A stretch of DNA of 36,093 bases from Lachnospiraceae bacterium (lineage in GTDB: Bacteria > Bacillota > Clostridia > Lachnospirales > Lachnospiraceae): positions 1 to 36,093 of the forward strand of contig JAEELH010000190.1 of the NCBI GenBank assembly GCA_016288825.1, written 5' to 3'. Made by a program: the position numbers and the translations under genes. The first letter of the stretch is position 1; every line of letters starts with the position of its first letter. Under the pieces are notes generated by a model, which saw only the letters and a list, made by a program, of their open reading frames with translations, did not search any database and had not been told where the DNA came from. This document shows, piece after piece, positions 1-36,093 of this stretch.

Positions 1-69
1 CGAATAACATTGATAAGATAGTTGGCTTCATTGGTTGATACTTGATCTAAAATGTAAGGAGAGACGGTA

Positions 70-465
70 ATGACAGTACAATTGATCCTGGCGATAGTTT
101 TTATCACGCTGGCACTTGTCTTTTATACAATCGGCGTTTGGTGGGAGCGTAGGAACGGATCCTTGAGAATAGTACATTTTGTTTTCTTTTGCATGGGTCT
201 TGCGTGTGATATTACTGGTACGACGATCATGTCGGTTATGGCAAAAACTGGGAATATAAATGCAGATGGTGGAATGGTAAGTATTCATGGGATCACAGGA
301 GCGATAGCAATAGTGTTGATGTTGCTACATGCTTTATGGGCTTTAATCGTGCTTGTAAGAAAAAGGGACTCTGAAAAACATAACTTTCACAGGTTTAGCA
401 TGTTTGTTTGGGTTATATGGCTTGTACCATATCTTATTGGAATGATAATGGGGATGAAAGGATAG
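70..465 (+). CDS. TIGR03987-like small integral membrane protein
   Basis: The 131-residue product has four hydrophobic segments (about residues 4-22, 36-55, 74-94 and 109-127) with short polar connections, so it should sit in the cytoplasmic membrane. The opening FITLALVFYTIGVWWERR followed by a DITGTT stretch matches my memory of the TIGR03987 family of Firmicute membrane proteins, whose biochemical role I do not know. The start is supported by AAGGAGAG about eight bases upstream of the ATG. It is followed at 97 bases by another membrane protein gene on the same strand, and the two may be cotranscribed down to the terminator at 1132. The first 69 bases of the window show no convincing promoter. 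Confidence 0.75.
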   Translation: MTVQLILAIVFITLALVFYTIGVWWERRNGSLRIVHFVFFCMGLACDITGTTIMSVMAKTGNINADGGMVSIHGITGAIAIVLMLLHALWALIVLVRKRDSEKHNFHRFSMFVWVIWLVPYLIGMIMGMKG

Positions 466-482
466 ATGTGATTCAAAAAGAG

Positions 483-537
483 ATTTCCATACCTGGGATA
501 TTGAAAAGGGAGAGCCTATGCTTTGCATGATGGAAAT
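483..537 (+). repeat. inverted repeat between the two membrane protein genes
   Basis: ATTTCCAT at 483-490 is perfectly complementary to ATGGAAAT at 530-537, and the enclosed segment contains ATGC-TTT-GCAT. No T-run follows, so this is not an obvious terminator. It may form a stem in a transcript spanning both genes. Its role is unknown. Confidence 0.35.
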
Positions 538-562
538 GCTATCTTAAGGGAAGGGCATTAAT

Positions 563-1120
563 ATGTTAAAACGAGTCATTATCGGACAGGTGCTTCTTAT
601 CATCTGCTGTATCATATACATCCTCTGGTGGTACCGGGGATTTAGGCCGGGATCGACGGTGAGCCGTGTGGGAGGGATCAATGGCATACTTCTATTCCTT
701 ACGATGGCGGTTGGAGTTGCCGGGCTGGCGCTGACACTTATATCGCTTCCAAGATCTGCGGAGCCAATGATAAATCCGATGTATATAATCATCGCCGGGA
801 TCGTAGGGTATGTGGTGTTCCTAATTATAACAAAGATGTGCTTTCAGAGGGCAGTGACTACAGAACTGTTTCTTATCACCGGATGGACGATGCTGGAGGT
901 GGCGGTTGTCAACAGGTTAAACGCAGCGGGAGCCCTTACTATGAATGAGATGATCATTATGCTTGCGGTGATCATGGTAGCATTCATTATCAGCATGATC
1001 CTGTATGTAGCATATTACAGGATGGATGAAATGAAAGCCTTTTATGCCGCAATGGTTCCGCTTGTTACGGAAGGGGCCACGATGGCAGTGCTAGTGGGAA
1101 TGATGATAAAAAAGACATAG
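563..1120 (+). CDS. polytopic membrane protein of unknown function
   Basis: The product has 185 residues and about six hydrophobic segments (roughly 5-24, 37-62, 73-93, 96-116, 128-152 and 158-181) and almost no soluble part. I do not recognise the family. A purine-rich AAGGGAAGG lies about ten bases upstream of the ATG. The gene follows another small membrane protein in the same direction and ends ten bases before a strong hairpin terminator, so it is probably the last gene of its transcript. Nothing in the sequence (no nucleotide-binding, metal-binding or catalytic motif) points to a substrate. Confidence 0.75.
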   Translation: MLKRVIIGQVLLIICCIIYILWWYRGFRPGSTVSRVGGINGILLFLTMAVGVAGLALTLISLPRSAEPMINPMYIIIAGIVGYVVFLIITKMCFQRAVTTELFLITGWTMLEVAVVNRLNAAGALTMNEMIIMLAVIMVAFIISMILYVAYYRMDEMKAFYAAMVPLVTEGATMAVLVGMMIKKT

Positions 1121-1124
1121 TCTG

Positions 1125-1164
1125 AAAAAACGGCATCTCCGGTAGTTCGGGGATGCCCTTTTTT
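1125..1164 (+). terminator. bidirectional intrinsic terminator between convergent genes
   Basis: GGCATCTCC (1132-1140) pairs with GGGGATGCC (1149-1157) across an eight-base loop and is followed by a T-run on the plus strand. An A-run (1125-1130) precedes the stem, so on the minus strand the same hairpin is also followed by U residues. It can therefore serve both the membrane protein gene on the left and the serine acetyltransferase gene on the right. Confidence 0.85.
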
Positions 1165-1177
1165 GATGATCAAAGTT

Positions 1178-2140
1178 TTATATTACGTAGAACCAAGCCT
1201 CGTCCTGTTCGAAATCGCCTGTATCAATGAGCTGGCCGTCCTTGCCTTTCATCACAAGCTCCTGATTCTTGATGGTGACTCTGGTCCCCTCGGGAACGGA
1301 AGCAGTGATAAATGCATTGGAGCCGATAACGGAGTTTTTGCCGATAACGGTCTTGCCGCCGAGGATGGATGCTCCGGAGTAGATAGTGACATTGTCTTCG
1401 ATGGTAGGGTGGCGCTTGACTCCGTGAAGGGCCTGACCTGCAGCGGTAGAAAGAGCGCCCAGGGTTACGCCCTGATATACCTTGACATGATCACCGATCT
1501 GGGTGGTAGAACCTATAACCACGCCGGTTCCGTGATCGATGAAAAAGTACCTGCCGATAGTAGCTCCGGGGTGGATATCGATTCCCGTAGCAGAATGCGC
1601 ATACTCTGTCATCATCCTGGGGATGAGGGGCACATTGAGAAGGAAAAGCTCATGTGCCAATCTATTGATGGTGGTAGCCAGCAGACCGGGATAGGAGAGT
1701 ATGATATCGTCCTTGTTGTAGGCTGCCGGGTCTCCATTGTAACTTGCGGTCAGATCCGTGTCCACAAGATCCCTGACATGGGGGATCTTATTGCAGAAGG
1801 TAAGTGCAAGGCAGTATGCCTGCTCCTCCATCTTGACGGGATCTGTATTTTCCGGTGCATCATACTTGAGCACGATGCCTATCTGCTTTGAGAGGTTGTA
1901 AAGCACATCCTCTATAAGTACTGTAAGATTACCCTGAAGGGAATAACTTTTATAAACCTGATCTCTGTAGTAGCCGGGAAAGACTATCCGAAGAAGCTTC
2001 TGGATGATGGTACGGATAGCCTCCTTATCAGGCTGGTTAAAGGGTGTCAGTGTATCGATGTCACGTCCGGATTCGTAGTCGGTCAAAATCGTATTGACCA
2101 GATGGCCGACTTCCTTGGTGCCGCTTTCTCTGCAAGTCAT
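1178..2140 (-). CDS. epsC: serine O-acetyltransferase (EpsC/CysE type)
   Basis: This enzyme transfers acetyl from acetyl-CoA to L-serine, giving O-acetylserine for cysteine synthesis in the cytoplasm. The C-terminal half (about residues 185-285) is a left-handed beta-helix of hexapeptide repeats, with IHPGATIG, IDHGTGVVIG and GASILGGKTVIG. By comparison with E. coli CysE, Asp202-His203 in IDHGTG and His244 in KRHPTI should be the catalytic residues. The insertion between them (LSTAAGQALHGV) and the 320-residue length fit the EpsC branch better than classical CysE. The start is supported by AGGAG ten bases upstream. It lies 12 bases downstream of the secreted protein gene and is probably cotranscribed with it; the two have no obvious shared function. 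Confidence 0.93.
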   Translation of the reverse strand: MTCRESGTKEVGHLVNTILTDYESGRDIDTLTPFNQPDKEAIRTIIQKLLRIVFPGYYRDQVYKSYSLQGNLTVLIEDVLYNLSKQIGIVLKYDAPENTDPVKMEEQAYCLALTFCNKIPHVRDLVDTDLTASYNGDPAAYNKDDIILSYPGLLATTINRLAHELFLLNVPLIPRMMTEYAHSATGIDIHPGATIGRYFFIDHGTGVVIGSTTQIGDHVKVYQGVTLGALSTAAGQALHGVKRHPTIEDNVTIYSGASILGGKTVIGKNSVIGSNAFITASVPEGTRVTIKNQELVMKGKDGQLIDTGDFEQDEAWFYVI

Positions 2141-2152
2141 GATAAAAAACTC

Positions 2153-3268
2153 CTAAATAAAAACTGATTCTGTAAAATAAGGCTCAATGCCGTCTGCTGT
2201 CTGGTAAGCGGCATCCTTGACCCAGCCCTTGACGCCGGATTCGGTCTCTATGAAAAGGCTGGTCTTGCCGTCCTTGCAGTAGTATTTGGTAACATCAAGC
2301 TGTGTGCCGGCTTTGAGTTTTATCTTTTTCTTTTTGGCATTCTTTTTGATCGTCTTAAGATCGGGTGTCGTATAGACATACATGGGATGCTTCAAAGTAT
2401 GAGACCAGTCCTCCATATTGTAGTAGGGAGTACCGTCCTCAAGATACTGAACATGTATGCTGGCGGAAATATCATAGGTACCGTTGGTCTTGGCCTTGAG
2501 TGTGCCTTTTTTCTTATTGACAGTAACCATCTGAAGCTTGCCGTTTTTGTTGGCAGTATCGATGCAACCAAAATCAATGGTGCATCTCCACTGTCCCAGG
2601 CCTGTGCCGGTTCCGAAGAAAACGTCCATGCTAAGATGATTGCCGGATACTTCGGGGGCCTTAGTGCTGTATGCGGTACAGTAGTCTATGTCGTCCTCAT
2701 CAGTCATGGTGAAAAGCTCACGAAGCCAAGCGGACTTTACCAGTGCGAACTTGCCGGTAGCAGGCTTGTACTGATAGAAGCGGGGATCCGTCATATCACT
2801 GTCATCAAGCAGATTAAAGAATAAAAAGACACTGCCGTTTTCCAGCCGGATAAGGCGAAGTGAATTGGTGTCGCGGACAAAATTCTTTTTAGCTTTGGTA
2901 GAAGCAGCGTCATACTCAGCCTTGTCGGCCGTGACAGATTCCTCGTCATCAAAGTAAAAATACATGGGATTTTTGTCGGCCAGAGTCTGGGTGGCTGTCT
3001 TGCCGGTATCGGAAGCCTTGAAAGTCACCTCTATATCTGTATATTGTCCGTCTCCATCCTCGGATCCAACGGGTTTGAAACTAAAAATGTCATTTTTACC
3101 GTCGCCGGTCACGTCGATCTTGGCCGTCTTGTTGTATGAAGTGTAAGCAAAAAGCGGCTTATTGACTGTGGTATATATCTTGGCAGATGCAACGGGTGCG
3201 TTAAAATTAGCACATCCCAGTGCCAATACTCCTGTAAGGATAATTGATGTCAGTTTTTTCTTGTTCAT
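2153..3268 (-). CDS. secreted protein with FG-GAP-like and SH3-like segments, function unknown
   Basis: The 371-residue product begins with a clear Sec signal peptide (MNKKKL, hydrophobic core, cleavage probable after VASA at about residue 29), so it should be exported. Just after it, IDVTGDGKNDIFSF (about 51-64) resembles the calcium-binding loop of FG-GAP/VCBS-type repeats. The last 75 residues (MYVYTTPDLKTIKKN ... GVKGWVKDAAY) look like a bacterial SH3-like domain that often binds cell wall. No catalytic motif is seen. GGAGG precedes the start codon. The serine acetyltransferase follows 12 bases downstream. A possible TATATT -10 lies upstream, but no good -35 accompanies it. The family is not recognised beyond these segments. 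Confidence 0.75.
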   Translation of the reverse strand: MNKKKLTSIILTGVLALGCANFNAPVASAKIYTTVNKPLFAYTSYNKTAKIDVTGDGKNDIFSFKPVGSEDGDGQYTDIEVTFKASDTGKTATQTLADKNPMYFYFDDEESVTADKAEYDAASTKAKKNFVRDTNSLRLIRLENGSVFLFFNLLDDSDMTDPRFYQYKPATGKFALVKSAWLRELFTMTDEDDIDYCTAYSTKAPEVSGNHLSMDVFFGTGTGLGQWRCTIDFGCIDTANKNGKLQMVTVNKKKGTLKAKTNGTYDISASIHVQYLEDGTPYYNMEDWSHTLKHPMYVYTTPDLKTIKKNAKKKKIKLKAGTQLDVTKYYCKDGKTSLFIETESGVKGWVKDAAYQTADGIEPYFTESVFI

Positions 3269-3365
3269 AGTATACCTCCGTGTATAACCATCTAAGGAAA
3301 GGCTTTGATAAGCGTTTCTTAAGGTTTAATATACCATTTTACGTAGGGATTTACCACAGTTTTTG

Positions 3366-3394
3366 TTGGAAAAGTGCTATAAATAGGATATAAT
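3366..3394 (+). promoter_or_regulatory. sigma-A-type promoter of the 3402 operon
   Basis: TTGGAA (3366-3371), a 17-base spacer and a consensus TATAAT (3389-3394). Transcription would start at about 3401-3402, on top of the ATG of the next gene, which would give a leaderless or nearly leaderless message. Confidence 0.65.
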
Positions 3395-3401
3395 TGGGTC
3401 T

Positions 3402-4694
3402 ATGGATATAAAAATGAGCAAAGTCCTTACGGGGCCGGCACCTTCGGTTTTTAATCTGGAGAGCTGTAATCTGAGCGGATTATCACTTCGGGAAGCCAAG
3501 CGGGAGATAGATCGCAGGCTTCTTGAGGGAGAGTGCGCCTTTCCGGCGGATCTGGCTCGGGGCGATACGGTTTTCCATAGGGTTATGAGAGAGTATGCCG
3601 GTCGTAGTGCGGATATCCTCAGCGGTGGTTATTCGGAGTCTCCGGTTGCTATCTTTGGAGACGGTGAGAAGGCCCGGGAGCTTGCAGAGGGACTTCGGAA
3701 AAGACATGTCTGCTGTGATGTATATCCGATTTCGGACTTAGAACCATCTGAGGATGGACCCAGGACTCAGGGAGATGTACTCAGGATCGGCAAGTGCACA
3801 TACCGCATGGCCGTGATCATGGAGCAGGATGCGACCGCCCGCAGTTTTGAGGTATTTGATACACTTCCGCTTCCGGAGACCTTCACTCATATGGGTGAAA
3901 AGCTTCATGTGCTGGAGTTTCAAATATACAGGGTGCCGGAGGAGAGGCTTTCGGATACGGAGTCCGAGGCGCAGAGTATCGTTTCGGACCTTATTGGCAA
4001 AAAGCTTCATGAGTGTATAGTAACTCCGGATTCGGACTACCTTAGATATTATCACTATGAGCTTTCAGGGGCGTCTGTTTACTTTGTTTGTAATCAGGGC
4101 ACCAAGGAGTTTAGGGGAAGGCTGATCATCGAGCATCCTATGCGCAATGCAGCCAATTCCCATCACGAAAAAAATGTCCGTCGTCTTTCTCTTAACACCA
4201 AGGCTATGGCGCCGGGGGTGGCATATACCTTTGATTCCTGGTCGGGGATCGTTGACAGGGCGGATTACATGGACGGTTCTTTTTCCATGACACTGGAGCC
4301 GGGCAAGAGCATCTTTCTTATTTTAGACAGGACTATTTCAAGTCTTGATGAGATAGGCAGGGCGCTGCCCAAGGATTATCTGGATCTTTTCCATTGCAGG
4401 GTCGTTCGCATGGAAGAGGACTGGAGTGCTGCGGAGGATGGCGGATCCGGTGCCAGCAGAGCTGTTTTTGAAGCAGAGAATAACAAGAGATACTTCCTGG
4501 AGATTGCCGATGCAGATGGCGGAGTGGAGTGCTTTGTCAACGGCGAGAGTATGGGAGTTCAGATATTACCGGCTTTTTGGTTTGATCTTAAAAAAGGAGT
4601 TAAGCCCGGACGCAACGAGCTGCTGATCGAAGTCATGTCAGAAGGCGGTAGCGGCAAGACGAGAGGCATCCGGCTTATAGAGTTTGGCGTATGA
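3402..4694 (+). CDS. glycoside-hydrolase-like protein lacking a catalytic domain
   Basis: The 430-residue product has no signal peptide and no recognisable catalytic barrel. Two regions resemble the C-terminal, non-catalytic parts of large glycoside hydrolases such as GH106-type rhamnosidases. The first is a beta-rich segment around 210-310, with YLRYYHYELSGASVYFVCNQG and the later FSMTLEPGKSIFLILD. The second is a galactose-binding-like jelly roll at about 370-430, with VECFVNGESMGVQILPAFWFDLKKGVKPGRNELLIEV (shown in pieces: VNGESMGV, KPGRNELLIEV). It overlaps the next gene by four bases (ATGA), which argues against it being a decaying fragment. No ribosome binding site precedes the ATG at 3402 or the alternative at 3414. 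A sugar-sensing or structural role is possible but is inference. Confidence 0.6.
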   Translation: MDIKMSKVLTGPAPSVFNLESCNLSGLSLREAKREIDRRLLEGECAFPADLARGDTVFHRVMREYAGRSADILSGGYSESPVAIFGDGEKARELAEGLRKRHVCCDVYPISDLEPSEDGPRTQGDVLRIGKCTYRMAVIMEQDATARSFEVFDTLPLPETFTHMGEKLHVLEFQIYRVPEERLSDTESEAQSIVSDLIGKKLHECIVTPDSDYLRYYHYELSGASVYFVCNQGTKEFRGRLIIEHPMRNAANSHHEKNVRRLSLNTKAMAPGVAYTFDSWSGIVDRADYMDGSFSMTLEPGKSIFLILDRTISSLDEIGRALPKDYLDLFHCRVVRMEEDWSAAEDGGSGASRAVFEAENNKRYFLEIADADGGVECFVNGESMGVQILPAFWFDLKKGVKPGRNELLIEVMSEGGSGKTRGIRLIEFGV

Positions 4695-6637
4695 TAGAAG
4701 ATTATCTCAGGGCAAAAAGGATCGGAGACAGACAGGTGTCCAAGTCTCGTGGGCGTGGTGAGTATCCTTATCTCCCCGCGCTTGATGACATGGTTTCGCC
4801 TGCTGATATCGCATATGAGGAGCACGTGGGACTTTTGGAGATACCCACGGACCAGATTGTCGGGACCAAGACCTCCGGCAGGAGCAATGCTTTTTCCAGG
4901 GATTTCATGCCTGTACTGGAACCGGACAGTGAGTTTGCAACCAAGTGGTCGTCTCTTTATGATTCCCAGCTTCAGGAGGGTATCAGGGACGCTATCAAGG
5001 TCTATGAGTACCGCAGGCGCTTTTATGTCCAGGAGGGCAACAAGCGTGTCTCCATTACCAAGTATGTGGATGTATCCAGTATTTTGGGAGACGTTACCAG
5101 GGTTGTTCCCAAGTGGTCTGATGATCTTGACACCAGGATTTACTACGAGTTCCTGAAGTTCTACAGGGTCTGTCCTTTTTATGAGATCGCATTTACTCAG
5201 GAGGGTGGCTACGAGCGTCTGGCCGAGGTGATGGGTGAGAATCTTGAACAGACCTGGCACGAGGAGTCGGTAGAACTTTTGAGAAGTGCCTTCAGATCAT
5301 TTGAGAGAGTGTATTTTTCATGCCATGGTGATAAGCTTTCCATTACGGCGGGAGATGCTTTTCTGATCTATACCCAGGTATATGATGTCCCTTCCATCAT
5401 AGGTATGGACGAGGGACTCATGATCAAGCACATGGGCAAGCTTTGGACGGAATTTTTGGTTGCTGATACCGATGACAAGATCTCTTTGGTAGAGACTCCC
5501 GATGCCGGCAAAAAGGATACGGGTATCCTGGGCACGGGCTTTGGAAAAAGGACCAGAAATTATACGGCGGACAAGCCTCTTAAGATAGGCTTTATTTTCG
5601 ATAAAACACCTGATACATCAGCATGGAATTATTCTCATGAGCTGGGACGTAATCACCTGGCAGATTGTTTTGAGGGCAGAGTAAGTACGAAAGCGTACTA
5701 CTCCTGTGCTACGGATGAGGATGTCAGGCGTGCGGTTGATGATGCGGCTTCTGAGGGCTGCGAGGTTGTGTTCACGATATCACCCTCGCAGATGCCTGAG
5801 ACTCTTCGGAGTGCTCTGCATTTCCCAGATATCAGGTTTATGAACTGCTCCATCAATCTGTCACACACCAGTGTCAGGACCTACTACGGCAAGATGTTTG
5901 AGGCAAAGTATCTGATGGGCGCTCTGGCGGCAACAGCGGCGGAGAATCATCGCATCGGATATCTGGAGGGATACCCGCTTTACGGTTCCATTGCCAATAT
6001 CAATGCTTTTGCGGTAGGTGCAGCCATGGTGGACCCTAAGGCAGAGATCTATCTTTCCTGGTCAAGTCTTAAGATGGGAGAGTGGTGGCAGGAACAGATC
6101 ATCAAGGAGGGGATCAAGGTATTCTCCGGTCAGGATCTCATCGCACCGTCACAGACCTCCATGGAGCATCGTGAGTATGGCGTTTATATCCGTGAGGATG
6201 ACGGCAGTACAGTTAATCTTGCGACTCCGGTTTGGGACTGGGGACGCTACTACGAGCTTATAGTAAAGACCATTTTTGACGGAAGCTATGATCACCAGCC
6301 GGTGGATAAGACACGGGCACTCAATTACTGGTGGGGGATGGGTTCCGGAGTTATAGATGTTATAATGTCACAAAAGCTTTCCTATCAGACACGCAAGATG
6401 ATTACCGCCCTGCGTCACGGGATAGTCTGCGGTAACATACACCCCTTTGACGGTGAGTTGCGTTCAACCACAGATATCATACAGGGGCCGGATGGCGGAC
6501 GACTTTCCAATGATGCGATCATCCGTATGGATTGGCTTTGCGACAACGTTATAGGCGAGATACCCAGGATGGATGAGATCCGCGATGAGGCAAGATCCTC
6601 CATAGAGGTCAGCGGTGTTGTGGAGGACAAGAAATGA
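4691..6637 (+). CDS. cytoplasmic fusion of a ParB-like segment and a BMP-type ligand-binding domain
   Basis: The 648-residue product has no signal peptide or lipobox. Its N-terminal third holds a ParB/sulfiredoxin-like segment (about 45-140), with IPTDQIVGTKT, an arginine, and FYVQEGNKRVSITKY at 111-125. A linker of about 150 residues follows. From about residue 295 (KPLKIGFIFDKTPDTSAWNYSHELG) to about 560 it resembles BMP/PnrA periplasmic nucleoside-binding proteins, with a two-lobe layout. Known BMP proteins are exported lipoproteins, so the cytoplasmic version is more likely a sensor than a transport component. No permease or ATPase gene adjoins it. It overlaps both neighbours by four bases (ATGA), which implies translational coupling. 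I recall similar fusions in Lachnospiraceae annotated as BMP family proteins; their function is unknown to me. Confidence 0.72.
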   Translation: MIEDYLRAKRIGDRQVSKSRGRGEYPYLPALDDMVSPADIAYEEHVGLLEIPTDQIVGTKTSGRSNAFSRDFMPVLEPDSEFATKWSSLYDSQLQEGIRDAIKVYEYRRRFYVQEGNKRVSITKYVDVSSILGDVTRVVPKWSDDLDTRIYYEFLKFYRVCPFYEIAFTQEGGYERLAEVMGENLEQTWHEESVELLRSAFRSFERVYFSCHGDKLSITAGDAFLIYTQVYDVPSIIGMDEGLMIKHMGKLWTEFLVADTDDKISLVETPDAGKKDTGILGTGFGKRTRNYTADKPLKIGFIFDKTPDTSAWNYSHELGRNHLADCFEGRVSTKAYYSCATDEDVRRAVDDAASEGCEVVFTISPSQMPETLRSALHFPDIRFMNCSINLSHTSVRTYYGKMFEAKYLMGALAATAAENHRIGYLEGYPLYGSIANINAFAVGAAMVDPKAEIYLSWSSLKMGEWWQEQIIKEGIKVFSGQDLIAPSQTSMEHREYGVYIREDDGSTVNLATPVWDWGRYYELIVKTIFDGSYDHQPVDKTRALNYWWGMGSGVIDVIMSQKLSYQTRKMITALRHGIVCGNIHPFDGELRSTTDIIQGPDGGRLSNDAIIRMDWLCDNVIGEIPRMDEIRDEARSSIEVSGVVEDKK

Positions 6638-7308
6638 AGATCCTTGTTCTGGCCGATGTAGAGAACAGGGGACTATGGGATTTTTACGAAAAGTCTAAGA
6701 CAGAGGATATCGATCTGATCATATCCTGCGGAGATCTGAATCCGGACTACCTGCAGTTCCTTGTTACCATGACGTCATTGCCCCTTCTGTATGTCAGGGG
6801 CAATCATGATAAAAAATATGATCATAATCCGCCGCTTGGGTGTATACCGATAGATGATACCATATATAATTTCCGGGGGCTTCGTATTCTGGGCCTGGGC
6901 GGAAGTATGCGTTATCATGATGGTACGGATATGTATACCGAGTCCGAAATGCGACATAGGATCAGCAAGCTTCGTAAGCGCATGATGATGACAGGCGGCT
7001 TCGATCTGCTGGTGACTCATGCTCCTGCAGCGGGATACGGTGATATGGAGGATCTGCCACACAGGGGTTTTCAGTGCTTCAATACTCTGATAGAAAAGTG
7101 GCGTCCGAAATATATGGTACATGGACATGTTCATAAGGAGTACGGGCATTTTGTCCGAAGTCGGACTCACGAGACAGGGTGCAGCATTATCAATGCTTAT
7201 GACGCTTATGTTTTGGAGGTTTCGGATGATGAGCATCCGCCCTATGGCAAGACGGGCTCACCGCTTTATGATATGTATATTTCTATAACCGGGAAGGGAA
7301 GGCAATGA
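6634..7308 (+). CDS. metallophosphoesterase (calcineurin-like fold)
   Basis: The 224-residue cytoplasmic protein carries the ordered calcineurin-type motifs: Asp8 near the start, GD at 33-34, GNHD at 56-59, TH at 128-129 and GHVH at 164-167. These residues bind a dinuclear metal centre in phosphodiesterases and phosphatases. The first motif reads D-V-E (8-10), where D-x-H is usual, so one metal ligand is changed. The substrate cannot be told from sequence; nucleotides, phosphoproteins and cyclic nucleotides are all used in this superfamily. It overlaps the upstream ParB/BMP gene and the downstream small membrane protein gene by four bases each, and probably acts with them. Confidence 0.85.
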   Translation: MKILVLADVENRGLWDFYEKSKTEDIDLIISCGDLNPDYLQFLVTMTSLPLLYVRGNHDKKYDHNPPLGCIPIDDTIYNFRGLRILGLGGSMRYHDGTDMYTESEMRHRISKLRKRMMMTGGFDLLVTHAPAAGYGDMEDLPHRGFQCFNTLIEKWRPKYMVHGHVHKEYGHFVRSRTHETGCSIINAYDAYVLEVSDDEHPPYGKTGSPLYDMYISITGKGRQ

Positions 7309-7658
7309 GTTCTGACAACAAAGAGAAGCAGTATGAACTGCTCCGCAGATGGATAAGCCGGGATGAGAGGGCCGGTACTAAGGACGCAGTTCGTTATCAT
7401 AGAATGAAAAAAGAGGCTGATCGTGCCGGTGGAGGAGAGATCCTGAGACTGTATCTATGGTGGTATTTTGACAGGATGACAGGCGTAGACGGCAGCAGTT
7501 TTTTTGAAAGCGAGGCCGGAGAACGGTGCATGGCCCTTATCAGGGGAGATGTTTCCGAGGACAGATTGACGGGCTGGGTGCCCTATGTTATCGTTACGAT
7601 CCTTGTTGTTTTGACAGGTGTACTTATCTTCCTCAATATATATACCGGGAGGCTCTGA
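7305..7658 (+). CDS. small C-terminally anchored membrane protein, unknown
   Basis: This 117-residue protein has a charged N-terminal part of about 88 residues, rich in Arg, Lys and Glu, followed by one hydrophobic segment (about 91-113, WVPYVIVTILVVLTGVLIF) and a short tail. That pattern suggests a tail-anchored protein with its N-terminal part in the cytoplasm. I do not recognise the family. The start ATG overlaps the stop of the metallophosphoesterase gene (ATGA), so it is translated by coupling. It could tether the cytoplasmic operon products to the membrane, which is inference only. Confidence 0.7.
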   Translation: MSSDNKEKQYELLRRWISRDERAGTKDAVRYHRMKKEADRAGGGEILRLYLWWYFDRMTGVDGSSFFESEAGERCMALIRGDVSEDRLTGWVPYVIVTILVVLTGVLIFLNIYTGRL

Positions 7659-7663
7659 TATAT

Positions 7664-7927
7664 ATGAATTCAAGCGAAGAGATGACGATGTCCGTTTCGC
7701 CTATATGCAGGGGTGAGGACGGAAAAAAGTACGCCTATGTTTCCTTCGAGGCAAAAGGACGAAGGGCTGAGGGAGTTATCCCGGCCTGCCGCATAAAATC
7801 TGCGGATCGGTTTACTCCGGAGGAGATAGATGCACTTGAGGTTTATATGCGTGAGAATCTGCCTACATTGAAAAAGATGGCGGCGCAGATCAACGTGATG
7901 GATGCGTTCCTTAACAACAATAACTAA
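7664..7927 (+). CDS. small conserved-looking hypothetical protein, 87 residues
   Basis: The ORF track starts this frame at 7526, inside the upstream gene. The ATG at 7664 is the better start because GGGAGG lies about 11 bases before it and it follows the previous stop by five bases. The product is a soluble mixed alpha/beta protein with a beta-rich first half (SPICRGEDGKKYAYVSFEAKGRRAEGVIPACRI, in pieces) and a helical second half rich in Glu and Met. There is no signal peptide or membrane segment. I do not recognise it. Its place inside a tightly packed operon supports it being a real gene. Confidence 0.7.
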   Translation: MNSSEEMTMSVSPICRGEDGKKYAYVSFEAKGRRAEGVIPACRIKSADRFTPEEIDALEVYMRENLPTLKKMAAQINVMDAFLNNNN

Positions 7928-7942
7928 TATGAGGTGATCAAA

Positions 7943-8779
7943 TTGAAGTTTTTTACAACATCCATGGTAGCACTGGTTTTAGCCTTTCTTTTGGCAATGG
8001 TAGTCAACCTTCCATTCCTGAGGAGAGACAGTATTTCCCATAAGGGTTCCGGCAAGGGAATGATAGCCGTAAGGGTTATCCTTATATTTGTCATTTTCTT
8101 TGTTGCCGGCGGCTTTATCTATTTCAATATTTACTATCATGCTGGAGAGACTGCCGAGGAGGCCATGAAGGGCAGCGAGACAGTCAAGGTTGTTGAGGTG
8201 GCTCACGGCAGGATGTTTGACGGACCGGGAGAGGACACGGCACTTGTTTTCTATCCCGGAGCCAAGGTTGATGCCCCGGCATATGCACCTCTTATGATGG
8301 CTCTTGCTGAGAGAGGAATAGATGTATTCCTGCCTGATATGCCGATCCGCATGGCTATGTTCGGAAGAGGATTTGCCGCAGATTATGTTGACGCTTATGA
8401 TTATGATACCTGGATCATGGGTGGCCATTCTCTTGGCGGCGCTATGGCCAGCTTTTTTGCTACAACCCGTCCTGACAAGATCGACGGAATATTGATGCTG
8501 GCGTCATATCCCTCAAAACCCATTTTGGAAGATCAGGTTTTGTATTCTGTTCTCGGAACCAGTGACGGTATCATTAACTGGAAGCTTTACGAGGAAGATA
8601 AGAAAAACTGGCCCAAGGAAGCTAAAGAGATCAAGATAGAGGGCGGCAACCATTCCGGATTCGGTGATTACGGTCTCCAGCAGGGCGACAATGAAGCGGC
8701 TATCTCCAATGAGGTCCAGTGGAGCGCTACGGTCAAGGCAGCACTCCAGATGCAGGCGGAGATAAAAGCAAAGAAGTGA
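7943..8779 (+). CDS. membrane-anchored alpha/beta hydrolase
   Basis: The start is placed at TTG 7943 rather than the tracked GTG at 7934, because GAGGTGATC (7931-7939) is an exact match to the anti-Shine-Dalgarno end of 16S rRNA and lies properly before the TTG. The 278-residue product has two hydrophobic segments (about 5-24 and 41-62), then an alpha/beta hydrolase domain. The nucleophile elbow is GHSLGG with Ser163. Asp208 in GTSDGI and His237 in GGNHSGFG complete a plausible catalytic triad. It resembles the Abhydrolase_5/dienelactone-hydrolase-like group; the substrate is unknown. The catalytic domain would face outward if the two segments form a hairpin with a long exported loop, but topology is uncertain. 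It follows the 87-residue gene by 15 bases. Confidence 0.85.
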   Translation: MKFFTTSMVALVLAFLLAMVVNLPFLRRDSISHKGSGKGMIAVRVILIFVIFFVAGGFIYFNIYYHAGETAEEAMKGSETVKVVEVAHGRMFDGPGEDTALVFYPGAKVDAPAYAPLMMALAERGIDVFLPDMPIRMAMFGRGFAADYVDAYDYDTWIMGGHSLGGAMASFFATTRPDKIDGILMLASYPSKPILEDQVLYSVLGTSDGIINWKLYEEDKKNWPKEAKEIKIEGGNHSGFGDYGLQQGDNEAAISNEVQWSATVKAALQMQAEIKAKK

Positions 8780-8824
8780 CCGGATGTATAGATATATGGT
8801 TATAAGGGTATGAAAGGAAATATC

Positions 8825-10375
8825 ATGAGAAGTAATAAGGGTAGAAAAATAGGTGTTGTGCTTCTTGCGCTGCTGATGGCGTTTACGCTTTCGGCCGGAC
8901 AGATAGCCGTTTCACAGGCGGCATCTCCTTCACTCAAGAAGTCCAAGATCGGACTTACCGTGGGAGAAAAGTATAAGCTTACTGTCAAAAACCTTCCCAA
9001 GGGTGCTAAGGTCACATATTCCTCAAGTAAAAAGGCAGTTGCGGCTGTTTCCAAAAAGGGAGTTATCAAGGCAAAGAGTGCGGGCAAGGCAAACATCAAA
9101 GTCACTATTAAAAAGAAAAATAAGGTGATCAAAAAGCTTACCTGCAAGGTTACGGTAAGGGCAGTCGGCATTTCTGAGGACGAACCCTACACACCCAAAG
9201 TAGATCCTCTTTTTTCAGGAGATAAGAGTGCAAAGCTTGACGATGCATTTGTTAAGCAGACCATGAACTTCTCAATCGATCTTTTTAAGGCGAGTACGAC
9301 TTCGGATATAGCAGAGGGAGACAATGTTCTTATCTCATCACAGTCTGTTCTTACGGATATGATGATGGCGACAGGCGGTGCCAAGGGAACAAATCTCAGC
9401 GAGCTTGAGAAAGTTATGTGCGGCGATGTAGGCTTTGAGACCTTCAGGAAGTCTCTTTCGGACATGAATGCCAGGATGATCTATTCAGATCCGGTGAGAT
9501 TTCATATCGCTAATTCCGTCTGGATCAGAGATGATGCTGATAGGATACAGGTAAAGCAGGATTTCCTGGATCAGGGACTTAAGTATTATAACGCTGAGTC
9601 TTACCAGCTTCCTTTTGACGAGGCCATGGTGACAAAAGTCAATGACTGGGTCAATGACAACACTCTGGGAATGATCCCTAAACTTTTAGATAAGGTCCCC
9701 TCGGAGGATGATGTGATGCACCTTATCAATGCACTTGCTTTTGAAGGGGCGTGGGCTGATCAGTATGACGATTATCAGGTGCTTAAGGACCAGACATTTA
9801 AGTCCGGTTCCGGACAAGAGTACAAGGTCAACATGCTTTGTGACAAGCAGGGAGCATACCTCAAGGATGATAATGCGGTTGGCTTTACCAGACTTTACAA
9901 GGGCGGACAGTATTCATTTGTAGCTATCCTTCCCGATGAAAAGCTTGGGGTTGAAGGTTACCTTAAGTCCATGACCGGTGATTCATTTACAAAGTTCTAT
10001 AACAGCAGAGAGTACGGCGCAGATGTTTATACCAGACTTCCCGAGTTTAAGTATGATTACAATACAGAACTCAATGGCGCCCTCCAGAATATGGGTATCA
10101 AAGAGGCCTTTACACAGGCAGCTGATTTTTCGGGAATGGCTGATACAAAGTCCGGAGCACTTTATATAGGAAAGGTTGTTCACAAGACACATATCGAACT
10201 TGATAAGAATGGTACCAAGGCAGCGGCTGTGACAGATATTTCAATGGTAGACGCAACATCCATACAGGATCCTAAGCCTCAGATCAATATTTATCTCGAT
10301 AGACCTTTCATCTATGCTATAGTTCAGACAGAGACCGGTCTTCCGGTGTTTATGGGAGTGGTTAACAAGTTTTAG
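8825..10375 (+). CDS. secreted serpin with an N-terminal Big2 (Ig-like) domain
   Basis: The track starts at 8810, but the ATG at 8825 has AAAGGA upstream and gives a proper signal peptide (RSNKGRKIGVVLLALLMAF, cleavage near residue 33). A Big2-type Ig-like domain (about 35-112, with VTYSSSKKAVAAV and GVIKAKSAGKANI) is followed by a full serpin domain (about 138-516). Serpin hallmarks include NALAFEGAWADQY, the hinge NGTKAAAVT (462-470) and the C-terminal DRPFIYAIVQTETGLPVFMG. Counting from the hinge Gly as P15 puts the scissile bond at Ala477-Thr478 in MVDATS, which suggests elastase- or subtilisin-like targets. Small hinge residues indicate an inhibitory serpin. It is 45 bases after the hydrolase gene and precedes a PNPOx-like gene. 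Confidence 0.93.
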   Translation: MRSNKGRKIGVVLLALLMAFTLSAGQIAVSQAASPSLKKSKIGLTVGEKYKLTVKNLPKGAKVTYSSSKKAVAAVSKKGVIKAKSAGKANIKVTIKKKNKVIKKLTCKVTVRAVGISEDEPYTPKVDPLFSGDKSAKLDDAFVKQTMNFSIDLFKASTTSDIAEGDNVLISSQSVLTDMMMATGGAKGTNLSELEKVMCGDVGFETFRKSLSDMNARMIYSDPVRFHIANSVWIRDDADRIQVKQDFLDQGLKYYNAESYQLPFDEAMVTKVNDWVNDNTLGMIPKLLDKVPSEDDVMHLINALAFEGAWADQYDDYQVLKDQTFKSGSGQEYKVNMLCDKQGAYLKDDNAVGFTRLYKGGQYSFVAILPDEKLGVEGYLKSMTGDSFTKFYNSREYGADVYTRLPEFKYDYNTELNGALQNMGIKEAFTQAADFSGMADTKSGALYIGKVVHKTHIELDKNGTKAAAVTDISMVDATSIQDPKPQINIYLDRPFIYAIVQTETGLPVFMGVVNKF

Positions 10376-10384
10376 GAGGAAGTT

Positions 10385-10780
10385 ATGAATAAGATAGGAA
10401 GTTTTTTGAATGAGGCGGGAGTATTCTATCTTGCAACAGTAGATGGTGATCAGCCCAGGCTTCGTCCTTTGGGTATGCATCTTTCCATTGATGATGTAGA
10501 GTATTTTGGCGTTGGCGACTTTAAGGCTGTTTACAGACAGCTTTTGGCTAATCCCAAGTGCGAGATCGTAGCTGCCAAGCCCAACGGCCACTGGCTCCGC
10601 TATACAGGCAAGGCAGTTTTCGATGATGATCCCAAGTACGCTGAGATCGCACTCAAGGATTCACCGAACCTCAAGGATATTTATAATGAAGAAACAGGCC
10701 ACAAGATCATGATCTTCCACCTGGAAGATGCCACTGCAGTGGACATCGAGATTATGGGCGAGGGAGAATCCCTATTGTAA
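10385..10780 (+). CDS. pyridoxamine 5'-phosphate oxidase family (FMN-binding split-barrel) protein
   Basis: The 131-residue protein has the N-terminal pattern of PNPOx-like split barrels: FLNEAGVFYLATVDGDQPRLRPLG (about 7-30, quoted in part), followed by YFGVGDFKAVYRQLLANPKCEIVA. Such small proteins usually bind FMN or F420 as dimers and reduce flavin-linked substrates; true pyridoxamine phosphate oxidase activity is unlikely at this length. AGGAGG directly precedes the ATG with five bases of spacing, nine bases after the serpin stop, so the two genes are probably cotranscribed. There is no signal peptide, so it is cytoplasmic, unlike the serpin. Confidence 0.85.
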   Translation: MNKIGSFLNEAGVFYLATVDGDQPRLRPLGMHLSIDDVEYFGVGDFKAVYRQLLANPKCEIVAAKPNGHWLRYTGKAVFDDDPKYAEIALKDSPNLKDIYNEETGHKIMIFHLEDATAVDIEIMGEGESLL

Positions 10781-10849
10781 TTGAGGATATCAATCTTGAA
10801 CAATCTTTGCTAGACTGGTTGTGATGAAAAACAACAGCAATAATAAATA

Positions 10850-10995
10850 GCACCGGAGCGTGTGTGATACCCGTAGCGACCTTTGTTTTCCGTCGTCACT
10901 TACGCGTCGTATTTTGACGCGTTATGTGACGTGACGAGAAAAATATGAGCGAAAGCGTGTCGCCAAGGGTATTACACCGTCCGGTGCGTTTTTTT
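10850..10995 (+). terminator. long imperfect palindrome with T-run between convergent genes
   Basis: Nested complementary blocks span about 138 bases: GCACCGGA (10850-10857) with TCCGGTGC (10980-10987), GTGATACCC with GGGTATTAC, GCGAC with GTCGC, and ACGCGTC (10902-10908) with GACGCGT. Seven T residues (10989-10995) follow and run into the clpB stop codon on the other strand. It should stop rightward transcription. In the leftward direction the downstream sequence is only moderately U-rich. The structure is much larger than an ordinary terminator. Confidence 0.75.
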
Positions 10996-13588
10996 ATATT
11001 CTATTTTTTATACTCGCAACAAGTCTATCATCCGTCTTATCGATGAGGATTACATCATCAGCCTGTATCTCACCTCCAAGTATGATCCTTGCAGACAGCG
11101 TTTCAACATGCTTCTGCAAGAACCTTTTGAGCGGCCTTGCGCCGTACACAGGATCAAATCCATTCTCGATAATATAATTTCTTGCAGCATCAGTGAGCTC
11201 AACACTAAGTTCTCTGTCTGCGATCCTCTCGTTAAGTTCCTTCATAAGAAGATCTGTAATACTGCCGATGGCCTCTTTGGTCAGAGGTGAGAACATGATA
11301 GTCTCATCAAGTCTGTTCAAGAATTCCGGTCTGAAGCTTGCGCGAAGTTCAGCCATGACCATCTCTCTAGCTTCATCCGATATCGTACCATCCTCGGTGA
11401 TACCGTCAAGAAGAGCACCGGCGCCGATATTAGATGTAAGGATGATGATAGTGTTCTTGAAGTCTACGGTCCGTCCCTGGCTGTCGGTTATACGGCCGTC
11501 ATCCAATACCTGAAGCAGGATGTTGAATACATCCGGATGAGCCTTTTCTACTTCATCAAAGAGAACTACGGAGTAGGGCTTTCTTCTTACAGCCTCAGTA
11601 AGCTGGCCACCCTCATCATATCCTACATATCCGGGAGGCGCTCCGATAAGGCGTGAAGTGGAGTGCTTTTCCATGTACTCGGTCATATCGATCCTGACGA
11701 TGTTGTTCTCGTCATCAAAGAGGGCAGCAGCAAGTGATTTTGCAAGTTCTGTCTTACCCACACCGGTAGGTCCCAGGAAAAGGAAGGAGCCGATGGGCTT
11801 TCCGGGATCCTTGATACCTGCTTTGGATCTGATGATGGCCTCGGTAACCTTTTCGACAGCCTCATCCTGACCGACAACTCTGGATCTGAGCTGCTCATCC
11901 AGATGGAGAGTCTTGTTACGCTCGGTTTCGGAAAGCTTGGCTACGGGTATCCCGGTCCATCTGGAAACGATGGCAGCGATCTCATCATCCGTAACGGACT
12001 CATGGACCAGTGAGACATCTTTCTTTTTAAGCTGCTCTTCCTTTTCGGCAAGATCCTGCTCGAGCTGTGGAAGCTTGCCGTACTGGAGCTCTGCGGCTTT
12101 TTCGTAATCATTGGACTCCTGAGCCTTTTCAATCTCGCTGCGAAGCTTTTCCAGTTCCTCTCTAAGGGAAGAAACACGGCCCACTGCATCTTTTTCGGTT
12201 TCCCACTGAGCCTTCTTGGCGGAAAAGTCATCCTGAAGCTCGGAAAGATCCTTTTGAAGGGCATCAAGACGGTCTTTGGAGATGCTGTCCGTTTCTTTTT
12301 TGAGAGCTGTTTCTTCTATTTTAAGTTGTGTAATTTTTCTGTTGAGCTCATCCAGCTCTGCGGGCATGGAATCCAGCTCCGTTTTAATGGAAGCGCAGGC
12401 CTCGTCCACAAGGTCGATTGCCTTGTCGGGAAGGAAGCGGTCGCTGATATATCTGTCGGAAAGAGTAGCAGCGGCTACGAGAGCAGCGTCGGTTATCTTG
12501 ACGCCGTGGTATACTTCGTATCTTTCCTTGATGCCGCGAAGGATGGAGATGGTATCCTCAACAGTAGGCTCATCCACCATAACCGGCTGGAATCTTCTCT
12601 CGAGGGCGGGATCCTTTTCTACATATTTTCTGTACTCGTCCAAAGTGGTGGCACCGATGCAGTGAAGTTCGCCACGGGCCAGCATGGGCTTCAGCAGATT
12701 GCCGGCATCCATGGAACCCTCGGTCTTGCCTGCCCCGACTATGGTATGAAGCTCATCTATGAAAAGGATGATCTGGCCGTCAGACTTTTTGACTTCTTCG
12801 AGAACGGCCTTGAGTCTTTCCTCGAACTCACCGCGATACTTGGCACCTGCGATAAGGGCGCCCATATCAAGGGCAAAAACACGCTTGTCTTTGAGAGCCT
12901 CGGGAACGTCGCCTCTTACGATACGCTGGGCCAGACCCTCTACGGCTGCGGTTTTACCTACGCCGGGCTCGCCGATAAGAACTGGGTTGTTCTTGGTCTT
13001 GCGGGAAAGGATACGGATCACGTTGCGGATCTCCGAGTCTCTTCCTATTACAGGGTCAAGCTTTTTGTCCCTGGCGCGCTGGACCATGTCGTATCCGTAC
13101 TTCTCCAGTGAATCGTAGGTGTCCTCCGGATTGTCGGAAGTGACACGCTGGTTTCCGCGAACGGTGGAGAGGGCTTCAAGAAATCGCTCTCTTGTAATGC
13201 CGAATTCCCTGAACTTTTCCTTGATGGCAGAATTGGGATTCTTGATCATGGAAAGGAAAAGGTGCTCAACGGAAACGTACTCGTCACCAAAAGCCTTTGC
13301 TTCGTCCTCAGCGGTGATCAAAACTTCATTGAGTTTTTTGCCCACATAGACATTGGCTCCGCCGGAGACCTTAACTCTTTTTTCCACAAGCGCCTCAGCG
13401 TCTGCTTTAAAATAAGGAAGATCTATTTCCATCTTTTCGATGAGTCTGGGGATCAGACCATCCTCCTGCGAAAGGAGGGCAAGAAGGAGATGCTCCTGCT
13501 CGATCTCCTGATTACCGTGTTCAACAGCCAGCTTCTCGCAATCATTGATGGCTTGCACGGACTTTTGTGTAAACTTCTGTATATTCAT
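10994..13588 (-). CDS. clpB: ATP-dependent disaggregase ClpB (Hsp104 family)
   Basis: ClpB forms cytoplasmic hexamers that, with DnaK, pull proteins out of aggregates. The 864-residue length is typical. The order is: Clp N domain (about 1-145), first AAA+ module with Walker A GEPGVGKT (about 207) and Walker [10 protein letters not shown], a coiled-coil middle domain of about 120 residues rich in Glu and Lys (about 410-530), second AAA+ module with [14 protein letters not shown], and the C-terminal ClpB D2-small domain. The middle domain separates it from ClpC and ClpA. GGAGGTGA precedes the ATG. The gene is alone on the minus strand, with a sigma-A promoter embedded in a CIRCE operator, so HrcA control of heat induction is expected. 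Confidence 0.97.
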
Positions 13589-13637
13589 AAAGCCTCACCT
13601 CCGAAAATGAATAACTACCTATTTATAAATCGAGTTT

Positions 13638-13666
13638 AGTTTATCACGAATTAGCACTCTCGTCAA
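13638..13666 (-). promoter_or_regulatory. clpB promoter
   Basis: Read on the minus strand: TTGACG (13661-13666), a 17-base spacer and TAAACT (13638-13643). The -35 box and much of the spacer fall inside the CIRCE palindrome, so a bound repressor would block polymerase directly. Confidence 0.7.
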
Positions 13667-13677
13667 GAGAGTGCTAA
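13651..13677. promoter_or_regulatory. CIRCE element (HrcA operator)
   Basis: TTAGCACTC, nine bases, GAGTGCTAA: an exact match to the CIRCE consensus, both arms and spacing. CIRCE is bound by the HrcA repressor, which usually controls groESL and dnaK operons; here it lies upstream of clpB. It is over 130 bases from the divergent S10 operon promoter, so an effect there is not expected. Confidence 0.96.
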
Positions 13678-13812
13678 TTGCGATAGTTGAATGATTATGA
13701 TACAGTATGGCTTAGTTGATTAGTGCAAATATGGTCTCTTGCGCGGTCAATGGTACCGTACCGCCCGATACAATAGTGTACTTAAATAAATACAAGAATT
13801 TTAAATTAGTGC

Positions 13813-13841
13813 TTGCAATCCGTTGAATTCTAATGTATACT
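13813..13841 (+). promoter_or_regulatory. probable promoter of the S10 ribosomal operon
   Basis: TTGCAA (13813-13818), a 17-base spacer and TATACT (13836-13841). It is the best sigma-A match between clpB and rpsJ and predicts a transcript start near 13848, giving a leader of about 235 nt. Confidence 0.7.
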
Positions 13842-13847
13842 ACCACT

Positions 13848-14082
13848 TGCTGTGACATTGATAGCTATGAAGCGTGAGGTTGCTGCGAATTGAGATTAAC
13901 CCACTCATACGCAGGTTTTCCGTGGAGCGAATGTCTGAGTCGAGAACAAGACGACAAGTCACTGTACTAAAAGGTCTACTATATTGTAGAAACACCGTGC
14001 GTTTTCATATAGGACACACACGGGAGAGTGTACAGTCACCGCTTGTCGTACTACAAAGTGCGAAAAGGAGGCGACTTTTTTT
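13848..14082 (+). promoter_or_regulatory. structured 5' leader of the S10 operon, candidate autoregulatory RNA
   Basis: ACGACAAG (13951-13958) pairs with CTTGTCGT (14042-14049), and directly inside it ACTGTAC (13961-13967) pairs with GTACAGT (14030-14036). Within the enclosed region TCTAC/GTAGA (13975-13990) forms a small hairpin and CCGTG/CACGG (13995-14023) a second one, giving a multibranch fold. The rpsJ ribosome binding site follows at 14066. Autoregulation of S10 operons by L4 is known in proteobacteria; whether this leader acts similarly is inference. Confidence 0.55.
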
Positions 14083-14400
14083 ATGGCAACACAGGTAATG
14101 AGAATCACACTCAAGGCTTACGATCATGAGCTGGTAGATGCTTCTGCAAAGAAGATCATCGACACTGTTAAGAAGAACGGTGCAGACGTTTCAGGTCCCG
14201 TACCCCTTCCTACTAAAAAGGAAGTAGTTACGATCCTTCGTGCAGTTCATAAGTATAAGGATTCACGTGAGCAGTTTGAGCAGAGGACACACAAGAGACT
14301 CATCGATATCATCACACCTACCCAGAAGACTGTTGACGCACTGTCACGTCTTGAGATGCCTGCAGGTGTTTACATTGATATAAAGATGAAGAACAAGTGA
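14083..14400 (+). CDS. rpsJ: 30S ribosomal protein S10
   Basis: The 105-residue protein matches S10 throughout, including [14 protein letters not shown] near the start, [16 protein letters not shown] in the loop, and the signature [30 protein letters not shown]10 sits in the head of the small subunit and, as NusE, also pairs with NusB in transcription antitermination. The ATG is preceded by AAAGGAGG and a run of seven T residues, an unusually long spacing of about 11 bases. It opens the whole cluster, and its promoter is 240 bases upstream. No rpsL, rpsG, fusA or tuf precede it; the upstream neighbour is the divergent clpB. The next gene, rplC, is 197 bases away because of an inserted repeat-like element. 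Confidence 0.98.
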
Positions 14401-14577
14401 TTATTCAGGCGTAGATCCGAGATACGCGACCTCATGCTTGCATGAAAGGGAGCGGATGAGGATCGAAGGCCGCATAGGCTATCCTAAAGTACATGAGCAA
14501 GAAGCGGAGCGGATTGCGAATGAAGTTTAGGATAAAGCATGAATAATCTGGTTAAGAACGATAAACGATAATCGTTC
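14399..14577 (+). repeat. structured intergenic element between rpsJ and rplC
   Basis: GATTATTCA (14399-14407, overlapping the rpsJ stop) and TGAATAATC (14540-14548) are perfect nine-base inverted repeats bounding the element. Inside are TATCCTAAA/TTTAGGATA, CCTCAT/ATGAGG and CATGC-TT-GCATG. A separate hairpin GAACGAT/ATCGTTC (14556-14577) follows just before the rplC ribosome binding site. No ORF of note is present. It resembles an extragenic palindromic or MITE-like insertion. Confidence 0.55.
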
Positions 14578-14597
14578 CAATGACTAAGGAGGTATTT

Positions 14598-15275
14598 ATG
14601 AAAAAGGCAATTCTTGCCACAAAGCTTGGCATGACACAGGTTTGGAATGCAGACGGCGAGCTGGTACCCGTTACCGTACTTGAGGCTGGCCCCTGTGTAG
14701 TAACACAGATCAAGACAATCGAGAACGATGGCTATGAGGCAGTTCAGGTTGGTTTTGGCGACAAGCCTGTTAAGGTAGTTACCAAGGATGCTGCAGGACG
14801 TAAGAGCGTTGCTCATCGTCACGGTATCAACAAGCCTGTTAAGGGTCATCTTGACAAGGCAGGTGTTTCACCTAAGCGTTATATCAGAGAGTTCCGCTTT
14901 GAGAACTCCGGCGAGTATCAGCTTGCTCAGGAGATCAAGGCTGACATCTTTGCTGAGGGAGATAAGGTAGATGCTACTGCAATCTCCAAGGGCAAAGGCT
15001 TCCAGGGCACTATCAAGCGTCTTGGACAGCACAGAGGACCCATGGCACATGGTTCCAAGTTCCATCGTCATCAGGGATCCAACGGATCATGCTCCACACC
15101 CAGCCGTGTATTCAAGGGCAAGGGAATGCCCGGACACATGGGATCAGTAAGAGTAACAATCCAGAACCTTGAGATCGTTCGTGTTGATGCAGAGAAGAAC
15201 CTGCTCCTTGTTAAGGGTGCGGTTCCCGGACCCAAGAAGTCACTTGTGACGATCAAGGAATCAGTTAAGGCGTAA
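14598..15275 (+). CDS. rplC: 50S ribosomal protein L3
   Basis: The tracked ATG at 14580 is too early: AAGGAGGT lies between it and the ATG at 14598, which gives the usual [16 protein letters not shown] start and 225 residues. L3 binds near the 3' end of 23S rRNA and reaches towards the peptidyl transferase centre through its long loop, here [20 protein letters not shown] to GMPGHMGS. The glutamine methylated by PrmB in E. coli is replaced by serine (CSTPSR), so that modification should be absent. It follows the inserted element and precedes rplD by 32 bases. Confidence 0.98.
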
Positions 15276-15307
15276 CGATTTTACAGATGATGAAAGGAGG
15301 AGCTATC

Positions 15308-15928
15308 ATGGCTCAGGTATCCGTATTTAATATGGACGGCAAGGAGGTCGGAAAGATCGATCTCGCCGATGCCGTTTTCGGAGTAGAAGTTAATGAACAC
15401 CTGGTACATCAGGCAGTGCTGCTTCAGCTTGCCAACAAGCGCCAGGGTACACAGAAGGCTAAGACCCGTTCCGAGGTTTCCGGAGGCGGACGTAAGCCTT
15501 GGAGACAGAAGGGCACAGGTCATGCTCGTCAGGGTTCAACCAGAAGCCCTCAGTGGACAGGCGGCGGTATGGTATTCGCACCCGTTCCCAGAGATTACTC
15601 ATTCAAGATGAACAAGAAGGAAAAGAGAGCAGCTCTTAAGTCTGCACTTTCCAACGCTGTTAATGAGAACAATCTCATCGTTGTAGATAAGCTTGAACTT
15701 TCCGAGATCAAGACCAAGGAGTTTGCAAAGGTTCTTTCAAACCTTGATGCAGCAAAGTCACTGGTAGTTCTTGGAGACATGAATGAAAATGTTGTTGCAA
15801 GCGCACGTAACATCCCTGATGTTAAGACTACACAGACATCCGAGCTCAATGTATTCGATGTACTTAAGTATGGCAAGGTAGTCATCACACAGGATGCTGT
15901 TAAGACTATTGAGGAGGTGTATGCATAA
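15308..15928 (+). CDS. rplD: 50S ribosomal protein L4
   Basis: The start is set at 15308, because AAAGGAGGAG lies just upstream and inside the longer tracked frame; the product is then 206 residues beginning [11 protein letters not shown]. The extended loop that lines the exit tunnel is seen as [23 protein letters not shown] followed by [13 protein letters not shown] (about 42-77). L4 contacts 23S domain I and the tunnel constriction, where changes can give macrolide resistance. In E. coli this protein also represses its own operon. The stop overlaps the rplW start (TAATG), so rplW translation is coupled. Confidence 0.97.
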
Positions 15929-16227
15929 TGGCAAACATTCAGTATTATGACGTCATTCTTCGTCCGGTAGTTACCGAGAAGAGCATGGGCCAGATGGGCG
16001 AGCGTAAGTACACCTTTTTCGTACATCCTGAGGCTAACAAGGTTATGATCAAAGAGGCTGTTGAGAAGATGTTCGACGGCGTCAAGGTTTCAAAGGTCAA
16101 CACCATGAACTGCGACGGCAAGAAAAAGCGCCGTGGCATGACCTACGGAAGAACAGCAAAGCAGAAGAAAGCTGTTGTATTCCTTACAGAGGATTCAAAA
16201 GAGATCGAGATCTTCTCAGGTCTGTAA
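15928..16227 (+). CDS. rplW: 50S ribosomal protein L23
   Basis: The 99-residue protein shows the L23 pattern [13 protein letters not shown] at the start, [19 protein letters not shown] in the middle and [19 protein letters not shown] in the basic loop. L23 stands at the tunnel exit and is the docking point for trigger factor and signal recognition particle. The ATG overlaps the rplD stop by one base, and GAGG lies upstream within rplD. A 56-base gap without a special structure leads to rplB. Confidence 0.97.
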
Positions 16228-16283
16228 AATCCTCATCCATACGCACAAAAGCGTGATATCAAATGTTGTGAAAGGAGTTAGAA

Positions 16284-17129
16284 ATGGGAATCAAAACATA
16301 CAACCCATATACACCTTCCCGGAGGAATATGACAGGATCAGATTTTTCCGAGATTACAAAGAAAGAGCCTGAGAGATCACTGCTTACTTCCAAGAAAAAG
16401 CATGCTGGTCGTAACAATCAGGGTAAGATAACAGTTCGTCATCATGGCGGCGGCAATCGTAACAAGTATCGTATCATCGATTTCAAGCGCAATAAGAAGG
16501 ATGGAATTCCCGCAAAGGTTGTTGGTATCGAGTACGATCCTAACCGCAGCGCTAATATCGCTCTTATCTGCTATGCAGACGGCGAGAAAGCATACATCCT
16601 GGCACCCGAGGGTCTTAAGGACGGCATGACCGTAATGAGCGGTCCTGATGCCGAAGTAAGGATCGGCAACTGCCTTCCTCTTTCAGAGATCCCTGTAGGT
16701 ACCATGATCCACAATATTGAGCTTCATCCCGGCAAGGGTGGCCAGATGGTTCGTGCAGCAGGTAATGCAGCACAGCTCATGGCTAAAGAAGGAAAGTACG
16801 CAACACTTCGTCTTCCTTCAGGCGAGATGAGAATGGTACCCATCGGCTGCCGTGCAACCATTGGTACTATCGGTAACGGAGACCACAACCTTATCAAGAT
16901 CGGTAAGGCAGGACGTAAGCGTCACATGGGTATCCGTCCTACAGTCCGCGGTTCAGTTATGAACCCCAATGACCATCCTCATGGAGGTGGTGAGGGTAAG
17001 GCACCTATCGGTCGTCCCGGTCCCTGCACACCTTGGGGTAAGCCGGCCCTTGGTCTTAAGACACGTAAGAAGCATAAGGCTTCTAACAAGCTCATCGTTA
17101 GAAGAAGAAACGGCAAGGGATTGAAGTAA
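16284..17129 (+). CDS. rplB: 50S ribosomal protein L2
   Basis: The 281-residue length is normal for L2, which organises the peptidyl transferase centre and bridges the subunits. The RNA-binding OB/SH3 core is present, including [18 protein letters not shown] near residue 40. The most conserved C-terminal stretch, [19 protein letters not shown], carries the histidine linked to peptidyl transfer. AAAGGAGTT precedes the ATG by about seven bases. The tail is basic ([18 protein letters not shown]). rpsS begins ten bases after the stop. Confidence 0.98.
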
Positions 17130-17139
17130 GGAGGATAAC

Positions 17140-17421
17140 ATGTCACGTTCACTTAAAAAAGGACCTTTCGCTGATGAAAGCTTATTAAAGAAGATAGATG
17201 CACTGAATGCGTCTGGTGACAAGTCGGTTGTTAAGACCTGGTCCCGCCGTTCAACTATCTTCCCTCAGTTCGTAGGACACACCATCGCCGTACATGACGG
17301 TCGTAAGCATGTGCCCGTTTATATCACAGAGGATATGGTAGGACACAAGCTTGGAGAGTTCGTTGCTACCCGCACATATCGCGGACACGGCAAGGATGAG
17401 AAGAAGTCCGGCGCAAGGTAA
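17140..17421 (+). CDS. rpsS: 30S ribosomal protein S19
   Basis: The 93-residue protein starts [19 protein letters not shown] and contains [30 protein letters not shown] and [16 protein letters not shown], all diagnostic of S19. It binds the 30S head with S13 and contacts the A-site finger of the large subunit. AAGGAGGA sits just before the start. It lies between rplB and rplV as expected. Confidence 0.98.
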
Positions 17422-17447
17422 GTTCAGATTGAAAGGAGATTTTTGTC

Positions 17448-17834
17448 ATGGCTAAGGGACATAGAACCCAAATAAAGCGTGAGAGAAACGAAATTAAAGA
17501 TACACGCCCCAGCGCTAAGCTTTCCTATGCTCGCATTCCCGTAAGCAAGGCTTGCTTCGTTCTTGACGCAATCCGCGGCAAGGATGTTCAGAGCGCACTT
17601 GGAATTTTGGCGTATAACCCCCGGTATGCATCCGGTGTGATCGAGAAGCTCTTAAAGTCTGCGATCGCTAACGCAGAGAACAATAACGGTCTCAAGGCAG
17701 AGGATCTGTACATTGCAGAGTGCTATGCAAACAAGGGACCTACGATGAAGCGTATCCAGCCCAGAGCACAGGGCCGCGCATATCGTATCGAGAAGAGAAT
17801 GAGTCACATCACCATCGTTTTGGATGAGAAATAA
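17448..17834 (+). CDS. rplV: 50S ribosomal protein L22
   Basis: The 128-residue protein contains the L22 core ([48 protein letters not shown]) and the beta-hairpin that lines the exit tunnel ([24 protein letters not shown]). The hairpin is full length, without the deletions known from macrolide-resistant mutants. The N-terminus is about 15 residues longer than in E. coli ([18 protein letters not shown]). GAAAGGAGAT precedes the ATG. The next gene, rpsC, starts 11 bases downstream. Confidence 0.97.
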
Positions 17835-17845
17835 GGAGGTTATCA

Positions 17846-18511
17846 ATGGGACAGAAAGTTAATCCGCACGGGCTGCGTGTCGGCATCATAAAGGACTGGG
17901 ATTCCAGATGGTATGCCGAGAGCGAATTTGCAGATTACCTCAAGGAGGATCATGAGATCCGTACTTTCCTTAAGAAGAAGCTTTACGCTGCAGGTGTTTC
18001 AAAGGTTGAGATCGAGCGTGCTTCCGATAGGGTTAAGGTAGTTGTTCATACAGCTAAGCCCGGCGTTGTAATCGGTAAGGGTGGAGCAGAGATCGAGAAG
18101 ATCAAGAGCGATCTTGCAAAGCTTACCGACAAGAAGCTTGTTGTAGATATCAAAGAGGTTAAGCGTCCTGATAAGGATGCACAGCTGGTTGCAGAGAATA
18201 TCGCAGGTCAGCTTGAGAACCGTGTTTCATTCCGTCGTGCTATGAAGTCATGCATCAGCCGTTCCATGAAGGCAGGAGTTCTTGGTATCAAGACTCAGTG
18301 CGCAGGACGTCTTGGCGGTGCAGATATGGCTCGTACAGAGACATACAATGAGGGAACAATTCCCCTTCAGACACTTCGCGCAGATATCGATTATGGTTTT
18401 GCAGAGGCAGACACCACTTATGGTAAGGTAGGTGTTAAGGTCTGGATCTACAAGGGAGAGGTACTTCCCGGCAAGAAAAATGCCCAGAATGAGGAAGGAG
18501 GCAAAAACTAA
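17846..18511 (+). CDS. rpsC: 30S ribosomal protein S3
   Basis: The 221-residue protein has the N-terminal S3 signature [14 protein letters not shown], a type-II KH domain around 60-100 with the loop [13 protein letters not shown], and a C-terminal domain with [13 protein letters not shown] and [16 protein letters not shown]3 forms part of the mRNA entry channel and its helicase activity. AAGGAGGT precedes the ATG. The stop overlaps the rplP start (TAATG). Confidence 0.98.
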
Positions 18512-18939
18512 TGTTAATGCCTAAGCGTGTTAAGCATCGTAAGCAGTTCCGTGGCACTATGACCGGAAAAGCGATGCGTGGAAACAAGATCACATTTGGT
18601 GAGTTCGGTATCGTATCTCAGGATCCTTGCTGGATCACAGCAAATCAGATAGAGGCAGCCCGTATCGCCATGACACGTCATGTAAAGCGTGGTGGTAAGG
18701 TTTGGATCAAGGTATTCCCTGATCATCCCGTATCAGCTCAGCCTGCTGAGACTCGAATGGGTAAAGGAAAGGGTGCTCTTGATTACTGGGTAGCTGTAGT
18801 TAAGCCCGGCCGTGTTCTTTTCGAGATCGCCGGCGTACCTGAAGATGTTGCAAGAGAGGCACTTCGCCTTGCTACACATAAGCTCCCCTGCAGATGCAAG
18901 ATAGTATCTCGCGCAGATTTGGAAGGCGGTGAAGCATAA
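18511..18939 (+). CDS. rplP: 50S ribosomal protein L16
   Basis: The 142-residue protein begins [15 protein letters not shown] and carries [24 protein letters not shown], both typical of L16, which helps position A-site tRNA. The arginine that is hydroxylated in E. coli (in the segment RMGKGKG) is conserved. AAGGAGGC within the rpsC end serves as ribosome binding site. Both ends overlap neighbours by one base (TAATG), so rpsC-rplP-rpmC translation should be coupled. Confidence 0.98.
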
Positions 18940-19142
18940 TGAAGAGTAGAGATTTTGTAAAGGATCTGGACGCACAGTCCGTTGATGAGCTTAATGCTCG
19001 TCTCGTAGAGGCAAAAAAGGAACTTTTCAATCTGAGATTTCAGAATGCTACAAATCAGCTGGATAACACCGGAAGGATCCGTGAAGTTAGACGCAATATC
19101 GCAAGGATATCCACGGTACTTACCCAGAAGGCAAATCAGTAA
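18939..19142 (+). CDS. rpmC: 50S ribosomal protein L29
   Basis: The 67-residue, two-helix protein contains [30 protein letters not shown] and the [12 protein letters not shown] signature of L29, which lies at the tunnel exit next to L23. Translation starts on the rplP stop codon (TAATG). rpsQ starts 24 bases after its stop. Confidence 0.97.
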
Positions 19143-19166
19143 TCGGATTGAGAAAGGAGAAAAGCC

Positions 19167-19424
19167 GTGGAAGAAAGAAATCTTAGAAAGACCCGGGTGG
19201 GTATCGTTGTCAGCGATAAGATGGACAAGACCATCGTAGTTGCAGTTCGTGACAATGTTCGCCATCCTCTTTATAACAAGATCATCAAGAAGACTTATAA
19301 GCTTAAGGCTCATGATGAAGAGAATAACGCTCATGAGGGCGATACCGTTCGCGTTATGGAGACCAGACCACTTTCCAAGGACAAGAGATGGAGACTGGTT
19401 GAGGTCGTAGAGCGCGCTAAGTAA
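19167..19424 (+). CDS. rpsQ: 30S ribosomal protein S17
   Basis: The 85-residue OB-fold protein starts at GTG, preceded by AAAGGAG at a good distance, and reads [27 protein letters not shown]. The later [31 protein letters not shown] completes the S17 pattern. S17 binds the 16S 5' domain early in assembly. rplN follows after ten bases. Confidence 0.97.
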
Positions 19425-19434
19425 GGAGGAAGAG

Positions 19435-19803
19435 ATGGTACAGCAGGAAAGCAGATTAAGGGTAGCCGACAATACCGGTGCGAAGGAGCTGCTTTGCATC
19501 CGTGTTATAGGCGGATCTACCAGGAGATATGCCAATATCGGCGATGTAATTACTGCCAGCGTCAAAGATGCAACACCCGGTGGTGTTGTTAAAAAGGGCG
19601 ATGTAGTTAAGGCAGTCGTAGTCCGCACCAAGAAGGGTGCACGTCGTAAGGATGGCTCATACATCAAGTTTGATGAGAATGCAGCAGTTATCATCAAGGA
19701 CGACAAGACTCCGAAAGGAACCCGTATATTTGGACCCGTAGCTAGAGAGCTTCGTGACAAGCAGTTCATGAAGATCGTATCTCTCGCTCCGGAGGTATTA
19801 TAG
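19435..19803 (+). CDS. rplN: 50S ribosomal protein L14
   Basis: The 122-residue length is exactly usual. Signatures are [55 protein letters not shown] and [15 protein letters not shown]14 forms intersubunit bridges and is the docking site of the silencing factor RsfS. AAGGAGGA precedes the ATG by five bases, and rplX begins nine bases after its stop. Confidence 0.98.
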
Positions 19804-19812
19804 GAGGAAAAC

Positions 19813-20124
19813 ATGGCTACATCGAAGATTAAAAAAGGCGATATGGTTCGTGTTATCGCAGGTGCCGAGAAAGACAATGAAGGCAAGGTAATCGCAGTTG
19901 ATCACAAGAAGGGCACAGTTACTGTTGAGGGTGTTCGCATGATCAAGAAGCACACAAAGCCTTCTATGGCTAATCAGGCCGGCGGCATCATTGAGCAGGA
20001 AGGACCTATCGATATTTCCAACGTAATGCTTCTCGTCGGTGGTAAGACGACCCGTGTCGGATTCAAGATGGATGGTGACAAGAAGGTCCGCTACGCCAAA
20101 GCAACCGGCGAAGTGATCGATTAA
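19813..20124 (+). CDS. rplX: 50S ribosomal protein L24
   Basis: The 103-residue protein has an N-terminal KOW motif ([25 protein letters not shown]) followed by [14 protein letters not shown] and a glycine-rich segment with [27 protein letters not shown]24 is an early nucleator of large subunit assembly. AGGAGGAAAAC precedes the ATG. The rplE gene follows after 13 bases. Confidence 0.97.
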
Positions 20125-20137
20125 GGAGGATAGGGCG

Positions 20138-20677
20138 TTGAGTAGATTAAAAGAACAGTATCAGAGCGACATCGTCGCAAAGATGACATCTAAATTCGGC
20201 TATAAGAACGTCATGGAAGTTCCCAAGCTGGATAAGATAGTAGTTAACATGGGTGTTGGTGAGGCTAAAGAGAATCAGAAGATCCTCGAGGCTGCTATGA
20301 CAGACATGGAGGCTATCACAGGACAGAAGGCCGTTATTACTAAGGCTAAGAATTCTGTGGCTAACTTCAAGATCCGTGAGGGAATGGGAATCGGATGCAA
20401 GACCACACTTCGTGGCGAGAAGATGTATGAGTTTGCTGATCGTCTGATCAACCTCGCACTTCCCCGTGTCCGTGACTTCCGTGGAGTTAACCCTAACTCA
20501 TTTGACGGCAGAGGAAACTATGCTCTCGGAATCAAGGAGCAGATCATTTTCCCTGAGATCGAGTATGATAAGGTAGACAAGGTTCGTGGTATGGACATCA
20601 TCTTTGTTACCACAGCCAAGACGGATGAAGAGGCAAGAGAGCTGCTTAGGCTTTTCGGAATGCCTTTTGCGAAGTAA
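20138..20677 (+). CDS. rplE: 50S ribosomal protein L5
   Basis: The 179-residue protein starts at TTG, chosen because AAGGAGGA lies eight bases upstream and the translation [11 protein letters not shown] matches L5 starts. Core motifs include [45 protein letters not shown] and [18 protein letters not shown]5 binds 5S rRNA and contacts P-site tRNA and S13. A rare start codon for such a highly expressed gene may balance output within the cluster. Confidence 0.97.
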
Positions 20678-20689
20678 GGAGGAGAGACC

Positions 20690-20875
20690 ATGGCAAAGAA
20701 GTCAATGAAGATCAAACAGCAGCGTAAGCAAAAGTTCTCCACCAGAGAGTACACACGTTGCAGAGTTTGCGGTCGCCCTCATAGCGTGCTCCGCAAGTAT
20801 GGCATCTGCCGCGTATGCTTCCGTGAGATGGCTTACAAAGGCGAGATCCCCGGTGTCAAGAAGGCTAGTTGGTAG
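20690..20875 (+). CDS. rpsN: 30S ribosomal protein S14, zinc-binding type
   Basis: The 61-residue length and four cysteines (Cys24, Cys27, Cys40, Cys43 in CRVCG and CRVC) mark the short zinc-containing form of S14 found in many Gram-positive bacteria. A zinc-free paralogue often exists elsewhere in such genomes; none is in this window. AGGAGAGACC precedes the ATG. S14 sits in the 30S head beside S3 and S10. The 48-base gap to rpsH is AT-rich without clear structure. Confidence 0.98.
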
Positions 20876-20923
20876 ACCGGCGACACTATTTATCTATTTA
20901 ATAAAACAGGAGGAAAACATATC

Positions 20924-21325
20924 ATGACAATGAGTGATCCTATCGCAGATATGCTTACCAGAATCCGTAATGCCAATACTGCGAAACATGACACCGTAGA
21001 TATCCCCTCTTCCAAGATGAAGGTTGCTATTGCCAACATCCTTGTAGACGAGGGTTATATAGAGAAGTATGAGCTCCTTGATGAGGGTAACTTCAAGAAC
21101 ATCCATGTTACCATGAAGTATACCGGTCAGAAGAAGGACCGCATCATTACTGGAATCAAGCGTATCTCCAAGCCCGGACTTCGTATCTATGCCGGCAAGG
21201 ATGAGATCCCTTCAGTTCTCGGAGGACTTGGCGTAGCCATCCTTTCAACAAACAAGGGAATCCTTACTGATAAGCAGGCTAAGAAGGAGCAGGTTGGAGG
21301 AGAAGTTCTGGCTTTCGTTTGGTAG
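20924..21325 (+). CDS. rpsH: 30S ribosomal protein S8
   Basis: The 133-residue protein begins [31 protein letters not shown], and ends with the S8 signature [15 protein letters not shown] ... [34 protein letters not shown] (in pieces). S8 binds 16S helix 21 and, in E. coli, represses the spc operon by binding a mimic of that helix. AGGAGG lies ten bases before the first ATG; the second ATG, two codons later, is also possible. A 163-base structured region follows before rplF. Confidence 0.98.
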
Positions 21326-21441
21326 ACCGAAAGCTTCGAGACAAATCGGAGCGATAGCGACAGATGAGTCCGAAGCGAGGTCGTTCTGTGAGATTAGCAA
21401 GCGCAAGCCGTAGGCACCGCGCGAGCTTAGCGAAGCAGAAC
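21325..21441 (+). repeat. structured intergenic element between rpsH and rplF
   Basis: Two consecutive stems are visible. GACC/GGTC with GCTTCG/CGAAGC (21325-21382) forms the first. GTTCTG/CAGAAC (21383-21441) with an inner GCGC pairing forms the second. There is no T-run, so it is not a standard terminator. It shares short motifs (GGAGCG, GATGAG, CGAAG) with the rpsJ-rplC element and others, suggesting a dispersed palindromic repeat, or a regulatory site for rplF translation. Confidence 0.5.
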
Positions 21442-21488
21442 TTCCTTGTGAAAATAGTAGTATATAGGAAAAATAATAGGAGGCGAAG

Positions 21489-22028
21489 ATGTCACGAGTA
21501 GGAAGAATGCCTATCGCGGTACCTGCAGGCGTTACTGTAGATATTGCAGAAAATAACCATGTGACGGTAAAAGGACCCAAGGGAACTTTGGAGAGAACTC
21601 TCCCGTCCGAGATGGAGATCACAAAAGAGGGCGAGGAGATTATTGTTAAGCGTCCCAACGACCTCAAGAGAATGAAGTCGCTGCATGGACTTACCAGAAC
21701 CCTTATTTCCAACATGGTCATCGGTGTTACTGATGGTTATCAGAAGGTTCTGGAGGTTAACGGTGTAGGTTTCAGAGCTGCTAAGCAGGGTAAGAAGCTC
21801 ACACTTAACCTTGGATTTTCACATCCTGTAGAGATGGAGGATCCTGAAGGTATCGAGACAACAGTTGAGAACAACATCATCACTGTTAAGGGTATCGACA
21901 AAGAAAGAGTTGGCCAGTTTGCGGCAGAGATCAGGGACAAGAAGCGTCCTGAGCCGTACAAGGGCAAGGGAATCAAGTATTCCGATGAAGTTATCCGTCG
22001 TAAGGTCGGAAAGACCGGTAAGAAGTAA
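21489..22028 (+). CDS. rplF: 50S ribosomal protein L6
   Basis: The 179-residue, two-domain protein starts [17 protein letters not shown] and ends [31 protein letters not shown], the L6 signature. L6 lies near the GTPase-associated centre and is needed late in 50S assembly. AGGAGGCGAAG precedes the ATG. Unlike most genes here, it is separated from its upstream neighbour by 163 bases. rplR follows 15 bases after the stop. Confidence 0.98.
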
Positions 22029-22043
22029 GGAAAGGAGTAAGAG

Positions 22044-22412
22044 ATGGTCAGCAAGAAATCAAAAGCTGTTGTTCGTGAAAATAAGCACAGAAGACTTCGC
22101 CATACGCTCTCCGGTACTTCTGAGAGACCCCGTATGTCAGTGTTCCGCAGCAACAATCATATGTATGTTCAGATCATTGATGATACAAAGGGTGGTACGC
22201 TGGTAGCTGCTTCTACAGTAGAGAAGGAAGTATCAGACGGTCTCAAGAAGACTAATGATACCGATGCTGCAAAGAAGCTTGGCGGCGTAATTGCAAAGCG
22301 TGCTCTCGATAAGGGAATCAAGACGGTGGTATTTGACAGAGGTGGTTTCATCTATGCAGGCAAGGTTGCCGCACTCGCAGATGCAGCCAGAGAAGCCGGA
22401 TTGGATTTTTAA
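22044..22412 (+). CDS. rplR: 50S ribosomal protein L18
   Basis: The 122-residue protein has a basic N-terminal arm (KKSKAVVRENKHRRLRHTLSGTSERPRMSVFRSNNHMYVQIID, in pieces) and the end motif VVFDRGGFIYAGKVAALADAAREAGLDF that define L18. It binds 5S rRNA with L5 in the central protuberance. AAAGGAGTAAG precedes the ATG, and rpsE begins 13 bases after the stop. Confidence 0.98.
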   Translation: MVSKKSKAVVRENKHRRLRHTLSGTSERPRMSVFRSNNHMYVQIIDDTKGGTLVAASTVEKEVSDGLKKTNDTDAAKKLGGVIAKRALDKGIKTVVFDRGGFIYAGKVAALADAAREAGLDF

Positions 22413-22425
22413 GGAGGAAGCATAG

Positions 22426-22938
22426 ATGAAGCGTTCAATGGTTGACGTAAGTCAGATAGAAGAATTAAAAGAGAATGTTGTTTCCATCAAGCGCGTTACC
22501 AAGGTAGTTAAGGGTGGACGTAATATGCGTTTCACCGCCCTGGTAGTTGTAGGAGATGAAAACGGACATGTTGGTGCCGGCCTCGGTAAGGCTACCGAGA
22601 TCCCGGAGGCGATCCGCAAGGGCAAGGAAGATGCTATCAAGCAGATGATCACCGTTAAGCTCGATGCGAATCACAGTATCACACATGATATAACCGGCAA
22701 GCACACAGGAGCTTCCGTACTTCTTAAGAAGGCTCCCGAAGGTACCGGTATCATCGCAGGCGGTCCTGCTCGTGCAGTCTGCGAGCTGGCAGGGATCACA
22801 AACATCCGTACAAAGTCCCTGGGTTCATCAAATAAGCAGAACGTTGTTCTTGCTACAATTGATGCACTTTCACAGCTCAAGTCACCCGAGGAAGTTGCTG
22901 CTCTCCGCGGCAAGTCTGTAGACGAGATCACCGGCTAA
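22426..22938 (+). CDS. rpsE: 30S ribosomal protein S5
   Basis: The 170-residue protein carries the double-stranded RNA-binding-like N domain with [21 protein letters not shown]. The KGGR loop is where spectinomycin resistance changes occur, and it looks wild type. The C domain shows [24 protein letters not shown] and [22 protein letters not shown]5 lines the mRNA entry channel and affects decoding fidelity with S4. AAGGAGGAAG precedes the ATG. Confidence 0.98.
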
Positions 22939-22949
22939 GGAGGTATAAG

Positions 22950-23132
22950 ATGGCTAGCAAACTTAAAATCACTCTTATCAAATCCCCCATCGGTGCAGTT
23001 CCGAAGAATAAAAAGACAGTTGAGGCTCTTGGTCTCCGTAAGATCGGTAAGACAGTTGAGATGCCTGATAACGATGCTGTCCGCGGGATGATACAGAGAG
23101 TTCGTCACTTGGTATCAGTAGAGGAAGTATAG
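22950..23132 (+). CDS. rpmD: 50S ribosomal protein L30
   Basis: The 60-residue protein matches bacterial L30: [36 protein letters not shown] (read in two parts), with [20 protein letters not shown] at the end. It is a small beta-alpha protein on the large subunit that many bacteria lack. AAGGAGGT precedes the ATG, and rplO starts ten bases after the stop. Confidence 0.97.
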
Positions 23133-23142
23133 GAGGTATCCC

Positions 23143-23583
23143 ATGGATTTATCTAATTTACAGCCCGCTGAAGGCTCAAGATCCAGCGATAATTTCCGCA
23201 GGGGTCGTGGCCATGGAAGCGGTAACGGAAAGACCGCAGGTAAGGGACACAAGGGTCAGAAGGCTCGTTCAGGTGCTCCCCGTCTCGGTTTCGAGGGAGG
23301 TCAGATGCCTCTTTTCCGCCGTATTCCCAAGCGCGGATTTAAAAACAGAAATACACTCAACATTGTTGGCATTAATGTATCCGATCTTGAGAGATTCGAG
23401 GACGGTGCAGATGTAACTCTTGAGAGCCTTATCGAGTATGGTGTTATCAAGAACATCCGTGACGGTGTTAAGATCCTTGGTAACGGCAACCTTACAAAGA
23501 AGCTCAATGTAAGAGTTAACGCATACAGTGCCAGTGCAAAAGAGAAGATTGAGGCTGCAGGCGGAAAAGCAGAGGTGATCTAA
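23143..23583 (+). CDS. rplO: 50S ribosomal protein L15
   Basis: The 146-residue protein has the glycine- and basic-rich N-terminal extension typical of L15 ([20 protein letters not shown] and [20 protein letters not shown]) and a globular C-terminal part ending [12 protein letters not shown]15 penetrates the 50S core. AGGAGGTATCCC precedes the ATG. The stop overlaps the secY start (TAATG), coupling the last ribosomal gene of the spc part to the translocon gene. Confidence 0.98.
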
Positions 23584-24899
23584 TGTTTGAGACGATCGTA
23601 GGCGCTTTCAAAGTAAAGGATATGCGTAAGCGCCTGTTATTCACATTCCTTATGCTGATCGTTGTCAGGATGGGATCACAGCTTCCCGTTCCCGGCGTCG
23701 ATCCGGATGTCTTCAAGGAGATGTTTGGCAATGTCGGTGATTCCATGAATTTCTTCAATTCAATCACCGGTGGTTCTTTTGAGCAGATGTCTATCTTTGC
23801 ACTTAACATCACACCTTACATTACGGCATCCATTATCATCCAGCTCCTTACCATCTCTTTCCCCAAGTTGGAAGAGATGCAGAGAGATGGAGAAGATGGC
23901 CGCAAGAAGCTTACACAGATCACCAGATATCTTACTATCGGCCTTTCTGTGATCGAGGGTCTTGCAATGGGCATCGGCTTTGGTCGTAATGGCTACCTTA
24001 CAGAATACAACGCACTTTATGTTATAATTCTGATCGCTGCACTTACTGCAGGTTCTGCAGTACTTATGTGGATAGGCGAGCGCATTACCGAAAGGGGTGT
24101 GGGCAATGGTATTTCTATCGTCCTCATTATCAACATCCTTTCAAGACTGCCTCAGGATCTGAACTCTCTCTTCGAGCAGTTCGTAAGCGGCAGATCTGCA
24201 GCACCCGCTGTTCTCGCAGCAATTGTCATCATCGGCATTATCGTAGGACTTGTTATCCTGGTAGTTATCCTTCAGTGTGCAGAGCGTAAGATCCCTGTAC
24301 AGTATTCCAAGAAGCTCCAGGGCAGCCGTTCATTCACTGGCGCACAGTCCACATATATACCTCTTAAGGTCAATACCGGTGGTGTTATCCCTGTAATCTT
24401 CGCACAGTCGATCATGCAGACACCCGTTATCATTGCAGCTCTTGCAGGTGCAAACAACGCAGGCGGTTTCTGGGGTGGAGTTCTTCGCGGACTTTCCCAG
24501 AGCAACTGGTTCAACAGAGATAACTGGATCTACTCTATCGGTGCGGCAGTTTACATTCTTTTGATCATTGCTTTTGCATATTTCTACAGCTCCATTACTT
24601 TCAATCCTTTGGAGATTGCAGACAATATGAAAAAGAGTGGCGGATTTATCCCGGGTATCCGTCCCGGTAAGCCCACCAGTGAGTATCTGCAGACAGTTCT
24701 TTCACGCATCATCTTCATCGGTGCGGTTGGCCTGTCAATAGTTTCAATCCTTCCGATCATGCTCAACGGCCTTTTCAAGGCTTCAGTATCCTTCGGTGGA
24801 ACATCCATCATCATTATCGTGGGTGTTGTAGTTGAGACATTAAAGCAGATCGAGTCACAGATGATGGTCAGGAATTACAAAGGATTCCTGTCAGAATAA
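23583..24899 (+). CDS. secY: protein translocase subunit SecY
   Basis: The 438-residue, ten-segment membrane protein is the pore of the Sec translocon. Signatures include the early GSQLPVPGVDPDVF, the plug/segment-2 region ALNITPYITASIIIQLLT, WIGERITERGVGNGISIVL in segment 4-5, and KIPVQYSKK in the cytoplasmic loop that contacts SecA and ribosomes. The C-terminal loop FNPLEIADNMKKSGGFIPGIRPGKPT is intact. Its ATG overlaps the rplO stop. Its stop is followed by a perfect-looking hairpin before adk. Confidence 0.98.
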   Translation: MFETIVGAFKVKDMRKRLLFTFLMLIVVRMGSQLPVPGVDPDVFKEMFGNVGDSMNFFNSITGGSFEQMSIFALNITPYITASIIIQLLTISFPKLEEMQRDGEDGRKKLTQITRYLTIGLSVIEGLAMGIGFGRNGYLTEYNALYVIILIAALTAGSAVLMWIGERITERGVGNGISIVLIINILSRLPQDLNSLFEQFVSGRSAAPAVLAAIVIIGIIVGLVILVVILQCAERKIPVQYSKKLQGSRSFTGAQSTYIPLKVNTGGVIPVIFAQSIMQTPVIIAALAGANNAGGFWGGVLRGLSQSNWFNRDNWIYSIGAAVYILLIIAFAYFYSSITFNPLEIADNMKKSGGFIPGIRPGKPTSEYLQTVLSRIIFIGAVGLSIVSILPIMLNGLFKASVSFGGTSIIIIVGVVVETLKQIESQMMVRNYKGFLSE

Positions 24900-24906
24900 A
24901 GGTATT

Positions 24907-24934
24907 AAAGTCACACAGATCACTGTGTGGCTTT
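24907..24934 (+). terminator. 12-bp hairpin between secY and adk (possible attenuator)
   Basis: AAAGTCACACAG (24907-24918) pairs with CTGTGTGGCTTT (24923-24934) over a four-base loop, with one G-U pair. Only a short T-stretch ends the stem, so termination is probably partial. It may also act as a processing or stability site. Confidence 0.5.
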
Positions 24935-24956
24935 ATACTATGATACAGTATTATAA

Positions 24957-25616
<660 letters not shown>

Positions 25617-25621
25617 GACCA

Positions 25622-25888
25622 ATGCGATTTACCATGGCAAGGTCCCTTGCCGGACATGACAAGGACAGGTTATATGTTGTCACCGGGACACAGGGCGATA
25701 TGCTCAGTCTCGTGGACGGGAGGATCCGAACCTTGGATCGGCCCAAGTATAAAAAGAAAAAGCATCTGCAGATGGTGATCCATATTCCGGCTGAAGTATC
25801 TGACATAGTCGGAGACGCAGAGGTCTGGGAGGATCATCTGGTGCGCAAGGTTATCAAAGAGTACACGAGACTTACTGGTGATGCATAA
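25622..25888 (+). CDS. KOW-domain RNA-binding protein (YbzG/L14e-like)
   Basis: The 88-residue protein has an N-terminal KOW/L14e-like segment: [45 protein letters not shown], quoted in pieces, e.g. VVTGTQGDM and RPKYKKKKH. The same kind of small gene lies between map and infA in Bacillus and many clostridia. It is presumed to bind RNA or ribosomes, but its role is unsettled. ATG 25622 is used; the ATG four codons later (MARSLAGH) is equally reasonable. The C-terminal half ([20 protein letters not shown]) is acidic and helical. It directly follows adk, without the usual map gene. Confidence 0.85.
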
Positions 25889-25910
25889 AGGGCATCGGAA
25901 AGGAATTCAA

Positions 25911-26129
25911 ATGTCAAAGACAGATGTAATTGAAGTAGAGGGTAAGGTTATTGAAAAGCTTCCCAACGCCATGTTTTCTGTTGAGCTTGAAAACGGCCAT
26001 CAGATCCTGGCTCATATAAGTGGTAAGCTTCGTATGAACTATATACGTATCCTTCCCGGCGACAAGGTTACAATTGAGATGTCACCCTATGATCTGTCCA
26101 AGGGCAGGATCATCTGGAGAGATAAGTAA
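25911..26129 (+). CDS. infA: translation initiation factor IF-1
   Basis: The tracked frame begins 11 codons early. The ATG at 25911 has AAAGGAATT before it and yields the standard 72-residue protein starting [20 protein letters not shown]. The OB-fold signature [32 protein letters not shown] is complete. IF-1 binds the 30S A site during initiation. It is the last gene before a terminator hairpin that overlaps the promoter for rpmJ. Confidence 0.98.
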
Positions 26130-26149
26130 AATAATCTAAAATAAAACTC

Positions 26150-26178
26150 TTGACAGCAGGAGCGCAAACGCATATAAT
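26150..26178 (+). promoter_or_regulatory. perfect-consensus sigma-A promoter upstream of rpmJ
   Basis: TTGACA (26150-26155), 17-base spacer, TATAAT (26173-26178): an exact match to the consensus. It would start transcripts near 26184-26186 and drive rpmJ-rpsM-rpsK-rpsD-rpoA-rplQ. Its spacer and -10 form the left arm of a terminator hairpin. Confidence 0.88.
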
Positions 26179-26209
26179 ACTATGCGTATGCGCTCTGCTT
26201 TTCTTTTTG
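26156..26209 (+). terminator. intrinsic terminator after infA, overlapping the rpmJ promoter
   Basis: GCAGGAGCGCAAACGCATA (26156-26174) pairs with TATGCGTATGCGCTCTGC (26181-26198) with one bulge and one mismatch, loop of six bases, then TTTTCTTTTT. It should end transcripts coming from infA. RNA begun at the embedded promoter lacks the left arm and would not be terminated. Confidence 0.85.
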
Positions 26210-26271
26210 AGTGCATAAAAAATCGTTTCTAATTGGATCAAGCCAGGGCGAGGAAGGAGGAGAGATTTCTT

Positions 26272-26385
26272 ATGAAAGTCAGATCGTCTGTAAAACCTAT
26301 GTGCGAAAAGTGCAAGGTAATCAAGCGAAAAGGCAGCATACGGATCATTTGTGAGAATCCGAAGCATAAGCAGAGACAGGGATAG
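26272..26385 (+). CDS. rpmJ: 50S ribosomal protein L36
   Basis: This gene is too short for the ORF track. It encodes 37 residues, [20 protein letters not shown] to KHKQRQG, the standard L36. Cys11, Cys14, Cys27 and His32 form the zinc site, so this is the zinc-containing form. AAGGAGGAGA precedes the ATG by about nine bases. It is the first gene after the consensus promoter, with a leader of roughly 87 nt. The 63 bases between it and rpsM hold a ribosome binding site and AT-rich sequence. Confidence 0.97.
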
Positions 26386-26448
26386 TAACTATACCTGTAA
26401 CCTTTATTGTTTTTTGTTTAAATTATTAAGAAAGAAGGAGAATTACAC

Positions 26449-26820
26449 ATGGCTCGTATTGCAGGTGTAGATTTACCCAGAGAAAAAAGAGTCGAGATCG
26501 GCCTTACATACATCTATGGTATCGGCAGAGTAACTGCCGGCAAGCTTCTTGATATTGCAGGTGTAAGCCCTGATACCAGGGTTAAGGATCTCACTGACGA
26601 AGAGGTAAAGAAGATTTCAGACGCCATCGAGAGCGAGGGCGTTGAGGTAGAGGGTGATCTCCGCAGAGACACCGCACTTAATATCAAGAGACTTCAGGAG
26701 ATCGGATGCTATCGTGGTATCCGTCATCGTAAGGGACTTCCCGTTCGCGGACAGAAGACCAAGACTAACGCACGTACCCGTAAGGGACCCAAGCGTACTG
26801 TTGCTAACAAGAAGAAGTAA
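26449..26820 (+). CDS. rpsM: 30S ribosomal protein S13
   Basis: The 123-residue protein starts [26 protein letters not shown], with a helix-two-turn-helix, and ends in the basic signature [27 protein letters not shown] (quoted in part) plus a Lys-rich tail. S13 sits atop the 30S head, forming bridges to L5 and the 23S rRNA, and contacts P-site tRNA. GAAGGAGAA precedes the ATG. Confidence 0.98.
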
Positions 26821-26846
26821 TCTTACGATAGAGAAAGGATTTTGAT

Positions 26847-27239
26847 ATGGCTAAACAAGTTAAAAAGACAACGAGGAGGCGTGAGAAGAAAAATGTTGAG
26901 CACGGTCAGGCTCACATTCAGGCTTCCTTCAACAATACTATTGTAACTATTACCGATGCTGCAGGTAACGCTCTTTCATGGGCAAGCGCCGGCGGTCTTG
27001 GTTTCCGTGGTTCCAGAAAGTCTACTCCCTACGCTGCACAGGTAGCGTCAGAGACAGCAGCTAAGGCAGCTCTTATTCACGGCCTTAAGACTGTAGATGT
27101 TTTTGTTAAGGGACCCGGCTCAGGTAGAGAGGCTGCTATCCGTGCGCTTGACGCATGTGGTATCAGGGTTCTGTCCATCCGTGACGTAACACCTGTACCT
27201 CACAACGGATGCCGTCCGCCTAAGCGTAGAAGAGTCTGA
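26847..27239 (+). CDS. rpsK: 30S ribosomal protein S11
   Basis: The 130-residue protein shows [45 protein letters not shown] and the C-terminal [19 protein letters not shown], all S11 hallmarks. The protein lies on the 30S platform near the mRNA exit. The asparagine-glycine pair (HNGCRPP), known as an isoaspartate site in E. coli, is conserved. GAAAGGATT precedes the ATG, 26 bases after rpsM. Confidence 0.98.
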
Positions 27240-27260
27240 TCAGGGAAGGAGTAGATAGAA

Positions 27261-27854
27261 ATGGCAGTTAATAGAACACCTATTTTAAAGAGATGCCGCT
27301 CCCTCGGATTGGAGCCCGCATATCTCGGAGTGGACAAAAAGTCCAAGCGTCAGCTGACCCGTTCCAACCGTAAGGTTTCAGAGTACGGTCTTCAGCTTAA
27401 GGAAAAGCAGAAAGCAAAGTTCATCTACGGAGTACTTGAGAAGCCTTTCCGCAATTACTATAAGAAAGCAGACCGCCAGAAGGGTATGACAGGTGAGAAC
27501 CTTATGCGTATCCTTGAGAGCCGTCTTGACAACGTTGTTTTCCGTCTGGGTCTTGCTCGTACACGTCGTGAGTCCCGTCAGGTTGTTGGACATAAGTTCA
27601 TCACTGTTAATGGCAAGGTTGTTAACATTCCTTCATATCAGGTTAAGCCCGGTGATGTTATCGAGCTTCGTGAGAGTGCAAGGAGCATGACACGTTTCAA
27701 GGAGATCATGGATGCCACAGGCGGACGTATCATCCCTGAGTGGCTTGATTATAACGAGGATAAGTTCCAGGGAACAGTTAAGGAGCTTCCTAATCGTAGC
27801 CAGATCGACGTTCCGGTTGACGAGATGCTTATCGTCGAGTTGTATTCTAAATAA
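27261..27854 (+). CDS. rpsD: 30S ribosomal protein S4
   Basis: The 197-residue protein has an N-terminal domain without the CxxC zinc pair (only Cys12 in KRCRSLG), the S4 domain with LESRLDNVVFRLGLARTRRESRQVVGHKFITVNGKVVNIPS (in pieces), and ends ELYSK. It nucleates 30S assembly and influences decoding accuracy with S5. rpsD inside the alpha part between rpsK and rpoA fits clostridia, whereas in Bacillus subtilis it is a separate, self-regulated gene. GGAAGGAGTAG precedes the ATG. A small GTTTCT/AGAAAC hairpin lies in the 61-base gap before rpoA. Confidence 0.98.
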   Translation: MAVNRTPILKRCRSLGLEPAYLGVDKKSKRQLTRSNRKVSEYGLQLKEKQKAKFIYGVLEKPFRNYYKKADRQKGMTGENLMRILESRLDNVVFRLGLARTRRESRQVVGHKFITVNGKVVNIPSYQVKPGDVIELRESARSMTRFKEIMDATGGRIIPEWLDYNEDKFQGTVKELPNRSQIDVPVDEMLIVELYSK

Positions 27855-27915
27855 GAGTTGACGGTTTAGCGTTTCTACATAAGAAACCACCTAATTAAGC
27901 CAGGAGGATAACCGA

Positions 27916-28875
27916 GTGTTTGAATTTGAGAAACCCAATATTGAGATCGCAGAGATTTCCGAGGACAAGAAATACGGTAAGTTCATTGTTGAGCCTCTTG
28001 AGAGAGGTTACGGAATTACCCTTGGTAATTCACTTCGCCGCATTATGCTTTCTTCTCTTCCCGGTTGTGCAGTAAGCCAGGTCAAGATCGACGGCGTACT
28101 TCACGAGTTTTCATCCATTCCGGGAGTTAAGGAGGATGTGACTGAGATCATCATGAACATCAAGGAGCTTGCTCTTCGCAACAACAATTTCTCTGATGAG
28201 GTCAAAAGCGCTTATCTTGAGTTTGAGGGTGAGGGCGAGGTCAAGGCTGCAGATATCCATTTTGACAGCGACATCGAGATCATGAATCCCGATCTTACCA
28301 TAGCCCATCTCAACGGCGGCCCTGACAGCAAGCTTTTCATGGAGCTTACTATCACCAATGGCCGGGGTTATATCAGCTCGGAGCGTAACAAGAATGAGGA
28401 TACTCCTATTGGAGTTATCGCTGTAGATTCCATCTACACACCTATTGAGCGTGTCAACATGAAGGTGGAAAATACCCGTGTAGGTCAGGTTACAGACTAT
28501 GATAAGCTTACACTTGAGGTTTACACCAACGGCACAATAGATCCGGACGAGGCAGTTTCACTTGCTGCCAAGGTTCTGTCCGAGCATCTTAATCTGTTCA
28601 TCAATCTTTCTGATGCAGCAGAGAATATCGAGATCATCCACGAGACCGAGAGCGAGAGTGTTACACAGCTTTCCGACATGCAGATCGAGGATCTGGAGCT
28701 TACAGTTCGTTCATACAACTGTCTCAAGCGTGCAGGTATCGGCACTGTTAAGGAGCTTTGTGACAAGACTCAGGACGAGATGATGAAGGTTCGTAACCTT
28801 GGACGTAAGTCCCTTGACGAGATCCTTCAGAAACTCGATGATATGGGTCTTAGTCTCAGGAGATCAGAAGACTAA
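27916..28875 (+). CDS. rpoA: DNA-directed RNA polymerase subunit alpha
   Basis: The 319-residue protein starts at GTG after AGGAGGATAACC. The N-terminal dimerisation domain includes [28 protein letters not shown], and the C-terminal domain (about 250-319) has the helix-hairpin-helix [21 protein letters not shown] and [11 protein letters not shown] that contact UP elements and activators. The order rpsD-rpoA-rplQ is standard. A 10-bp hairpin lies in the gap before rplQ. Confidence 0.98.
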
Positions 28876-28891
28876 TTTACTTTTAATGGAA

Positions 28892-28927
28892 CCACAGAAA
28901 GGTAAGTCCAAAGAGCGCTTTCTGCGG
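28892..28927 (+). other. hairpin in the rpoA-rplQ spacer
   Basis: CCACAGAAAG (28892-28901) pairs with CTTTCTGCGG (28918-28927), with one wobble, loop of 16 bases. There is no T-run. It lies in a 135-base gap upstream of rplQ and could affect mRNA processing or rplQ translation. Confidence 0.45.
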
Positions 28928-29010
28928 AATCTCCATGATGGAAACAGGAGCTCTGTCCGGTAATTCCGATGTGTTCGGCGGGGTTCACCACCTAAGAGGA
29001 GGATAATAAA

Positions 29011-29535
29011 ATGGCAAAGTATCGTAAGCTTAGCAGAACTTCCGCACAGCGTAAGGCACTTCTGCGCAACCAGGTAACACAGCTTCTTTGGCACGGCAAG
29101 ATCGTAACTACTGAGGCTAAGGCTAAGGAAGTTTCCAAGATCGCTGAGGGTCTTATCGCTCTCGCTATCAAGGAGCGCGACAACTATGATGAGGTTACCG
29201 TTTCTACTAAGGTTCCCCAGAAGGACAAGGACGGCAAGCGTGTTAAGGAAGTTGTTGACGGCAAGAAGGTTACTGTTTTTGACACAGTAGAGAAGACAAT
29301 CAAAAAGGATCAGCCTTCCAGACTTCATGCTCGCAGACAGATGCTCAAGGTTCTTTATGATGTTAAGGAGTCAGGAGACAAGAAGCGTGAGACTAAGAAG
29401 GTAGATCTGGTTGCAAAGCTTTTCGACGAGTACGGTCCCAAGTATGCAGGCAGAGCAGGCGGATACACCCGCATCATCAAGATTGGACAGCGCAAGGGTG
29501 ACGGAGCTCTTGAGGTAGTACTTGAACTCGTATAG
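29011..29535 (+). CDS. rplQ: 50S ribosomal protein L17 with a long internal insertion
   Basis: The ends are typical L17: YRKLSRTSAQRKALLRNQV at the start, RLHARRQMLKVL in the middle and GGYTRIIKIGQRKGDGALEVVLELV at the end. At 174 residues it is about 50 longer than the Bacillus protein. The extra part lies between about residues 56 and 102 and is charged and repetitive in Lys, Asp and Val (KVPQKDKDGKRVKEVVDGKK). L17 is located near the tunnel exit, so the insertion probably projects from the ribosome surface. AGAGGAGGATAAT precedes the ATG. It ends the cluster; no strong terminator is seen in the following 153 bases, only a weak AGAAATC/GGTTTCT stem at 29596-29619. Confidence 0.96.
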   Translation: MAKYRKLSRTSAQRKALLRNQVTQLLWHGKIVTTEAKAKEVSKIAEGLIALAIKERDNYDEVTVSTKVPQKDKDGKRVKEVVDGKKVTVFDTVEKTIKKDQPSRLHARRQMLKVLYDVKESGDKKRETKKVDLVAKLFDEYGPKYAGRAGGYTRIIKIGQRKGDGALEVVLELV

Positions 29536-29688
29536 TTTGTTTCTAAGATGAGACTGTGGAGCAGTTCGTTGTTCCCTTTCATTCCGAGCAAGACGAGAAA
29601 TCTCAACCCTGGGGTTTCTGTCATGTATGGGATGATGGGGATGCGGATGGCTTCACAGTATTTTTTTGCATTGATATAGGAGTATAAC

Positions 29689-31119
29689 TTGAAAGACTCA
29701 GGACTTATCGTTTTAGAACATATCACAAAAAGTTATGTTAATGATATCCCGGTTATCGAGGATCTGTCCCTTTCCATTCGAGAGGGGGAGTTCCTTACTT
29801 TGCTTGGTCCTTCGGGGTGTGGCAAGACCACCATCCTTCGTATGATAGGAGGATTTGAGAAACCGGATCATGGCAAGATCTTTATGGATGGAAAAGAGAT
29901 ATCGGATCTTCCACCAAATCTCAGACCGGTCAACACAGTATTTCAGAAGTACGCCCTTTTTCCATTTCTCAATGTATATGACAATATAGCCTTTGGCCTG
30001 AAGCAGAGACATCTTCCGGCTGATGAGATCAGGAAAAAGACGGAAAAGGTTCTGGAAATAGTAGATCTTGAGGGCTTTGAAAAAAGGCAGATATCCACTC
30101 TTTCAGGTGGACAGCAGCAGCGTATCGCTATTGCAAGAGCCATTGTCAACGAACCCAGGATCCTTCTTTTGGATGAGCCTCTGGGAGCCCTTGATTATAA
30201 AATGAGACAGGAGATGCAGTTGGAGCTTCGTCAGATGCAAAGGGAGCTTGGCATCACCTTTGTTTATGTTACCCATGATCAGGAAGAGGCCCTTACCATG
30301 TCGGATCGTATCGTCGTTCTGGCGGATGGTATCATCCAGCAGGCAGATACTCCCGAGATGATCTACAGAAAGCCGGCCAACATATTTGTAGCCGACTTTA
30401 TAGGCGTTTCCAATATCTTTAACGGTTTTGTGACTTCATCTACCGGTGCCAGATTCCTGGAGCATGATTTCTCCTGCGAGAGTGATCTTCCCATCGGAAG
30501 CAAGATCATGGCCATGATCAGACCGGAAAACGTGACCATAGTTCCTGAAGAAAGTGGCCAAGTCACCGGAAAAGTCGACGGATCGGTCTTCAAGGGTGAT
30601 GTATATGAGGTGACTGTCATATCCGGTAAAAGTGAGATCCTTGCTTATTCTTCAAGATCCTATGATGAAGGGACAAGTGTTGGTATCAACATGGAACCCG
30701 GATCTATCCATCTTATGCCCTTTGATGTTTCAACCAACAGATTTGAGGGCGTATTTGACGATAAGTACGAAGTCGTACTTGAGGATGTTACTTTTGCTCC
30801 CGATATTTCAAAGATCATACCCGGAGCTGTTATGGATAACGGAGTCTGGAAGGGACCGGACAAAAAGCCGCTGGCTCTTCAGGGAAGAAAGGTTCAGGTA
30901 TACTTCGATCCCTCCGATGCACAGCTTTCGGATGATGAAAATGCGGGTATCGTTGTTGGAAATATCGCATCCATCATCTATGTAGGTGATCATTATGTTT
31001 ATATTGTTCGAAGTGATAATGACTGGGATTACTATGTTGATGATGAGTGGCTCTGGAACGCAGGTGACAGGGTAGGAGTTGTTGTTCCGCAGGAATGCAT
31101 TAAGTATAGATTGGTTTGA
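29689..31119 (+). CDS. potA: spermidine/putrescine ABC transporter ATPase PotA
   Basis: The start is TTG after TAGGAGTATAAC. The ATPase domain has Walker A GPSGCGKT (40-47), the Q-loop VFQKYALFP, the signature LSGGQQQR (138-145), Walker B ILLLDEP and the switch histidine in YVTHDQEEA. That sequence is very close to PotA/FbpC types, and the neighbours fix it as polyamine uptake. At 476 residues it is about 100 longer than E. coli PotA. The extra length sits in the C-terminal regulatory TOBE region, around residues 345-400 (YEVVLEDVTFAPDISKIIPGAVMDNGVWKG, in part). It is first of a four-gene operon, with potB four bases after its stop. Confidence 0.95.
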   Translation: MKDSGLIVLEHITKSYVNDIPVIEDLSLSIREGEFLTLLGPSGCGKTTILRMIGGFEKPDHGKIFMDGKEISDLPPNLRPVNTVFQKYALFPFLNVYDNIAFGLKQRHLPADEIRKKTEKVLEIVDLEGFEKRQISTLSGGQQQRIAIARAIVNEPRILLLDEPLGALDYKMRQEMQLELRQMQRELGITFVYVTHDQEEALTMSDRIVVLADGIIQQADTPEMIYRKPANIFVADFIGVSNIFNGFVTSSTGARFLEHDFSCESDLPIGSKIMAMIRPENVTIVPEESGQVTGKVDGSVFKGDVYEVTVISGKSEILAYSSRSYDEGTSVGINMEPGSIHLMPFDVSTNRFEGVFDDKYEVVLEDVTFAPDISKIIPGAVMDNGVWKGPDKKPLALQGRKVQVYFDPSDAQLSDDENAGIVVGNIASIIYVGDHYVYIVRSDNDWDYYVDDEWLWNAGDRVGVVVPQECIKYRLV

Positions 31120-31122
31120 TAG

Positions 31123-31902
31123 ATGAAACTGGAGAGAAGATATCTTGCAATTCCATATGTGATCTTTCTGGTAGTGTTTGTTGTACTGCCTCTTATTGTA
31201 GTGACTTATTATGCTTTCACCAACGGCGAGGGACAGCCAACCATTTCTAATTTTGTCACCTTTTTTACAAATGCCAGGACTATCGGTACCTTTTTATACA
31301 GTCTTTTTGTGGCAGTGGTGACGACCCTGGTATGCCTTTTGCTTGCCTATCCTGCGGCCTACATACTTGCAAAGGGTTACTTTGCGGGTAAGGGTGGTAT
31401 GCTGCTTCTGGTTGTTATGCCTATGTGGATCAATTTCACCCTCAGGCTTACCGCGCTCAAGGAGCTTTTGGATATGATTGAGGGCAATCTGGCTATGTAT
31501 CCTTTTCTTAATACCATCATCGGCCAGACATATGATTTCCTGCCCTTTATGATCCTGCCTATTTATAATTCTCTCACCAGGATGGATCATTCGCTCCTGG
31601 AAGCAGCGGAGGATCTTGGGGCAGGCAAGGCATCTGTCCTTATCAAGGTCATGCTGCCTCTTTCCATGCCCGGTATCATAAGCGGTGTTACCATGGTATT
31701 TTTGCCTTCCATGACAAATTACGTTGTGCTTGATATGCTTTATAATTCTACATTTATCATGGGAAGCCTCATCGGAAGCTATTTCTCGTCATATGATTGG
31801 CACAACGGGTCAATGGTTGCGGCGACTTTGCTGCTCCTGATCGTACTTATCACTTATATTGCAGAGGGCGGATCCTCTGCTTCAGGAGAAAGGAGGGGCT
31901 GA
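31123..31902 (+). CDS. potB: spermidine/putrescine ABC transporter permease PotB
   Basis: The 259-residue permease has six hydrophobic segments and the cytoplasmic EAA loop LLEAAEDLGAGKASVLIKVMLPLSMPGI (about 160-187, quoted in part), which docks on the ATPase. Residues FTLRLTALKELLD after the third segment are typical for PotB. There is no strong ribosome binding site; AGAT separates the potA stop from the ATG, so translation is probably coupled. The stop is followed after one base by the potC TTG start. Confidence 0.94.
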   Translation: MKLERRYLAIPYVIFLVVFVVLPLIVVTYYAFTNGEGQPTISNFVTFFTNARTIGTFLYSLFVAVVTTLVCLLLAYPAAYILAKGYFAGKGGMLLLVVMPMWINFTLRLTALKELLDMIEGNLAMYPFLNTIIGQTYDFLPFMILPIYNSLTRMDHSLLEAAEDLGAGKASVLIKVMLPLSMPGIISGVTMVFLPSMTNYVVLDMLYNSTFIMGSLIGSYFSSYDWHNGSMVAATLLLLIVLITYIAEGGSSASGERRG

Positions 31903-31903
31903 T

Positions 31904-32692
31904 TTGAAAAAGACATTTCATATTTTTTGGATAGTCCTTATCCTTCTTTTCCTCTATCTGCCTATCATGGTCCTTGCGGTGTACAGTTTTACCTCATCAA
32001 CCATGATCGGTTCCATCAGGGGATTCTCTCTGCATAATTATGAGACTCTGTTCACTACACCGGAGCTTATGGATATGATCCGGGGCACCTTCCTTTTGGC
32101 CTTTGTAGTAGCGCTTATATCTACGATCCTGGGCTCTCTGGGAGCTGTAGGTGCCTTTTACAGCAAAAAGAAGACCAGGTCAGCTATCGAGCTTTTGGGA
32201 CAGATTCCCGTGGTCAATGCGGACGTTGTTACGGGATTTTCGGTATGTATCCTTCTCATCGTTTTTTTCGGTATGAACAAAAATACTTACATACCTCTTG
32301 TGATAGGATTATGCGTTTTGTGTACACCTTTTGTTTATCTTCAGGTAATGCCCAGACTTTCAGGTATGGATCCGTACTTGTATGAGGCGGCTCTGGATCT
32401 GGGATGTACGCCGTCTCAGGCTATGATCAGGGTCATCCTTCCGGAGATAATTCCGGGGATGGTGAGCGGCTTTTTGACAGCACTTACGCTGTCTCTGGAT
32501 GACTATTTTATTACGTCATACACCAAGCCGGCGGTTTTCAATACTATTTCCACCTATGTTGTTAACGCCACAAAGGGCGCCCAGACCGATGTCAAGACAG
32601 CACTGTGGGCTCTGTCTACTCTGCTTTTTGTGGTCATAGTTATAGTGGTTGTTATGATGAATCTTACGGGAAGCAGGGAGGAGGACAGGTGA
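31904..32692 (+). CDS. potC: spermidine/putrescine ABC transporter permease PotC
   Basis: The tracked start at 31859 lies within potB. TTG at 31904 is preferred because AGGAGGGGC lies upstream and it gives a normal KKTFHIFWIVLILLFLYLPIMVLAVYSF start. The 262-residue protein has six membrane segments and an EAA loop (LYEAALDLGCTPSQAMIRVILPEIIPGM, in part). ALTLSLDDYFITSYTKP near the end is characteristic of PotC. The last bases overlap the potD GTG start (GTGA). Confidence 0.94.
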   Translation: MKKTFHIFWIVLILLFLYLPIMVLAVYSFTSSTMIGSIRGFSLHNYETLFTTPELMDMIRGTFLLAFVVALISTILGSLGAVGAFYSKKKTRSAIELLGQIPVVNADVVTGFSVCILLIVFFGMNKNTYIPLVIGLCVLCTPFVYLQVMPRLSGMDPYLYEAALDLGCTPSQAMIRVILPEIIPGMVSGFLTALTLSLDDYFITSYTKPAVFNTISTYVVNATKGAQTDVKTALWALSTLLFVVIVIVVVMMNLTGSREEDR

Positions 32693-34092
32693 AAAGAAAA
32701 ATTAAAGCGCTGATCTGTGCCCTTGCCCTTATTTTGCCTGTCGTTTCTCTGACTGCCTGCAAAGGAGCTTCAGACAATACACTGGTACTCAGGGTGGCAA
32801 ATTGTGAGGAGTATATCGACCTGGGTGACTGGGATGAGGATGAGGTCATATCCCTGCCGGATGAGGAGGATATCTTCGGGGAGGATAGTATGATATCGGA
32901 CTTTGAAGAGTGGTATGAGGACACCTACGGTATCAAAGTAAAGGTAGAATACTCCACCTACGGAACCAACGAAGAACTCTACAATCAGATGAGTCTGGGC
33001 AATACCTTTGATCTGGTGTGCCCCTCTGAATACATGATAATGAAGCTTATGGAAGAGGGGAGACTGGAGCCTTATTCTCAGGACTTTTTTGATGAGAGTG
33101 ATGAAAACAACTACTACATAAAGGGAGTATCGCCCTATATCAGAGATGTGTTTGATTCTCTTGAAGAGGGGGGCGAGAGCGTCAGGGATTACGCTGCAGG
33201 CTACATGTGGGGTACCATGGGTATCGTTTATGAGCCGACTGAGCTTTCCGAGGAGGACGTATCTCACTGGAGTATCCTTTTGGACAAGGATCACGCCAGG
33301 CGCATAACCATGAAGGACGCTGTCAGGGACTCCTATTTTGTAGGACTTTCCATCCTCAGAGCCCGTCAGTCGGCTACGGGAAGTCCGGCTTCGGACGTAA
33401 AAAGTGAAAAAGAGCTGTCAGACCTTTTGAATGATACTTCACAGGAGACTGTGGATCAGGTTGAGGAGATATTGTCCGATATGCGACTCAATGCCTATTC
33501 GCTGGAGACAGACAGCGGTAAGGCGGATATGGTCAGCGGTAAGGTCATCGCAAATATGCAGTGGTCGGGAGATGCCGTATATACCATGGACCAGGCGGAT
33601 GAGGATGATGTAAGGCTCTGCTACAGCGTGCCGGAGGAGTGTTCCAATCTGTGGTTTGACGGATGGAGCATGCTTAAGAAAGGCCTTTCGGAGGATAGCG
33701 GTAAAAAGCATGCGGCCCAGGCCTTTGTCAACTTTATATCCAGACCGGATAACGTGATCCGCAATATGTATTATATCGGCTATACTTCCGCTATCTCAGG
33801 CGGTGATGATCAAAGGATATTTAAATACCTGGAGGATTGCTACGGTGCTGAGGACGGGGACGAGTCTGCTGAGTATGATCTGTCTTATTTCTTCGGCGGT
33901 GATGATGCAGCAGGAGAGTATGTTCTGGATGCTGATCCGGACCAGCTTACAAGGCAGTTATACGCGGCTTATCCTACCAGAGAAGTCCTTTCCAGATGCA
34001 GTGTTATGAAGCCCTTTGACCCCGATGCAAATCGCCGTATTTCCCAGATGTGGATCAACGTTCGATGCGTGGATATTTTTACAAAACACTGA
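32689..34092 (+). CDS. potD: polyamine-binding lipoprotein PotD
   Basis: The GTG at 32689 follows GGGAGGAGG and gives a lipoprotein signal, KRKIKALICALALILPVVSL then T-A-C, with lipid attachment at Cys25. The tracked start at 32605 would hide this signal. The 467-residue protein is an extracytoplasmic solute-binding protein of the PotD/PotF type, with VEYSTYGTNEELYNQM and LVCPSEYMIMKLMEEGRLEP. It is longer than E. coli PotD (about 350) owing to acidic stretches, such as DLGDWDEDEVISLPDEEDIFGED near the N-terminus. The stop codon falls inside the terminator stem. Confidence 0.93.
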   Translation: MKRKIKALICALALILPVVSLTACKGASDNTLVLRVANCEEYIDLGDWDEDEVISLPDEEDIFGEDSMISDFEEWYEDTYGIKVKVEYSTYGTNEELYNQMSLGNTFDLVCPSEYMIMKLMEEGRLEPYSQDFFDESDENNYYIKGVSPYIRDVFDSLEEGGESVRDYAAGYMWGTMGIVYEPTELSEEDVSHWSILLDKDHARRITMKDAVRDSYFVGLSILRARQSATGSPASDVKSEKELSDLLNDTSQETVDQVEEILSDMRLNAYSLETDSGKADMVSGKVIANMQWSGDAVYTMDQADEDDVRLCYSVPEECSNLWFDGWSMLKKGLSEDSGKKHAAQAFVNFISRPDNVIRNMYYIGYTSAISGGDDQRIFKYLEDCYGAEDGDESAEYDLSYFFGGDDAAGEYVLDADPDQLTRQLYAAYPTREVLSRCSVMKPFDPDANRRISQMWINVRCVDIFTKH

Positions 34093-34113
34093 CCTGAGGG
34101 ACAGTGTTTTTTT
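34083..34113 (+). terminator. intrinsic terminator of the potABCD operon
   Basis: AAAACACTG (34083-34091) pairs with CAGTGTTTT (34102-34110), ten-base loop, ending in a run of seven T. It overlaps the potD stop codon (34090-34092). Confidence 0.87.
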
Positions 34114-34142
34114 GTTGACTGAGAAAAATAGACAAGGTAAAC

Positions 34143-34177
34143 TTAAGGAAACACTGATTAAATCTGTGTTTCCTTAA
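34143..34177 (+). other. perfect 12-bp inverted repeat upstream of the phosphatase gene
   Basis: TTAAGGAAACAC (34143-34154) and GTGTTTCCTTAA (34166-34177) pair without mismatch over an 11-base loop. The following AATCAGACCTTTTT has only five T after a gap. CTGATT in the loop region can alternatively pair with AATCAG at 34178-34183. It may be a second terminator, a protein-binding operator or a switchable RNA. A weak TATAGT (34197-34202) downstream could be the -10 of the next gene. Confidence 0.5.
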
Positions 34178-34224
34178 ATCAGACCTTTTTAGGGGTTATA
34201 GTTAGGTTGAGAAAAGGGGAAAAA

Positions 34225-36093
34225 ATGGGAAATAACAAGAGAAAAAAGAGGATAACCAGAGGTCTTCAGAAGAAGGTGTTCACACTCTGCATCATGCTTG
34301 TGGTTACAGCGATCCTTGGATTTGCCTTAATGGGAATGATTCAGCTCCACACCCTTAGGAAGATGGCAAATAATACGGGAGAGACTCAGGCAAAAGCAGT
34401 TCGCAGCCAGTCCGAGGAGTCCATGATGCAGATGGCTGAGAACAGCATGAAAAACATGGCATTTCAGGCAGCGGACAATACAGACTGGGAGATGTATGTG
34501 CTGCGTAATGAGGCTGTCCTCCTGGCGGCACAGGTGGAGGATGTCTTTCTTCATCCGGAACAATACGGAGAACAACCGGTTGAACTTCCCCAGATGGAAA
34601 ACGCCGGGAAACTGGCTCTCCAGCTCATGCTGTCCGAGGATGCGGATCCTTCGGAAGAAGAAATGGTAATGGTCAGGAAGCTGGCGAATCTGGAACCTTT
34701 AATGAAGAAGATGATCGAGGAGAATGAGTACGATACTCAGGATCTTATCATTTCCATGCCCAATGGCGTTTCGCTTTTCATGGATGTGACTTCAGAGGTT
34801 AAGTTTGATGAGGATGGTTCGATCCTTCCTTATGATCCTAAGGAGCGGCCTTGGTGGAAGGAGGCAATAAAGAATAAGGACGTAGTCCTTACTCACGCCG
34901 TTCACAGTACACTTCTTAATTTAAGTGAGATCGAATGGGGTGTGCCTGTTTATTTGGATGGCGAGCTTGTGGCCGTGGTGGAAAGTTCAGTGCGCCTTGA
35001 TACATTTCAGACCTTTGTTTCCGAAGTTCTCATTGGAAACAGAACTTTTTCTATTGTGGTCAGTGATGACGGTAAGTTGGTGTATTCGCCATTTTCAGAA
35101 GGAGAGCTGAAGATGGATGAGATGCTTTCTACCGATATCGTTGATTCGGACAATGACGAGCTGGATACTGTACTTCATGAAGCGCTTAGCGGAGAGGTTG
35201 GGTTTTCAGAGGCTACGGTGAACGGAAAGCGCTATTGTATAGCTTACGCCCCCATGATCACGGTAGGCTGGGCTCAGCTGATATTTATGGAAAAGGATAT
35301 TCTGGAGCAGCCCACAGAAGCTTTGCTGGAGAAGCTCGATGAAACATCCGGAAATGCCATCCGGCAATATGAAAGCAGCTTCCGTCAATCTTCAATACTT
35401 ACCATTGTTGTGATGATCCTTCTGGTGATAAACGCCGTGCTGGTAGCCCTGATGTTTTCAGGTAAGCTTACGAATCCCATCAACCGTATGACGGAAACCG
35501 TACGTCAGATCGCAGGAGATAATTTCAACTTTGAGATGGATGATATCTACCGTACCGGAGATGAGATCGAGCTTCTGGCAGAAACCTTCGGAGAGTTGTC
35601 GGAACGCACCAGAAAGTATATCCAGGAGATCATGGATATTACAGCAGAGAAGGAGAGGATCGGTGCAGAGCTTTCGGTTGCGGCCAAGATCCAGCAGGAT
35701 ATGCTGCCGCAATCCTTCCCCATTTATCCGGACAGGAATGATTTTCGCGTGTTTGCAACTATGGATCCCGCAAAGGAAGTTGGGGGAGATTTCTACGATA
35801 TCTTTATGATCGATGATGACCATTTGGTTCTTGTAATGGCTGATGTTGCGGGTAAGGGAGTTCCGGCGTCACTTTTTATGGTGATCAGCAAGACCCTGAT
35901 CAAAACCTGTGCCATGGCGGGAGGAAGTCCATCAGAGATTCTAAGCGATGTAAACATTCGTTTACGCGAGGGGAATAAATCTTCAATGTTTGTTACAGTG
36001 TGGTTTGCTGTTGTAACCCTGTCCACCGGAGAAGTGGTGGAGGTTAATGCAGGACACGAAAAACCCCTCCTTCTTCAGAAAAAGGACGGAGAA
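34225..36093 (+). CDS. membrane-bound SpoIIE/RsbU-type PP2C serine phosphatase (partial, runs off window)
   Basis: This frame is open to the window edge and so is missing from the ORF track; 623 residues are visible. AAAAGGGGAAAAA precedes the ATG. The layout is: transmembrane segment (about 17-41), extracytoplasmic dCache-like sensor (about 42-385, with PYDPKERPWWKEAIKN), second transmembrane segment (about 392-414), HAMP domain (GKLTNPINRMTETVRQIAGDNF onward) and a SpoIIE domain from about 485. The phosphatase metal ligands are seen at GGDFYD (Asp522) and MADVAGKGVPAS (Asp540). Such proteins dephosphorylate anti-sigma-factor antagonists in partner-switching pathways in response to an outside signal. 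The C-terminal end and any partner genes lie beyond the window. Confidence 0.92.
   Translation, partial: MGNNKRKKRITRGLQKKVFTLCIMLVVTAILGFALMGMIQLHTLRKMANNTGETQAKAVRSQSEESMMQMAENSMKNMAFQAADNTDWEMYVLRNEAVLLAAQVEDVFLHPEQYGEQPVELPQMENAGKLALQLMLSEDADPSEEEMVMVRKLANLEPLMKKMIEENEYDTQDLIISMPNGVSLFMDVTSEVKFDEDGSILPYDPKERPWWKEAIKNKDVVLTHAVHSTLLNLSEIEWGVPVYLDGELVAVVESSVRLDTFQTFVSEVLIGNRTFSIVVSDDGKLVYSPFSEGELKMDEMLSTDIVDSDNDELDTVLHEALSGEVGFSEATVNGKRYCIAYAPMITVGWAQLIFMEKDILEQPTEALLEKLDETSGNAIRQYESSFRQSSILTIVVMILLVINAVLVALMFSGKLTNPINRMTETVRQIAGDNFNFEMDDIYRTGDEIELLAETFGELSERTRKYIQEIMDITAEKERIGAELSVAAKIQQDMLPQSFPIYPDRNDFRVFATMDPAKEVGGDFYDIFMIDDDHLVLVMADVAGKGVPASLFMVISKTLIKTCAMAGGSPSEILSDVNIRLREGNKSSMFVTVWFAVVTLSTGEVVEVNAGHEKPLLLQKKDGE

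Follow-up and report, generated by a model that had tools for sequence, protein, structure and literature searches.

A predicted intrinsic terminator superimposed on a consensus promoter between infA and rpmJ in Lachnospiraceae

The gap between infA and rpmJ in the Lachnospiraceae DNA analysed here (the window, 36,093 nucleotides) raises the question of how one set of bases could both end the transcripts arriving from upstream and begin those of the next operon. The window, contig C224, belongs to an assembly of 2.6 Mb that is 82% complete, and its genus is represented by 12 other genomes. Among named records, the closest are rumen and gut Lachnospiraceae. An S10-Clostridia ribosomal protein leader (RF03136) lies at 13859-13957, at the start of the S10 cluster that ends with infA.

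Layout of the promoter and the hairpin

The promoter at 26150-26178 matches TTGACA and TATAAT at all 12 positions with a 17-nt spacer. It is the sole site with one mismatch or fewer in the 36-kb window, where chance would give 0.17. The 43 nt from 26156 to 26198 are predicted to fold into a hairpin of -26.3 kcal/mol (z -5.49), and none of 200 shuffled sequences was as stable. This hairpin has 17 pairs, one bulge, one mismatch and a 6-nt loop, and its right arm begins three bases past the -10 (Table 1). A simple terminator scan of the window did not list it. The sequence-only reading had proposed that a terminator and a perfect-consensus promoter are superimposed after infA, and both the sequence and the predicted fold confirm this layout. 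It had also assigned the spacer and the entire -10 to the left arm, which is right for the spacer, whereas of the -10 just the initial TA belongs to the arm.

Table 1. Coordinates of the promoter, the putative terminator and the flanking genes in the window
Feature	Position	Strand	Basis or remark
-35 hexamer TTGACA	26150..26155	+	Nearly every one of the 167 scored gaps has a promoter here
-10 hexamer TATAAT	26173..26178	+	TA within the stem, TAAT within the loop
Putative terminator hairpin, left arm (promoter spacer and first two -10 bases)	26156..26174	+	Fold; compensatory changes in the genus
Putative terminator hairpin, right arm (probable initial transcribed region of the rpmJ operon)	26181..26198	+	Fold
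Putative terminator T-run TTTTCTTTTT	26199..26208	+	Sequence; directly abuts the stem
Possible alternative hairpin of promoter-begun RNA, T-run in its loop	26187..26217	+	Fold of 26184-26300
infA (IF-1), last gene of the upstream S10-spc-adk-infA cluster	25911..26129	+	Pfam eIF-1a, E 1.6e-29
rpmJ (L36), first gene of the downstream operon	26272..26385	+	Pfam Ribosomal_L36, E 3.3e-20
rpsM-rpsK-rpsD-rpoA-rplQ	26449..29535	+	Pfam S13, S11, S4, RpoA domains, L17

We consider it likely that these shared bases serve as an intrinsic terminator for infA-side transcripts and as a sigma-A promoter for the rpmJ-rplQ operon. A polymerase arriving from infA would transcribe the spacer, the -10 and the right arm, and its RNA would fold into the 17-pair hairpin and be released at the T-run. 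Judging from the spacing to the -10, transcription from the promoter is expected to start at about 26184-26186. Such an RNA would begin inside the right arm, and because the hairpin could then not form, it would escape. The net effect would be an insulator of about 60 bp.

Folding of 15 class A sequences (those with the -10 in the hairpin, classed as described below) is consistent with this. RNA from the spacer to the T-run folded at -11 to -26 kcal/mol, whereas RNA begun six bases past the -10, the assumed start, folded at 0 to -2.5 kcal/mol. In these folds the left arm lay wholly upstream of the assumed start and the promoter-begun RNA had no terminator hairpin. The proposal in the sequence-only reading that upstream RNA stops and promoter-begun RNA escapes thus holds in its logic and is supported by the compensatory changes, the recurrence at rpsL and the replacement in the nearest relative described below; the folds are predictions, and the start and the termination are inferred. 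In the window, the promoter-begun RNA may form the hairpin at 26187-26217 instead, and its total fold was no more stable than those of shuffled sequences. It had also been suggested that extrusion of the hairpin in DNA affects promoter opening. The hairpin region folds as single-stranded DNA at -16.4 kcal/mol, but the hexamers of promoters without the repeat are about as good (9.46 vs 9.88 of 12), and the suggestion finds no support here.

The infA-rpmJ gap across the family

The infA-rpmJ gap was extracted from approximately 200 loci, and about 165 Lachnospiraceae gaps were scored or classed. A good sigma-A promoter, usually TTGnnn-17-TGnTATAAT, was present in approximately 164 of 167 scored gaps, and a conserved initial region, e.g. 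CGGACTTTTTTTG, followed about 7 bases past the promoter. Most of the distantly related Clostridia with which the list closes had short gaps and scant room for a promoter, and a break at this point thus looks characteristic of Lachnospiraceae. When a strict hairpin-plus-T-run filter was applied to 164 gaps, 15 fell into class A, 4 into class B (the hairpin contains the -35 and the spacer contains the T-run), 6 had a stand-alone terminator upstream, 2 were unclassed and 137 had none. No gap combined any two of class A, the -35-overlapping class B and a stand-alone terminator. The L128 gap has the hairpin followed by only four T and was therefore left out by the filter. Overall, the superposed terminator was found in approximately 16 of 165 gaps, comprising 9 of the 10 scorable genus relatives and scattered others. 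Conservation in relatives, which had been proposed as a check, is thus nearly universal for the promoter and extends to a subset for the terminator. The class B layout, with the -35 within a terminator hairpin and the T-run within the spacer, was seen in the L014, L037 and L192 gaps and is another form of promoter-terminator compaction.

Pairing between each promoter's own spacer and initial region had a mean of -6.22 kcal/mol, compared with -5.11 kcal/mol for swaps between species (none of 5000 was as low), and the excess persisted when the genus was omitted. The distribution was bimodal: tested against shuffled spacers, approximately 21 of 160 sequences (about 13%) were paired at p<=0.01, whereas all others were at chance. 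When all spacers of the family outside the genus were compared with shuffles, they were not paired overall (Wilcoxon p 0.32), and the claim of superposition is therefore restricted to a subset. The extended -10 TG was present in 136 of 147 gaps without the superposed arm and in 7 of 17 gaps with it (Fisher 1.5e-6, ancestry ignored; shared ancestry influences both the loss of TG and the pair counts reported below). The compensatory evolution, the rpsL recurrence and the swap in the nearest relative support the view that the rpmJ operon has a compact insulator here. Insulation is nonetheless dispensable, since 137 of 164 gaps had no terminator that passed the filter and most of the family carries the promoter with none detected before it.

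The initial motif, (A)CGGACTTTTTTTG, often with GAAAGGAG directly after it (e.g. in the L162, L168, L191 and L208 gaps), is kept even where there is no hairpin and has at most one exact copy per genome. It might act by pairing with the ribosome-binding site or, at the T-run, through UTP-sensitive slippage. Because the T-run belongs to a motif that relatives keep without any left arm, it may have a different role, to which the terminator may be secondary. The motif was also considered as the mark of a regulon and rejected: TATAAT-N7-GGACTTTTTT was present in 9 of 120 genomes, never more than once in any of them, and by coordinates mostly in the infA-rpmJ gap.

Compensatory changes, recurrence and alternative explanations

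When nine class A sequences from the genus are lined up by the -10 alone, with no gaps allowed, they share one hairpin register in which 90.9% of cells pair, compared with 19-52.5% when the register is slid by 1-3 bases. Two-sided changes were found in 6 of 11 pairs (2 of 500 shuffles were as high), and the covariation score was reached by none of 500 shuffles; relatedness inflates this shuffle test, whereas the slid-register control keeps relatedness. Arm sequence therefore differs among genus relatives while pairing is retained. In the cases outside the genus (L072, L128, L141, L196 and L214) the arm sequences are different and so, for the most part, are the registers, a pattern suggestive of multiple origins. 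On a tree of infA, rpmJ and rpsM, class A took 10 changes by parsimony, and well-supported branches among the labelled rows forced at least two class A changes. The tree is poorly resolved, and a number of origins is not claimed.

In the nearest relative (G003, locus L350) the promoter is TTGACA-17-TATAAT with the initial region TATGCGGACGCGTTTTTT, the spacer does not pair and thus supplies no left arm, and a conventional stand-alone terminator of -22.3 kcal/mol lies about 60 bases upstream. This replacement bears on the idea that the hairpin is only a 3' end stabiliser or processing barrier for the upstream RNA and causes little termination. Any stable 3' hairpin is capable of such a role, but a T-run immediately after the stem is the layout of an intrinsic terminator, and it is an ordinary terminator that takes the place of the hairpin in this relative. 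We regard the stabiliser explanation as improbable.

A pattern search in the genus found the same layout before rpsL, in the str operon, in four genomes (G001, G004, G008 and G009), where hairpins of -27 to -31 kcal/mol span the -35 to the T-run. One other genus (G049) also has the superposed form at rpsL. By eye, G006, G011 and G012 have a stand-alone terminator-like hairpin before the rpsL promoter. A different arrangement was seen upstream of rpsL at L361 (contig C142 of G000) and at L358 of the nearest relative, where a hairpin and T-run come right after the -10 (AGTGGGGCGTG...CACGCTCCACTTTTT). The left arm of that hairpin straddles the likely start, which could make it a half-exempted terminator or an attenuator. 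At L349:2090-2145 (contig C22 of G006), a nearly perfect 22-pair hairpin runs from the -35 to a T-run with the -10 inside, between genes of Fur type and CobW type as judged from their translations; here an operator is also possible.

Within the window's own genome, approximately 0.57 Mb of the 2.6-Mb assembly was sampled on both strands. Overlaps of weaker terminators with weaker promoters were at chance level, and a strong promoter with a strong hairpin was observed twice where 0.15 was expected. Since one of these two overlaps (on L288) is better read as operators, we make no claim of enrichment across this genome. That overlap, at L288:5382-5430, consists of a TATAAT flanked by two self-palindromic CTAACAwTGTTAG sites, which give a terminator-like hairpin; it stands before the start of a TetR-like gene, and paired operators are the better reading. 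The same question arises for the inverted repeat before rpmJ, which could be an operator in the DNA, bound by a protein that represses or activates the rpmJ promoter, with an incidental T-run. A palindrome across the -10 is typical of operators, as L288 illustrates in this very genome, but the arms before rpmJ are not self-palindromic and vary freely among relatives while pairing is kept, whereas an operator would keep its sequence. Furthermore, the hairpin runs directly into a T-run in the genus series and in the outside cases. An operator is quite improbable on this evidence.

It was also considered that the pairing is a functionless by-product of drift, in a spacer that faces a conserved initial transcribed region. 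Such an explanation would suit a family in which pairing is at chance in most members and only a minority is paired. However, the bimodal distribution, the two-sided changes in 6 of 11 pairs, the recurrence at rpsL and stems of 10-24 pairs all argue against drift, which we find highly improbable. A leader that acts on the rpmJ operon's own transcript, as an attenuator or as an r-protein leader, is scarcely credible: other genera do carry an S4-Clostridia leader (RF03140) before rpmJ above the cut-off (L207:793-854 and L161:780-835), but here every start that fits the -10 lies downstream of the left arm, which would hence be absent from the RNA of the operon, no Rfam leader reached the cut-off in the window's infA-rpmJ gap, and RF03140 had no match over the cut-off there or in the genus.

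Taken together with the likely reading of a terminator and a promoter on shared bases, the comparative data incline us, if only slightly, towards a broader proposal. Lachnospiraceae may have repeatedly evolved self-exempting insulators at essential ribosomal operons (alpha and str) through complementarity between spacer and initial region, with the extended -10 TG traded for a terminator arm. Such insulators would be a selected and swappable alternative to separate terminators, kept by compensatory evolution between promoter and transcript.

Relation to known systems

The spacer of a promoter is commonly regarded as almost unconstrained. Here it seems to evolve in step with the transcribed region, since a single stretch would carry a stop for upstream RNA and a start for the next operon. 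Such an arrangement would provide a natural blueprint for compact insulation within about 60 bp, and simple terminator scans miss it. It would also give a testable route by which a ribosomal gene cluster is split into separately controlled operons. Scattered overlaps of promoters and terminators are known. A limited search of the open-access literature with exact phrases found no precedent paper for a conserved overlap that evolves by compensatory changes.

The hairpin resembles an intrinsic (Rho-independent) terminator in its G+C-rich stem, the T-run directly after it, its position past the stop codon and the compensatory changes in its stem. It differs in that the stem contains the spacer and part of the -10 of the next operon's promoter. 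Yan et al. 2018 (PMC6131387) described E. coli terminators whose read-through depends on where the RNA starts and, for a handful of them, suggested RNA structure as the reason. The parallel is that the start position would likewise govern read-through here, although in E. coli read-through differs by degree between overlapping transcripts, whereas here a downstream start would remove the whole left arm. The corresponding ribosomal gene cluster of Bacillus subtilis is S10-spc-alpha, and the title of Li et al. (1997) states that two promoters may serve the entire 15-kb cluster; compared with that account, the cluster here is broken between infA and rpmJ by a promoter and a putative terminator. 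Finally, ordinary insulation by a terminator followed by a promoter, as used by the nearest relative at this same locus, would reach the same outcome, but it does so with two separate elements instead of shared bases.
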